A stretch of 64,000 nt of DNA from Photorhabdus asymbiotica (GTDB lineage: Bacteria > Pseudomonadota > Gammaproteobacteria > Enterobacterales > Enterobacteriaceae): contig NZ_RBLJ01000001.1 in assembly GCF_003634575.1 (NCBI RefSeq), positions 496,001-560,000 of the forward strand, read 5' to 3'. This document shows positions 1-64,000 of the stretch, piece after piece; the first letter of the stretch is position 1, and each line of letters opens with the position of its first letter. The position numbers and the translations under genes were made by a program. The notes beneath the pieces are model-generated. The model had not been told where the DNA came from. It did not search any database and was given only the letters and a program-made list of their open reading frames with translations.

Positions 1-394
1 CTACCGGTGTCTCCAGAAGCATTCCTAACTTAAAAAAGGAACATAATTCTGGCAGTACACCACCTTTAACCGGAGGAGATGCTAAATATAGCTGCAAATA
101 TTGAAAAACCGGCATTATTGGTACAGAAGAAACTTGCTGGCTAAACCATGCTCTGTGCCGTGCCAGTTCTCGGTGACGATATTCACTGAGACACTTTTGT
201 TGCAAACAGATTTTGCCACTATACGGCAGAATACCTGCCATACAAGCTAATAACGTACTCTTTCCTGAACCATTCGGCCCAATAAGATGTATTTGTTCAC
301 CTTGTTGTATTGATGCTGTCAGCGATATTAATCGGTTTTGGACTGATACTTGCCTGATAGTCATCAATTGATGGGTCATTTGTGCTTTACTCAC
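1..394 (-). CDS. btuD: Vitamin B12 ABC transporter ATPase BtuD (partial, N-terminal 131 residues)
   Basis: ATPase subunit that powers cobalamin import through BtuC from the periplasmic binding protein BtuF. The visible part begins at a GTG four bases after the btuC stop and reads MSKAQMTHQL, with a Walker A loop GPNGSGKST at residues 39-47; the frame stays open to the window edge, so the signature, Walker B and H-loop regions lie outside. In E. coli btuE lies between btuC and btuD; here the two are adjacent, so btuE is absent at this site. The tight spacing suggests translational coupling. Identity rests on the Walker motif plus the neighbour btuC. Confidence 0.88.
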   Translation of the reverse strand, partial: MSKAQMTHQLMTIRQVSVQNRLISLTASIQQGEQIHLIGPNGSGKSTLLACMAGILPYSGKICLQQKCLSEYRHRELARHRAWFSQQVSSVPIMPVFQYLQLYLASPPVKGGVLPELCSFFKLGMLLETPV

Positions 395-398
395 TTTC

Positions 399-1406
399 TT
401 AACTCCAATCTCTGACTTTCAATAATAACCAAATGAATATCGGTGCTCCTAATGTTGCTGTTACAACACCAATTGGTACCTCTGCGTTAATCAGACTAAG
501 GCGGGAAAGCAAATCAGCCAGCAATAACCCATAACCTCCGGTCAGAACACATGCAGGCAGCAATGTTTTGTAATCTGTTAAACCACATAAACGCAAAATA
601 TGCGGAATAACCAAACCGATAAAACTGATTGTTCCAGCAAGTGCAACACTTAACCCCACCAACAGTCCAACAGCAAGTACAAATAAATTACGCCAATAAT
701 AAAGTGAAATACCTAACTGGTAAGCCTGTGTTTCTCCCAACGAAAGAAAATTAAGCACTTTTCCTTGACTGCTCAGCCAAATAATCAAAGGAAATAAAGC
801 AACTACCAACCATTGCTGTCGCCAATCTATTCCACTGAAACTGCCCATCATCCAATACATTAGCTGACGCAAATCTAAACTGGTACTAAAATAGACCATC
901 CATGTCATTAGTGCCCCAGAGACAACGCCAAAAGCAACGCCCACCAACAACAATCGGGCATTATTCAAGTGACGCTTTCTTGAAAAGAACAACAATATCA
1001 TTGTGACAATAAGTGCTCCAAATACAGCGCCAGTACTCAGCAACCAAAATGGGGCAATACCGTGAAACATTAGCACCAAAAACACGACAACGACACCGGC
1101 ACCATTGCTGATCCCCAGTAGCCCTGGTTCAGCTAAAGGGTTTTCAAACAATGCCTGCATTATCGCACCCGCCACAGTCAAACTTGCACCCACAGCAATT
1201 ACAGCCAATACCCGAGGAAAACGCAATTGCCATACAAACAACCGACCTGTTTCAGAAAACCACTTATCAGGCCATATCCAATTTTCCCCGGCGCAAAGTG
1301 AAAGAAAAAAAACGAATAAAAATAAACAAGCAAGAATTGCCAGAAAACGATAATCACGTCTTTTCTGACGAATTACTAATTCAGCAATAGAATGGGTGGG
1401 TTGCAT
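399..1406 (-). CDS. btuC: Vitamin B12 ABC transporter permease BtuC
   Basis: Inner-membrane permease of the FecCD family that forms the cobalamin channel with BtuD. The 335-residue protein is strongly hydrophobic throughout, consistent with about ten membrane helices. It carries family landmarks such as [19 protein letters not shown] near residue 80 and [10 protein letters not shown] near residue 266. Length matches the E. coli protein (326 residues) with a slightly longer N-terminus. It lies downstream of ihfA, beyond a terminator, with btuD following at once. The order pheST-ihfA-btuC-btuD resembles the enteric arrangement. Confidence 0.93.
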
Positions 1407-1440
1407 TGGACATCAGCTCATGAGAAAGGATATTTTAAGA

Positions 1441-1470
1441 AAAAGGCCGCTATTAGCGCGGCCTTTTTGA
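1441..1470 (-). terminator. Rho-independent terminator after ihfA
   Basis: On the minus strand a GGCCGCGC / GCGGCC-type GC-rich hairpin is followed by a run of T. It sits directly after the ihfA stop and before btuC, so it should end or attenuate the thrS-to-ihfA transcript. Confidence 0.8.
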
Positions 1471-1475
1471 TTTGA

Positions 1476-1772
1476 TTATTCCTTAGGTGTGGCTTTCTCA
1501 ACCCTGCTTTTTAACTTCTGACCAGGACGGAATGTCACTACTCGGCGAGCTGTAATCGGAATATCTTCACCAGTCTTAGGATTACGTCCCGGACGTTGGT
1601 TTTTATCCCGTAAATCAAAGTTGCCAAATCCAGACAATTTTACCTGCTCACCATTCTCCAAAGAACGACGCACTTCTTCAAAGAACAATTCAACTAGATC
1701 TTTAGCATCACGTTTGCTAATCCCCAGTTTCTCAAACAGATTTTCTGACATTTCAGCTTTAGTAAGCGCCAT
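1476..1772 (-). CDS. ihfA: Integration host factor subunit alpha
   Basis: DNA-bending nucleoid protein that works as a heterodimer with IhfB in recombination, replication and transcription. The 98-residue protein has the HU/IHF fold and the beta-arm sequence [10 protein letters not shown] around residues 59-68, including the proline that intercalates at DNA kinks in this family. Length is one less than in E. coli. It starts four bases after the pheT stop, the conserved pheST-ihfA (himA) arrangement, which suggests co-transcription with the phenylalanyl-tRNA synthetase genes. Confidence 0.97.
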
Positions 1773-1776
1773 AGGT

Positions 1777-4164
1777 TCAGTCCCTCAAGGATGCTTGGAA
1801 TCGCTGTTTCAGTACTGCAACACATTTATTAACGGTCGCAGCAATCTCTTCTTCTTCCAGTGTACGCGCGGTATCCTGCAAGATAAAACTTATAGCGAGG
1901 CTCTTATGACCCTCGGCTACACCTTTACCACAATACACGTCAAACAAGTTTATGCCAACTATATGATTTACGCCAACTTTCTTACATTCAACCAAAACAT
2001 CTTCTGCCGCAACATTTTCAGGTACAACGATTGCGATATCACGACGGTTTGACGGGAAGCGCGAAACTTCTTTCGCATCAGGAATCACGCAGTCTGCCAG
2101 CTTATTCCAGAGTACTTCGAACACCACAGTACGGCCATTTAAATCAAGTTTGCGCTCCAGCTCTGGGTGAACAACCCCAATGTATCCGATATATTCATTT
2201 TCCAAATAAATACCAGCACTTTGACCTGGGTGTAATGCTGGATTTACATCTGCTCTAAAAGAGATCTTAGATAATTTTCCAGTCAATTCCAGTACAGCTT
2301 CCAAATCGCCTTTCATATCGAAGAAATCAACAGACTGTTTTTCTAGTGACCAGTGCTCTTCAAAACGATTACCGGTGATAACTCCCCCTAACACCAGTTC
2401 CTGGCGAATATCCTGTTCCGCATTTTCATCAGGAACAAAACGCAAACCAGTTTCAAACAAGCGCACACGGTTTTGCTGACGGTTCTGGTTATATACCACT
2501 GTTGTTAGCAAACCAGTCAACAAAGATAAACGCATGGCTGACATATCCGCTGAAATTGGGTTAGGTAACATCAACGCTTGTTGCTGTGGATGTAACAGTG
2601 CCTGAATTTTAGGATCAACAAAGCTGTAAGTAATCGCTTCCTGATAACCTCTATCAACCAGCATTGTTTTAACACGTTTCAAGGAAAGATCCGCTTCACG
2701 ATGTTTTTTCATGACAAGATCTGCACGCATCGGTACATCAGGAATATTGTTATAACCGTAGATACGGGCAACTTCTTCAACCAGATCTTCTTCAATTTCC
2801 ATATCAAAGCGCCAACTCGGGACAACCGCCTGCCAGCAATTTTCTTGCACAGTGACCTTACAACCTAAACGGGTTAAGATGTCACCAACTTGTTCGTCAG
2901 GCACGTGATGGCCAATTAAACGATCCAGCTTTTCACGACGCAGAGTGATTGTCGCTGGTTTTGGCAATTGAGATTCATCAGTAACATCAATGATCGGACC
3001 GGCTTCACCACCACAAATATCAATCAGTAATTGAGTCGCCCTCTCAATTGCTTTGTGCTGCAATTGAGGATCAACACCACGTTCATAACGATGAGAAGCG
3101 TCAGTATGTAAGCCATAACGACGAGCGCGGCCAGCAATCGCCAAAGGTGAAAAAAATGCGCACTCAAGTAAAATATTTTGGGTTTTTTCATTCACACCAG
3201 AATGTTCACCGCCAAAAATACCTGCCATTGCAACAGCTTGTTTTTCATCAGAAATAACTAGAGTATCAGCAGAAAGGTTGGTTTCTGTACCATCCAGCAG
3301 CACCAATTTTTCATCCTGTTTCGCCATGCGTACAGTGATTGAACCATTTAGACGCTCCAAATCAAACGCATGCAATGGTTGACCCAATTCAAGTAACACA
3401 TAGTTAGTCACATCGACTATCGGATCGATGGAACGGATTCCCCCACGACGCAATTTTTCACGCATCCATAGTGGCGTTGCCGCTTTCACATTAATTTTCT
3501 CAATTACCCTACCCAAGTAACGTGGGCATGCTTCTGTCACTTCAACACGAATAGGGAAGACAGTATCTGTTGTCGGTTTTACTGCCTCAATTTGCTGTTC
3601 AGATAATGGAATTTTATTAGCGACTGCTACATCACGTGCAACACCAATAATACTCAGGCAATCAGCTCGGTCAGGTGTAATACTAATTTCAATTACGCTG
3701 TCATCTAACTTCAGATATTCACGCAGATCAATACCTAAAGGTGCATCATTTGGTAATTCAATAATACCGTCATGATCCTCTGAAATACCTAGTTCTGAGA
3801 AAGAACACAGCATCCCTTCAGAAGGCTCACCGCGCAGTTTAGCCGCTTTGATTTTGAAATCACCCGGCAGCACAGCTCCCACAGTTGCTACAGCAACTTT
3901 CAATCCCTGACGACAATTTGGAGCACCGCAAACGATATCCAGCAGGCGTTCACCACCTACATTCACTTTTGTTACCCGCAACTTATCCGCATTCGGATGC
4001 TGGGCACATTCGACAACTTCACCAATAACCACGCCATGGAATTGACCAGCTACTGCTTCCATGCCATCAACTTCCAGACCAAGCATGGTCATTTGGTCAG
4101 ATAATTCTTCACTACTGATGGCTGGGTTTACCCACTCGCGTAACCAGAGTTCACTGAATTTCAT
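1777..4164 (-). CDS. pheT: Phenylalanyl-tRNA synthetase beta subunit
   Basis: Large subunit of the alpha2-beta2 class II enzyme that charges tRNA-Phe. The 795-residue length equals that of E. coli. An N-terminal EMAP-type tRNA-binding domain (about residues 40-150, with [19 protein letters not shown]), the B3/B4 editing region, the B5 domain and a C-terminal anticodon-binding fold ([12 protein letters not shown] near 708) can be followed in order. It starts 14 bases after pheS. The pheM leader attenuator upstream of pheS should control it together with pheS. Confidence 0.97.
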
Positions 4165-4178
4165 GAGATACTCCCGCC

Positions 4179-5243
<1,065 letters not shown>

Positions 5244-5259
5244 TTATTGTGATAAAAAC

Positions 5260-5283
5260 AAAAAAGCCTCCACGATGGAGGCT
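5260..5283 (-). terminator. pheST attenuator terminator
   Basis: On the minus strand AGCCTCC-ATCG-TGGAGGCT is followed by six T. It lies between the pheM leader peptide and pheS. A competing pairing is visible: GCGCCTGA occurs both at the end of pheM and just before the hairpin, and can pair with other parts of the leader as in E. coli pheST attenuation. Ribosome stalling on pheM Phe codons should favour read-through. Confidence 0.85.
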
Positions 5284-5330
5284 CAGGCGCAACTTTTCGT
5301 TTCTTTTCTTACGCGCGAAGCCCCCTGGAT

Positions 5331-5381
5331 TCAGGCGCTAAAGTAAAAGTAAAAAAAGAAGCGAAAAAAAGCGAACAACAT
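5331..5381 (-). CDS. pheM: pheST leader peptide PheM
   Basis: A 16-residue ORF, MLFAFFRFFFYFYFSA, with eight Phe codons including a run of three. It is preceded by a GAGAGA ribosome binding site about 9 bases upstream. The E. coli PheM peptide has the same character (Phe-rich with an RFFFYF core, also present here). It acts in cis: the translating ribosome senses charged tRNA-Phe and controls the terminator about 50 bases downstream. Confidence 0.9.
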   Translation of the reverse strand: MLFAFFRFFFYFYFSA

Positions 5382-5457
5382 AATATTAGTTCTCTCAATA
5401 ATGGTATTTTTTTCTGATGGCGACACATTAGTAAGTCACATTTTTAAACAAAAGTAA

Positions 5458-5480
5458 AAGAGGGAGCTATGCTCCCTCTT
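5458..5480 (-). terminator. Terminator after rplT
   Basis: Perfect 10-bp hairpin AAGAGGGAGC-ATA-GCTCCCTCTT on the minus strand followed by TTTAC TTTTG. It lies immediately after rplT and before the pheM leader, so it separates the infC-rpmI-rplT transcript from pheST. Confidence 0.85.
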
Positions 5481-5491
5481 ACTACTCTAGC

Positions 5492-5857
<366 letters not shown>

Positions 5858-5890
5858 CTATCGTCTCTGAGTTCTAATCTAAAAAATTGC

Positions 5891-6109
<219 letters not shown>

Positions 6110-6186
6110 TTAATTACAACGAATTAGTAAGGCGAACAAACCCCAACCAGACAAAACCAGCTGGAGTTTATTACTTGACTGCCTAA

Positions 6187-6729
<543 letters not shown>

Positions 6730-8658
6730 TTATTCCTCCAATTGATGAAGCTTACGACTGCGTATTTCTATAAGCAGTTTTTCAATGAACTCGTTAACGT
6801 CAATACTACCCAAATCTTTTCCGCGGCGAGTACGCACAGAGATTTTCCCTGATTCGACCTCTTTTTCACCACAGACAAGCATATAAGGAACACGACGCAG
6901 AGTGTGTTCACGGATTTTAAAGCCAATCTTCTCGTTTCTCAAGTCTGCTTTTGCACGAATACCAGATTCTTGGAATTTTTTTGCTAATTCCTGTACATAA
7001 TCAGCCTGACCGTCAGTGATATTCATCACAACTACCTGCTGCGGAGCAATCCATGTCGGGAAGAAACCCGCATATTCCTCAGTCAGGATACCGATAAACC
7101 GTTCCAGTGACCCCAAAACCGCACGGTGAATCATTACAGGAACCTTACGTTCATTATTTTCACCTACGTAGGATGCACCCAAACGACTTGGTAGTGAAAA
7201 ATCAAGTTGCACAGTACCACATTGCCACGCACGATCCAAACAATCATGCAAAGTAAACTCAATTTTAGGTCCGTAAAAAGCACCTTCGCCTGGCTGATAT
7301 TCAAACTGAACACCATTTTCTTGCAGTGCCGCTGCCAGAGATTCTTCGGCCTGATTCCATTGCTCTTCAGTACCAATGCGTTTTTCCGGGCGCGTTGACA
7401 ACTTCACAACGATTTTTTCAAAGCCAAAAGTACTGTAAACGTCGTACACCATCTTAATACAGTTGCTAACTTCCCGGTGAATTTGCTCTTCTGTACAGAA
7501 GATATGGGCATCATCCTGAGTAAAACCACGAACACGCATTAAACCATGTAATGCACCAGACGGTTCATTGCGGTGACAACTGCCGAATTCAGCCATGCGT
7601 AAAGGCAAATCACGATAGGATTTTAAACCTTGGTTAAAAATCTGAATATGCCCTGGGCAATTCATCGGCTTAACGCAATATTCGCGGTTTTCTGAAGAAG
7701 TGGTGAACATATGCTCATTGTAGTTTTCCCAATGGCCTGTCCTTTCCCACATCACACGATCCATCATAAATGGACCTTTAACTTCCTGATATTGATATTC
7801 CTTCAGTTTAGTGCGCACGAAAGTTTCTAGTTCACGAAAAATTGTCCAGCCATCGTTATGCCAGAATGCCATACCAGGAGCTTCCTCCTGCATGTGGTAC
7901 AGATCTAGCTGTTTACCAATTTTACGATGATCACGTTTAGCCGCTTCTTCCAGGCGTTGCAGATAAGTATTGAGCTGTTTCTTATCCGACCATGCAGTGC
8001 CGTATATACGTTGCAACATTTTATTGTTGCTATTCCCGCGCCAATATGCTCCAGCGACTTTCTGCAATTTAAAATGATGGCAGAAACGCATATTTGGCAC
8101 ATGTGGGCCACGACACATGTCAACATATTCTTCATGATTGTACAGACCAGGATGATCATCACGACCAATGTTTTCATCCAAAATCTGTACCTTGTAATCT
8201 TCACCACGAACAACAAATGTATCACGAGCCTCTTGCCAACTTACTTTTTTCTTGATGACGTCATAGTCTTTTTTGGCAAGTTCCAGCATGCGTTTTTCAA
8301 GCAGCTCGATATCTTCCTGAGTCAAAGCGCGGCCAAGATCAACATCATAGTAGAAACCATTATCAATAACTGGGCCGATAGCCATTTTAGTATCTGGCCA
8401 TAATTGTTTAATCGCATGACCCAGCAAATGTGCACATGAATGGCGGATAATTTCCAATCCTGCGTCATCTTTACTAGTGATAATTGCAAGGTTTGCATCT
8501 GAATCGATTAATTCACAAGTATCCACCAGCTCACCATTTACACGGCCAGCAATACATGCTTTCGCTAAGCCCGGACCAATATCACAGGCAACATCCATTA
8601 CAGAAACAGCACGGTCAAACTGGCGTTGGCTACCGTCAGGAAGTGTAATAACAGGCAT
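6730..8658 (-). CDS. thrS: Threonyl-tRNA synthetase
   Basis: Class II synthetase for tRNA-Thr. 642 residues, equal to E. coli. The N-terminal TGS domain (1-61) is followed by the editing domain with HxxxH (His73, His77), the catalytic core with the zinc site Cys in [12 protein letters not shown] near 335, and the C-terminal anticodon-binding domain. AAGGA lies 5 bases before ATG. It heads the translation block; the leader contains a hairpin that may be the ThrRS operator. Confidence 0.98.
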
Positions 8659-8679
8659 TTACAATCCTTATTTACAGTG

Positions 8680-8700
8680 GTGACCCACACGAAAGGTCAC
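8680..8700 (-). promoter_or_regulatory. Candidate threonyl-tRNA synthetase translational operator hairpin
   Basis: On the minus strand GTGACC-TTTCGTGTG-GGTCAC forms a stem-loop whose loop contains CGT, the anticodon of a tRNA-Thr. It ends about 22 bases before the thrS ATG. In E. coli ThrRS binds an anticodon-arm mimic at this position in its own mRNA and blocks ribosome entry. Position and loop fit that model; the rest of the four-domain operator was not traced. Confidence 0.5.
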
Positions 8701-8741
8701 TTGAAGGAGTTTGATATTCAACTAAAATAACGATTTAAATT

Positions 8742-9072
8742 ATTATCTAGTCAATCCATTAAAGTTTGGTACTAAAATTGGTACACAATATAAAAAGTGA
8801 CTGCCTTTGATACCGAAACACGATGAAAATATACCACTAACAAACATTCAGGTCACGGCTATGTTTAGTTAGAAAACTAAAAGGCATAAAGAGTTAATAA
8901 TCCGATATGTCAATAACACGATCATGGTCACGACTAAAAAGTCCACACTTTGATCTTGTTGTAGAATCGGATAAATACTGTAAATTTGATATTGAAATCA
9001 ACATTAAAGAATGGCCGATAATATACAATGTAGAAAACCCATTAGAAATGAATCACCATTTTCCTCCGTTTG
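8742..9072. other. Intergenic region between thrS leader and emtA
   Basis: Contains the upstream part of the thrS leader and presumably its promoter. A 98-codon plus-strand frame from 8907 runs into emtA antisense but has no ribosome binding site or recognisable family. A short inverted repeat with GGTAC near 8768-8784 may belong to the thrS leader. Nothing else is recognisable. Confidence 0.4.
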
Positions 9073-9741
9073 CTATTCTATCATTGTCAATGAACGATAA
9101 GCATTTTTTACTTTCCACAAATAGCGTGGAGCCTGGGCTGCCGGATGATTATCCTGAACATGCTGATAAAACTCATCCGGTGTCATACGATTTATTTTAT
9201 TAACAGCTAACTGGCGATCTGTACTAAAAATGCGTAAAAGGGCACCAGCGCCATTTACGTAAGCAACAATAGTCGCGTAGTAGAGAGTCTCAGGGTTATT
9301 AATCCCTGCCAAATGCTGCTCTTTCAGAATGCTGATGTAAGCAGTGCCAAGATCAATATTAGTTTTAGGATCTTTCAACTCACGGATTGTCGGTTGACCA
9401 AGGCGCCCCTTCTGTCGATATACATCTCGCCCTGCTGTTGATGCTTTAATCTGCATAAGACCAATTGCATTCGATTTACTGACTACATCAGGGCGAAAAC
9501 CTGATTCAACTTGAATAATCGCTCTGATAAGTGTTTCATCAACACCATATCGATTAGATGCCTGCTGAATAAATGTATCAAATGGTGTCGGGGGTAAATT
9601 AGAAGAAAACTTAGTTACAGCACCACCACTAAGCATACGTTGCAGGCCTGGTTGTTTACCGAGACTTGTTTGCTGGAGATTCTTTTCGGCACAACCTACC
9701 AATAGAACAATCAGTACTGCAATGCTGAATCTTGATTTCAC
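9073..9741 (-). CDS. emtA: Membrane-bound lytic murein transglycosylase E
   Basis: Outer-membrane endolytic transglycosylase that cleaves peptidoglycan glycan strands with formation of 1,6-anhydromuramic ends. A lipoprotein signal with lipobox LVGC gives the mature N-terminal Cys17. The SLT fold follows with catalytic Glu in IIQVESGF, then SKSNAIGLMQIKAS, and the AYVNGAGAL segment typical of EmtA/MltE. At 222 residues it is about 20 longer than E. coli MltE because of a linker after the lipid anchor. Confidence 0.92.
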   Translation of the reverse strand: MKSRFSIAVLIVLLVGCAEKNLQQTSLGKQPGLQRMLSGGAVTKFSSNLPPTPFDTFIQQASNRYGVDETLIRAIIQVESGFRPDVVSKSNAIGLMQIKASTAGRDVYRQKGRLGQPTIRELKDPKTNIDLGTAYISILKEQHLAGINNPETLYYATIVAYVNGAGALLRIFSTDRQLAVNKINRMTPDEFYQHVQDNHPAAQAPRYLWKVKNAYRSLTMIE

Positions 9742-9910
9742 CTTAAATAATCCTCTGGATCAGATTTATTAAAACGCAGCATATACAATTTCACTTACAA
9801 CCCAAAAATATTTTTACTTAACTTTTAACTGTATTCGTGTTCATATCATATGAAATGACTATCGCAATAATCTCTGTTTCCAAACTTTATAACCTTGACT
9901 TTACTTAAAT

Positions 9911-9929
9911 GATATTGATAATCGTTATC
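9911..9929 (+). promoter_or_regulatory. Fur box upstream of yfeA
   Basis: GATATTGATAATCGTTATC matches the 19-bp enteric Fur consensus at 17 positions by eye. It lies 35 bases before the yfeA ATG, where bound Fur would block the promoter. It implies iron repression of the yfeABCD operon. Confidence 0.85.
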
Positions 9930-9963
9930 ATATATATACTTATAACAAGTAAGGTTTGAACCG

Positions 9964-10878
9964 ATGAAGAAAAAACTTTCTCTGCTCCCTTCTCCCATAC
10001 TGGGAATGACTTTGATTCTCCTATCTATAGTTTTATTCAGCCAGCAAGTATCTGCCACTAAAAAATTCAAAGTCGTCACCACCTTTACTATCATTCAGGA
10101 TATAGCACAAAATGTAGCAGGTGATGCTGCAATTGTTGAATCAATTACTAAACCAGGCGCTGAAATCCATGATTATCAACCTACCCCCAAAGATATTATT
10201 AAGTCCCAACATGCTGATTTGATTCTATGGAATGGATTGAATTTGGAACGCTGGTTTGAGCGCTTCTTTGAAAATCTCAAAGATATACCAGCAGTTGTTA
10301 TTACTGACGGCATTCTACCATTACCTATCCGTGAAGGACCTTATAACGGAAATCCTAACCCTCACGCATGGATGTCGCCAACAAACGCCTTGGTCTATAT
10401 TGAAAATATTCGCAAAGCATTTGTGAAATATGATCCTGAAAATGCAGAAAGTTATAATAGGAACGCCAAAGCCTACGCTGAAAAAATCGCAAAACTCGAT
10501 TCTCCATTGAGAGAGCGTCTTTCCCGTATTCCACAGGATCAACGTTGGCTAGTTACCAGTGAAGGTGCTTTCAGTTATCTGGCTAAGGATTATCAACTCA
10601 AAGAAGTTTATCTGTGGCCAATCAATGCAGAAGAACAAGGCTCGCCACAACAAGTTCGTCATGTCATTGATACTGTAAGAGCAAATAAAATCCCAGTTGT
10701 ATTTAGCGAAAGTACAATTTCTGATAAACCAGCCAAACAAGTCAGTAAAGAAACTGATGCCCGTTATGGTGGTGTTCTTTATGTAGACTCACTCTCTGGT
10801 AGTGACGGTCCAGTACCAACGTATATTGATTTGTTGAACAAAACCGTAGATACAATAGCAAAAGGATTTAATCAATGA
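9964..10878 (+). CDS. yfeA: Manganese/iron ABC transporter periplasmic binding protein YfeA (SitA)
   Basis: Cluster A-I metal-binding lipocalin-free binding protein that captures Mn(II)/Fe(II) in the periplasm. A signal peptide (hydrophobic 12-30, ending VSA-TKK) precedes the mature part. Metal ligands expected in this family are visible: His69 in EIHDYQ, His134 in NPHAWM, Glu200 in TSEGAF and an Asp in DSLSGSDG. 304 residues is the usual length. AAGG precedes the ATG and the stop overlaps the yfeB start (ATGA). Name follows Yersinia Yfe; Salmonella Sit is the same family. Confidence 0.94.
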
Positions 10879-11771
10879 ATAGCAGTAAGCCGTTTGAACG
10901 TCCTCATTTAGTGGTTGATGATGCCACTGTAACTTACAACAACGGTCACACCGCTATTTATGATGCAAGTTTCTCCATCACTGGCGGTACTATCTGTGCG
11001 TTAGTTGGTATTAACGGTAGCGGTAAGTCCACATTGTTTAAGACTATTATGGGTCTGGTAAACCCATCTCAAGGGAAAGTTACCCTGAGCAATATGCCTG
11101 TTAAAAGCGCTTTAAAGAAAAATATCATTGCATATGTACCGCAGACAGAAGAAGTTGACTGGAACTTTCCAGTACTGGTTTCCGATGTTGTTATGATGGG
11201 CCGCTACGGCAAAATGGGATTTTTGAGAATCCCAGGTAAAAAAGATCACCAAACTGTTGATGAAGCTCTTGAACGCGTTGGCTTAACTGCCCTACGCAAT
11301 CGGCAGATTGGTGAACTTTCAGGCGGACAGAAAAAACGGGTTTTTCTTGCAAGGGCTCTGGCTCAAGAAGGAAAAGTTCTATTACTGGATGAACCTTTCA
11401 CCGGTGTTGACGTAAAAACAGAAAATGCCATCATCGACTTACTGTGTGATTTACGCGATGAAGGCCATCTGGTGCTGGTTTCAACACACAATCTCGGTAG
11501 TGTGCCTGAATTCTGTGACCATGTTATCCTGATCAACCGGACTGTTCTGGCCAGTGGCCCAACAGAAACAACATTCACTCAAAAGAATTTAGAGAGGACT
11601 TTTGGTGGAGTGCTTCGCCACATCAATCTATCTGGATCAGAATTACATGATGACGATGACCCACGTTCTCTAACTGTTATTACTGATGATGAACGTGCAG
11701 CAGTCTTTTATGGTCATAACCATCATATTCCGCCGCGGCAAACTCAGCAAAAGGAGAAACGCCAACCATGA
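10875..11771 (+). CDS. yfeB: Manganese/iron ABC transporter ATPase YfeB (SitB)
   Basis: ATPase of the metal importer. Walker [10 protein letters not shown] near 47-55, Q-loop in AYVPQTEE, signature LSGGQKKR near 148, Walker B VLLLDEPF, then the H-loop STHN. The C-terminal 60 residues are rich in His/Asp ([17 protein letters not shown]), a tail that could bind metal; that is an inference. Four-base overlaps on both sides show translational coupling. Confidence 0.94.
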
Positions 11772-12643
11772 TAGAACTTTTGCTGCAACCTTTTCACTAT
11801 AACTACATGGTAAAAGCTATCTGGGTTAGTGCTATCGTCGGTGCCGTCTGTGCCTTTCTTTCCGCCTATCTGATGCTAAAAGGCTGGTCATTGATGGGAG
11901 ATGCACTCTCTCACTCGGTTGTACCTGGTGTCGCCGGTGCTTACGCACTGGGTCTTCCTTATGCTGGTGGCGCTTTTTTTACCGGCATGTTGGCAGCCCT
12001 GTCGATGACTCTTGTTCGTCATATTACTCGCTTACGCGAAGATGCGGTGATCGGATTTATATTTTCTACCTTCTTTGCTGCCGGCTTATTAATAGTTTCT
12101 CTCAATCCAACATCTGTTAACGTACAAACCATTATTCTTGGCAATATTCTTGGTATCGCTGATGAAGATGTTCTTCAAGTTGAAATCATCATTACAGTTT
12201 CATTGATCGTGTTAATGTTTATCTGGAAAGATTTACTCGTTGTGTTCTTCGATGAAACTCATGCACGTTCTATTGGCCTATCGCCCTTGAGGATGAAAAT
12301 TATTTTTTTTACTTTATTAAGCGCATGTACAGTCGCAGCCTTACAAACTGTTGGCGCTATTTTAGTAATTGCAATGGTAGTGACTCCAGGTGCAACAGCT
12401 TATTTGCTGACTGACCGTTTTAAACGCTTACTGATAATTGCTATTGCCATTGGTGTCCTAACTAGTGCATTTGGCGCTTACTTAAGTTTCTTTCTCAATG
12501 GTGCTACCGGTGGCGTCATTGTCACGCTTCAAACAGTTATTTTCTTATTGACGTTCTTCCTTGCACCAAAACACGGGCTATTCGCTTCTCGTATACGTGC
12601 CAGAAAAGAATCCTCAGCATTAGCGAAGGAGACGCAATCATGA
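11768..12643 (+). CDS. yfeC: Manganese/iron ABC transporter permease YfeC (SitC)
   Basis: First of two homologous ABC-3 family permeases (291 residues). About eight hydrophobic helices; the family segment [22 protein letters not shown] lies near 38-59 and is repeated almost exactly in YfeD, marking the pair as an old duplication. ATGA overlaps join it to yfeB and yfeD. Confidence 0.94.
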
Positions 12644-13527
12644 ATGAGTTAATTCAGTTAATTACTGAGCCGTTTATGTTTCCGTTTATGCAACGGGCAA
12701 TATTTGCAGCTATTGTAACAGGCGCTGTGTGTGCGATGCTCTCTTGCTATCTGGTACTTAAAGGCTGGTCATTAATGGGTGATGCTATCTCTCACGCCGT
12801 ATTACCAGGGATTGTTCTGGCTTTCGCTGCTGGGATACCACTGGCTATTGGTGCATTTCTTTCTGGTATTTTTTGTGCTTTTGCAACAGGATATCTGAAA
12901 GAACATAGCCGAATAAAAGAAGATACCGTTATGGGAATTGTCTTTTCTGGTATGTTTGCTTTTGGTCTAGTTCTTTTTGCCCGAATGGATACCGACCAGC
13001 ATCTTACCCATATTCTGTTTGGTAACATGTTAGGGATAACTAAAGATGAATTGAATCAAACACTATGGATTACCTGCATTACTATGATAGTAATTCTATT
13101 GAAACGCAAAGACTTCATGCTCTACTGCTTTGATCCTAATCAAGCGCGTGTAGTGGGATTGCCCATTAAGTTTTTGCATTACGGCTTACTTTGCCTGCTA
13201 GCAATGACAATAGTTGCTTCTTTACAAGCTGTAGGAATGATTTTGGTCATTGCAATGTTGATATCACCAGGAATCATTGCTTTCACACTATGCCGCAGCT
13301 TTGATCGGATGTTAATTGTCGCCGTTATTGCATCAGTCAGCTCCTGTGTTCTTGGTACACTTATTAGTTTCCACATTGATGGAGCAACGGGTCCGTGCAT
13401 TGTTATTGTTCAAGCCATTTTCTTTACACTAGCACTGACTTATAGCCAAATAAAACTGGCAAGAATAAAATCCAAACGTAAAACGCATCAAATTTCTCTG
13501 AAAATTTCTAACGAGCTCAATCAATAA
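12640..13527 (+). CDS. yfeD: Manganese/iron ABC transporter permease YfeD (SitD)
   Basis: Second ABC-3 permease, 295 residues, with [17 protein letters not shown] near 41-57 and a membrane-helix pattern matching YfeC. The likely membrane unit is a YfeC/YfeD heterodimer on a YfeB dimer. Last gene of the Fur-box operon; a hairpin follows the stop. Confidence 0.94.
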   Translation: MNELIQLITEPFMFPFMQRAIFAAIVTGAVCAMLSCYLVLKGWSLMGDAISHAVLPGIVLAFAAGIPLAIGAFLSGIFCAFATGYLKEHSRIKEDTVMGIVFSGMFAFGLVLFARMDTDQHLTHILFGNMLGITKDELNQTLWITCITMIVILLKRKDFMLYCFDPNQARVVGLPIKFLHYGLLCLLAMTIVASLQAVGMILVIAMLISPGIIAFTLCRSFDRMLIVAVIASVSSCVLGTLISFHIDGATGPCIVIVQAIFFTLALTYSQIKLARIKSKRKTHQISLKISNELNQ

Positions 13528-13533
13528 CAAAAA

Positions 13534-13558
13534 GGGTTATATCTGTTTGATATAACCC
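13534..13558 (+). terminator. Hairpin after yfeD, probable terminator
   Basis: Perfect 10-bp inverted repeat GGGTTATATC-TGTTT-GATATAACCC directly after the yfeD stop. The following T tract is broken (CGTTAATCATCTTTTTT), so intrinsic termination may be weak. Confidence 0.55.
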
Positions 13559-13650
13559 CGTTAATCATCTTTTTTACCTGATCATATATTTTCTCTGACT
13601 ATAATTGTTAATTGTTTATAAAGTGATTGAGGACTATAGAGAGGTGAACC

Positions 13651-14520
13651 ATGTGGCAAGCAGTAAATCGTTTATTGAATGAGCATTTCGGTGTTGCCGA
13701 AATTCACAATAAAACTGAGTTAGTCGGGGGAGATATCCATCAAACTTGGCGGATTACCCATGGAGAAAGGCAAATTTTTATCAAATCTAACCAAAGGGAA
13801 ATGCTTCCTGTCTTCAAAGCAGAATCAGAGCAACTTGAACTGCTGGCACGCAGCCAAACTATCCGTGTTCCAGCCATTTATGGTATTGGCTGTGATCGTG
13901 ACTATAGTTTTCTGTTACTTGAATTTCTGTTTTTAAAACCTTTTGATCCTCACAGTGCTTATTGCTTCGGCCAACAACTGGCAAAACTTCATCAGTGGAG
14001 TGAGCAACTTCAATTCGGCTTTGATTTCGACAATATGCTAGCAACAACACCACAACCAAATGGCTGGCAACGACGTTGGCATCAATTTTATGCAGAGAAA
14101 AGGGTTGGTTGGCAATTACAAATTGCGGCGGAAAAAGGCATGATATTTGGTGATATTGATAATATTGTTCAAGCAGTAAGTAACAAACTGCAACATCACC
14201 ATCCACAACCCTCTCTGTTACATGGAGATCTCTGGCCAGCTAATTGTGCTTCTCTAGATGATAACGCGGTTGTTTTCGACCCAGCCTGCTATTGGGGAGA
14301 TCGTGAGTGTGATTTTGCGATGTTACCGTTATACCCTGACTTACCAATGCAAATTTTTGATGGGTATCAGAGCGTCTGGCCACTTCCCGCTAGCTTCATT
14401 GAACGACAACCTATATATCAACTTTATTACTTACTTAACCGATGTAACCTGTTTGGTGGTGATAATTTTGTTACAGTTCAAAATATTATTGATAATATTC
14501 TGTCCGAGAATAGTCAATAA
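13651..14520 (+). CDS. yniA: Fructosamine kinase family protein YniA
   Basis: Member of the ketosamine-3-kinase family, which phosphorylates sugar residues on glycated amines; the bacterial YniA substrate is not settled. 289 residues. The aminoglycoside-kinase-like catalytic loop HGDLWPAN lies near 189-196 and the metal-binding DPACYWGDRECDFAML segment near 210-225. An AGAGGTGA ribosome binding site precedes ATG. It sits next to convergent yniB, as in E. coli. Confidence 0.88.
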   Translation: MWQAVNRLLNEHFGVAEIHNKTELVGGDIHQTWRITHGERQIFIKSNQREMLPVFKAESEQLELLARSQTIRVPAIYGIGCDRDYSFLLLEFLFLKPFDPHSAYCFGQQLAKLHQWSEQLQFGFDFDNMLATTPQPNGWQRRWHQFYAEKRVGWQLQIAAEKGMIFGDIDNIVQAVSNKLQHHHPQPSLLHGDLWPANCASLDDNAVVFDPACYWGDRECDFAMLPLYPDLPMQIFDGYQSVWPLPASFIERQPIYQLYYLLNRCNLFGGDNFVTVQNIIDNILSENSQ

Positions 14521-14579
14521 ATAAAGTAATCAGGCTGCGAAAACACTTTATTCCGCAGCAATAACCATTGGAGAACTTA

Positions 14580-15119
14580 CTAACCTAAAATTTCCAGTAT
14601 AAAATAAGCAATTACACCAACAATTATCGGTGAAATATATAAGATATAAATCTGGCTGAACAGTGTATGATGAGGAAGTTTAATTTTTGATTCAATCTGT
14701 TCCTTTGTCAGGCCATTGCTGCCTTTGGCTTTCTCAAGAATAAGCTGATCCTCAATATTTTCACGTATAAACTTCACCTGCCTATACATGCGTTGACCTG
14801 ATGCTCTCATGGCGAGACCAATAAAAATAAGGAAATAGATAAGCAAGAACCCAAAAGTTGATCCTGTAAAACCAACCAAACGATCGGGCGTTGGAGAATT
14901 CTTCCAGAAGAAATCCAAGAATGGAGTATTAAAGCGAACCATTTCTGCCATCATCTTCAGAAAATCACCCAAAACCGCATTGATGCCATCACCTCTAATA
15001 CCATGCCGACAAACAAGATTGATTACAGAAACAATAGTTGATACAAGTGCCGGAATAAAAATCACCCAACCCAAGACTCGCTTCATCATAGCGATATATC
15101 CGGCTTTCTGGTAAGTCAT
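14580..15119 (-). CDS. yniB: YniB family inner-membrane protein
   Basis: 179-residue protein of unknown function recognisable as YniB from MTYQKAGYIAMMKRVLGWVIFIPALVS, GINAVLGDF, NTPFLDFFW and VEDQLILEKAKGxxGLTKEQIES-like sequence. Hydrophobic segments near 16-35, 95-115 and 155-177 indicate an inner-membrane protein with a soluble helical stretch near 118-150. It is convergent with yniA. A GGGAGATATC stretch precedes the ATG. Confidence 0.87.
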   Translation of the reverse strand: MTYQKAGYIAMMKRVLGWVIFIPALVSTIVSVINLVCRHGIRGDGINAVLGDFLKMMAEMVRFNTPFLDFFWKNSPTPDRLVGFTGSTFGFLLIYFLIFIGLAMRASGQRMYRQVKFIRENIEDQLILEKAKGSNGLTKEQIESKIKLPHHTLFSQIYILYISPIIVGVIAYFILEILG

Positions 15120-15442
15120 CGATATCTCCCTAGCGATAAATAGATTTTATTTTTGTTTAATCATAGACCATCAGTCATTAAATTTAACTTTATATTTAAT
15201 TAACTAAGAACTTCTTACCATTTCCCATAAGAAAAAATTTCATCCATCAAGATTGCTACAATCAATTTTCGCTAACTACTATGACCAATGGGAGTACCCG
15301 ATAGCCAACCTGTCACCCCAAGAAGCTTAAAAATACGTCAGCTAAGCTACATACAATTTACTCAAAAGTTTCAACCAAGTAGACCGCTACAATTATCTAA
15401 AAATCATTGAACAGAGGAAAGTAAATTCTTGTCATTGTGAGC
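15120..15442. other. Intergenic stretch with a possible transposase tail remnant
   Basis: The first 120 bases should hold the yniB promoter. From about 15270 the plus strand reads NYYDQWEYPIANLSPQEA and then a stop; the spacing of aromatic residues, NLSP and EA is reminiscent of the C-terminal end of IS3-type transposases (YYN..R.H..L..LSP.E). Only about 20 residues support this, so it is a weak lead. Confidence 0.25.
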
Positions 15443-15466
15443 AATAAGGGCCAAACAGCCCTTATT
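15443..15466. terminator. Perfect hairpin after the tail-fibre-like fragment
   Basis: AATAAGGGC-CAAACA-GCCCTTATT, a 9-bp perfect inverted repeat just beyond the stop of the minus-strand fragment at 15470. It could terminate transcription from either side. Confidence 0.55.
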
Positions 15467-15469
15467 TCA

Positions 15470-15988
15470 TTACCCTGAGGTTTTTTCAGGCAATTGCACG
15501 CGAACATTTATTACTCTTCCTTCTGGAATATCACATAGCTCACCATTATTGTAATAAATGACTTCGCCTGTTGCAGTTACTCCTTTGACACGCTTATTTT
15601 GAACGAACCCGGGAGCGTCTGTATTTTGACGATAATAGCACTCGATTATTATATCTCCGCTGGATGTATCTACATTTTCATTAACCCAAATAAGATTCAA
15701 TCCGTTACTATCTGCTGGGACGATAGTACTACCATAAATTCCGCACTCACCATCTTTAGGAAAACCATTGTGGCTGCTGATATGATATTTCCCTGTCTCT
15801 CTCCGCTCGACAGCCATCCCTTCCGCTTCACGGGTTAGCTCATAAGTTCCGTCTGGACGAATATCTACAACCAGGCTGGATACTCTAAGATTGCCGTTAG
15901 CGTCGGGGCGTGCTGGAACCTGATTTTTCAGATAATAAATAGGAGTAACCTTTCCCTTAACTGCACCTTTAGACTTCTGACAACTCTG
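15470..15988 (-). pseudogene. Phage tail-fibre-like C-terminal fragment
   Basis: The minus-strand frame is open from 15988 (after a TAG) to the stop at 15470, 172 codons, but the first ATG is internal (15817, giving 115 residues) and no ribosome binding site or plausible start precedes the frame. The order of motifs (KGKVTPIYYLKNQVP, then ERRETGKYHISSHNGF, VPADSNGLNLIWVNE, ECYYRQNTDAPGF, CDIPEGRVINVRVQLP) resembles the C-terminal part of lambdoid phage tail fibres, where DIP.GRW.D.R is a typical ending. I read it as the 3-prime remnant of a prophage or tailocin fibre gene. The family call is from memory. A separate 44-codon frame (15969-16103, hydrophobic start MILKLFLFIYIFIG) overlaps its upstream end. 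Confidence 0.5.
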
Positions 15989-16103
15989 CTATTCTCAATA
16001 ATCGACTAACAGTCGCATTAGCTGACGTAAAAGCATTTAAAATTATGTTTTGAGCATAAGGACCAATAAATATATAAATGAATAGAAAAAGCTTTAAAAT
16101 CAT

Positions 16104-16410
16104 TATTAGGATTCATATATTCCCCCTATAATTAAATAATATGATTTTATAATTAACATATTGAATCATCGTACAGATGACTTCTCACGATTATCTTCAA
16201 CCGGAGTGTAGTTTGAATGAAAAATAATGGATCATTCTTATTTATTAAATTATTAACTATTTCTATATAATTGGTAGTAATAAGTAGTTCAACACCTTGG
16301 AATATAAAATATATTTAAAATTTATATTGAACAATGGATTCACTCCCTTTGTAAGTCTAATCTTGTAATAACTCTATGAAAAGTTACCTAGACTACTTAA
16401 GAAGAATAGG
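16104..16410. other. AT-rich non-coding stretch
   Basis: Very AT-rich, no supported gene. A GGGGGAATAT-ATG on the minus strand near 16110-16125 gives a ribosome binding site and the start MNPNNDFKAF, but the frame closes after about 30 codons. Probably decayed accessory DNA between the fibre fragment and the IS remnant. Confidence 0.4.
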
Positions 16411-16569
16411 GACATAGAGAAATCTATTAATGAATTATCAACGCAAACACCTCAATGGAAACAGTTACAATTGATTCCTAGCGTTGGATAACCTATCGCC
16501 TCAACGTTTGTTACCTATAATGTACCATCAACTCATCATTTTAATGATCCAGTAACGCATATCATTTAA
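16411..16569 (+). pseudogene. IS110-type transposase remnant
   Basis: One plus-strand frame reads DIEKSINELSTQTPQWKQLQ, then LIPSVG, a TAA, PIASTFVTYNVPSTHHFNDP, and another stop. The pattern 'L..IPGVGP.TA..F......F....' is the start of the C-terminal Transposase_20 domain of the IS110 family. The stops and loss of both flanks show it is dead. Beyond 16570 no further transposase sequence was recognised. Confidence 0.5.
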
Positions 16570-16756
16570 CTATGACTTTAACTACCATTATCTGTTCAGA
16601 CGGAAGTGTTTAATTGTTCATATAGTCGCCATAGCGTTCATATCTCATTCTGTCAAATAAAAACTTGATTAAATATTAACGTTATTTATTAATAAATAAG
16701 ATATTTTTATTTTTCAACCTCTATCTTACCCGCATAAAACCCTCTATACTCGCCCA

Positions 16757-16772
16757 CTGTATGGATAGACAG
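16757..16772 (+). promoter_or_regulatory. LexA box upstream of ydjM
   Basis: CTGTATGGATAGACAG has the SOS operator form CTG-N10-CAG with an AT-biased centre, 20 bases before the ydjM start. E. coli ydjM is a known LexA target, which supports function. Confidence 0.85.
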
Positions 16773-16791
16773 TCACCACCCAGAGGAACTT

Positions 16792-17340
16792 ATGACCGCA
16801 GAAGGGCATCTTTTATTTTCAGTTGCCAGTATTATGCTGGCACACAAACTCGAAATAACACCAGAAATAGCTAATGGTGACTGGTTACATATGCTACCAG
16901 GGGTGCTTCTCACCGCCTTGTTACCAGATATAGATCACCCAAATTCAACCTTGGGTAAACTATTTAGGTTTATCTCCATACCAATCGCCAAATTATGTGG
17001 ACATAGAGGATTTACTCATAGCCTACTTGCTCTCATATTAGGTGTCGCTTTATTTTGGCTAAAAATACCAGAAGAGTGGCCTATTCCAACTGATTTTTTC
17101 CATGCCATGATTGTTGGCTATTTAAGTCATCTGATCGCAGATATGCTAACTCCTGCTGGTGTACCATTGTTATGGCCAATAAAAATACGTTTCCGCCTAC
17201 CGGTGCTTGGCAAGCAAGGAAATAAGAAAGCAGAAAGATTTATTTCTGCCCTACTGATTATTATTGCCATTTTCCTGCCAAGAAATATTGAATACTCTAT
17301 ATTCTTTTATATAGATTATATCAAGGAACTCTATTTTTAA
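16792..17340 (+). CDS. ydjM: YdjM family SOS-induced inner-membrane metal-dependent hydrolase-like protein
   Basis: 182-residue membrane protein of the YdjM/DUF457 family. Conserved polar motifs sit between helices: MTAEGHLLFS at the start, LLPDIDHPNSTLGK near 44-57, CGHRGFTHSLL near 68-78 and YLSHLIADMLTPAG near 104-117. The His/Asp pattern suggests a metal site, though the reaction is unknown. A CAGAGGAA ribosome binding site and a LexA operator precede it, so expression is expected after DNA damage. Confidence 0.88.
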   Translation: MTAEGHLLFSVASIMLAHKLEITPEIANGDWLHMLPGVLLTALLPDIDHPNSTLGKLFRFISIPIAKLCGHRGFTHSLLALILGVALFWLKIPEEWPIPTDFFHAMIVGYLSHLIADMLTPAGVPLLWPIKIRFRLPVLGKQGNKKAERFISALLIIIAIFLPRNIEYSIFFYIDYIKELYF

Positions 17341-17526
17341 TGCTTTAACTGACTAAAATTAAATCCTAATCACCCAATTTGTTATATCAAATTCGATCTA
17401 GTTATAAATAGAAATGATTTAAACTGATATTATATTCCCCAACTGCTTGTTGTAATGTGTTCGTTTGCAGACTTACACGATTCAATACAGCTTATTACCT
17501 AACTAATTGAATTCTGGAGTTTGGGA

Positions 17527-18918
17527 ATGAATTTATCACTCATTCTGAATGTGCTCGTTTTCGCAGCACTGCTTTTGCTATTGTCAAAAGCTAGTTCACA
17601 TCAATGGAGTCTGTCGAAAAAAGTTCTTATCGGCCTTGCCATTGGCGTTATTTTTGGCTTGACATTACAACTCATTTATGGTCCCGATAATGCCACAGTG
17701 AAAGAATCGATATCATGGTTCAACATTGTCGGCAATGGTTACGTACAACTTCTACAGATGGTAATTATGCCTCTAGTATTTGCCTCTATTCTGAGTGCAG
17801 TTGCCAGATTACATAAAGCATCTTCTTTAGGAAAAATTAGTTTCTTGACCATCGGAACGCTGCTGTTCACGACAATGATCGCAGCATTCATCGGTATCAT
17901 TATTACTAACCTATTCGGCCTGACTGCTGAAGGTTTGGTTCAAGGAACCCAAGAAACAGCACGCCTGTCTACCATAGAAAACAACTATATAGGCAAAGTC
18001 TCTGACTTGTCTGTGCCACAATTAATTTTGTCTTTTATTCCTAAAAACCCATTTGCTGATTTAACGGGTATCAATCCAACTTCTGTTATTAGTGTTGTTA
18101 TTTTTGCAACCTTTTTGGGTGTTGCTGCCCTGCAAATGCTGAAAGATGATCACAAACATGGTGAACTAGCATTAGTCGCTATTGATACGATGCAAGCATG
18201 GACAATGAAATTAGTTCGCCTGGTCATGCGTCTGACACCATATGGTGTCATGGCTCTAATGACTAAAGTTGTCGCTAATTCTAACATCCACGAAATCGTG
18301 AAACTGGGCAGTTTTGTTATCGCATCTTATGTTGCACTCACTTTGATGTTTGTGATTCACGGATTTTTGCTCTCTTTTACTGGTATCAATCCAGTAAAAT
18401 TTTTCAAAAAAATCTGGCCAGTGCTAACCTTTGCATTCACCAGCCGTTCAAGTGCTGCCAGTATTCCGTTGAATGTTGAAACACAGACACTCCGTATCGG
18501 TGTACCTGAGTCTATTGCCAGTTTCTCAGCATCTTTCGGAGCAACAATTGGTCAGAATGGTTGTGCCGGTATTTATCCTGCCATGCTGGCAACCATGGTT
18601 GCTCCAACAGTAGGGATAAATCCATTTGACCCTGTGTGGATTGCAACACTAGTCGGCATTGTAACTATCAGTTCTGCTGGCGTTGCCGGTGTAGGTGGAG
18701 GGGCTACATTTGCTGCACTGATTGTTTTACCCGCAATGGGATTACCTGTAACGTTAATTGCCCTGTTGATTTCTGTTGAACCTCTTATTGACATGGGCCG
18801 CACAGCCTTGAATGTAAGTGGTTCAATGACCGCAGGTACAATTACCAGCCAATTGATGAAACAAACTGATACAACCATCCTCAATCAAGAAGAAGAAATT
18901 GAGTTAAATCAGGTATAA
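17527..18918 (+). CDS. tcyP: L-cystine:proton symporter TcyP
   Basis: Secondary carrier of the dicarboxylate/amino acid:cation symporter family that imports cystine. 463 residues, the same as E. coli TcyP (YdjN), with [20 protein letters not shown] near 69-88, the re-entrant loop [11 protein letters not shown] near 312-322 and [21 protein letters not shown] near 382-402. An in-frame TTG six bases upstream is rejected: CTGGAG would abut it, while the spacing is right for this ATG. It lies next to ydjM as in E. coli. Confidence 0.94.
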
Positions 18919-18930
18919 TTTAATCTTCAA

Positions 18931-18957
18931 AAGCTGGGGGAAACTCCCAGCTTTTTA
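18931..18957 (+). terminator. Terminator after tcyP
   Basis: AAGCTGGG-GGAAACT-CCCAGCTT followed by TTTATTC, directly after tcyP and before the convergent htpX. Confidence 0.88.
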
Positions 18958-18971
18958 TTCTGTCCACTAGA

Positions 18972-19859
18972 TTATTTATTCAGGTATTGCCCATTACGCA
19001 GTGCTTCAATACGTTTGTCTAATGGTGGGTGAGACATAAAAAGCTCACTGAATGTCTTAGATTTCCCATTAATACAGAACGCCATCATACTGCCTTCTTC
19101 TTGCGGTTCATAACTGGTTTTCAGACGTTGTAAAGCAGCAATCATCTTCTCACGGCCCACCAACTTGGCAGAACCTGCATCTGCGTGGAATTCACGGTAA
19201 CGGGAGAACCACATAGTAATAATACTTGCCAGAATACCGAATACTATTTCCAACACCATCGAAACGACCATGTAAACAATCGGATTACCAGAATTGCTTT
19301 CTTCTTCATTTTCATTGTTACCAGACAGAAAACTTGATACAGCCTGAGCCAACAAACGGGAAATAAAGATAACAAAAGTATTTACTATCCCTTGCAACAA
19401 AGTCATGGTCACCATATCACCATTAGCAATATGGCTAATCTCATGAGCGATAACAGCTTCCGCTTCTGCTCGACTCATATTGTCCAATAGGCCAGTACTG
19501 ACAGCTACCAGAGATGCATTACGGCGCGCTCCGGTAGCGAATGCGTTAATATCAGGCGCAGCATAAATCGCAACCTGTGGCATAGCAATATTGACTTGTT
19601 CTGCCTGACGGCGAACAGTTTCTACTAACCAATGTTCAATTTCATTTGTTGGCTGTTCTATAACCTGACCACCAACAGAACGCAGAGCCATCCATTTGGA
19701 CATCAGCAGAGAAACAAACGCTCCACCAAAACCGAACAGACCAGCCATAATCATTAGACCCTGTACACTACTTCCCTGAATTCCTGTCAGAGACAGTATT
19801 ATCCCAAACACCAACATAACAGCAAGGTTGGTGAGGAGGAACAAAGCAATTCGCATCAT
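18972..19859 (-). CDS. htpX: Membrane zinc protease HtpX
   Basis: M48 metalloprotease that works with FtsH in inner-membrane protein quality control. 295 residues. Two N-terminal helices (4-25, 35-55) precede the catalytic HEISH motif near 140-144. A second hydrophobic pair (155-178, 195-218) and the third ligand Glu in the [12 protein letters not shown] segment near 222-233 follow. The C-terminus [14 protein letters not shown] is typical. It is upstream of prc, as in E. coli. Confidence 0.96.
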
Positions 19860-20120
19860 AAAAATAGGCTTCCTTTATTAATAATCAATACACTTCAGAG
19901 CTATCCTATAAATAAGGCTATTCTTGCTATATTCAAGGTTTTTAACTCTTCAAACGATAAAACCAACACAACTTTACAAAACCACAAAAAACCAACATCA
20001 GCCTAACACTAATTGGTTAAGCAAAATACTTTGACACTAGGTAACACAAGGGAATTGTGAAACAGCTCATCCTTCCCGAAAAATAAAACCGTCTCAAAAA
20101 GGGTCGCTTATATATCGAAA

Positions 20121-20166
20121 GCCCAACACCGTTCGCTCAAAGCATCTAAGATGAACGGTATTGGGC
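20121..20166 (-). terminator. Long hairpin between htpX and prc
   Basis: GCCCAACACCGTTC and GAACGGTATTGGGC pair over 14 positions with one mismatch around an 18-base loop; on the minus strand TTTCG follows. It should end prc transcription, though the T tract is short. The region from 19860 to here holds only the htpX promoter. Confidence 0.65.
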
Positions 20167-20193
20167 ATTATTAAGCTAGTTATTTATATTGCT

Positions 20194-22245
20194 CTACTTA
20201 GATTGAGCTAACATTTTCTCAGCAGGCTGATGTGCTAAATCAAGCGCAATCTTCGCTGATTCATCAAGATAAGGATCAGGTCCTTGATAATCCTTAGGTA
20301 AATCATCCAATGAAGCTAATGGTTTTTTACCTTCTCGTTTAAAGCGATCATTAATCCGGTTCAATTTCAGAACCTCGTCTTCTTTATTCTCTTTCTCTCT
20401 TTGTACATAGTTCAAAGAAACGATATTTTTACGCTCTTTCATCGCCTTATAGTGAGCAATATCCTCATTGATATACTTAAATTCTGGATCATCTGCAATA
20501 CGGGCATTATGAGCCACATTTAACTGCGGAACTAACGCGGCAATAACTTTAGACCCCGTATAACGGGCGGGAGGAATACTATCCCAAGGCAAAGCATTAT
20601 CTTCAAAACTCTCGCCTGTTTCTGCCGGATCAACTCCAGTTGGCATTACAATATCAGGTGTCACACCTTTACGCTGAGTACTACCACCATTTACACGATA
20701 GAATTTCTGAATTGTATACTGGACAGAACCCAACGATGGCCAATCAGGGCGCATCATTTGATCGTAAATACGACTCAAAGAACGATATTGCTGAACAGTC
20801 CCTTTACCGAAAGTTGGCTCTCCAACAATCAAAGCTCGCCCATAATCCTGCATAGCTGCGGCAAAAATCTCAGAAGCAGAAGCACTGAAACGATCTACCA
20901 GCACAACCAAAGGTCCTTTATAGTACACCACTTCATCAGTATCAGAGTCCTGACGAATTTTCCCGTTATTATCCCTGACTTGCACTATCGGGCCACTTGG
21001 AAGAAACAGGCCAGACAAAGAAACCGCCTCTGTCAGTGCACCACCACCATTGCTACGCAGATCTATGACAATAGCACTAACATGCTGCTTAGTCAGTTTT
21101 TGCAATTGAGTTTTAACATTATCAGTTAAGCCGACATAAAAACCCGGGATATCAAGCACCCCTACTTTTTCTTTACCGATTGTCTTCACTGACATCTTCA
21201 CTGCCCGGTCTTCCAGACGGATCTGTTCACGAGTTAAAGTGATAGTACGTGGTTTCGCCCCTTTAGTATCAGAAATAACCTCAAGCCGCACTTTACTACC
21301 TTTAGGGCCTTTAATCAGTGCAACCACATCATCCAAACGCCAGCCAATAATATCAACCATTGACTTCCCTGATTGACCGACACCGATAATCTTATCTCCC
21401 ACTTTTAGCGCTTTACTTTTAGCAGCAGGACCACCAGCAACCATAGAATTTATGACAGTGTAGTCATCGTCTATCTGTAAAACAGCACCAATACCTTCAA
21501 GGGACAGGCTCATCTCTGAGTTAAACTGTTCAGTATTGCGTGGTGAAAGGTAATTGGTATGAGGATCAATCTCACGAGCAAACGCAGTCATAATCAGTTG
21601 GAAAACATCTTCACTCTGACTTTGTGTCAGACGCTTTAACGCAAACTGATAGCGCTTAGTCAGCACTTCTTTAATTTCTTTATCATCTTTACCTGCGAGC
21701 TTGAGATTAAGCCAATCATATTTAACTTTAGCATCCCAAAGCCTATTCAGTTCTTCTACACTCTGTGGCCAAGGGGCTTTAGACCGATCAACATCAATTG
21801 TATCGTTGTCATCAAAATTCATTGGCCGCTCAAGCCGAGATAAAGCATACTGATAACGCTCAAAACGGCGTTTCTGTAATAGATTAAACAGGTCATATGG
21901 GATTTCCAGATTCCCACTTTCCAATTCCTGACCTAACAATTTTTTCTTATCCGCATACTCAGCTACATCTGACGCCAACAATATATTATGGCTGTAGTCC
22001 AATATATTGAGATAACGGTCAAATATTTTTACTGAAAAATCACCATCTAAACTAAATTGACGGTAATGGGAACGAATGAAGCGGGATGTTACCCGCTCGC
22101 TCACAGTGGAATGCTGAGGTTCTTGCTTCAATATAGGCAGCTGTTCAATACGAACAGGAACCGCTGCTGGACTGTTTGTATTTGCATAACAAGTACCAAA
22201 AATTGAAACGCCTAAGACAAAAGCCAGTCTGACGAATTTGTTCAT
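20194..22245 (-). CDS. prc: Carboxy-terminal processing (tail-specific) protease Prc
   Basis: Periplasmic S41 protease that trims C-termini (for example penicillin-binding protein 3) and degrades tagged proteins. The chosen ATG gives 683 residues beginning MNKFVRLAFVLGVSIFGTCYA, a clear signal peptide; a longer frame to 22293 would start inside proQ and bury the signal. A PDZ domain (about 225-310, with LSLEGIGAVLQ) precedes the catalytic region with Ser in FSASASEIFAAAMQDYG and Lys in FGKGTVQQY. GGAGG lies 11 bases upstream. It follows proQ, as in E. coli. Confidence 0.96.
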   Translation of the reverse strand: MNKFVRLAFVLGVSIFGTCYANTNSPAAVPVRIEQLPILKQEPQHSTVSERVTSRFIRSHYRQFSLDGDFSVKIFDRYLNILDYSHNILLASDVAEYADKKKLLGQELESGNLEIPYDLFNLLQKRRFERYQYALSRLERPMNFDDNDTIDVDRSKAPWPQSVEELNRLWDAKVKYDWLNLKLAGKDDKEIKEVLTKRYQFALKRLTQSQSEDVFQLIMTAFAREIDPHTNYLSPRNTEQFNSEMSLSLEGIGAVLQIDDDYTVINSMVAGGPAAKSKALKVGDKIIGVGQSGKSMVDIIGWRLDDVVALIKGPKGSKVRLEVISDTKGAKPRTITLTREQIRLEDRAVKMSVKTIGKEKVGVLDIPGFYVGLTDNVKTQLQKLTKQHVSAIVIDLRSNGGGALTEAVSLSGLFLPSGPIVQVRDNNGKIRQDSDTDEVVYYKGPLVVLVDRFSASASEIFAAAMQDYGRALIVGEPTFGKGTVQQYRSLSRIYDQMMRPDWPSLGSVQYTIQKFYRVNGGSTQRKGVTPDIVMPTGVDPAETGESFEDNALPWDSIPPARYTGSKVIAALVPQLNVAHNARIADDPEFKYINEDIAHYKAMKERKNIVSLNYVQREKENKEDEVLKLNRINDRFKREGKKPLASLDDLPKDYQGPDPYLDESAKIALDLAHQPAEKMLAQSK

Positions 22246-22264
22246 GCCTAGGTTGGCCTCCGTA

Positions 22265-22969
22265 TCAGAACTGTAAATGTTCTGCGCGTACAATCATTGC
22301 CAAACCAGAAGGCAATTGTACCCGTACACCATCTTTAGCGATTTCAAGCACAGAGGCATCCATCGAGCTTTTACCTACTCTCACTTTAATTTCCTGACCA
22401 ATTTTCAGCGTTGAAACATCAGCAATCTGAGTCGGTGCTGGTTGGCTAGGTTTAGCGGCAGGTTTATGTGCTTGTTTCTGAGGACGACTTTGTTGGCGTG
22501 GCTGCCGTTTTTCTCCTTCAGTATTATTAGCACGGCGACGAGGAGTTGACTTTTTAGTTGCCGGTCGCTCATTTTTTTCACCGTCAACTGTATTTTCAGC
22601 TTCACGTTTTTTGGCTCTTTGCTCTGCACGCTGTACCTGAACCCGTGCTTTGGCTTCAGTCAGTTGCTGAAGAGCATGCTCAATATGCTCTGCTTCCAAT
22701 TCACCACATGAGTTACCATCAAGATCAACACGCTGTGCCCCTTCTTTAACACCATACAGGTAACGCCAGCTTGATGTGTACAAACGCAAGGCGGAGCGCA
22801 ATTGTGTTTTACTTAAACATTCTTCGTCCTGAATACGTTCAACGATATCCTGAAAGATACCAATTTTTAAAGGACGAGCTTCACCTTCAGCGACGAAACA
22901 GAGCGGAAAGCGCTCAGCTAAAAAAGCAATGATTTCTTTACTACTATTCAACTTAGGTTGATTTTCCAT
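22265..22969 (-). CDS. proQ: RNA chaperone ProQ
   Basis: Global RNA-binding protein that stabilises sRNAs and mRNA 3-prime ends. 234 residues in three parts: N-terminal FinO domain (about 1-118, with [17 protein letters not shown]), a Lys/Arg/Gln-rich linker (about 120-180, [21 protein letters not shown]), and a C-terminal Tudor-like domain starting [18 protein letters not shown]. It is directly upstream of prc. Confidence 0.97.
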
Positions 22970-23064
22970 GAAATTTCCTGATTACAACGGTTTTGCCAAC
23001 CAGCATAGGCATGAACTGGCGTCATTATAATAGCGTTGCTGATAAATGCCACGTCATCCATATG

Positions 23065-23562
23065 TTAAGTTACATTCAACTCAACATATTTCGGCACAAC
23101 GCACTGTTCTAAATGAGCACAGAGCCCATCAATAAGGGCTTGTAAGCCAAATTCGTCTTCTTCATCAAACCGATCAAAAATCATACTATCAATATCCAAT
23201 ACACCAATGATTCTATCGTTAACGATCAACGGCAACACAATTTCAGCGTTACTAGCAGCATCACAGGCAATATGACCAGGGAACTCATGAACATCATTAA
23301 CACGTTGAATTCGCTTTTCTGATACAGCAGTTCCGCATACCCCCTTACCAACAGGTATTCTGACACAGGCAACCTTTCCCTGAAATGGTCCCAGAATCAA
23401 TGTATCACCATCAATCAGATAAAAACCGGCCCAGTTAACGTCATGTAGGCGTTCATACAACAATGCACTAGCATTGGCGAGCGTTGCTATTAAGTCATAC
23501 TCTCCAGACAACAAAGCTTTTAAGTCTCCAACCAGATCTCGATAGAACTCATTTTTATTCAT
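23065..23562 (-). CDS. msrC: Free methionine-(R)-sulfoxide reductase MsrC
   Basis: GAF-domain enzyme that reduces free Met-R-sulfoxide. 165 residues. Three redox cysteines are placed at 66, 76 and 100; their 10 and 24 spacing matches the known catalytic trio. NWAGFYLIDGDTLILGPFQG near 43-62 and VLDIDSMIFDRFDEEDE near 121-137 complete the signature. It lies next to proQ as in E. coli (yebR). Confidence 0.93.
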   Translation of the reverse strand: MNKNEFYRDLVGDLKALLSGEYDLIATLANASALLYERLHDVNWAGFYLIDGDTLILGPFQGKVACVRIPVGKGVCGTAVSEKRIQRVNDVHEFPGHIACDAASNAEIVLPLIVNDRIIGVLDIDSMIFDRFDEEDEFGLQALIDGLCAHLEQCVVPKYVELNVT

Positions 23563-24185
23563 ATTGACCTATCCGATAAAATTTACAAAATGCATCTCTA
23601 TTTTTATATCAAAAAAATATCAAATGCCCATAACAATAAGGTTAACAGCCTGTTCCACTGACGTAAATTTTTTACTGTCTCTGTTAAGATATTCTTTATT
23701 ATATTTATTGCTCGTTTATCAAGGTTAGCGAGATATCACGCTCCTGATCAAAACATCAAAAGGTGCAGCCAATAAGAAGTATAATGCACCAGTAAGAGCC
23801 GCTATACCCTTTTACAATAAAAATTAGACTGTATTCTGCCCACATTTTATCTAAGCGCAGACCAGTAGAGTAACGAAAAACAAAACATTCAAACAATTTA
23901 TCCGTAGAATTATTAGATTTGCCCTCTGTCATTAACACTTTTGGCTCCGAAAATTATACTAAAATAAAATATTTCCTACTGAATGTGGAAAAGTCCAAAG
24001 AATGACGAAGATGAAAAAAGCAATATTACAAAACTAAGTTTTAGTACAGATAGTTATAACAGCAATATCATCTAACGATTATCCAATTCTGGAAATATTA
24101 TTACTGGCAATCTCAGTCATTTGATCTATTCTCAAATGATGGCCTTACTGGTCGTACCTGTTAATTAAAAAATTAAGGAGCCATC
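23563..24185. other. 623-base gap between msrC and yebV
   Basis: In E. coli the letAB (yebST) and rsmF genes fill this interval; here it is AT-rich and holds no convincing gene. The 60-codon minus frame at 23756-23938 has no recognisable family or good ribosome binding site. The last 80 bases must hold the yebV promoter. Confidence 0.4.
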
Positions 24186-24428
24186 ATGAAACAGACAAAA
24201 CTGAGAATTTCCAGCTACGAAATTGATGATGCTATTCTGTCTCCACCTTCTGCAGGAGACGATACTACTATTAGTATTCCTTGCAATTCTGATCGCGAAC
24301 TTTGTATGCAGTTAGATGGCTGGGATGAACATACCAGTATCCCCGCCTTACTAAACGATAAACAAATTCTGTTATACAGAAAACATTATGACAGACAAAA
24401 CCATGCATGGATTATGAGGGTGGTCTGA
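24186..24428 (+). CDS. yebV: YebV family small protein
   Basis: 80-residue cytosolic protein of unknown function, clearly the E. coli YebV family: RISSYEIDDAIL, then SIPCNSDRELCMQLDGWDEHTSIPALLN and a C-terminal HAWIMRVV. Conserved Cys38 and Cys45 stand out. AAGGAG lies 6 bases upstream of the ATG. It neighbours sdsR and yebY, a synteny shared with E. coli. Confidence 0.88.
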   Translation: MKQTKLRISSYEIDDAILSPPSAGDDTTISIPCNSDRELCMQLDGWDEHTSIPALLNDKQILLYRKHYDRQNHAWIMRVV

Positions 24429-24447
24429 TGTCCACAAAACTTCTGAC

Positions 24448-24542
24448 AAAAAAAGGCCGAGTTGACTCCTCTACTCGGCCTAGGGAAAATGGCTCTTAAG
24501 AGCCGTGCGCTAAAAGTGTCATTGAGACGTAAAACAACTTAC
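24448..24542 (-). ncRNA. sdsR: Small regulatory RNA SdsR (RyeB)
   Basis: The minus strand carries CTTTTAGCGCACGGCTC, then a short hairpin GGCTCTTAAGAGCC, then CATTTTCCCT and a GC-rich terminator GGCCGAG...CTCGGCC with seven T. This matches my recall of the E. coli/Salmonella SdsR core and architecture. Just upstream, GCTACGCTTTAAG (24557-24545) fits the sigma-S extended -10 element. The position between yebV and yebY is that of E. coli sdsR. SdsR is an Hfq-dependent stationary-phase regulator of porin and mismatch-repair mRNAs. The 5-prime end is estimated from the promoter. Confidence 0.88.
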
Positions 24543-24652
24543 AACTTAAAGCGTAGCTGACATATTACATTTAAACAACTTCTTGGATAATAAACAGCCA
24601 AGAATGACACTCTTAAGTCAAATGTCACGCTACGCAGCTTAACTCAATGACA
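24517..24652. repeat. Nested imperfect inverted repeat around the sdsR promoter
   Basis: Outer arms TGTCATTGAG (24517-24526) and CTCAATGACA (24643-24652) are perfect. Inner arms TTAAAGCGTAGCTGACAT (24546-24563) and ATGTCACGCTACGCAGCTTAA (24622-24642) pair with a small insertion. A third related arm AATGACACT lies at 24603-24611. The right inner arm mirrors the sdsR -10 element and faces the plus strand. Confidence 0.7.
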
Positions 24653-24664
24653 TTACTTTCTATT

Positions 24665-25137
<473 letters not shown>

Positions 25138-25185
25138 TCAACTGCATCAATAACACCTACTGAAACAAGTTGTTAGTTAAAAAAA

Positions 25186-26079
25186 TCAAATCGGCTGATA
25201 AGTAGCAAAAATAGCAACACATAACAAAGCCAACGCCCCAAAAATAATTTCAATCCAACTATTGATAATCAACAGTTGATAGCGACCAGGTTGCCTTAGT
25301 TTAGGAACCAAGATATAACGGTTAATCAATGCAAGCATCACCATAGCCGCTACTAGCACTATCTTCAGCCATAGCATTGACTGATATTCAGTACCGCTAT
25401 ACTCCGGCCACCCTGGGAGCAAAATCAAGCTACTTATTATGCCTGTAACGATGATAAGAATTACAGCAATATGACCATAGGTGGAAAAATGCATCATAGA
25501 AATCATAACCTGTCTATCCAACCCTACAGCGAGTTCATTCCGCATACGCAAAAGTTGCAGGCATAACAAAAACGGCCATAATCCACCAAACCAGTACCCT
25601 GCGCTTAATAGGTGAATTACCTGGTTAATCTGATGAAGAATACCCAACACCCCATCATGTATTACTGCATGACCTATAAAAGCATGACAGGATAATAAAA
25701 TGGCAGAGCCGATTAACATTAGAATATTTCTGGTCTTTTGGTTATTGATAAACAAGAACCCTGTAGTCACTATTGAAATCAATATTTGCCACTGCCAGAC
25801 TTTGCCAAAGTTTGTTCTCAGAACCGCTAACCAAACTTCCAGATCATAAGTATCCTGCCAACCATCCCCCATTAGCCCCGCTTGTATCACCAACCAGCCA
25901 ATTACAGTTATTAATGCCACAATGGTACTGATAATTATCCCCAAACGGAGACGAGCATCAATTAGGACAGAGAGGCGAGCAGGAATCAACATGACAGTAA
26001 ATATGCTGAGACCAAACATCAACATAACTGCCACAAAATGAGCGAAGCGACAAAAGATATAAAGTGCCGCCAGAGACAT
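25186..26079 (-). CDS. yebZ: CopD family inner-membrane protein YebZ
   Basis: 297-residue membrane protein with about eight hydrophobic helices and the CopD fold. Conserved His in YIFCRFAHFVAVM near 7-19, CHAFIGHAVIHDG near 130-142, HLLSAGYWFGGLWP near 156-169 and MMHFSTYGHIAV near 195-206 could bind copper or haem. It starts two bases after yobA ends, so the CopC-like YobA and this protein act together, probably in copper handling. The exact role of YebZ/YobA in enterics is not settled. Confidence 0.9.
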   Translation of the reverse strand: MSLAALYIFCRFAHFVAVMLMFGLSIFTVMLIPARLSVLIDARLRLGIIISTIVALITVIGWLVIQAGLMGDGWQDTYDLEVWLAVLRTNFGKVWQWQILISIVTTGFLFINNQKTRNILMLIGSAILLSCHAFIGHAVIHDGVLGILHQINQVIHLLSAGYWFGGLWPFLLCLQLLRMRNELAVGLDRQVMISMMHFSTYGHIAVILIIVTGIISSLILLPGWPEYSGTEYQSMLWLKIVLVAAMVMLALINRYILVPKLRQPGRYQLLIINSWIEIIFGALALLCVAIFATYQPI

Positions 26080-26081
26080 AA

Positions 26082-26468
26082 TTATTTAACTGTAAAACTG
26101 TAGACGCCTTTAGTTTTATGCCCATCAACCGAGACTACCTTCCAGTCAACATGATATTTACCTGCCACCAGCTTATCTTCCACAGGAAGAATCAGTTTTG
26201 TATTAGTTGCAGGATCAAGCTTCAATTGACCAGTTTTGATAGGTTTATTTTCCGGGCCAGTCACTTTTACTTTACTGAAATTCAGTTCAATACCCTCTGA
26301 AAAACTCAGGGTAATTACCTGTGGTGCATTTTCCACTGTGGTATCTTCTGCTGGGATTTGTTCTGTTAAATGCGCATGAGCTAAAACTTGCTGGCAAGAC
26401 ATGCCGACAAACAGCACAACTAAAGCAGATAATTTCCGGCAAAAAGAACGAATTTTACTGATGGTCAT
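26082..26468 (-). CDS. yobA: CopC family periplasmic copper-binding protein YobA
   Basis: 128 residues with a signal peptide ending VLA; the mature chain starts HAHLTEQIPA, so an N-terminal His is positioned for the CopC copper site. SVDGHKTKGVYSF near the end carries the matching His and Asp. It is coupled to yebZ. Confidence 0.92.
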   Translation of the reverse strand: MTISKIRSFCRKLSALVVLFVGMSCQQVLAHAHLTEQIPAEDTTVENAPQVITLSFSEGIELNFSKVKVTGPENKPIKTGQLKLDPATNTKLILPVEDKLVAGKYHVDWKVVSVDGHKTKGVYSFTVK

Positions 26469-26596
26469 AAATAACCTCTTAATTTTCAGATATATTTCTA
26501 CAAATTAAGACTATCTTATATCAAAGAAGTTATTTTATCCGCGATAACTTACAATAAGAACTTCGTCTTGTGAACTATCGCGCAAAAACAAAGGAA

Positions 26597-26647
26597 AACC
26601 GCAGCACTGGCTTTAAATATCTAAAGTTATTGCCAGCTACTGCGGTT
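26597..26647 (-). terminator. Terminator after ftnA
   Basis: On the minus strand AACCGCAG and CTGCGGTT, with inner GCTGGC/GCCAG pairing, form a long stem followed by TTTTCC. It separates ftnA from yobA. Confidence 0.75.
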
Positions 26648-26662
26648 GATTAATTCCATTCA

Positions 26663-27163
26663 TTAAGAGTCCGCACCGGCCAAACCTTTCAGATCTTTAT
26701 CCAATAGGAAGAGTGCCTTACCATCCTCACCAACCATACTCAATTTATCAAGAATAGACTTGAACAACTTCTCTTCTTCGTGCTGTTCTGCTACATACCA
26801 TTGCAGGAAGTTAAAAGTGGAATAATCCTGCGTAGTTATCGCCAGATGGGCAAGTTTATTAATTTCAGCGGTAATAGATTTCTCGTGATCGTAGGTTTTC
26901 TGAAGTACATGAGATATGGATTCATAGTCTGCTGAAGGCGCATTAATCTGCCCTAAACGTGGCATCGCACCAGTATCACTCAGATAATCAAATAAGCGAT
27001 GCATGTGCTGCATTTCTTCCTGGGAGTGCGATTTGAAAAATGCAGCGGCACCTGCCAATCCTTTATCACTGCACCATGCACTCATTTGTAGATATAAATT
27101 CGCAGAATAGAATTCCAAATTCATCTGTTCATTTAATTTATGCACCATTTCTTGATTTAACAT
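26663..27163 (-). CDS. ftnA: Non-haem ferritin FtnA
   Basis: 24-mer iron storage protein with ferroxidase activity. 166 residues from [20 protein letters not shown]. The ferroxidase ligands are visible in [13 protein letters not shown] (Glu17) and [16 protein letters not shown] (Glu50, His53), then [10 protein letters not shown] start six codons upstream is possible but AGGAG sits 9 bases from the chosen ATG. The upstream region is full of Fur-like hexamers. Confidence 0.96.
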
Positions 27164-27492
27164 AATAGATTCTCCTAGCATTAATTTATTTGTATTATGC
27201 CAATTAAATAAAAATAAAAAAACCCAATAAACAAAAATAATTTAAAAAAATATATCGCATTGAAATACAATAATATTTTCAATAAAATCAAATAGAAATG
27301 AATCTCATTTAATATATTTAAATGAAAATGAATTTTATTCGCAAAATAATCTCATCGAATATCTTTCTATATTTAATGATAATGAATATTATTTATATTT
27401 ATAAATTTATCAATTTAGTTCTTGCCAGAAAAATCAGTCTGGATTAACTTCATCATTTTATGAATTTATAGTTTCAACTGAGCGAGACACTT
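27164..27492. promoter_or_regulatory. AT-rich control region between ftnA and holE
   Basis: Divergent promoter region. Repeated AATGAA/GATAAT-type units occur at 27294-27308, 27321-27336 and 27375-27395 (TTAATGATAATGAATATTA), each a partial Fur half-site. E. coli ftnA is activated by iron-loaded Fur through a similar cluster of sites that displaces H-NS, so the same logic is plausible. No gene is seen here. Confidence 0.45.
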
Positions 27493-27723
27493 ATGGGACA
27501 TAATCTGGCCGAACTTTCCACAGAAAATATGGATAAAGTCAATGTTGATTTGGCAGCATCTGGTGTAGCTTTTAAGGAACGTTACAATATGCCGGTACTT
27601 CCTGATACAGTTGAGCAGGAACAACCCGCACATCTTCGGCAGTATTTTCAACAACGTTTAGTGCATTATCGCCAATTATCTAAACAATTTTCTCGTTTAC
27701 CTTACGAGCCCAAAAGCCGCTAA
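27493..27723 (+). CDS. holE: DNA polymerase III subunit theta
   Basis: Small subunit of the polymerase III core that stabilises the epsilon proofreader. 76 residues, equal to E. coli. The segment [23 protein letters not shown] is diagnostic, as is the ending [10 protein letters not shown]. The ATG follows a GAGCGAGA stretch. Confidence 0.95.
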
Positions 27724-27744
27724 TTATTCAGTAAGAATTGATAA

Positions 27745-27762
27745 CCACCGGATAACCGGTGG
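27745..27762. terminator. Hairpin between convergent holE and pip
   Basis: CCACCGG-ATAA-CCGGTGG, a compact perfect stem between the two converging genes. No T run follows on either strand, so termination is only suspected. Confidence 0.45.
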
Positions 27763-27772
27763 CTATATCAGA

Positions 27773-28735
<963 letters not shown>

Positions 28736-28798
28736 TTACTGACTCACACTAAATCTAGTATCCATCTGATGACGGGTAGAGATAACCATCAGAAAATG

Positions 28799-29173
28799 TT
28801 ATTTCAATTCGCTATAGCTAATCGTATTTTGCTGACAATTAACTACAACACGGTAATCTTTGTCATGCTTAGAACCACGAACAGTCAGTGGAACTTCTAA
28901 CACATCCTTATCTGCGGTGATATTTTCTACATTTATCCACGCCACTGGTGTAGAAGTTCCCAACTGTTTTCTATCTTCTGACCAACGATTAATACGGTTT
29001 TGTAGAAAATCTCGCTTTACCTGAGCAGCAATCTGCGATTTGGTTAAATTATCGCAAGAAACAAATTTATCAACACGTTTGGTCTCTGGAACAGCGGATA
29101 CGGTGAATGAAATCGTAAATAAAAGTGCAGCACCTGATAGGCCAACTCTATTAATGACATGACATGCTTTCAT
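28799..29173 (-). CDS. yebF: Secreted protein YebF
   Basis: 124 residues with a signal peptide ending VSA and the YebF signature AAQVKRDFLQNRINRWSEDRK, TPVAWINVENI and VPLTVRGSKHDKDYRV. Two cysteines (one near 40, one in VVNCQQN) can form the disulfide known in the family. E. coli YebF reaches the culture medium through outer-membrane porins and is the immunity protein of some colicins' relatives; its native role here is unknown. Confidence 0.88.
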   Translation of the reverse strand: MKACHVINRVGLSGAALLFTISFTVSAVPETKRVDKFVSCDNLTKSQIAAQVKRDFLQNRINRWSEDRKQLGTSTPVAWINVENITADKDVLEVPLTVRGSKHDKDYRVVVNCQQNTISYSELK

Positions 29174-29286
29174 ACTACCTCCTGTTAATATCTCAAAATA
29201 AGAGATTAAATATGGAGCTAACCTAACATGTCAGGTAAAAAAAATGTGTGATTATTGTTAAATAAATAATTTAATTATGTTCATTT

Positions 29287-29460
29287 TTAATCATCAAACA
29301 CCACATTAACCTGCTCTTGTCCCCTATGCTTTTCACGAAGTTCCTGTGCAACCAACGCAATAGCTTCCCCACTACTCATTCCTTCAGCCATCAATTGCTG
29401 AATTTTCTCCACTGCCAGTTGTTGTTCCTGATGAGATAATGTTGGCATACCTGAAAACAT
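29287..29460 (-). CDS. yoaH: YoaH family small protein (UPF0181)
   Basis: 57 residues from [20 protein letters not shown]. The core [23 protein letters not shown] is the YoaH signature. A frame extending 11 codons upstream lacks support, whereas GAGG lies 8 bases before this ATG. It is divergent from pabB, the same neighbour as in E. coli. Function unknown. Confidence 0.9.
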
Positions 29461-29600
29461 GAGAATAACCTCAATAAATTGATCAATGACCAAGAGTATA
29501 GCGATTTTTAACTCAGTAAGGAGTGGATTTCTATGCTAATCTCTGGCAATTAATAATTAATGCCAACTCTTACGTTGCTATTGTTAAAACTGATACCATA

Positions 29601-30971
29601 ATGAATACTTCATTACAAAAACGACAATTACCTTATCAATCAAATGTCGCTATCAACTATTTCGCGCCGATTTCAAACCAGCCTTGGGCAATGCTGCTCC
29701 ACTCTGGCTCTGCAAACCATACCCATAACCGGTTTGATATTCTGGTTGCAGAACCACTGATCACGCTTCTTTGTCACGGTAAATCAACCGAAATAAATAA
29801 ATATAGTACTCACTATATTACTGAAGAAGATCCCTTTTGCCTGTTAAAAACACAGCTAGAAAATTTAAATCTCACAGCAAAATTTAATCCTGATTTACCA
29901 TTTCAGGGTGGTGCATTAGGCCAATGGGGATATGACCTTGGACGTCGTATTGAAAAATTACCGTCACAAGCCAAAAATGAGCTGTCATTTCCAGATATGG
30001 CAATAGGTATTTATGACTGGGCTTTGATTGTCGATCATCACAAAAAAAAGGTGACTTTATTAAGTCACAGTGATGTTGATGCACGTTTAAACTGGCTTAT
30101 GTCGCATAAAAATTTGCCCGAAACAACTTTTACTCTGACCAGCGAATGGCAGTCAAATATGAGTGCGGAGCAATATAATGGAAAAATCCGCCGCATTCAC
30201 AACTATCTATTAGAAGGTGATTGTTATCAAGTTAATCTGTCACAACGGTTTTGCGCTGACTATCAAGGCGATGAATGGCAAGCATTCATGAAACTTAATA
30301 AGAGAAATCGTGCCCCTTTTTCTGCCTTTATCCGTTTACCAGAAAACAGCATAATCAGTGTCTCTCCTGAGCGTTTCTTACTCTTGGAAAAGAATCAAAT
30401 TCAAACTCGTCCTATCAAAGGAACATTACCGCGTTTAAATGATACTGAAAAGGATGCATTACAAGCTGAAAAACTAGCAACATCGAAAAAAGATCGAGCC
30501 GAAAACCTAATGATCGTCGATTTGTTACGTAACGATATTGGCCGGGTAGCCACTCCAGGGTCAGTTAAAGTACCTGAACTATTTGTGGTTGAACAATTCC
30601 CCGCTGTTCATCATCTGGTCAGCACAATTACCGCAGAACTACCAAATGAATTGCATGCTACAGATTTATTAAGAGCCTGCTTCCCCGGAGGTTCGATCAC
30701 TGGTGCACCGAAAATCAGGGCAATGGAAATAATAGAAGAATTAGAGCCTCACCGCAGACATGGATATTGTGGTTCAATTGGCTATATCAGTTTCTGTGGC
30801 ACAATGGATAGCAATATCACTATTCGTACCCTCTTGACCGAAAAAGGAAAAATATATTGTTGGGCCGGTGGTGGAATTGTCGCGGACAGTATTGCTGAAA
30901 AAGAATATCAAGAAACATTTGATAAATTGAATTGTATTTTGCCGCAATTAGGGAAAATAAAACCAATATGA
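29601..30971 (+). CDS. pabB: Aminodeoxychorismate synthase component I
   Basis: Uses ammonia from PabA to convert chorismate to 4-amino-4-deoxychorismate for folate. 456 residues from MNTSLQKRQLP; aligned from PWAMLLHSG the N-terminus has the same length as E. coli PabB. Catalytic Lys in RPIKGTLPR near 275 and PGGSITGAPKIRAMEIIEELEP near 375 mark the anthranilate-synthase-I fold. A GTG at 29523 is in frame but AAGGAG abuts it. Two tiny ORFs precede the gene (see findings). The stop overlaps the nudL start. Confidence 0.93.
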   Translation: MNTSLQKRQLPYQSNVAINYFAPISNQPWAMLLHSGSANHTHNRFDILVAEPLITLLCHGKSTEINKYSTHYITEEDPFCLLKTQLENLNLTAKFNPDLPFQGGALGQWGYDLGRRIEKLPSQAKNELSFPDMAIGIYDWALIVDHHKKKVTLLSHSDVDARLNWLMSHKNLPETTFTLTSEWQSNMSAEQYNGKIRRIHNYLLEGDCYQVNLSQRFCADYQGDEWQAFMKLNKRNRAPFSAFIRLPENSIISVSPERFLLLEKNQIQTRPIKGTLPRLNDTEKDALQAEKLATSKKDRAENLMIVDLLRNDIGRVATPGSVKVPELFVVEQFPAVHHLVSTITAELPNELHATDLLRACFPGGSITGAPKIRAMEIIEELEPHRRHGYCGSIGYISFCGTMDSNITIRTLLTEKGKIYCWAGGGIVADSIAEKEYQETFDKLNCILPQLGKIKPI

Positions 30972-31531
30972 TACTACTATCTGATTTCATTAACAGATTT
31001 CAGTTACAACTTCCATCTCATCCTAAACGGCCTTCAAATAACTGCCGCCATGCTGCGGTGTTATTACCGATCATCTGCAAACCGAAACCAACACTATTGC
31101 TGACGCAGCGCTCTACTACTTTACGATCACATGCCGGTCAAGTGGCCTTTCCCGGTGGTGCTGCTGATCCTGAAGATAAATCAATAATTGCTACAGCACT
31201 GCGAGAAGCAGAGGAAGAAGTCAACATACCTCATCACAAAGTTCAAGTTTTGGGACAACTCGTGCCTTTAGACAGTATTAGCGGTTATCTGGTGACACCC
31301 GTTGTCGGGTTATTACCCCCAGAATTGTCTTTCCACAGCAACCCAACAGAAGTTTCCAGTATATTCGAAGTCCCTTTATCTAAGGCACTTTCACTTTCGA
31401 GCTATTATTATCTTGATGTTAACCGCCATGGTCAGCAACATCGCACCTATTTTTACTGGTATCAAGGGAAACTTATCTGGGGCCTGACAGCAGCGATTAT
31501 TCATCAATTAGCTCAACAGGTTCAAATTTGA
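30968..31531 (+). CDS. nudL: Coenzyme A pyrophosphatase NudL
   Basis: Nudix hydrolase that cleaves CoA and related thioesters. 187 residues. The family-specific LLLTQRSTTLRSHAGQVAFP leads into the Nudix box GGAADPEDKSIIATALREAE followed by EEVNI, with the REAEEEV metal-binding core. Its ATG overlaps the pabB stop as ATGA, indicating coupling. A longer frame starting inside pabB is rejected. Confidence 0.92.
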   Translation: MILLSDFINRFQLQLPSHPKRPSNNCRHAAVLLPIICKPKPTLLLTQRSTTLRSHAGQVAFPGGAADPEDKSIIATALREAEEEVNIPHHKVQVLGQLVPLDSISGYLVTPVVGLLPPELSFHSNPTEVSSIFEVPLSKALSLSSYYYLDVNRHGQQHRTYFYWYQGKLIWGLTAAIIHQLAQQVQI

Positions 31532-31701
31532 TCTGCATCATTAGAGATAATCAATTTGTGTTTTTTTCATCCATTTTTATCACTATTGCTATCATAATTC
31601 AAAAAAAACTGTAAACTCCCTTATCAACACTACTAAATCACAGTAAAGTAGCGTACCTCAATATATATAACTATATCTCTATCTTTTTTAAGGAGTCTGG
31701 C

Positions 31702-33066
31702 GTGATTAGCGTTTTCGACATGTTTAAGGTCGGTATCGGTCCATCTAGCTCTCATACGGTTGGCCCGATGAAAGCCGGCAAACAGTTTGTCGACGATCTG
31801 GTAAACCAGGGACTAATGCCTTCTATCACGCGTGTAGCCGTCGATGTTTACGGCTCACTCTCATTAACCGGTAAGGGCCACCATACGGATATAGCCATTA
31901 TCATGGGCCTGGCAGGCAACTTGCCAGCAACCGTTGATATTGATTCAATCCCCGGTTTTATTCGTGATGTAGAGCAAACTCAGCGCATCAAGCTGGCCAA
32001 TGGCTTACATGAAGTCGATTTTCCACGTGACAGTGGCATGGTTTTCCGTAGTGATAACCTATCACTACATGAAAATGGTATGCAAATTCATGCATTCGCG
32101 GGTGACAAAAAAGTTTATAGCAAAACCTACTACTCAATTGGTGGTGGCTTTATTGTTGACGAAGAACATTTTGGTAAACCATCTCAGGATACCAAACCTG
32201 TTTCATATCCATACAGTTCAGCAAAAGAATTGCTGATGAATTGTAATAAAACCGGACTCTCGATCTCTGGTTTAATGATGAAAAACGAATTGGATCTCCA
32301 CAGCCAAGAGGAAATTAACGCCTATTTTGCTGATGTTTGGGATACTATGCAGGCTTGTATTGAACGTGGCCTGAACACAGAAGGCGTTCTACCCGGCCCA
32401 TTGCGCGTGCCACGCCGTGCAGCTGCACTACACCGGATGCTGACCGCATCAAACAATCTATCTAGTGATCCAATGAATGTCGTGGATTTAGTAAACATGT
32501 TTGCATTAGCAGTCAACGAAGAAAATGCTGCGGGTGGACGTGTTGTTACAGCTCCTACCAATGGTGCCTGTGGCATTGTTCCCGCCGTACTTGCTTATTA
32601 TAACCATTGCATTGCACCTGTAACACCAGAGCTTTATATCCGCTATTTCCTGGCTTCAGGTGCTATTGGCATTCTGTATAAAATGAATGCCTCTATTTCT
32701 GGGGCTGAAGTGGGTTGTCAGGGAGAAGTTGGGGTTGCCTGTTCAATGGCAGCAGCCGGTCTTACTGAACTACTCGGCGGTAGCGCAGAGCAGGTTTGTA
32801 TTGCAGCTGAAATCGGAATGGAACATAACCTCGGCCTCACTTGTGACCCGGTTGCTGGCCAAGTACAAGTGCCCTGTATTGAAAGAAATGCCATTGCTTC
32901 AGTGAAAGCAATCAACGCCGCTCGTATGGCTTTGCGTCGTACCAGTGAACCACGCGTTTCTCTCGATAAAGTTATTGAAACTATGTACGAAACAGGTAAA
33001 GACATGAACGCTAAATATCGTGAAACATCCCGCGGTGGTTTAGCGATTAAAGTTCAGTGTGATTAA
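31702..33066 (+). CDS. sdaA: L-serine dehydratase 1
   Basis: Iron-sulfur enzyme that deaminates L-serine to pyruvate. 454 residues, equal to E. coli. It opens [26 protein letters not shown]. Cluster cysteines are visible in [20 protein letters not shown] and [19 protein letters not shown]. The start is GTG, with AAGGAG 7 bases upstream. A terminator follows. Confidence 0.96.
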
Positions 33067-33114
33067 CCCAATAAATAACCTGATTTTTTAAGCAGCAAAT
33101 TCTTCTTGATGAAC

Positions 33115-33146
33115 ATATCCCTACCTCATGGTTGGGATATTTTTTA
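33115..33146 (+). terminator. Terminator after sdaA
   Basis: ATATCCC and GGGATAT pair around a 12-base loop, followed by six T, 49 bases after the sdaA stop. Confidence 0.85.
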
Positions 33147-33564
33147 TCCAAAACTTGAGAGGGCTCGTTTTTCAACCAAAAAAGATGAATATATTTTTAA
33201 TTTTAAATTAATAAGATGTTACCGGAAACAGAATTAATATCTATCTTAAATTAAATTTAAGATAATTATAAATAAATTTAACAATATTTAGTTTATTAAA
33301 TTATTTTATTACTAATATGTTCACCTATTTCATTTTTTCTGACTGATAGCAATTTTTCTCTAGTATTTCTGATGCTAATCTAACAGGATGTTTTCTCAGT
33401 CAATAAGAGATAAAAATCTAAATCAAGCCAAATATTCAGGCACCCAATCAACAAAAGACTATTATTTGTACAAATAAATTTTTTATTGGAGGAATGATTC
33501 ATCAAAATTATTGGAGTAAATTGTAATTATTCTGCGTTTATATACTAACAGAGGGGAAAATGAG
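33147..33564. promoter_or_regulatory. manXYZ upstream region
   Basis: AT-rich stretch of 418 bases with no gene. The part from 33380 should hold the manXYZ promoter. The one clear element is a perfect palindrome at 33462-33477, listed separately. Confidence 0.5.
33462..33477 (+). promoter_or_regulatory. Perfect 16-bp palindrome, candidate Mlc/NagC-type operator of manXYZ
   Basis: TTATTTGT-ACAAATAA is a perfect 8+8 palindrome 88 bases before manX. Mlc and NagC operators in enterics have TTATTT...AAATAA ends with a longer centre; E. coli manXYZ is an Mlc target. The ends match but the centre is shorter, so another regulator is possible. Confidence 0.45.
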
Positions 33565-34533
33565 GTGAGTATAGCCATTATGATTGGCACACATGGAGCT
33601 GCGGCTGAGCAACTGCTTCACACTGCAGAGATGTTAATTGGAGAACAAGAAAATGTTTCTTATATTGACTTTGTTCCTGGTGAAAATGCCGATACTTTAT
33701 TTGAAAAATACAACAGCAAACTTGCAAAGCTTAATACAGAAAAAGGCGTACTGTTTTTCGTTGATACATGGGGAGGAAGTCCATTCAATGCAGCGAATCG
33801 TATCGCTGTAGACAAAGAAAATTATGAAATTATTACCGGGGTTAACGTCCCGATGCTGGTTGAAGCCTTTATGTGCCGCGATGATAACCCATCTCTGGAA
33901 GAATTGGTCTCAGTCGCCCTGGAAACAGGGAAAGAAGGTATTCGGGCTCTAAAAACAGAAGAACCGCAAAAAGTTGAATCTGCCAAACCTGTAGCTCCCG
34001 TTGCTGCACTTGCATCTGCACCATCAACCGGTGGTCATATGAAAATTGCGCTGGCCCGCATTGATGACCGCCTTATTCATGGCCAAGTCGCTACCCGTTG
34101 GACAAAAGAAACTAACGTCAAACGGATTATTGTCGTCAGCGACGAAGTTGCTGCCGATACTGTCCGTTCTACCTTATTGAAACAGGTTGCACCACCGGGG
34201 ATCAGTGCTCACGTTGTTGATGTCGCAAAATGTATCCGGGTTTATAACAACCCAAAATACGCTAATGAACGTGTCATGTTGCTGTTTACAAATCCAACAG
34301 ATGTTCTGCGTCTGGTTGAAAATGGGGTCAATATCACTTCTGTAAACATTGGTGGAATGGCATACCGGCAGGGAAAAACACAAGTTAATAACGCAATATC
34401 TGTTGACGAAACTGATATTGCAGCCTTCAAAAAATTGGATGATCGCGGTATTGAGCTTGAAGCCCGTAAAGTTGCCAGTGACACCCGTCTGCAAATGATG
34501 GATCTGATCCAGAAGGTCAAAAACGAAAATTAA
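33565..34533 (+). CDS. manX: PTS mannose transporter subunit IIAB
   Basis: Cytoplasmic IIAB protein that passes phosphate from HPr to mannose and related hexoses. 322 residues. The IIA domain has active His in MIGTHGAAAEQLL (His10) and a Ala/Pro linker (about 140-152); IIB has the active His in DDRLIHGQVATRW. Start is GTG with AGGGG 8 bases upstream; it heads manXYZ. Confidence 0.95.
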   Translation: MSIAIMIGTHGAAAEQLLHTAEMLIGEQENVSYIDFVPGENADTLFEKYNSKLAKLNTEKGVLFFVDTWGGSPFNAANRIAVDKENYEIITGVNVPMLVEAFMCRDDNPSLEELVSVALETGKEGIRALKTEEPQKVESAKPVAPVAALASAPSTGGHMKIALARIDDRLIHGQVATRWTKETNVKRIIVVSDEVAADTVRSTLLKQVAPPGISAHVVDVAKCIRVYNNPKYANERVMLLFTNPTDVLRLVENGVNITSVNIGGMAYRQGKTQVNNAISVDETDIAAFKKLDDRGIELEARKVASDTRLQMMDLIQKVKNEN

Positions 34534-34607
34534 ACTAGAGCAATTTAACTATTACTCAATGACAAAAATTTCTCACCAAATTTAAATTTGGTTACAGGAG
34601 ACAAACA

Positions 34608-35411
34608 ATGGAAATTACCGTTGTTCAAATTTCATTGATATTCATCGTGGCCTGTATTGCAGGCATGGATTCCATTCTTGATGAATTTCAATTCCATCGC
34701 CCACTTGTGGCCTGTACTCTAATCGGAATCATTCTCGGTGACATGACAACTGGTGTCATTATCGGCGGTACACTGGAGATGATCGCACTTGGCTGGATGA
34801 ATATCGGTGCCGCAATTGCTCCGGATGCTGCTTTAGCATCAATCATCTCAACTATTTTGGTCATCGCTGGTGGCCGAGATATCGGTGAAGGTATCGCTCT
34901 GGCAATTCCTTTGGCAGCCGCCGGACAAGTGCTGACTATCATTGTACGTACCATCACAGTTGCGTTCCAACATGCCGCCGACAACGCGGCAGAACACGGC
35001 AACCTTCGGGCTATCAGCTTTATCCATCTATCCGCATTACTGCTTCAAGCTATGCGCATCGCTATTCCTGCCCTGATTGTTGCCCTGTCCGTTGGAACCA
35101 ACGAAGTTCAACAATTGCTCGCCTCTATCCCTGAAGTTGTAACAAACGGCCTGAATATTGCGGGTGGTATGATTGTGGTTGTGGGTTATGCAATGGTCAT
35201 CAATATGATGCGTGCTGGCTACTTAATGCCATTCTTCTATCTCGGTTTCGTCACTGCGGCATTTACTGATTTCAATCTAGTTGCATTAGGTATCATTGGT
35301 ATTGTGATGGCAGTGCTATACATTCAACTCAGCCCTAAATACAACAAATCTCAGGTGGTTACTGCGGCCCCTGGACACACCAATAACGACCTTGATAACG
35401 AATTAGATTAG
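34608..35411 (+). CDS. manY: PTS mannose transporter subunit IIC
   Basis: 267-residue integral membrane component that forms the sugar channel. The family segment IGIILGDMTTGVIIGGTLEMIALGWMNIGAA near 40-70 is present, in shortened recall GGTLEMIALG. CAGGAG precedes the ATG. It is between manX and manZ, and the three form one operon. Confidence 0.95.
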   Translation: MEITVVQISLIFIVACIAGMDSILDEFQFHRPLVACTLIGIILGDMTTGVIIGGTLEMIALGWMNIGAAIAPDAALASIISTILVIAGGRDIGEGIALAIPLAAAGQVLTIIVRTITVAFQHAADNAAEHGNLRAISFIHLSALLLQAMRIAIPALIVALSVGTNEVQQLLASIPEVVTNGLNIAGGMIVVVGYAMVINMMRAGYLMPFFYLGFVTAAFTDFNLVALGIIGIVMAVLYIQLSPKYNKSQVVTAAPGHTNNDLDNELD

Positions 35412-35423
35412 AGGACGAGCAAC

Positions 35424-36290
35424 ATGTTAGATACAACAAAAACGACTGCTCAGACAGCAGGCCAGAAAAAACTGACACCAAGCGATATTCGTGGTGTATT
35501 CCTCCGTTCTAATGTGTTCCAAGGTTCATGGAACTTTGAACGGATGCAAGCGTTAGGCTTCTGTTTTTCTATGGTTCCCGCCCTTCGCCGTCTGTATCCA
35601 GAAAATACCGATGAGCGTAAACAAGCGATTAAACGCCACCTTGAATTCTTTAACACTCATCCTTACGTCGTCGCACCTGTATTGGGTGTCACTATGGCAA
35701 TGGAAGAACAGCGTGCTAATGGAGCAACAATTGATGATGGCGCTATCAACGGCATCAAAGTCGGTTTGATGGGACCACTGGCGGGTGTTGGTGACCCAAT
35801 TTTCTGGGGCACAGTCCGCCCGGTGTTTGCTGCTCTGGGTGCGGGCCTCGCGATGAGTGGTAGCTGGCTCGGACCTGTACTATTCTTCTTTTTATTCAAT
35901 TTAGTACGCCTGTTAGTTCTCTACTCAGGCATTTCCTACGGCTATAAGAAAGGGATTAATATCGTTCAGGATATGGGCGGTGGCTTCCTACAAAAAATGA
36001 CTGAGGGGGCATCGATCCTTGGTTTATTTGTCATGGGAGCATTGGTCAATAAATGGACGAAAGTAAATATTCCACTGGTTGTATCAGAAATTCCTAACCA
36101 ACAAACAGGTGAAAAGACCATCACAACGGTTCAGAATATCCTTGATCAACTGATGCCAGGCCTTGTACCACTTTTACTGACATTTGCCTGTATGTGGCTA
36201 TTGCGGCATAAAGTCAATGCCCTCTGGATTATTATCGGCTTCTTCATTCTGGGGATTATTGGCGCGAGGTTTGGTTTCCTCGGCCTGTAG
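35424..36290 (+). CDS. manZ: PTS mannose transporter subunit IID
   Basis: 288-residue IID component, which together with ManY forms the membrane part of the transporter. QGSWNFERMQALGFCFSMVP near 33-52 and GLMGPLAGVGDPIFWGTVRP near 112-131 are diagnostic. Start 12 bases after manY. A 127-bp ERIC element follows the stop by four bases, and could influence the end of the transcript. Confidence 0.95.
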   Translation: MLDTTKTTAQTAGQKKLTPSDIRGVFLRSNVFQGSWNFERMQALGFCFSMVPALRRLYPENTDERKQAIKRHLEFFNTHPYVVAPVLGVTMAMEEQRANGATIDDGAINGIKVGLMGPLAGVGDPIFWGTVRPVFAALGAGLAMSGSWLGPVLFFFLFNLVRLLVLYSGISYGYKKGINIVQDMGGGFLQKMTEGASILGLFVMGALVNKWTKVNIPLVVSEIPNQQTGEKTITTVQNILDQLMPGLVPLLLTFACMWLLRHKVNALWIIIGFFILGIIGARFGFLGL

Positions 36291-36294
36291 AATA

Positions 36295-36421
36295 TATACC
36301 CTATGGATTTCAAGATGCATCGCGACGGCAAGGGAGCGAATCCTCGGGAGCATAGCGAACGATGTGACTGGGGTGAGTAAGTGCAGCCAACAAAGAGGCA
36401 ACTTGAAAGATAACGGGTATA
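36295..36421. repeat. ERIC element a (127 bp, full length)
   Basis: Starts TATACCCTATGGATTTCAAG, contains CGGGAGCATAG and GTGACTGGGGTGAGTAAG, and ends CTTGAAAGATAACGGGTATA. It lies between manZ and yobD. Same subtype as element d (CAAGATGCATCGCGACGG left arm). Confidence 0.95.
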
Positions 36422-36493
36422 TCATCCCATTAATCATACGGGGAGGAATTCCTCCCCACATTTTCTTTTTTACAGCAAAACAGGGATTAAAGA

Positions 36494-36952
36494 ATGAGCC
36501 TCAATGATATGGTATTAGTTGGATTAATCGTACTAATGCTGATTCTCGCTATCTATGATGAATTTGTGGTTAATCTGCTGAAAGGGAAAACTTATTTGCA
36601 AATAAAGTTAAAAAGAAAACATAGAATTGATGCTTTCATCTTTATTATCCTGATACTTATTGTTGTTTATAACAACATCACTGCTTATGGTAGTCGTTTA
36701 ACCACATACTTATTGTTATTTACTATCCTGGTAACTCTTTATATTGCCTATATACGCTCACCTAAATTGTTATTTAAGAGCAATGGTTTTTTCTATGCAA
36801 ATACGTTTATTTCTTATGACCGGATAAAAACCATAAATTTATCTGAAGATGGCATTCTGGTTATTGGTTTGGAAAATAAGAAATTATATATCTCAGTCTA
36901 TCAACTTGATGATTTAGAAAGGATTTATAAATTCCTCATCGAAAACAGATAG
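36494..36952 (+). CDS. yobD: YobD family membrane protein (UPF0266)
   Basis: 152 residues with three hydrophobic helices (about 5-22, 46-62, 68-88) and a cytosolic C-terminal domain. [20 protein letters not shown]-like [12 protein letters not shown] and [17 protein letters not shown] match the family. Downstream of manZ as in E. coli, with an ERIC element between. Function unknown. Confidence 0.87.
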
Positions 36953-36990
36953 ATAAGAATTAATAATAAATAGAGAGATAAATAATAAAC

Positions 36991-37018
36991 AGTCAGCTTT
37001 ATGCTGACTTTTATTTTC
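36991..37018 (+). terminator. Terminator after yobD
   Basis: AGTCAGC-TTTAT-GCTGACT followed by TTTATTTT, 38 bases after the yobD stop and just before the mntP control region. Confidence 0.88.
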
Positions 37019-37031
37019 CCCCTACATGATA

Positions 37032-37050
37032 GATAATGATAATTATTATC
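37032..37050 (+). promoter_or_regulatory. Fur box upstream of the mntP leader
   Basis: GATAATGATAATTATTATC matches the Fur consensus at 18 of 19 positions by eye. It lies about 90 bases upstream of the riboswitch. E. coli mntP is controlled by MntR and also by Fur, consistent with this site. Confidence 0.85.
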
Positions 37051-37120
37051 GATATCATCTCTTAATCCTAAAATAATATTATTTACTCTTTTTAAGTTAT
37101 TATGCTATCTTTAAGCAAGT

Positions 37121-37306
37121 CATGGGGAGTAGCCTGTTTCAGAAAAACGATTTAGTTAATTTCTCTGAAAAACCCGTATCAACATACTCGTTTCAAAATA
37201 AAACGTGGTGCGGGTAGCCTTTAAGGTTGGCAAGACCATAGGCATATAGCACATCATTGGTTGGGGGTGGGTTATATGTATATGGAAACACCCAGCCGAG
37301 GCTATT
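37121..37306 (+). promoter_or_regulatory. Manganese riboswitch (yybP-ykoY class) in the mntP leader
   Basis: Aptamer landmarks in order: CATGGGGAGTAGCCTG, a variable stem, CAACATACTCGTTTC, GTGCGGGTAGCCTTTAAGG and TTGGCAAGACC. An expression platform follows: GGTTGGGGGTGGGTT pairing with AAACACCCAGCC, then the mntP ribosome binding site GAGGCTA 7 bases before ATG. TAGCCT occurs twice in the aptamer and is complementary to AGGCTA of the ribosome binding site, suggesting Mn(II) switches translation on. Confidence 0.88.
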
Positions 37307-37309
37307 TTG

Positions 37310-37891
37310 ATGAACCTATACGCAACCCTTATCTTAGCTTTAGCACTCTCAATGGATGCCTTCGCTGCGGCAATCAGTAAAGGGGCGACACTACATAGAC
37401 CACATTTTCGTGAAGCAATTCGTACTGGCTTAATATTTGGTGTAGTGGAAGCTTGTACTCCACTAATTGGCTGGTCTATAGGACTTTATACCAGCCAGTA
37501 TATTATAGAGTGGGATCATTGGATTGCTTTCACTCTATTATTCATCCTAGGCTGTAGAATGATTACAGATAGTTTTAAAACAAGTCCGGAAAAAAAGTGT
37601 GAACCACCCTGTCGCCACGATTCAATGGTATTAATAACAACCGCTATTGCTACCAGTCTGGATGCAATGGCAATTGGTGTCGGACTCGCTTTTCTTCAAG
37701 TCAATATCGTCCATACCGCAATGGCTATTGGTATGATGACAATGATTATGGCAACATTGGGAATGTTAATTGGCCGCTATATTGGCCCACTATTAGGCAA
37801 ACGTGCTGAACTTATCGGTGGACTCACTCTGATTGCAATTGGCTTCAATATTTTATTTGAACATCTCAAATTGTTTATGTACGCGAAATAG
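37310..37891 (+). CDS. mntP: Manganese efflux pump MntP
   Basis: 193-residue inner-membrane exporter with six helices arranged as two repeats. [14 protein letters not shown] near 14-27 and [20 protein letters not shown] near 113-132 carry the conserved Asp pairs. A TTG one codon upstream is not needed. Controlled by the riboswitch and probably Fur. Confidence 0.95.
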
Positions 37892-37899
37892 CACCACCA

Positions 37900-37937
37900 G
37901 CCCAAAATATTTATCTGTCAAACACAATATTTTGGGC
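37900..37937. terminator. Bidirectional hairpin between mntP and rlmA
   Basis: GCCCAAAATATT and AATATTTTGGGC form a perfect 12-bp inverted repeat around a 14-base loop, between two converging genes. The AT-rich inner arms supply U tracts on both strands. Confidence 0.65.
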
Positions 37938-37948
37938 AACAATCCAAA

Positions 37949-38767
37949 TCATTTAAGGCGTTGATAGACCCGCAATATAAAATCAGTTTCACATTCAAAC
38001 AATGCTCTATCTACTAATCCTTTTTTTACACTTTCTGTTGCTCGCCAGGCAAATGGTGTCATCTGTAATAAATGATACGCTTGTACTCCATCCAATTTCA
38101 TTAGATAAGACAATGACTCATCGGTTATCAATTCAAACCCTGCCAATTGCTCTGTCTTCAATGGATGAAGATGAATATCTTGATAAATTAACTCCTTGAG
38201 CTGATAAAGGTGACGAGGACCCGGAGTGACTGTCAGCACAATTCCCTGTGACTTAACTACCCTTGCCAATTCTTCTGCCTTGCAAGGTGCATAAATCCTT
38301 AATATCCCGGAAAGGGATTTATCAGCAAATGGCAAACGATGACTCGACGCAACACAAAAACTGACAGCAGGATAGCGCTTAGCGCCATAACGAACCGCGA
38401 TCTTAGCAACATCTAACCCATAGATTTTAAGATTACGTCTCTTGCTTAGCTGTGCTTCAAGCGAAGCAGTGTAATAACCTTCACCGCATCCTATGTCCAG
38501 TAAACTCTCTGCATTTTCTGGCAGATACTTTTCTAACAATTCCGAAACTCGTTGCTGTAATGGCTGATAATATCCAGCATCCAAAAACGCTCTTCTTGAT
38601 TGCATCATCTCCGGGCTATCCCCCGGTTCTTTAGATCTTTTATACTGAACAGGCATCAGGTTGACATACCCTTCTTTAGCACAATCAAACTGATGATTAT
38701 TCTCACAGCGCCATTGCTGTCGAGTGAGCAGTAAAGATTGGTGACATAAGGGGCATTGATAAGACAT
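37949..38767 (-). CDS. rlmA: 23S rRNA (guanine-745-N1)-methyltransferase
   Basis: Methylates G745 of 23S rRNA. 272 residues from MSYQCPLCHQ. The N-terminal zinc site is CPLC ... CENNH, followed by the SAM-binding motif LLDIGCGEGYYT near 86-97. The frame continues 63 codons upstream through an ERIC element; that extension reads ERIC DNA and is rejected. Confidence 0.94.
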   Translation of the reverse strand: MSYQCPLCHQSLLLTRQQWRCENNHQFDCAKEGYVNLMPVQYKRSKEPGDSPEMMQSRRAFLDAGYYQPLQQRVSELLEKYLPENAESLLDIGCGEGYYTASLEAQLSKRRNLKIYGLDVAKIAVRYGAKRYPAVSFCVASSHRLPFADKSLSGILRIYAPCKAEELARVVKSQGIVLTVTPGPRHLYQLKELIYQDIHLHPLKTEQLAGFELITDESLSYLMKLDGVQAYHLLQMTPFAWRATESVKKGLVDRALFECETDFILRVYQRLK

Positions 38768-38805
38768 AAGATTCCCAAAATATAAGCGAAAACCAGCCAG
38801 CACTA

Positions 38806-38932
38806 TATACCCAATAGATTTCGAGTTGCAGCGCGGCGGCAAGTGAACGAATCCCCAGGAGCATAGATAACTATGTGACTGGGGTGAGTGAAAGCAGCCA
38901 ACAAAGCAGCAACTTGAAAGATGAAGGGTATA
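38806..38932. repeat. ERIC element b (127 bp, full length)
   Basis: TATACCCAATAGATTTCGAG at the left, CCCAGGAGCATAG and GTGACTGGGGTGAGTGAA in the centre, and GATGAAGGGTATA at the right. It lies 38 bases upstream of the rlmA start, inside its promoter region. Same subtype as e and f. Confidence 0.97.
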
Positions 38933-39166
38933 GCATATTCTGATACTTTTCATCATAAATCATACTCATTAATAGTTCGATAAAACGATTAATCATTACC
39001 TTGCATGAAATTATCTTCCATTATTTTCAGCCCTATTTTTGAGCCGGCTCGCAATATTTTTATGGAATAAATCTATTTATCAGGTATCATTCTCCAATTA
39101 AAACTCAAGAAATATAATTGTAAATAAGTCATTTAACTAATAGAAACAACTAATAATACAGGTAAT

Positions 39167-39421
39167 ATGATGAACATTTTCATGCAATATTTTAATAAAT
39201 TAAGATCAATTTCACCGAAATTCGATATTATGCCAAATACGAATTATTTTGATCTTATTCCATCGAAGAGTGATATTGATACTTTATCAGATGACCTGGA
39301 TAAAGTTCGGGCAGACTTTGCTATTGTATTAAAGCAATTCAATGATGAAATCATATCATCTACAGGGAAAGAGACGATATATGATCAAAAGAATAAACAG
39401 AAAACATCCGAAAATAACTAA
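39167..39421 (+). CDS. Small unrecognised protein upstream of a DUF2335 gene
   Basis: 84 codons, starting at either of two adjacent ATGs (MMNIFMQYFNKL) after CAGGTAAT. The product is acidic in the middle (SKSDIDTLSDDLDKVRADF) and probably helical; no family recognised. It overlaps the next gene by 41 bases in another frame, which suggests a coupled pair. It could be a real partner or a chance frame. Confidence 0.5.
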   Translation: MMNIFMQYFNKLRSISPKFDIMPNTNYFDLIPSKSDIDTLSDDLDKVRADFAIVLKQFNDEIISSTGKETIYDQKNKQKTSENN

Positions 39422-39773
39422 ACCAACTAATCAAGGTGATATCAACCCATTATATTATCAACTTCCTGATTCAGAGATATTAACGCTTTATGAACAACAT
39501 ACAAAAGGCGCTGCTGACCGATTTCTAACGCTGATCGAACAGCAACAAAAGCACAGACACGAGATGGAAAAAGTTGCCTTAGAACAAATGGTAAGAAAAA
39601 GTATCAGGGGGCAAAGTTATGGATTATTACTCACTTTTATCTCTTTATTTGTCTCTTTAATCTTAGGCTTAAATGGGAATAATTGGTTAGCAGGAATTAT
39701 CGGAAGTGGTACTGTAACAACTATTCTAATTATTTATGTTTTAAATAGAAATCCAAAGTCATATATGAAATAA
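39381..39773 (+). CDS. DUF2335 family membrane protein
   Basis: 130 residues from MIKRINRKHPKITK. The family core is clear: LPDSEILTLYEQHTKGAADRF, then LIEQQQKHRHEMEKVALEQ and two C-terminal helices (SYGLLLTFISLFVSLILGL, WLAGIIGSGTVTTILIIYVL). The family is widespread, often in mobile or accessory regions, and its function is unknown. The start is after AAAGAGACGATAT. A frame extending 13 codons upstream is possible. Confidence 0.8.
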   Translation: MIKRINRKHPKITKPTNQGDINPLYYQLPDSEILTLYEQHTKGAADRFLTLIEQQQKHRHEMEKVALEQMVRKSIRGQSYGLLLTFISLFVSLILGLNGNNWLAGIIGSGTVTTILIIYVLNRNPKSYMK

Positions 39774-39876
39774 ATCAAAATAGCTATCAATGATTTTTTG
39801 TTAATATATACTATTTAGTTATTAATAGTACATTGTAGAGAATAATAGATTATTCTCACGATATTATCTTAATATC

Positions 39877-39958
39877 TATAACTAATTGATTTCGAGTTGC
39901 AGAGCGGCAGCAAGTGAAAGCAACCAACAAAGCAGCAACTTGAAGGATGAAGGATATA
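39877..39958. repeat. ERIC element c (82 bp, internally deleted)
   Basis: Begins TATAACTAATTGATTTCGAG, joins CAAGTGAAAGCAACCAAC with no central section, and ends GGATGAAGGATATA. Compared with element b it lacks 45 bases between two copies of GTGAA. It abuts the truncated antitoxin gene and supplies its stop codon. Confidence 0.92.
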
Positions 39959-40148
39959 GATAGCAGAAGGGATAATTCAATTTTGCTACCTGGGTCATAC
40001 CACGCGCACGCGCGATCGTACCTAGCGCACGCGCAATAAAAGCAGGATCATCACCAGCTTCTTCAATACAGGCATCCAGATACGCTGCCATATCAGCTTC
40101 AGTTTTCAGGTATTCTACTGAATCCCAACGGGTAAACTGTTCACTCAT
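39882..40148 (-). pseudogene. Truncated antitoxin of a HigA-type addiction module
   Basis: Starts MSEQFTRWDSVEYLKTEADM, then AAYLDACIEEAGDDPAFIARALGTIARARGMTQVAK, the N-terminal half of the 'addiction module antidote' family whose complete members are about 95-100 residues with a helix-turn-helix C-terminus. After about residue 55 the native sequence ends; the remaining codons come from a junk stretch and ERIC element c. The DNA-binding helix-turn-helix is therefore lost. The ATG overlaps the original toxin stop. Confidence 0.75.
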
Positions 40149-40574
40149 TATGTTGTTCCTTCCAACTGCGGGCTAGTTGTAAAGCAAGTTTAATGTCTTT
40201 ATTTTGTGTGCTCTTATCACCGCCACAAAGTAAAACAACAATCTACCTACCCTGCTGCATAAAATACACTCTATAGCCAGGACCATAATCAATACGGCAT
40301 TCGCTGACACCGTTACCAACCGGTTTTACATCGCCAAAATTTCCTTCAGCCATACGATCAATGCGAGCTAATATTCGCATTCTTGCCCGTATATCCTTGA
40401 GCCCGACCAACCAGTCAGAGAATGTATACCCTATGGATTTCAAGATGCATCGCGACGGCAAGGGAGTGAATCCCCGGGAGCATAGATAACTATGTGACCG
40501 GGGTGAGCGAATGCAGCCAACAAAGAGGAAACTTGAAAGATGACGGGTATATGACTTTTCAGTATCTCTTTCAT
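40141..40574 (-). pseudogene. RelE/HigB-type toxin gene broken by an ERIC insertion and a nonsense codon
   Basis: Removing ERIC element d and one TA target copy restores MKEILKSHTFSDWLVGLKD in frame with RARMRILARIDRMAEGNFGD, VKPVGNGVSECRIDYGPGYR and VYFMQQGR. A TAG at 40243-40245 follows, then the same frame continues IVVLLCGGDKSTQNKDIKLA and ends at 40141, overlapping the antitoxin ATG. The rebuilt gene is 103 codons, the normal size for this killer-protein family. The two lesions make it inactive. Confidence 0.85.
40425..40551. repeat. ERIC element d (127 bp) inside a toxin gene
   Basis: TATACCCTATGGATTTCAAG to AAGATGACGGGTATA. It is flanked by TA on both sides; deleting the element plus one TA restores the toxin reading frame exactly, which defines both its ends and its target. 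Confidence 0.97.
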
Positions 40575-40749
40575 AAATTGAAGCGTATCCCATAAGCTAC
40601 AATCAAGTTTTGAAGCATCGCTTGTCATCAACATTATCCCTAAACTACATTTCTTCCCTTCATGGCACAAACGAATATTGTCAGCTAAACAGTGTCTGTT
40701 TTATGTAGATAACGCTAAAAATTACTAATTGTTGCAATCATAAAAAAAC

Positions 40750-40778
40750 AAAAAAACCGCCAAAAAATGAAGGCGGCT
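40750..40778 (-). terminator. Terminator after guaA
   Basis: On the minus strand GCCGCC and GGCGGT pair around a 10-base loop and are followed by seven T. It ends the guaBA operon. Confidence 0.88.
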
Positions 40779-40820
40779 TGTGTTATTTTCAACTGCTAAT
40801 AATAAAAAATGGAGCTTAAA

Positions 40821-42398
40821 TTATTCCCACTCAATAGTCGCAGGTGGTTTACCGCTGACGTCATAGACAACTCTTGATATTCCATTGACTTCATTGATAA
40901 TTCGGTTAGAAACTCGGCCAAGAAAATCATATGGCAAATGTGCCCAATGTGCAGTCATAAAATCAATCGTTTCTACTGCCCGTAACGAGACAACCCAATC
41001 ATATTTGCGGCCATCTCCCATAACGCCCACCGAACGAACCGGCAAGAATACCGTAAATGCCTGACTAACTTTATTGTACAAATCAGCCTTGTGCAGCTCT
41101 TCAATAAAGATAGCATCTGCCCGACGCAGTAAATCGCAGTACTCTTTCTTCACTTCACCCAGTACACGAACACCTAAACCAGGACCTGGGAATGGATGGC
41201 GATTCAGCATGTCATAAGGCAATCCCAACGCCAAACCAATCTTACGCACTTCATCTTTGAACAACTCTTTCAGCGGTTCCACCAATCCCAGTTTCATCTC
41301 TTCCGGCAAACCACCTACGTTATGATGAGATTTGATAACATGTGCTTTACCTGTCGCAGATGCCGCTGATTCGATAACATCCGGATAAATAGTACCTTGT
41401 GCCAACCAGTTAACCTGAGTCTGTTTACTTGCCTCTTCATCAAAAACTTCAACAAACACACGGCCAATCGTTTTACGCTTCTCTTCCGGATCATTAATGC
41501 CAGCCAGTGCAGCAAGGAAACGATCTTCGGCGGGAACATGAACAATATTTAGCCCAAATTTGCCAGCAAACATTTCCATAACCTGCTCAGCTTCATTCAA
41601 ACGCAGCAAACCATTATCAACAAATACACAAGTCAGGCGTTTACCAATTGCGCGATGCAATAATAATGCGGTGACAGAAGAGTCAACACCACCGGACAGC
41701 CCCAAAATAACGTGATCCTCACCAACCTGTTCACGCAGGCGTACAACAGTATCTTCGATAATAGAAGCAGGGGTCCACAATGCTTCACATTGGCATATAT
41801 CCAAGACAAAACGTTCCAGTATGCGCTGCCCCTGATGGGTATGGGTGACTTCCGGGTGGAATTGTACGCCATAAAAACGCTTTTCTTCATTCGCTATAAT
41901 GGCAAATGGACAAGTGTCAGTGCTGGCAATAGTGATAAAATCCGCAGGAATTGAGGTGACTTTATCACCATGACTCATCCATACATCCAGTAATGGTTGA
42001 CCTTGCTCATTTAATGAATCCTGAATCCCACGGAATAATGCACTTTCCGCTTTAATTTCAACCTGTGCATAACCAAATTCACGTTCAGTAGAATCTTCTA
42101 CCTTACCACCGAACTGCACTGACATAGTTTGCATGCCATAGCAAACGCCCAGAATAGGAACACCGGCATTAAAAACATATTCAGGTGCACGTGGACTTCC
42201 TTGCGCTGTGGTACTTTCCGGACCACCAGAAAGAATGATACCGCTTGGATTAAATTCGCGAATTTGCTCTTCAGTGACATCCCATGCCCAAAGTTCACAG
42301 TAAACCCCGATTTCACGGATACGACGAGCAATCAACTGAGTATATTGTGAACCAAAATCAAGGATAAGAATGCGGTGCTGATGGATATTAGTTGTCAT
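40821..42398 (-). CDS. guaA: GMP synthase (glutamine-hydrolysing)
   Basis: Converts XMP to GMP using glutamine. 525 residues, equal to E. coli. The class I amidotransferase domain has nucleophile Cys in GVCYGMQ near 86 and HPEVTHT near 181; the ATP pyrophosphatase P-loop SGGVDSS lies near 235-241; a dimerisation domain ends in TIEWE. Downstream of guaB in the conserved guaBA order. Confidence 0.97.
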
Positions 42399-42444
42399 GT
42401 GCGGGGAATTCCAAAAACAAGTAGTAAAAATAAAAAAAGATTAA

Positions 42445-42463
42445 GTGGCCTGAAGCAGGCCAC
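42445..42463 (-). terminator. Hairpin between guaB and guaA
   Basis: GTGGCCTG-AAG-CAGGCCAC perfect stem; on the minus strand TTAATCTTTTTTTATTTTTA follows. It could act as an attenuating terminator lowering guaA relative to guaB. Confidence 0.65.
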
Positions 42464-42475
42464 AATAAATATGAA

Positions 42476-43942
42476 TTACAGACCTAAACGGTAATTTGGA
42501 GACTCTTTGGTAATGGTAACATCGTGAACATGGCTTTCCTGAATACCAGCGCCACTAATGCGCACAAACTCCGCTTTAGTTCTCAATTCATCGATGGTTC
42601 CACAGCCTGTCAACCCCATACAGGAGCGCAGCCCCCCCATTTGCTGATGGATAATATTTTTCAACAAGCCCTTATAGGCAACACGGCCTTCAATACCTTC
42701 CGGTACCAGCTTATCTGCGGCATTATCAGTTTGGAAATATCGATCAGAAGAGCCTTTAGACATCGCTCCCAACGATCCCATGCCACGATAAGATTTAAAT
42801 GAACGCCCTTGGTACAACTCAATTTCTCCAGGTGACTCTTCTGTCCCTGCCAACATAGAGCCCACCATAACACAGGAAGCTCCCGCCGCTATTGCTTTAG
42901 CAATATCCCCAGAGAAACGAATACCCCCATCAGCAATAACTGGAATACCGGTGCCTTCCAACGCTTCAACCGCATCAGAGATAGCGGTAATTTGTGGCAC
43001 CCCTACCCCTGTAACAATACGGGTAGTACAGATAGAACCAGGACCAATACCAACTTTAACTGCATTGACACCAGCGTCTACCAGCGCTTTTGCACCTTCC
43101 CCAGTCGCTACGTTACCACCAATAATTTGTAGATTTGGGTACTTAGCGCGAGTTTCACGAATACGCTGTAATACACCTTCAGAATGACCATGTGATGAAT
43201 CAATCAGCAAAACATCGATACCCGCAGCAACCAACGCATCAATACGCTCTTCATTGCCTGCTCCAGCGCCAACCGCCGCACCAACGCGTAAACGACCACG
43301 TTCATCCTTACAGGCGTTTGGTTTACGTTCTGCTTTCTGAAAATCTTTGACCGTGATCATGCCAAGCAGATGAAAATTTTCATCAACTACCAGCGCTTTT
43401 TCGACACGTTTTTCGTGCATTTTATGCAATACAACTTCACGGGCTTCACCTTCTTTTACCGTTACCAAACGCTCTTTAGGCGTCATTACCGCAGTAACAG
43501 GCTGATCTAGATCCGTAACAAAACGTACATCACGACCCGTAATAATACCAACCAACTCATTTCCTTCAGTGACAACAGGGTAACCCGCAAAACCATTACG
43601 CTCTGTTAGTCCTTTAACTTCACGCAGCGTTGTTTTAGGTGTCACAGTGACAGGCTCTGTTACAACACCACTCTCATGTTTTTTTACTCGGCTAACTTCT
43701 TCTGCTTGACGCTCAATCGACATATTTTTATGGATGAAACCTATTCCACCTTCCTGAGCCAGTGCAATAGCCAAATCGGATTCAGTCACGGTATCCATAG
43801 CTGCAGATAGCATAGGAACATTCAGACGGATAGTGGAAGTCAATTGAGTAGACAAGTCAGCAGTGTTAGGCAGAACAATTGAGTGGGCAGGAACTAACAG
43901 AACGTCGTCAAAGGTTAAAGCTTCTTTTTTAATTCGTAACAT
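42476..43942 (-). CDS. guaB: Inosine-5-prime-monophosphate dehydrogenase
   Basis: Oxidises IMP to XMP, the first guanine-specific step. 488 residues from [20 protein letters not shown], equal to E. coli. A CBS pair (about 93-205) is inserted into the TIM barrel; the catalytic Cys is in GPGSICTTR near 302-310 and the flap follows. A 29-codon upstream extension lacks family support, while GGTGAGA precedes the chosen ATG. Confidence 0.97.
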
Positions 43943-44006
43943 AAGCAATATCTCACCAAGCTGCTGAAAATTTAAGGGATAAAATATTGCCGTGGCATTA
44001 TACAGA

Positions 44007-44022
44007 ACGTAATCGGTTGCCT
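44007..44022 (-). promoter_or_regulatory. Candidate PurR operator upstream of guaB
   Basis: AGGCAACCGATTACGT on the minus strand matches the PurR consensus ACGCAAACGTTTGCGT at 12 of 16 positions, 65 bases before guaB. E. coli guaBA is a PurR target. The match is moderate. Confidence 0.45.
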
Positions 44023-44114
44023 CCAGCATTTTATTAAAAAATTTCTTGCTTACTGCATCATGAAGGTTAGTATCAGCATATTAAGTTATTGTTTTGAAAT
44101 TTGATCTTTCTCAC

Positions 44115-45488
44115 ATGTCACTACTTTTTAACACTGGAATTTTTTCTGTCAGCCGCCTCAATCAGACAGTTCGACAGCTGCTCGAAATGGAAATGGGCAA
44201 AATTTGGCTAAGCGCTGAAATATCCAATTTTTCTCAACCTTCCTCTGGGCATTGGTACTTCACACTGAAAGACGAACGTGCCCAGGTGCGGGCTGCAATG
44301 TTTCGCAATAACAATCAGCGCATGACATTCAAACCACAAAATGGTCAGCAGGTCTTAGTTCGCGCTGCAATTACACTTTATGAACCAAGAGGAGACTATC
44401 AGCTTATTGTTGAAAGTATGCAACCCGCCGGTGATGGCCTGCTACAGCAACAGTTTGAATTATTAAAACAAAAACTCAGTGATGAGGGATTATTTGACCA
44501 AAATTATAAAAAACCGCTGCCCTCTCCGGCCCAACAGCTTGGGGTGATTACTTCAACCAGTGGTGCTGCTCTGCATGATATTTTGAATATTTTAAAGCGT
44601 CGCGATCCATCATTACCCATCGTCATTTATCCAACAGCCGTTCAGGGTACAGAAGCACCATTACAGATTATCCGATCTATTGAATTAGCTAACGAAAGGC
44701 GGGAATGTGATGTATTGATTGTTGGGCGCGGTGGCGGCTCACTAGAAGATTTATGGAGTTTCAACGACGAACATGTTGCTAGAGCAATTTTTCGCAGCAA
44801 TATCCCGATAGTCAGTGCCGTAGGTCATGAAACGGATGTCACCATTGCTGATTTTGTGGCAGATTTACGCGCCCCAACACCTTCAGCAGCGGCTGAACTT
44901 GTCAGCCGTAATCAGCTTGAATTGTTACGTCAAATTCAATCACAACAACAGCGGCTGGAAATGGCAATGGATTACTTCTTTGCCCAGAAACAACGTGTTT
45001 TCAGTCTATTACATCATCGTTTACAGCAACAACATCCTCATTTGCGATTGGCTCGTCAGCAAAACTTGTTGGTCAGTTTACGCCAACGACTCACTGACAG
45101 CTTGCAACGGCATCTACGCCAAAGCGATCTGGCATATGAAAAATTGCAGCAACGCCTCTGGCATTCAGAGCCTGGTCAGCAGATCCGCCAGTATAGCCAA
45201 CAAATCCAACAACAAGATTTCCGGCTAAAACAAGCAATTGAACGACAACTCAGCCGTTCCAGAGAAAAATTTGCCGTTTCCTGTTCACGAATGGAAGCCG
45301 TCAGCCCACTGGCAACACTGGCTCGTGGGTACAGCATCAGTGAAGCACCTGATGGAAAATTGCTGAAACAAACCAAGCAAGTACATGTTGGTAATGCCAT
45401 TAGGACTCATTTACAAGATGGTTGGGTAGAAAGTGAAGTGACTAAGGTCAAGAAAGAACGAAGAAAACGGCCTGTAAATCTGAAATAG
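44115..45488 (+). CDS. xseA: Exodeoxyribonuclease VII large subunit
   Basis: Catalytic/regulatory subunit of ExoVII, which degrades single-stranded DNA. 457 residues from [20 protein letters not shown]; this start gives the same distance to SRLNQ as E. coli, while an upstream TTG adds seven residues. An OB fold (about 10-100) with [18 protein letters not shown] leads to the catalytic core ([19 protein letters not shown] near 207-225, then [20 protein letters not shown]) and a long coiled coil (about 270-420). Divergent from guaB. Confidence 0.95.
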
Positions 45489-45514
45489 TGGCATTCCCTT
45501 GCCACTTATTTTTC
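45487..45514 (+). terminator. Terminator after xseA
   Basis: AGTGGCA-TTCCCT-TGCCACT followed by TATTTTTCC; it overlaps the xseA stop codon and separates xseA from the convergent receptor gene. Confidence 0.82.
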
Positions 45515-45519
45515 CTATA

Positions 45520-47808
45520 TCAGAAACGAATTTCTGCGCCTGCAATATAGGTGCGCCCTCTGGCTGTTTGCATAGCTGAAGTTTGTTCAGTCATTACTGG
45601 AGAAGAATTGACACGATTAAGCGCTTCAGAATAATTTTTGTTTGCCAGGTTCTGTACTGAAAATTTCAACAACACATTTTCATTTATCTGATAATCACTA
45701 TAAAGATCAACTATCGTTGGGATTTTAGGCTCTTTTTGCAGTACAACCCGTCCATCACTATCAACATTATATTGATCTGGGTCCAGTCTATGAGAATCAC
45801 CGGTATATTTAACAATCGCACCAATACGGAATTTCTCATCCAATAAACGAACACCTGTATCCAGAGTCATAAAACTATCAGGTAATTGTGACACAGGATC
45901 GGCCCCAAAATACGCTGTAGCGGCAGAAGTTGGCTGACGCGTTTTTTGCCAGCTATAAGCCAATTTGCTATAAAACATACCCGTATCATAATCAGCAGAA
46001 ACTTCATATCCACGTATTGTCACTGGCGTCAAGCTATTGTGATAAATATACATTTTGATATTAGGATCGACTGTATCGTAATTGTCCAGTGAACTATCGT
46101 TTTTACATGTTTTCCTATCGCCACAAATAATCCAGATATCATTGAGAATATAATTTTTTACTTTAGAGTGATACCAGGCAGCTTTCAGGCGGAAAATATC
46201 TCCCTTAACAATCAAGTCTGGGCGAAAACTATTAAAACCAATTTCATAAGTGTTTGCTGTTTCTCCCTTCAAAAATGGATTCATGGAACCACCGCCTTCA
46301 TTACTATAGAAAGTTTCCTGAATGTTTGGCGCTCTCATTGAACGAGCATAGCTGACGAATGGCTGGAATTCAGGAATAATTTCTGCTGATAGTAAAATAC
46401 CTGGATTAAACCCACGTTCTTTCAAATTCAATTCGGTTGCCCCTTGAGGGAAACAAGGTATCCGCAGATCACAAGCCGGTTTATGTCCTTTAACACTGTA
46501 GTCCATATAATTAAAGGTAATATTGGCCTGATAAATCCCACGATTCATTTTCAGCCCACCATAAATACTGGCAATTTCTTGTTTACCACTTGGTGCAAAG
46601 ACATTATTTTCTTTTGCTTCCCTATCCGTTTTTTCAAATTCTTTCTTTTCTTTCTCATCTTTACCTTTGCCAGAATAAACACTATCCGTTGTTTTGCTAT
46701 ATTCGGTTTTCATCAATTTACTGCCGAATGTTAGCTCAAAATCTGTATCGCCATAGTCGAATCGACTAATGTTACTGATATCTATTGCATCTGACTTGTT
46801 TTTGGCTTTGCTATTTATCAACTCAAAAAGTGAATCACCTTCGTAGCGTTGACTACTCTCACTGGTGCTGGCTAATAATTTTATATCAACCCATTCATTG
46901 AATGGTGTGTAATTATATTTTAAATAAACATCCCGACTGTCAATATGACGGCGGGTAAATTTATTATGATAATTCCGTCCACTGAGTTCCATATCATGAA
47001 ATTCGTTCGGTTTAATATTTATTTTCATTAATTGCGAATTGGGTTTTTGCTTAAATGATTTATTGGTAGCAAACTCATCACTTAATACTCCGTCGCCATT
47101 CTTATAATGCGCATCAATTGAATGCCCGCTGACAGCCAGCATAGCACCTATTGACCCGTCAGAACTAAAAGCCGGTATTTTACCCGCAACCGCCATCATG
47201 CCATTATGACCAATGCCATTATTGCCATAAGTTGCTTTTGTACGTATTCCTAGCGAATCCCCAGAGAATATCACATCATCTACGCCAATTGTGCGGAAAT
47301 TAGCACTACCTACCAAGGCATTAACGCTATTTGAACCATCAGATTGACCACGGTTAACATCAACTCCCACAATAAAATTAGGATCAATTATTGTACCGAA
47401 TTGGTTATAAGTCGTACCGTGAATTGGACTCGTCGGAGATGTACCATAAAAACTCTGGCTAACACCATCAACCATCATATTAACCCGACCAAAGCCACTT
47501 AATCCTCGGATATTTACACTCACTGTTCCCTGCCCCGGATCTATTTGCGTATAGGTTCCAGGCATACTGCGTAATATGCTATCGATTGACTGAAGTTTAG
47601 TATCTTCGCCTTTAGAACTGTAAGAACCGGGCCTTTCCATTGCCCGCACTTCAGCATTATCTTGTGAACCTGAAACCTTAAGGCTGCTAAATTTCAGTAC
47701 CTTATCTGATTTCTTCTCTTGTTTTTCTTCACCATAAGCAAGCCCTTGAAGCCCAATTAACACGATACTGGCCCCTGCTATTTTTGTCATTATTTTCATT
47801 TCAATCAT
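45520..47808 (-). CDS. TonB-dependent outer-membrane receptor, haem/haemoprotein receptor-like
   Basis: 762 residues: signal peptide (ending AYG-EEK), plug domain about 50-165 (ILRSMPGTYTQI, VNIRGLSGFGRVNMMVDGV), then a beta barrel ending in the C-terminal Phe of AGAEIRF. The barrel contains SYARSMRAPNIQETFY and NPFLKGETANTYEIGF, close to the FRAP and NPNL boxes of bacterial haem receptors. The extracellular region near 395-425 is very charged (GKGKDEKEKKEFEKTDREAK), and cysteine pairs (ACDLRIPCF, ICGDRKTC) suggest disulfide-locked loops. Third in a Fur-box operon after a TonB gene and an exported peptidase. The ligand is unknown; the in-frame ATGs at 47799 and 47790 are alternative starts. 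Confidence 0.8.
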   Translation of the reverse strand: MIEMKIMTKIAGASIVLIGLQGLAYGEEKQEKKSDKVLKFSSLKVSGSQDNAEVRAMERPGSYSSKGEDTKLQSIDSILRSMPGTYTQIDPGQGTVSVNIRGLSGFGRVNMMVDGVSQSFYGTSPTSPIHGTTYNQFGTIIDPNFIVGVDVNRGQSDGSNSVNALVGSANFRTIGVDDVIFSGDSLGIRTKATYGNNGIGHNGMMAVAGKIPAFSSDGSIGAMLAVSGHSIDAHYKNGDGVLSDEFATNKSFKQKPNSQLMKINIKPNEFHDMELSGRNYHNKFTRRHIDSRDVYLKYNYTPFNEWVDIKLLASTSESSQRYEGDSLFELINSKAKNKSDAIDISNISRFDYGDTDFELTFGSKLMKTEYSKTTDSVYSGKGKDEKEKKEFEKTDREAKENNVFAPSGKQEIASIYGGLKMNRGIYQANITFNYMDYSVKGHKPACDLRIPCFPQGATELNLKERGFNPGILLSAEIIPEFQPFVSYARSMRAPNIQETFYSNEGGGSMNPFLKGETANTYEIGFNSFRPDLIVKGDIFRLKAAWYHSKVKNYILNDIWIICGDRKTCKNDSSLDNYDTVDPNIKMYIYHNSLTPVTIRGYEVSADYDTGMFYSKLAYSWQKTRQPTSAATAYFGADPVSQLPDSFMTLDTGVRLLDEKFRIGAIVKYTGDSHRLDPDQYNVDSDGRVVLQKEPKIPTIVDLYSDYQINENVLLKFSVQNLANKNYSEALNRVNSSPVMTEQTSAMQTARGRTYIAGAEIRF

Positions 47809-47930
47809 CCCAAATGCATAAAAATAAATATTTGCTCACATGTCAGTCTTTAAGAAAAGAATAAAAAGATTCAGCACTGATAAATAATTATCAGTGCCTT
47901 AAATAAAAAACTTACTATTTATAATTTCTT

Positions 47931-50090
47931 TCAGTTATCTTTTAATTGCGGAAAATACTTTTTAGCATCATCCAACATTAAAATAAAACTATAATCTAAT
48001 GCAGTATCTTTCAAACGATTAAAACGGCCTGATTTACCACCATGTCCTGCACTCATATTAGTTTCCAGTAATAAAACAGTGTCACCTTTCTTTATATCCC
48101 GCAATTTCGCCACCCATTTAGCCGGTTCCCAATATTGAACTTGTGAATCATGAAATCCACTCGTGACCAATAAATTGGGATAGCGCTGAGGCTTTATATT
48201 ATCATATGGACTATATGATTTAATTCGGAAATAATCTTCCTTATTTTCAGGATTACCCCACTCTTCATATTCTCCAACTGTCAGCGGAATAGAGGGATCG
48301 AGCATGGTTGTAACAGCATCAACAAATGGCACCTGAGCAACAACACCACGATATAATTCCGGTGCCTGATTAATTACTGCGCCCATCAGCAGGCCACCAG
48401 CGCTACCTCCCATAGCATAAACACGTTTGCTGTCACCATATTTCTGGGTAATCAGAGCTTTGGTTACATCGATAAAGTCATTAAAACTATTCATTTTATT
48501 TTCGACTTTACCTTGCAGATACCACTGTTTGCCCAATTCACCGCCACCACGCACATGCACCAACGCGTAAACAAAACCTCTGTCCAACAGACTCAATCGT
48601 GGTGAGCTGAATGCCGGGTCCATACTCGCACCATAAGCCCCATATCCATATATCAATATTGGATTATGGCCTTTTTCGAACAGTGACTTACGATAAACCA
48701 GAGATACTGGAACTTCCACGCCATCGCGAGCTTTCACCCAAATACGCAGGCTCTCATAATTATGTTTATCGAATCCTTTTACTTCCTGTTGCTTAAGTAA
48801 TTCACGTTCTCCCGTTCTCATATCCCACTGGAATGTTGAACTTGGCGTAGTCATGGATGAATAACCATAACGTACAAAATCAGTATCAGGCTCAGGGTTG
48901 TAATCAATCCATGCCATATAACTTGGATCATCAAATTTAATCTGCTTTTCTTGCTGTGTTTCCCAATTAATCTGACGAATTGTCGGCAATCCTTTTGCTC
49001 GCTCTTGTACCACTAACCAGTTATTGAACAATGCGAAATCTTCAAGATCACTATCCTGCTGTGGAGCAATAACTGTTTTCCAAGGTATATTTATTGCATC
49101 AGTTTGATAAAGTCCATAAGTCTCATTTTCATGATTTGAACGGATATAGAAATGACCGCGGAAATGGTCAATATAATATTCTCGTCCTTCCTGACGCGGA
49201 GAAAATACTTGCAATTCAGCTTGTGGTTTATTCGCATCAATCAATAAATATTCCGAAGTCGAAGTACTGGTTATCGACAACATAATATAATCACAGGAAG
49301 AACTTCTAGAAAGATCTAAGTAAAATCGCTCATCTTTTTCCTGATATATTTTCTGATCCCTCTCAGTATCTGTACCATATTGGTGACGAAATACTTGGTA
49401 TGGCAACAGAGTTTGAGCATGTCTGCGCACATAAAACAATGTGTTGTTATCATTTGCCCAAACAATGTTGCTGGAAGCATTTTTTATTACATTGTTATTC
49501 CACTGTTCATCACCGATCTCTTTAAAAGAGATCTGATAATTACGGCGTCCCTGAGTATCTTCAGCAATCGCAATACGTTTATTATCCGGAGTGATAGCAA
49601 AATTACTCAACCGATAATATTCATGTCCTTTAGCCCTTTCATTGCCATCAACCAGAATCTGCCAATCTGATGAACTATCAACCGGTTTACGCTGATAAAT
49701 CGGAAAATCTTTCCCAGTTTCATAGACTGTACGATAAATATACCCGTTATAAGTATATGGCACAGATTGATCATCCTGTTTCATCCGATCAACCATTTCC
49801 TGATATAACGTATCCCGCAATTGCTCACCGGGTTTCAGCATCTGTTCAGTATATTTATTCTCGGCTATCAAATGATCAATAATTTTTTGATCCTGGCGAT
49901 TATCATCCCTCATCCAATAATAATCATCTGTACGAGTATCACCATGAATAGTCATCTGATGTGGTTGTTTAATTGCCTTTGGTGGCATAATTCCTTCCTC
50001 TGCCGCAGCTGAACTCAACCAGCCACTTAATAAAAATGTTAACAACAGCCCTTTAGTCTTCAGGGCAAACTGCGCTTGCTGCCTTAGCAT
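47931..50090 (-). CDS. ptrB: Oligopeptidase B family protease with a signal peptide
   Basis: S9A serine peptidase of the prolyl oligopeptidase/oligopeptidase B group that cleaves small peptides after basic residues. 719 residues: a signal peptide (GLLLTFLLSGWLSSAAA), a seven-blade propeller (about 60-440) and the hydrolase domain with Ser in GGSAGGLLMG near 565 and His in MSAGHGGKSGR near 685. E. coli PtrB has 686 residues and is cytosolic; the added export signal indicates a periplasmic form. It lies between tonB-like and receptor genes, so its job probably concerns imported peptidic cargo. ptrB is used as the family symbol only. Confidence 0.85.
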   Translation of the reverse strand: MLRQQAQFALKTKGLLLTFLLSGWLSSAAAEEGIMPPKAIKQPHQMTIHGDTRTDDYYWMRDDNRQDQKIIDHLIAENKYTEQMLKPGEQLRDTLYQEMVDRMKQDDQSVPYTYNGYIYRTVYETGKDFPIYQRKPVDSSSDWQILVDGNERAKGHEYYRLSNFAITPDNKRIAIAEDTQGRRNYQISFKEIGDEQWNNNVIKNASSNIVWANDNNTLFYVRRHAQTLLPYQVFRHQYGTDTERDQKIYQEKDERFYLDLSRSSSCDYIMLSITSTSTSEYLLIDANKPQAELQVFSPRQEGREYYIDHFRGHFYIRSNHENETYGLYQTDAINIPWKTVIAPQQDSDLEDFALFNNWLVVQERAKGLPTIRQINWETQQEKQIKFDDPSYMAWIDYNPEPDTDFVRYGYSSMTTPSSTFQWDMRTGERELLKQQEVKGFDKHNYESLRIWVKARDGVEVPVSLVYRKSLFEKGHNPILIYGYGAYGASMDPAFSSPRLSLLDRGFVYALVHVRGGGELGKQWYLQGKVENKMNSFNDFIDVTKALITQKYGDSKRVYAMGGSAGGLLMGAVINQAPELYRGVVAQVPFVDAVTTMLDPSIPLTVGEYEEWGNPENKEDYFRIKSYSPYDNIKPQRYPNLLVTSGFHDSQVQYWEPAKWVAKLRDIKKGDTVLLLETNMSAGHGGKSGRFNRLKDTALDYSFILMLDDAKKYFPQLKDN

Positions 50091-50118
50091 ATATGCTGTC
50101 CTTAAGTCATTAAAGATA

Positions 50119-50919
50119 TTAATTGATTAAACTAAAATCAATTGGAAGTTCTATCGTAATTTCACTGCCATTTAAAATAATATCGGGAGGAGCTGGCAAT
50201 GGCTGCGCTCTTGTCAGAACTTGCTTCGCTTCCCTATCCAGAGAATGAGTACCTGAGCGGCGAACTAAGTCGCTGTCAGTAACATAGCCTTGTTTATCAA
50301 TAGTGAATCTGACTGTAGGCCGGCCAGTGCGGTTTCTTCTCTGCGCATCCTCAGGATAACGTTTATAACGATTTAAATGCCCGATAACCTCCGCTCTCCA
50401 TGCAGCATCTGCATCAACAACAGCATTTGAATCACTATCATAAGAAGCAGCAACTCGCGAAGTCAGATTGGCAGAAGTAGCAGTACTACTCACTGAAGCG
50501 GCACTACTTTGGGATTTTTCACTCTCTTGTTCTTCTACCTGTTGGCGCTTGACTGGCGGTGTTTTTTTAAACTCTTCGTGGTTCTTTTTTTGTTTTTTAG
50601 GCTTATGTACCAAAATCTGTGCTTGTTCATCTTTAATAAGCTCAGGTGCCTTAATCTCATTAATCGCACTTTCTTGCTGTCGGCTGGCAACAGAAAGTTG
50701 TTGTTCAATACCAATAGGTTGTTTTTGCACCTGATGGATTGCTTCTGTCAGCAATGAAAGCTCCATCATCACCGCTGGAGGTGACATCAATTCATTAACA
50801 GAAATTTCTTTTGGCTGGTAGATAATCCATCCGGCCCAAATAAGATGAGCAGCAATAGCGAAAACCAGTCCTTTTTTAAAATGACTTGTTTGAAAGGCAG
50901 GGTGTGTCAATGTCAACAT
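50119..50919 (-). CDS. TonB-type energy transducer (HasB-like) of the receptor operon
   Basis: 266 residues. One N-terminal membrane helix (about 15-33) follows a short cytosolic start; the middle is Lys/Glu/Gln-rich rather than Pro-rich. The TonB C-terminal domain is at about 180-266: NRYKRYPEDAQRRNRTGRPT, FTIDKQGYVTDSDLVRRSG, LDREAKQVLTRAQPLPAPPD. It should connect the inner-membrane proton motive force to the nearby receptor. It is first in the operon, preceded by a Fur box, with 28 bases to ptrB. Confidence 0.85.
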   Translation of the reverse strand: MLTLTHPAFQTSHFKKGLVFAIAAHLIWAGWIIYQPKEISVNELMSPPAVMMELSLLTEAIHQVQKQPIGIEQQLSVASRQQESAINEIKAPELIKDEQAQILVHKPKKQKKNHEEFKKTPPVKRQQVEEQESEKSQSSAASVSSTATSANLTSRVAASYDSDSNAVVDADAAWRAEVIGHLNRYKRYPEDAQRRNRTGRPTVRFTIDKQGYVTDSDLVRRSGTHSLDREAKQVLTRAQPLPAPPDIILNGSEITIELPIDFSLIN

Positions 50920-50939
50920 TAGTTACAGTGCATAATTTT

Positions 50940-50963
50940 AATTATCATTTGGTAATGATAATT
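50940..50963 (-). promoter_or_regulatory. Fur box upstream of the TonB-peptidase-receptor operon
   Basis: AATTATCATT-TGGT-AATGATAATT is a perfect 10-bp inverted repeat made of Fur half-sites, 21 bases before the tonB-like ATG. Iron repression of the operon is expected. Confidence 0.8.
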
Positions 50964-51071
50964 AATTTCATATGTTAATGAAAATTATTTTTACACATAT
51001 CGTTAACTTGCGCACATCCATGTGCCAATATCTTCAAATACAGATAAAAAACAAATAATTATGTAAGATAT

Positions 51072-51947
51072 CTATGGTTTTTTTACTGGTGTATACCAGA
51101 CATAATCAGCATGCTGACTATCCAGTACATTTGCTTTCTCGGCGATAATCAGCACAACAAAATCCTCTCGTGGTGACAAATCTTTAATGTGCAGAGGAAC
51201 ACCCATCACTTTCGTTGCATGGTATCCACCCGCAATCAATGTGGCAGGAACAGGCGCTTTAAGTAATTGCTCTGCCATTCTGCGATCCCGCATTTGCTGA
51301 ATAGTTGTCATTGCAGATAACTGTCGCTCAGTTATTTCACCACCATGGGCATCTTTAATCGTCGCTGCAATCTGCGCTTTCACATCTTCAGAAACAGAAA
51401 TATTTCCCTGTAAAACAGGAGGATTGTTGTAAGCAGCCTTAATTTCACTGCGAGCCAGGTTTGCCGCTAAGAGCGGATAAGGCTGATACATAAGTTCCAT
51501 TACCAGCTCACCATACAATTCCCATGGCCATCCAGCGTGCCACTCCAGCAAATCTTTTATACGACTTTCACGCACAGTAGGCTTAGTTTGTAACCAGCTT
51601 TTGACTTTATTCACTCTTTCCTGTTGGTCAGGGGTAATCATTTCCAACAGCACCGAGCCAGGTTCTCTCTTGAGAAGAAGTTGCTGAACCAGCCAAAGCT
51701 CAATTTGATGATGGTATGGGTTATCGTGTTTTTCACCCACAATGATCCGCTGGTGCGATGCTAATTGGTTGAGTAATTCATCAGGAGTAAGCACGTTGCC
51801 GGTTTTAAGATCGATAACAACCCCTTGCTGGGTCAATTCCGGCGAAAGTATTTGCAGAGTTGGCGTTTGTTGTACAGATGCACATCCAGATAAGATCAGT
51901 AAACCACAGGTAATCAGAAAAGATTTTATAGCTATGAAAAATTTCAT
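51072..51947 (-). CDS. ChaN family haem-binding lipoprotein
   Basis: 291 residues from MKFFIAIKSFLITCGLLILSGCASV, with lipobox LSGC giving a lipidated Cys. The family core includes IIVGEKHDNPYHHQIELWLV near 68-87, EMITPDQQERV near 102, LEWHAGWPWELYGELV near 130 and IAGGYHATKVMGVPLHI near 250. ChaN/PhuW proteins bind haem dimers at the outer membrane and occur in haem-uptake loci, which supports the haem reading of this cluster. It lies upstream of the tonB-like operon on the same strand. An in-frame start 12 codons earlier is possible. Confidence 0.85.
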   Translation of the reverse strand: MKFFIAIKSFLITCGLLILSGCASVQQTPTLQILSPELTQQGVVIDLKTGNVLTPDELLNQLASHQRIIVGEKHDNPYHHQIELWLVQQLLLKREPGSVLLEMITPDQQERVNKVKSWLQTKPTVRESRIKDLLEWHAGWPWELYGELVMELMYQPYPLLAANLARSEIKAAYNNPPVLQGNISVSEDVKAQIAATIKDAHGGEITERQLSAMTTIQQMRDRRMAEQLLKAPVPATLIAGGYHATKVMGVPLHIKDLSPREDFVVLIIAEKANVLDSQHADYVWYTPVKKP

Positions 51948-51986
51948 AATGTCCGTTATCCCTATAATATTTTTCCGCATCATAGA

Positions 51987-52005
51987 GATAATAAGAATTA
52001 TTTAC
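51987..52005 (-). promoter_or_regulatory. Weak Fur-like site upstream of the ChaN gene
   Basis: GATAATAAGAATTATTTAC (plus strand) matches the Fur consensus at 14 of 19 positions, 40 bases before the lipoprotein start. Weak alone, but plausible given the neighbouring Fur operon. Confidence 0.4.
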
Positions 52006-52071
52006 AATAAACAGCCCGGCTTCCCATAGGATACCGCAGCTGTTTTAACTCATATTAATTAAGATCTGTAA

Positions 52072-54351
52072 TTACAATGGATGAGTCTGCGCTTCAACCG
52101 CAGCTAAAGCGACCATATTGATGATACGGCGTACAGAAGCAATTGGCGTCAAAATGTGTACCGGCTTTGAAACTCCCATCAGAACCGGCCCCACGGTAAC
52201 TCCCTCAGAACTGGTGACACGCAGCAGGTTATAGCTAATACGTGCAGATTCCATATTCGGCATAATTAACAAATTCGCCGCCCCTTTCAATGGGCTGTCT
52301 GGCATGATGTCACGACGAATACTTTCAACCAACGCCGCATCACCGTGCATTTCGCCATCAATTTCAAGCGAAGGTGACATCTTATTAACCAATGCCAGTG
52401 TTTGACGCATTTTCTGTGCGGAAGGGCAATCCATAGAACCAAAACTTGAATGAGAAAGCAGCGCAACTTTTGGCTCAAGACCAAAACGGCGAATAGTCTC
52501 TGCCGCCATGAGAGTAATCTCTGCCAATTGTTCAGGCGTTGGATCATGATTGACATAGGTATCAGCGATAAAAGTATTACCACTTGGCAACATCAATGCG
52601 TTCATTGCTCCCGCAGTATGAACCCCCTCTCGGAAGCCAAATACATCTCTCACTACATCATAATGTTCGCTATAACTGCCAACGGTACCACAAATCAGGC
52701 CATCAGCTTCACCGCGCAGCACCATAATTGCCCCAATCAGGGTTGGATTACCAATAACAGCTCGGCGTGCTTGTTCAGGAGAAATACCACGACGTTTCAT
52801 AATATTATGATATTCCTGCCAATACTCTTTGAAGCGTGGATCGTTCTCATTATTGACAACTTCAAAATCTTTACCTGCTTCGATATGCAACCCTAGTTTC
52901 TGGATACGCTTTTCGATGACACTTGGCCGGCCAATCAGGATCGGATAAGCCAATCCAAGAGAAACTAGCTCCTGAGTCGCATGCAATACCCGTACTTCCT
53001 CCCCTTCGGCCAGAACAATACGTTTTTTCGCTTTCTTTGCCTGAGAAAAAATAGGTTTCATAAACAAGTTCGTTTTATAAACAAACTCATTCAGTTTCTC
53101 TATGTATGCACTAAAGTCTTTAATCGGACGGGTTGCTACACCAGAATCCATAGCCGCTCTAGCCACTGCCGGGGCAATCTTAACAATCAGGCGCGGATCA
53201 AATGGTTTGGGAATAATATATTCTGGGCCAAAAAACAGATCCTGATCATTATACGCAGAAGCCACTTCTTCACTTTGTTCTGCCAGCGCCAAATCAGCGA
53301 TAGCGTGAACACAGGCAAGTTTCATCTCTTCGTTGATAGTTGTTGCTCCAACGTCTAACGCACCACGGAAAATAAATGGGAAACAGAGAACATTATTAAC
53401 CTGATTCGGATAATCAGAACGACCAGTACAAATAATGGCATCAGGGCGAACTTGTTTAGCTAATGGTGGCAGGATTTCTGGTTCAGGGTTTGCCAGCGCC
53501 ATGATAAGAGGATCTTTTGCCATGGTTTTCACCATATCCTGAGTCAGTACACCCGGACCGGAACATCCCAGAAAAATATCTGCACCTGGGATAACATCAC
53601 CTAGTGTACGGCTGCCATTGTCTTCAATGGCATAGGCTGCTTTAGTTCCTTCCATATTTTCATCGCGGCCACGATAAATAACGCCTTTAGAGTCACATAC
53701 CACAATGTTTTCGCGTTTCAGCCCAAGCGCAACCAGTAAATTCATACAAGCAATCGATGCAGCACCGGCACCAGAAACAACCAGACGAACTTCTGAAATC
53801 TCTTTTTTCATAATCCGTAAGCCATTGAGAACAGCAGCAGTACAAATAATCGCTGTGCCATGCTGGTCATCATGGAATACCGGAATATTCATTTTTTCCC
53901 GGAGTTTTTGTTCAATATAAAAACATTCCGGTGCTTTGATATCTTCGAGGTTAATTCCCCCAAAAGTTGGCTCCAATGCCGCAATGATATCAATCAATTT
54001 ATCAGGATTAGACTCATCGACTTCGATATCAAATACATCAATCCCTGAGAACTTTTTAAACAGTACACCTTTTCCTTCCATTACTGGCTTACCTGCCAGT
54101 GCACCAATATTCCCTAACCCTAAGACCGCACTACCGTTAGAAATCACCGCAACAAGGTTGCCACGCGCAGTATATTTGTAAGCCGCTAATGGATCTTCTG
54201 CAATCTCCAGACAAGGCGCAGCAACACCTGGTGAATAAGCTAAGGCCAAATCGCGCTGAGTTGTCAGAGGCTTAGTTGGAGTAACCATGATTTTTCCTGG
54301 TTGTGGAAACTGGTGAAAATCCAATGCACTCTGCTTTAATTTTTCGTCCAT
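52072..54351 (-). CDS. maeB: NADP-dependent malic enzyme MaeB
   Basis: Decarboxylates malate to pyruvate with NADP. 759 residues from [20 protein letters not shown], equal to E. coli MaeB; 24 extra upstream codons are rejected because AGGA is 7 bases before this ATG. The malic-enzyme half (about 1-420, [36 protein letters not shown]) is fused to a phosphotransacetylase-like half (about 430-759) that in E. coli has regulatory function. Confidence 0.96.
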
Positions 54352-54937
54352 TGTCGATCCTTTTATATACATTATCTGGAGTAAGAGCATAGCCAGTATA
54401 ATTGGTACCGGGTGTAAAAGCATAACTTTGACCGTAATTCACCAATAAACCAGCACTTTTTTGCTCAAAAAAACACTGATGAATTTATCCATCAATACCA
54501 TATACTGAACATGGATAATATAAACATAGAAATATTATTCATGATATAATGTCATTATAATTATAATAACATTGATAATTATAACCGATAAAAACTCTCA
54601 ATATAAATTCAATTAAAATAAATTTTATAAAAGAAAACAAATCTAATAATTAGATTTATAACAAATTGATTTACAATATTATTTTCCTCATCAAAGTTAT
54701 GTGTTTTTTGTGAAAATTACTCACATTCTTTTTTTACTTATCAAACTAATTTGCGCTATTTATCTTTTTATATCAGGATGTGTTTTCTGGACTTACAGAG
54801 CTATCAACTTTGTAACTCAATCGGTTTTTATAAAATTTTTTTGTATCAATTTAATTTAGGGCAGACTCATTCATTACTGCCTACCAATCGAATTAAAAGT
54901 CTGAATTTCGTGGCTTTACCTATAAGGGAGAAGGACA
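54352..54937. other. AT-rich intergenic region between maeB and narP
   Basis: 586 bases with divergent promoters for maeB and narP. Very AT-rich, with several AT-only runs (54530-54660); no gene, no FNR-type TTGAT-N4-ATCAA site found by eye. A 64-codon plus frame at 54751 has no support. Confidence 0.45.
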
Positions 54938-55573
54938 ATGTATAACCATTCAGTGATGATAGTTGATGACCACCCTCTCATTCGCCATGGCCTGAAACAA
55001 ATTGTAGAGCTCGACCGTGCGCTTACCGTCACTGCGGAAGCGGACAACGGAGAAGAAGCAATAAACATTGCATGCAAGCTCAAACCTGATGTCATTATGA
55101 TAGACCTCAATATGAATGGTCTTTCAGGCGTGGACACAATTAAATCTATTCGTAGAAAAGGGATCAACTCTTATGTGCTGGTATTATCCGTTTCAGATGA
55201 CCGGAATGATGTTTACGCGGCTATTGACGCTGGTGCCAATGGCTATTTACTCAAAGATAGTGATTTAGATTCACTATTAAGCAGTATTCGCCACGCAGCT
55301 CGTGGACAAACTGTATTTAGTGAAAAAATATATCAACATCTGGCTAACCGCCATAAACACGTTGATCCTTTATCTGAATTGACCAAACGTGAATTAGATG
55401 TATTAAAAGAGGTTTCCAGTGGCATGACCAATAAGGAAGTTGCGGATGTACTCTTTATTTCTGAAGAAACAGTAAAAGTACACATTAGAAACTTGTTAAA
55501 AAAACTAAATGTACGTTCCCGTCTGGCTGCAACAATTATGTATCTGCAACATAGAAAGAATGGGATAGCCTAA
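54938..55573 (+). CDS. narP: Nitrate/nitrite response regulator NarP
   Basis: 211-residue NarL-family regulator. The receiver domain (1-125) has phospho-acceptor Asp in VIMIDLNMNG (about 56) and Lys in LLKDSDLD. The LuxR-type helix-turn-helix is in LTKRELDVLKEVSSGMTNKE and continues VADVLFISEETVKVHIRNLL. GYLLKDSD and NVRSRLAATIMYLQHR match NarP better than NarL. An AAGGACA ribosome binding site precedes the ATG. No sensor kinase is adjacent, as in E. coli. Confidence 0.9.
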   Translation: MYNHSVMIVDDHPLIRHGLKQIVELDRALTVTAEADNGEEAINIACKLKPDVIMIDLNMNGLSGVDTIKSIRRKGINSYVLVLSVSDDRNDVYAAIDAGANGYLLKDSDLDSLLSSIRHAARGQTVFSEKIYQHLANRHKHVDPLSELTKRELDVLKEVSSGMTNKEVADVLFISEETVKVHIRNLLKKLNVRSRLAATIMYLQHRKNGIA

Positions 55574-55780
55574 TATTTTTGCTAAGCCGCTCCCTTAGGT
55601 TTATAACCGGGGACCGGCTTTTATGGTTTTTGTTCAGTACAATAACCTGCGTGAGACAAGCTAGCTCACCAAACCCTCTTGATATCTCTGGCAATAAAAA
55701 TCCAGATACCGTCTAGATAAAACTGGCATTTTCCAGCATTATATTTAGGTATTTAAACTTTTTTTAGGGATCTCTTATTT

Positions 55781-56164
55781 ATGTCAGATAAACCTTCTCA
55801 CTCTGCCTTTACTCTCTACGGGATCAAAAACTGCGACACCATAAAAAAAGCCCGTCATTGGCTGGAAGAACAGAAAATCGCTTATCTTTTTCATGATTAC
55901 CGTGTAGATGGATTAAACGAAGCTCTCTTACAATCATTTATTGACAAACTTGGCTGGGAATCACTGATTAACACTCGCGGCACGACCTGGCGTAAACTCA
56001 CTGACCAACAGAGAGCCGCAATTAATAACGCTGATGTCGCAAAAGCGTTAATGTTGGAACAGCCCGCAATTATCAAGCGTCCATTATTAATTTCTGCCAA
56101 AGGTAACTGTCTGTTGGGTTATAACGCAGATAAATATCAGCAATTTTTTGCTGAGGCACTCTAA
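55781..56164 (+). CDS. yffB: ArsC/Spx-fold protein YffB
   Basis: 127-residue arsenate-reductase-like thioredoxin-fold protein with [19 protein letters not shown] near 12-30; the single Cys in this motif is the family's redox residue. [16 protein letters not shown] and [10 protein letters not shown] complete the fold. Substrate unknown. It is directly followed by dapE, a conserved enteric pairing. Confidence 0.9.
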
Positions 56165-56165
56165 G

Positions 56166-57293
56166 ATGACTTGTCCTGTAATTGAACTTGCACAACAACT
56201 CATTAGGCAACCATCAGTCAGTCCGGACGATAAAGGTTGTCAAGATATTATGATCTCCCGCCTGCAAGCGATCGGCTTCACCATTGAACGGATGCCTTTC
56301 GGCGATACAAACAATTTTTGGGCTTATCGTGGTACAGGTTTAACGCTGGCCTTTGCAGGACATACCGATGTTGTTCCTGCGGGTGATGAATCTCAATGGG
56401 AACATCCACCTTTTGAGCCGACCATTCGTAATGGCATGTTATATGGTCGGGGTGCAGCGGATATGAAAGGTTCGCTGGCCGCCATGGTTGTTGCAGCCGA
56501 ACGCTTTGTTACCAGCCACCCTAATCATAATGGCCGCCTAGCTTTTCTTATTACCTCAGATGAAGAAGCGCAAGCCACCAATGGTACCGTTAAAGTGGTT
56601 GAAGCATTGATGTCCCGTAATGAACAACTGGATTATTGTCTAATTGGTGAACCCTCTAGCCAATATCGCCTCGGTGATATGGTGAAAAATGGCCGTCGTG
56701 GTTCCCTTACAGCCAATTTGACTGTCCATGGCATTCAAGGCCATGTTGCCTATCCACATTTAGCTGATAACCCAATTCACCGGGCTATCCCTGCTTTACA
56801 AGAACTAGTCAGTACACACTGGGATCAAGGAAATGAGTTTTTCCCGGCGACCAGTATGCAAATTGCCAATATTCATGCCGGAACAGGCAGCCATAACGTG
56901 ATCCCTGGAAATTTACAGGTTCAATTTAATTTCCGCTTCAGTACAGAACTAACCGATAGCCAAATCCGTGAACGGGTTGAAACCATCCTGAAAAACCACG
57001 ACCTGGATTACACTATTGAGTGGATATTACCAGGAGAGCCTTTCCTGACAGCCAAAGGCGAATTGGTCGATGCCGTCGTACAAGCAATAGACCATTACTG
57101 TGGCTATAAGCCTGAATTATCCACCAGCGGTGGTACATCAGACGGACGGTTTATTGCCCGGATGGGTGCTCAAGTTGTCGAACTGGGCCCAATCAACTCA
57201 ACAATTCATAAAGTTAATGAGGCTGTCAGTGCCGCAGATCTGCAACAACTTAGCCGGATTTATCAGCGTGTTATGGAGCAGCTAATCCAGTGA
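56166..57293 (+). CDS. dapE: Succinyl-diaminopimelate desuccinylase
   Basis: Zinc peptidase-fold enzyme of lysine/diaminopimelate synthesis. 375 residues, equal to E. coli. His66 and Asp68 in [10 protein letters not shown], Asp in [11 protein letters not shown], Glu-Glu in [11 protein letters not shown] and the C-terminal NSTIHKVNE carry the metal ligands. The ATG is one base after the yffB stop; a frame starting inside yffB is rejected. The stop overlaps the next GTG. Confidence 0.96.
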
Positions 57294-57979
57294 CAACAGC
57301 AAATATATTGACCGGCCTGACTACCAAGCATTTGGTTCCTCTCTCTGGCAACCATCAGTTACAACCAGAAGCAGCCAAAGCTTTTCTCTCCATGCAGCAA
57401 GCAGCAGCAAGCGCGGGATTTAATTTGCAACCTGCCAGCACTTTCCGCGATTTTCAGCGCCAACAGGCTATCTGGAATGACAAATTCCGGGGCACACGCC
57501 CTGTATTGGATGAAAATAGCCAACCAATGGATATCACCCAGTTAACAGAAGGTGAACTCTGTAAAGCTATTCTTCGCTGGTCTGCCTTGCCCGGTGCCAG
57601 CCGTCATCATTGGGGAACCGAACTGGATATTTATGATCCAACGCTGCTGCCGGAAAGCCAGAAATTACAATTGGAACCTTGGGAATATGAAAAAGGCGGT
57701 TATTTTGAACCATTAACTCACTGGTTGACAGAAAACATGCCGCACTTCAGTTTTTACCGCCCCTTTGGTGGACACGGAGGTGGCGTTGCTTATGAACCAT
57801 GGCATATCAGCTACTGGCCACTATCCGAACAATTAGAAAAATTGCTAACTGAACAGATTTTACTGGATGTATGGCAACAGCATGATATCGCAGGTATCGA
57901 CTGGCTATCGGCTAACCTATCTTTTCTATTTGAAAACTACCTCCGCACTCCACAGGAGACACCCCGATGCAATGGTTAG
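57290..57979 (+). CDS. M15 family D-alanyl-D-alanine carboxypeptidase-like protein
   Basis: 229 residues with the M15B/VanY zinc motif [13 protein letters not shown] (near 104-116) and the downstream catalytic pair in EPWHISYW near 165. No signal peptide is obvious, so it may be cytosolic and act on recycled muropeptides. Start is GTG overlapping the dapE stop (GTGA), and the end overlaps ypfN, so the three genes are coupled. The position between dapE and ypfN occurs in other Yersinia/Serratia-type genomes as I recall. Confidence 0.82.
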
Positions 57980-58155
57980 CTGATTACTGGTGGATTATTT
58001 TAATTTTACTGGTTGGTGTTCTTCTCAATGCCATCAAAGAATTACGCCGTTTGGATGTCAAAAAATTTTTGGATAATAAACCAGAACTCCCCCCTCACCG
58101 GGATCTTAATGACAAATGGGATGATGAAGACGATTGGCCTCAGAAAAAACAGTAG
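57967..58155 (+). CDS. ypfN: YpfN family small membrane protein (UPF0370)
   Basis: 62 residues: one helix ([21 protein letters not shown]) and an acidic C-terminal tail [17 protein letters not shown]. Its coding sequence overlaps the M15 gene by 13 bases at the front and the convergent tmcA by 50 bases at the end. GGAGA precedes the ATG. Function unknown. Confidence 0.88.
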
Positions 58156-60154
58156 TCCACTCCTGCCAGTACATAGCAAGTTTCTCGTCGAGGCTGACCA
58201 GCGCCTGCGCGGTTTCTTGCCGCCAGAGTAACGTTAATGCCTTATGCCCATTCAACCTTAACTCAGTGACACACTGTTCAATACTCATTTCCCGCTGAAG
58301 GTGATTTCTTAGCGCTGTCAGCGGCAAACCACAATTCAATAACAATCGCTGTAAAGCGGGCAATGAAGCAGACAATGGCCGGTGAGCAAATGCAAAACCT
58401 GCAAGCTCCTGCCAGTCATTTTGATTGAGACGTTGGTCAGCCTGGTCATCGACAGGCAAGCTGAATCCAATCTGTGACTCCAACCAATAGGCATCACGGG
58501 CAAGCTGCTGTTGTGCCTGAACACAAAGTGCAATCCCTTGTTGACTGAGTGGAAAAATTGCCATTGCGGTATAACAACCGCTGCTGGCTTCCAGATGGGT
58601 ACCTATTCGTACCAGTTGGAAACCACACTTTTGCCATAACGCCCAAAGTTCAGCGGTATAACCAAAGCTAACAGAAATAAAATCCATTCCTTGCTCTTCT
58701 GCTCTTTCGCGTTGAAACGCAATCATTCCCTGAGCAATACCCTGTCTTCGACGGTTAACCTGCACCGCAACCCGGCTAATTCGCTGAGATTTCAGGACAG
58801 CCGCTTGGGGTAAACCACTGTGGGCCGCTAACGATTGCGCTACCAAATTTCCTCTTGGGCGACGTCTTCCCGCCCATATTTCATGTGCCAGTTCAGCGGA
58901 TAATCCGCCCTCTTCAACCATCCATAAAGCACCAATCAAAGTGTTATTGCCAAGAGCTGCAACAAATTGCATTCCTTTGGCATCCAGTAAACGCCGTAAA
59001 TCTAAAGGTGAGGTTTTATAATGAGCACTGGTTAATATTCCATAAAACTGTTTTAGTAACTCAGGTTGCTGAATCCATTGCTGCTGTTGATATACGTGAT
59101 AGCCGATCGCTTTAGCAGAATGATTTGCAGGAACAGCATCGTCAAACAATAAAGCTTCTTCCAGCCAGTTTTCCAGCGGATCACTTTCCGCCCAACGCAT
59201 AGGTTCTGTCAGGTTCAATATATGACAGCCAGGAATTTCAGCACAAAATTTATGCAAAAATCCTCGTCCGGTACCTTCATATCCCTGTACTGTTGTTGTT
59301 AATAATATTCGGGGAAAATAACTGATAAGTTCAAATAACTGGGGCGTTGGAATAGCAGCGGCTTCGTCTATCAGCAACCAATCAATATCTGATACGCTAT
59401 TTTGTCTGCAATACTTCAACAAATTATCTACTGCCCAGAATTGTCCTTTTTCACTTGAATAACACCTGACAACTTCAGTGGTTGCTTTTGCGGGTGCCGT
59501 TAGCCAGCAATGTCCTTGCCATTGCTGTATCAACATACCAGCAAGTGTCGATTTACCTCGCCCTCTCGGGGCAATAATCACCCATACCCCCTGATTTGCC
59601 CGCAAAAGTCGCGCCAAAATAGTATGCTGATGGGCTGTTGGCTGACCATCAGGTAGTTGCCACTCTCTATATTGCGGCAATTCAGGGATATAAAAGGGAT
59701 CATTTTGCCGCCATAGCAAAACCTGACGATCATTAGCAATTTGCCGTTGAATATGCTGAATAAAATTCGGCGTTGGTATAGCACCTGATTGTTCATTCCA
59801 GCGAATACTGTCACGGTCTGGTTGATCATTCCATTGGTGCCATGATGGCACCATCATCACCAACCAGCTCCCTGCTTTCAACGTACCCGCTAGTATCGCC
59901 AGTGCTTCCGCATTCAAACCTTCGGTAGCATCAAATACTCCGTGTAAATACTCCTGACCCAATAATCCTGCCGCTTTTTCAGGTAGAACAGCTTTCTCTT
60001 TGCGATAAGAGATCCATAACCAATCACCCATAAACTCCTGCTGTAACTCATGAGCCTGTTGGTGACACCAATTATGATCTCCACTCAGCACTAGCAAACG
60101 ACGTAATCCTTGTTGCTGCATTTCCGCCTGGATCGCACTTAATTCTGGCAACAT
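58106..60154 (-). CDS. tmcA: tRNA(Met) cytidine acetyltransferase TmcA
   Basis: Forms N4-acetylcytidine at the wobble base of elongator tRNA-Met using ATP and acetyl-CoA. 682 residues. The ATP-binding helicase-like part has Walker [13 protein letters not shown] near 198-209 and [20 protein letters not shown] near 274-293. The GNAT domain (about 370-560) has [21 protein letters not shown]-terminal tRNA-binding tail. Its end overlaps ypfN on the other strand. Confidence 0.95.
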
Positions 60155-60159
60155 AACGA

Positions 60160-60612
60160 TTACGATTTACCAATCAGCAATGACAAAATCCCCGCAGCAA
60201 TCAGCGGCCCGACCGGAACACCTTTAAACATGGCAACACCCAGCACAGTTCCCACGAGCAAACCAGCGACTATCGATGGTTGATTAGACATCAGGGAAAC
60301 ACCCCGACTGCCCAACCATGACACTAAGACACCTATCACTATTGCCAATAACGATTTCCAATGCATAAATGAGTTAAGAACCGCTTGTACAGTGATTTTT
60401 CCACTGGCGATAGGTGCCATCACTCCCACAGTCAAAATAAGCACACCAACCGTCAACCCATATTTTTCTACCCACGGGAAGAACTGATTTAATGGCGTTA
60501 TACGAATAACTAGCAGGAACAACATTGCAAGAGTGACGGTCAGGTTGTGGCTGATGATACCCAGCGCTGCCAGCACCAACAACACGAGTAAAGTAGGATC
60601 GATATGGCTCAT
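60160..60612 (-). CDS. yeaL: YeaL family membrane protein (UPF0756)
   Basis: 150 residues from [20 protein letters not shown] with four or five membrane helices. [36 protein letters not shown] and [19 protein letters not shown] are family landmarks. A start 21 codons upstream (MKYKEKS) is rejected since the family starts here. Function unknown. It is 5 bases upstream of tmcA, probably one transcript. Confidence 0.88.
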
Positions 60613-61243
60613 AAACGTTAATACCCTAAGCTGCCTTAATCGACTCGACCAGGGCGATTTTTCCTTGTATTTCATTAATAAACTAATTTTTTACTTACTG
60701 ATATTATTAATAATTTTTAAACAATTAACTGGTCAGTGTTGTACTATTATCATTATCATCTATCATCAACAAATCGTATTTTTTCATCATCATCTGTTTT
60801 CCCATGGAATGCTGCATATGGGTATCCGTCGAATCAAGCGATATGCCATTATAGCTACTTTTCCTGAAAGCAACAGTTGCTGAGAACAAACAACTCCCCT
60901 CTTTCCGGATCGCCAATATCGAGTTTTATATATTCATATAGCATCAATAATTTCAAAATTATCCGGCAACTATTATGACTAAATAAAGCATTAATAGACC
61001 CCTTATTTTCGGCAACACAAAAATGTAATATAAAATTCAGCCAGTTCTAACACTTGTATTATTTCGTTATCACTTTTTTATGCCGGCTAAAATTAAATTC
61101 GCAGTTAACGAGAAAAACTGTTGATAAAGTTGATGATAACTAAATTTACGATTACCATAGACAATTACAATCATTTCTGACTATATTTATCATTGTTTAT
61201 GAAATATTTAAGTTAAAGACCGACCATTGGTATAAACTCAATA
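60613..61243. other. Accessory AT-rich spacer
   Basis: 631 bases between yeaL and the radical SAM cassette. A 63-codon minus frame at 60725-60916 (with STDTHMQHSMGKQMMMKKYD) has no recognisable family. ATCATTATCATC-type runs near 60745 resemble Fur half-sites by composition only. Nothing else is supported. Confidence 0.4.
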
Positions 61244-61325
61244 TATACCCAATAGATTTCGAGTTGCAGCGCGGCGGTAAGTGAACGCAGCCAACAAAGC
61301 AGCAACTTGAAAGATGAAGGGTATA
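61244..61325. repeat. ERIC element e (82 bp, internally deleted)
   Basis: TATACCCAATAGATTTCGAG, then GGTAAGTGAACGCAGCCAAC with the 45-base centre missing, ending AAGATGAAGGGTATA. It lies just upstream of the radical SAM control region. Confidence 0.95.
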
Positions 61326-61345
61326 TATCTATTTACTTTATCTTG

Positions 61346-61497
61346 CATCAAAATATTCCCCGCCCTGTTTTGTGAGCTGCTTCTAAATAAGCATACCTTT
61401 AACAAGTCATACTTAGCCTAAACACTCAAAATACGCATTTAATTAACCAATACATTGCAAAATGAATTCATACTGATAATAGTGAATATCGCCTGAC
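61346..61497 (+). repeat. Upstream region of the radical SAM gene, copy 1 of a duplicated control region
   Basis: Aligns with 63849-64000. Shared exact blocks in the same order: TGTGAGC (61371), TCTAAATAAGCA, TTAGCCTAAACAC (61413), TTGCAAAATG (61455), and GCCTGAC versus GCCTAAC near the end. The last two named long blocks are 42 bases apart in both copies. It ends 24 bases before the radical SAM start, so it is probably the promoter/leader. Confidence 0.85.
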
Positions 61498-61521
61498 TAT
61501 TAATCTAACCGGGGGTAAATT

Positions 61522-62583
61522 ATGTCATGCTTTCCTACCGGATATTGGGAAAAATATCCGAATACAGCCACTGTGATCACAACATACACTTGCAATGCCG
61601 CTTGCAAAGAGTGTTGTTTTGAATGTAATCCTTCTGTGAAAGCACGCCTCAGCCTGGATGAAATTAAACAATTTATTGTACATTCAAAAGCTAACTTTCC
61701 AGGGTTGAAGTTAGTCGTTTTCAGCGGAGGAGAATGTTTCCTACTAGGCAAAGACCTCATAGAAGCCATCCGTTTTGCTTCAGAACATGGCTTATTGACC
61801 CGTTGTGTGACTAATGGTTATTGGGGGAAAAATCGGGAAAAGGCGCAAAAAATCGCCCAAGATTTAACAGATGCCGGTATCACAGAGATAAATATCAGTA
61901 CCGGGAAAGATCACAGTGAATGGGTACCAATCGACAGCGTGGTTGCAGCAGCAGAAGCGTTGGCCGAGCAAAACATTACGACACTGATTACCATAGAACA
62001 GGACACCGCAGATTCCTCCATTGCAACACAAATTACCCAAAACCCAATCATTAAACGTCTCAAAGAACAAAACAAGATCAGCTTACAACGAAACACCTGG
62101 ATGCCATTCTATGATACCAGCGAAGAACGGAAAAACGTGCCAAACCGGGCTGAACAACTGACAAAAGGGTGTGATCAGGTCTTTGAAAATATCGTTCTGA
62201 CACCACATGGTGAAATTTCCGCCTGCTGTGGTCTGACATTAGAGCATATCCCGGAAATGAAACTGGGTCGGTTACAGGGAGGTGATTTAGCCCAACTTTT
62301 CAAAGGGCAAGAAGAAGACTTTATGAAAGTCTGGTTACGGACAGAGGGGCCGTACACGATTCTAAAAAAATATCGCCCGCAAGATAGCGACATTAATCTG
62401 GAAAAAATCGTTCATCCCTGCCAAGCCTGTGCCTATTTGCATAAGGACGAAGGAACACGCCAGAATTTATTAGATAATTATCATGGGGAAATTATTCCAA
62501 TAATCAAAAAATTTAATGCCAAAGAAAGATTGGATCTTCTGATATATCAATCAGCAGCAGAAAATACAGTTGACTCAATATAA
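61522..62583 (+). CDS. Radical SAM enzyme with SPASM-like auxiliary cysteines, probable protein/peptide maturase
   Basis: 353 residues. The radical SAM CX3CX2C motif is Cys24, Cys28, Cys31 in TTYTCNAACKECC, with extra Cys32 and Cys35. The SAM-binding GGE motif is in FSGGECFLLG near 68-77. A C-terminal region has Cys217 (KGCDQV), Cys235-Cys236 (GEISACCG) and Cys300/Cys303 (PCQACAY), a layout like SPASM or twitch domains that hold auxiliary Fe-S clusters in peptide-modifying enzymes. There is no N-terminal RRE domain. GGGGGTAAATT precedes the ATG. The Tat-exported protein starts 10 bases after the stop, so that is the likely substrate. The reaction is unknown. Confidence 0.8.
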   Translation: MSCFPTGYWEKYPNTATVITTYTCNAACKECCFECNPSVKARLSLDEIKQFIVHSKANFPGLKLVVFSGGECFLLGKDLIEAIRFASEHGLLTRCVTNGYWGKNREKAQKIAQDLTDAGITEINISTGKDHSEWVPIDSVVAAAEALAEQNITTLITIEQDTADSSIATQITQNPIIKRLKEQNKISLQRNTWMPFYDTSEERKNVPNRAEQLTKGCDQVFENIVLTPHGEISACCGLTLEHIPEMKLGRLQGGDLAQLFKGQEEDFMKVWLRTEGPYTILKKYRPQDSDINLEKIVHPCQACAYLHKDEGTRQNLLDNYHGEIIPIIKKFNAKERLDLLIYQSAAENTVDSI

Positions 62584-62593
62584 GGGGTAAATA

Positions 62594-63589
62594 ATGAAAC
62601 GACGTACATTTATTGGTGTAGCCGCCGGAGCTGCCATTGGCAGTGTCATACCCACCGTTAACGCAAAAGCTAACAGCAATCGTCTCTTTGGCGTACCACG
62701 TTCATTACTCTCTCCAGGAGAAGTTGAAGAAAATAAGCTCAGGCTGTCAATGTCACATGCCAAACTCCCGGTTGAAATTTGGGAAGATATCATCGCCTAT
62801 AACCGATTTTGGGAAACCATAAAACAACAACCTGAATTAGTATTAGAATATAGAGAGTCACCAGAAAAAGTTCTGAATGAATTTGGCATAGACAAAAATA
62901 TTGTTAGCCCCGGTTCCTCAGAGGAATTATTGCTATTTATCACTTATGATAAGGAGTTAATGGATGCGGTAAAAACCAACAACTATGAGAAACTATTTTC
63001 CCGACTAAAGACTTACGGCCTAAATAAAAGGAAATCAAACCTGAGAAGCCGGATCAATTACTACCTTAGCCAGGATGCCAATCTGGTTGCACATTTTAAA
63101 GATTACATCCCATTAGAGCAGCCAGAAAGTTCCCCGCTTATCAGGTTGAAAGAAATCCTGGAACCTGTGAACAACAAAGATGATACCCGCCTTACAGCGG
63201 GGGCAAATATGGTTGCCGCTATTAATATGGCCGTCGTCGTTACCGTGCAAACATCTACCACAGTAAATGTCTCAACGACAACTAGCGTATCCGCATTTGT
63301 CTTAGTAACTATCCTGACAAAAATAGCTGGAAAACATAGGGTAAATTATCGCCCTCAAATTAATCATGAAGACATTTCTGTCAGTGCTGCCTCTCTTCAC
63401 CTTGCCAGGATCTATCACAATCGAGCAATGGTAGATACGCTGGTCAGAGAAACAATTCGGCGAGAAGTCATCGCTTGCCTGTTTGCCGCACAGAAATGTG
63501 GTTATATTAACCTTCCAGTGACTCGGACAGAACGCAAAGAAGTGATTCATCTTTTTACCGAATTGTCTTTAGAGATGATGATAACATAG
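62594..63589 (+). CDS. Tat-exported protein paired with the radical SAM enzyme, probable substrate
   Basis: 331 residues, no family recognised. MKRRTFIGVAAGAAIGSVIP is a twin-arginine signal (RRTFIG then Ala/Gly-rich), cleaved probably after VNA (24). Residues 67-100 form a helix with ETIKQQPELVLEYRESPEKV and LNEFGID, resembling leader segments of nitrile-hydratase-like/Nif11-type precursor peptides. Residues 201-240 are almost only Ala, Val, Thr, Ser, Asn and Ile (AINMAVVVTVQTSTTVNVST), like a RiPP core or a buried strand region. A helical C-terminal domain (about 255-331) has the only cysteines, Cys295 and Cys302. Ribosome binding site GGGGTAAATA is nearly the same as for the radical SAM gene. 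Function unknown. Confidence 0.75.
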   Translation: MKRRTFIGVAAGAAIGSVIPTVNAKANSNRLFGVPRSLLSPGEVEENKLRLSMSHAKLPVEIWEDIIAYNRFWETIKQQPELVLEYRESPEKVLNEFGIDKNIVSPGSSEELLLFITYDKELMDAVKTNNYEKLFSRLKTYGLNKRKSNLRSRINYYLSQDANLVAHFKDYIPLEQPESSPLIRLKEILEPVNNKDDTRLTAGANMVAAINMAVVVTVQTSTTVNVSTTTSVSAFVLVTILTKIAGKHRVNYRPQINHEDISVSAASLHLARIYHNRAMVDTLVRETIRREVIACLFAAQKCGYINLPVTRTERKEVIHLFTELSLEMMIT

Positions 63590-63676
63590 ACAATATCATG
63601 GAGTTGAATCTGAATTTCAGCACAGAATCTCAATGACAAACATCACTATGATTCATATTTGTAAGCCATAAATTTT

Positions 63677-63803
63677 TATACCCTTCATCCTTCAAGCTGC
63701 TGCTTTGTTGGCTGCTTTCACGCACTCCAGTCACATAGTTATCTATGCTCCTGGGGATTCGTTCACTTGCCGCCGCGCTGCAACTTGAAATCTATTGGGT
63801 ATA
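63677..63803. repeat. ERIC element f (127 bp, full length, inverted)
   Basis: Reverse orientation relative to elements b and e: TATACCCTTCATCCTTCAAG at the left and CTTGAAATCTATTGGGTATA at the right, with the CTCCTGGGGATTCG core. It lies just before the second copy of the duplicated upstream region. Confidence 0.96.
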
Positions 63804-63848
63804 TCGAATGAGGTGGTAATCAAGGAAAGGAAATATTTTGTCATCCTT

Positions 63849-64000
63849 TAGGAATATTTCCACCACCTATTCTGTGAGCAGACTCTAAATAAGCACATTT
63901 TGTAACTCAATATATTTAGCCTAAACACCAAAAATATAAATTTAATCAACTAACCTATTGCAAAATGGAACCATCCGGCTAATAGTTAGTAGCGCCTAAC
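63849..64000 (+). repeat. Copy 2 of the radical SAM upstream region, cut by the window edge
   Basis: Homologous to 61346-61497: TGTGAGC at 63873, TCTAAATAAGCA, TTAGCCTAAACAC at 63916, TTGCAAAATG at 63958 and GCCTAAC at the edge. By the copy 1 spacing, a gene should start near 64025. Confidence 0.85.

What the first reader, a model, noticed from the sequence alone, without database searches (positions are those of the whole stretch)
61522..63589. Two-gene cassette: radical SAM maturase plus a Tat-exported partner
The radical SAM enzyme (Cys24/28/31 motif plus Cys217, 235, 236, 300, 303) is followed after 10 bases by a 331-residue protein with a clear twin-arginine signal. Both genes have nearly the same ribosome binding site (GGGGTAAAT). 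The Tat path exports folded proteins, so a cytoplasmic radical SAM modification before export is logical, as known for sulfatases modified by anSME, but the sulfatase CxPxR motif is absent. I recognise neither the pair nor the partner as a described family. It may be a new exported, post-translationally modified protein or a RiPP-like product with a very long precursor.
Basis: partly seen in the sequence, partly recalled or inferred. Interest (0 to 1): 0.85.

Follow-up and report, generated by a model that had tools for sequence, protein, structure and literature searches.

The report
Tat-exported peptide precursor with radical epimerase
Photorhabdus bacteria carry a gene pair in which a radical enzyme probably flips amino acids to their mirror-image form inside a long, exported precursor protein, apparently to make an unstudied membrane-active peptide by a route that mixes features of two known peptide families.

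Summary
Confirmed: two genes, 10 bases apart, encode a 353-residue radical SAM enzyme and a 331-residue protein with a twin-arginine signal. The partner is best read as a giant RiPP precursor: Tat signal, ~175-residue leader, V/A/T/N-rich core (residues ~201-250), ~80-residue follower. The enzyme's closest characterised relative is YydG/EpeE, the epipeptide epimerase (91.9 bits; family cut-off 300), and it keeps the YydG cysteine set. A second precursor lies just past the window: leader 80%, core 39%, follower 74% identical. All 12 Photorhabdus genomes searched (own included) carry both genes. Four relatives outside the genus keep rSAM, Tat precursor and small membrane protein in that order. 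More distant relatives pair this enzyme family with Asn-repeat cores, SdpI-type proteins, methyltransferases and, twice, a RiPP C-methyltransferase. So a long Val/Ala-rich or polytheonamide-like core is coupled to an EpeE-type, not PoyD-type, epimerase and, in this branch, to Tat export. Epimerisation, processing and channel activity are inferred; two structure models were too poor to use (pLDDT 42, 49).

The parts
61522..62583 (+). radical SAM enzyme, EpeE/YydG-like putative peptide epimerase (353 aa)
   Evidence: TIGR04078 4.8e-26, 91.9 bits, cut-off 300; PDB 8ai1 YydG 5.6e-15; Cys columns shared with YydG
62594..63589 (+). P1: Tat-signalled giant precursor (331 aa)
62594..62665 (+). twin-arginine signal (aa 1-24, MKRRTFIG...VNA)
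   Evidence: Sequence; KRRTF invariant in 15 of 15; RR invariant in the 4 sequences of A6, for three of which I chose the start codon; TatC in the genome. No signal predictor was run
62666..63193 (+). leader (aa 25-200), with weak NHLP/TOMM-type leader similarity at aa 79-100
   Evidence: TIGR04351 E=0.0053 here, below cut-off; 15 of 15 A3 members match at E<=0.05, best 8.8e-5
63194..63343 (+). putative core (aa 201-250), V/A/T/N/S-rich, no Cys; borders set by eye
   Evidence: 39% P1-P2 identity against 80% leader and 74% follower; richest V/A/I/T/N/S 45-mer among 51 window ORFs; Cys only at 295 and 302
63344..63586 (+). follower (aa 251-331), conserved
61409..61591 (+). upstream region and start of rSAM, copy 1 of a duplicated segment
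   Evidence: 183-nt direct repeat, 75% identical, L003 1410-1592 / 3913-4095
63912..64000 (+). copy 2 of that segment, leading into a degenerate relic of a second rSAM start; continues past the window toward the second precursor

Best explanation
A RiPP-type pathway. In the cytoplasm the EpeE-like radical SAM enzyme abstracts C-alpha hydrogens in the Val/Ala/Thr-rich core of the precursor and, using one of the adjacent cysteines C235/C236 as H donor, leaves D-residues (inferred from homology). The leader and follower act as recognition or shielding domains (inferred). The precursor is then exported by Tat (signal seen in sequence, export not shown). In the periplasm a peptidase would free a hydrophobic D/L peptide (inferred; none identified in the cassette). 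The small protein encoded directly after the last precursor, bPH_5-like in relatives, would be self-protection (inferred). The product is most likely a membrane-active peptide used against competitors.
For: Enzyme: the best family is the YydG epimerase for the window protein and for 10 of 10 rSAMs scanned, one of which is a true YydG; YydG is the top solved structure. C217, C235-C236 and C300xxC303 align with YydG in 12 of 12 sequences, and CxxxCxxC in 11 of 12 (the annotated Collinsella start lacks it). Precursor: the core diverges while its flanks do not, and its composition ranks 1 of 51 window ORFs. Photorhabdus and f14/Eleftheria precursors are homologous over 319 columns, E 6.7e-20. Both genes in 12 of 12 Photorhabdus genomes, own included. 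Three f14 genomes and Eleftheria keep rSAM, Tat precursor, small protein; bPH_5 is above cut-off in 3 of 3 f14 small proteins. Wider family: 7 of 7 plasmid records H3-H9 have a precursor-like ORF next to the rSAM; Asn spacing of six is enriched in Klebsiella, Collinsella and Thermus cores; methyltransferases of Klebsiella and Thermus hit PDB 7rc2; a TIGR03975 RiPP C-methyltransferase lies beside two relatives.
Against: The enzyme is far below the YydG cut-off (91.9 against 300 bits), so the reaction could differ. NHLP-leader similarity is weak. The window's own core P1 has one N-N pair at spacing 6 (p=0.11), P2 two (p=0.013); in Thermus all tested even spacings are enriched, not six alone. By composition the G149 (0.53) and L. 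lactis (0.58) segments are near the window median of 0.56, and the f14, Streptomyces and E. mundtii ones (0.62-0.69) lie within the range of ordinary window ORFs. Photorhabdus precursors do not align significantly with the mixed set of more distant precursors (prob 2.2%); the f14/Eleftheria set does weakly (prob 75%). AlphaFold models are uninformative. Pfam does not recognise the Photorhabdus small protein, and Eleftheria's bPH_5 hit is below cut-off. The G845 rSAM ORF lacks the N-terminal CxxxCxxC part in this assembly. Of 14 plasmid records hit by the rSAM, Rhizobium showed no precursor in the stretch read, and three weak hits (<24% identity) have no precursor-like neighbour.
Confidence: 0.72

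Rival explanations
1. The pair is a RiPP system, but the enzyme does something other than epimerise, such as C-C or C-O crosslinking or oxidation of core residues.
For: The score to TIGR04078 is modest and other radical SAM families also hit weakly.
Against: C217, the adjacent CC and CxxC of YydG are kept in 12 of 12 aligned sequences. The P1 core has no Cys, which argues against thioethers there. V/A-rich cores resemble an epimerised one, EreA, with D-Val and D-Ala at alternating sites (PMC9259500, passage).
Confidence: 0.15
2. The partner is a stable exported protein, not a precursor; the low-complexity segment is a structural or membrane stretch and the enzyme repairs or modifies it.
For: The partner is long (331 aa), and its leader and follower are conserved like a folded domain.
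Against: The core is the one strongly diverged stretch between paralogues. Relatives sit beside a RiPP C-methyltransferase, SdpI-type proteins or transporters.
Confidence: 0.08
3. The rSAM-precursor-small protein set is part of one hybrid pathway with the downstream NRPS and MacAB-like transporter, the NRPS adding a cap or lipid to the peptide.
For: The NRPS follows the small protein in the window genome and in 11 of 12 other Photorhabdus loci. MacB-type pumps act on periplasmic substrates (recalled), which would suit a Tat-exported precursor.
Against: P. australis (L007) keeps rSAM, precursor and small protein but has only a permease fragment after them and no NRPS match in its locus; P. thracensis (L018) has only fragments of MacA and permease in its locus. 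No NRPS was seen in the stretches read around the non-Photorhabdus relatives.
Confidence: 0.15

Closest known systems
Epipeptide system EpeXEPAB / YydFGHIJ (Bacillus subtilis)
   Same: EpeE/YydG is the nearest characterised enzyme, with the same cysteine set. Epipeptides permeabilise membranes (PMC8326336, passage).
   Different: The epipeptide gene is short (156 bases in L029) and comes before the enzyme. Here the precursor is 331-368 aa with the starts used, Tat-signalled, lies after the enzyme and has a follower. No EpeP/EpeAB-like genes follow directly.
Proteusins (polytheonamide, aeronamide)
   Same: Long leader with weak NHLP-type similarity and a Val/Ala/Asn-rich core. Relatives have Asn spaced by six and a methyltransferase matching PDB 7rc2, which I recall as AerE. 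Polytheonamide Asn 16, 22 and 28 form a hydrogen-bonded chain (PMC11285071, passage).
   Different: [quoted passage not shown] The core is internal with an ~80-aa follower, and the precursor has a Tat signal.
Gramicidin A-type D/L helical channels
   Same: The f14 and Eleftheria cores are rich in V/A/I/L with alternating stretches, and the f14 cores have aromatic residues near one end; resemblance by eye, gramicidin recalled.
   Different: Ribosomal rather than NRPS origin; D-residues and channel activity not shown.
SDP toxin / SdpI (Bacillus)
   Same: SdpI or DUF1648 proteins sit beside the Thermus, Klebsiella and Collinsella relatives. TIGR04032 SdpC matches 9 of 15 Photorhabdus partners at E<=0.05, best 3.3e-5.
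   Different: The SdpC match may be driven by composition and is not found for the window protein. I recall no radical SAM enzyme in the SDP pathway.

Membership tests
YydG/EpeE epipeptide epimerase (TIGR04078) | score above the curated cut-off (300 bits) | tested here: not met
   91.9 bits for the window; 56.2-115.2 bits for 9 relatives; a true YydG scores 434.6
YydG/EpeE epipeptide epimerase (TIGR04078) | radical SAM cysteines plus further conserved cysteines incl. the adjacent pair | tested here: met
   Aligned Cys columns; role of EpeE Cys223 from PMC8326336 passage. Which of C235/C236 matches Cys223 was not determined
YydG/EpeE epipeptide epimerase (TIGR04078) | short YydF-type precursor next to the enzyme | tested here: not met
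   331-aa Tat-signalled neighbour instead
YydG/EpeE epipeptide epimerase (TIGR04078) | L-to-D epimerisation of the partner | not testable with these tools
   needs D2O labelling or chiral analysis
Proteusin | nitrile-hydratase-type leader | tested here: inconclusive
   TIGR04351 in 15 of 15 at E<=0.05, best 8.8e-5; the two scores shown are 16.3 and 21.6 bits against a cut-off of 65
Proteusin | C-terminal core | tested here: not met
   the variable segment is internal; residues 251-328 are conserved
Proteusin | PoyD-type epimerase | tested here: not met
   no PoyD family among the 25 hits shown of 32 for the window rSAM
Proteusin (polytheonamide type) | NX5N core motif | tested here: inconclusive
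   P1 one pair p=0.11, P2 two pairs p=0.013; strong only in Klebsiella, Collinsella, Thermus of 11 cores tested
Sactipeptide / ranthipeptide | donor Cys in the core | tested here: not met
   P1 Cys only at 295 and 302, in the follower
Tat substrate | twin-arginine signal and Tat machinery | tested here: met
   KRRTF invariant in 15 of 15; TatC present; no predictor run and export itself untested

The most novel reading that the evidence does not exclude
A ribosomal class of D/L-alternating, gramicidin- or polytheonamide-like membrane-channel peptides, made by EpeE-type epimerases rather than proteusin (PoyD-type) epimerases. Cores range from Asn-repeat (NX5N) to purely aliphatic. One branch (Photorhabdus, the f14 family, Eleftheria) exports the epimerised precursor whole through Tat, and dedicated small bPH_5-type proteins give immunity.
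Probability: 0.4. Interest if true: 0.88.

Novelty: new variant of a known kind. Interest (0 to 1): 0.72.

Why it matters
In the papers seen here, iterative radical epimerisation leading to a beta-helical channel peptide is described for PoyD-type enzymes and proteusins. If the EpeE-type enzymes here act on long Val/Ala or Asn-repeat cores, the same product logic was reached with a different enzyme. It would also show Tat exporting an epimerised RiPP precursor; in the held library no paper contains all of twin-arginine, radical SAM, RiPP and precursor peptide. Presence in all 12 Photorhabdus genomes searched, and enzyme relatives on plasmids from Thermus to an archaeon, give a concrete set of genes to test.

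Tried and rejected
Structure prediction of the precursor (mean pLDDT 41.9) and of the small protein (49.0) was too poor to use, so no fold search was run. Phage records: no match to the enzyme at E<=1e-5. Plasmid records: the partner itself hit only Eleftheria. The sulfatase/anSME idea was rejected: no sulfatase family hit to the partner. Thioether chemistry was rejected for P1: no Cys in the core. A link to the 'unknown bacteriocin' plu0082-0077 of Photorhabdus (PMC9177418, passages) could not be confirmed or excluded. A profile link between the Photorhabdus precursors and the mixed distant set failed. Core borders and the 11 core segments were chosen by eye, so its p-values are descriptive; its P1/P2 comparison used 4 P1 and 12 P2 full-length sequences and left out duplicate stretches and the partial copies in L007, L012 and L013.

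Full report
Observation. The listed cysteines are present. The partner starts with a twin-arginine signal; KRRTF is invariant in 15 of 15 Photorhabdus partners aligned, and the genome carries TatC. No signal predictor was run.

The locus is larger than the window. The window is G000:C1:496001-560000. A second precursor gene (P2, 337 aa) lies at G000:C1:560243-561247. Between the two lies a degenerate copy of the start of the rSAM gene: a 183-nt direct repeat, 75% identical, links 61409-61591 to the region before P2. The simplest reading is that an rSAM-precursor unit was duplicated and the second enzyme lost, leaving one enzyme with two precursors. After P2 come a 164-aa protein with two predicted membrane helices, an NRPS of 1455 aa (two condensation stretches, adenylation, carrier), a MacA-like adaptor, an ABC ATPase, a MacB-like permease and a 75-aa carrier protein.

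The enzyme. NCBIfam's best family is TIGR04078, the YydG/EpeE radical SAM peptide epimerase (4.8e-26, 91.9 bits, cut-off 300), and the best solved structure is YydG (8ai1, 5.6e-15). In an alignment of 12 sequences including a true YydG (L029), C217, the adjacent C235-C236 and C300xxC303 line up in 12 of 12 and CxxxCxxC in 11 of 12; the annotated Collinsella start misses it. EpeE Cys223 is the proposed H-atom donor (PMC8326336, passages). TIGR04078 is also the best family of 10 of 10 further rSAMs scanned. The enzyme is therefore EpeE-like but outside the YydG equivalog. [quoted passage not shown]

The partner as precursor. P1 and P2 types are on average 94% identical over the Tat signal, 80% over residues 25-200, 39% (with 11 gap positions) over residues 201-250 and 74% over residues 251-328 (4 P1 and 12 P2 full-length sequences; borders by eye). 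The variable block is the most V/A/I/T/N/S-rich 45-mer among 51 non-overlapping window ORFs of 120 aa or more (0.82; next 0.73). It contains no Cys in P1. TIGR04351 (TOMM/nitrile-hydratase type) matches residues 79-100 weakly, and 15 of 15 Photorhabdus partners match at E<=0.05 (best 8.8e-5, below cut-off).

Distribution. Both genes were found in 12 of 12 genomes of the genus, own included. In a sample of the phylum, own included, the precursor profile hit 3 of 398 genomes, one of them weak (E 0.005) and with a stop, and the enzyme profile 3 of 398; the third enzyme genome, G149, is not hit by the precursor profile but has a different precursor-like ORF beside the enzyme. In the class sample the enzyme hit 2 of 369, and in the family of G090 (f14) 3 of 198. 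In these three f14 genomes and in Eleftheria terrae (plasmid NZ_CP106953) the order is rSAM, Tat precursor, small membrane protein. In G845 the rSAM ORF on its short contig lacks the N-terminal CxxxCxxC part. Profile comparison of the Photorhabdus precursors with the other four gives 99.2% probability, E 6.7e-20, over 319 columns. The third protein has a bPH_5 domain above cut-off in 3 of 3 f14 genomes, below cut-off in Eleftheria and not detected in Photorhabdus; the Photorhabdus proteins share only short motifs with the others (18-23% identity).

Conservation in Photorhabdus. In 12 of 12 fetched loci (L007-L018) the small protein follows the last precursor. An NRPS match follows in 11 of 12; P. 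australis (L007) has only a permease fragment there, and P. thracensis (L018) has only fragments of the transporter. The rSAM is in 11 of 12 loci; L011 starts too near a contig end. Remnants of P1 persist in L012 and L013, and L007 has a second copy with most of the middle missing. The minimal unit is thus rSAM, precursor, small protein.

The wider family. The enzyme hit 14 plasmid records. Besides Eleftheria, 7 of 7 records H3-H9 (E. mundtii, Thermus, L. lactis, Streptomyces, Collinsella, Halocatena, Klebsiella) have an adjacent 168-301 aa ORF with a hydrophobic or Asn-rich segment, judged by eye. By the composition measure some of these are not unusual: L. lactis 0.58 and G149 0.53, against a window median of 0.56. 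Asn pairs at spacing 6 exceed 20,000 shuffles in Klebsiella (7 pairs, p printed 0.0), Collinsella (10, p 0.0001) and Thermus (13, p printed 0.0); in Thermus spacings 2, 4, 8 and 12 are enriched too. In the window genome the signal is marginal (P2 two pairs, p=0.013; P1 one pair, p=0.11). The Eleftheria, G090 and Streptomyces cores have no Asn, E. mundtii and L. lactis one, Halocatena two at spacing 7. Klebsiella, Thermus and Collinsella also carry a methyltransferase and an SdpI or DUF1648 protein. The Klebsiella and Thermus methyltransferases hit PDB 7rc2 at 2.9e-14 and 5e-15, which I recall as AerE, the aeronamide Asn N-methyltransferase; the listing says only 'Methyltransferase family protein', and NCBIfam places these enzymes nearest general protein methyltransferases. 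G149 (511.7 bits) and Rhizobium (282.1 bits, cut-off 281.85) have a TIGR03975 RiPP C-methyltransferase near the enzyme. Against the pattern: Rhizobium showed no precursor in the stretch read, where a transposase-like ORF lies upstream of the enzyme, and three weak hits (Allochromatium twice, Tropicibacter) have no precursor-like neighbour. H14 and H15 are annotated YydF/YydG loci. The Photorhabdus precursors do not align significantly with the mixed set of five distant precursors; the f14/Eleftheria set does weakly in the leader (75%).

Mechanism proposed. Shown: gene order, co-occurrence, anatomy of conservation, enzyme family, signal motif. Inferred: C-alpha H abstraction and D-residue formation in the core before export, Tat export of the precursor, release by an unidentified periplasmic peptidase, insertion of the D/L peptide into membranes, and protection by the small protein. 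The alternating V/A stretches, and the Asn spacing of six in relatives, resemble polytheonamide-type helices, where Asn 16, 22 and 28 form a hydrogen-bonded chain (PMC11285071, passage). For the window's own cores this analogy rests on composition more than on a clear repeat.

Literature. Passages were read in PMC8326336, PMC9259500, PMC9177418, PMC5808125 and PMC11285071; other papers were seen in search listings only. PMC9177418 reports an unknown bacteriocin cluster plu0082-0077 as the most widespread Photorhabdus-specific RiPP family (93%), transcribed but partly or completely untranslated; whether it is this locus is unresolved. Searches that could have shown prior description were made; (twin-arginine, radical SAM, RiPP, precursor peptide) returned 0 papers and (SdpI, radical SAM, RiPP) one, on B. 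subtilis cannibalism. Most listed papers were not opened and most subscription papers are not held, so prior description cannot be excluded.

Verdict. A real and conserved system, most likely a RiPP pathway that combines an EpeE-type epimerase with a very long Tat-signalled precursor. It is a new variant of a known kind, and the reaction and product remain to be shown.

Noticed in passing
window 61243-61325 and 63677-63804; related matches at 36383 and 38894: An inverted pair of a repeated element (arms of 50 and 45 nt, 92-93% complementary) flanks the rSAM-precursor cassette; a 20-nt pattern taken from it occurs 4 times in the window (up to 1 mismatch) against 0.00 expected.
   Followed up: partly
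L003:5763-10130 and onward (beyond the window): A single-module NRPS with a separate 75-aa carrier protein and a MacAB-like transporter lies directly downstream; the NRPS has no match in the P. australis locus and the transporter is fragmentary in the P. thracensis locus.
   Followed up: partly
L019:9139-10449 and L025:6248-7270: Both the Eleftheria and the Thermus clusters carry a class A beta-lactamase-like serine hydrolase near the rSAM; a role in D-peptide processing or protection is a guess.
   Followed up: no
L026:4466-4978: The Lactococcus lactis precursor-like protein starts MKNTRLFGT, resembling the RL(F/Y)G.P.S stretch conserved just after the Tat signal in Photorhabdus, the f14 genomes and Eleftheria; possible leader recognition motif.
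   Followed up: no
L031:3437-5038: A haloarchaeal plasmid (Halocatena salina) carries the same rSAM type next to a 177-aa protein ending in a V/A-rich stretch.
   Followed up: partly
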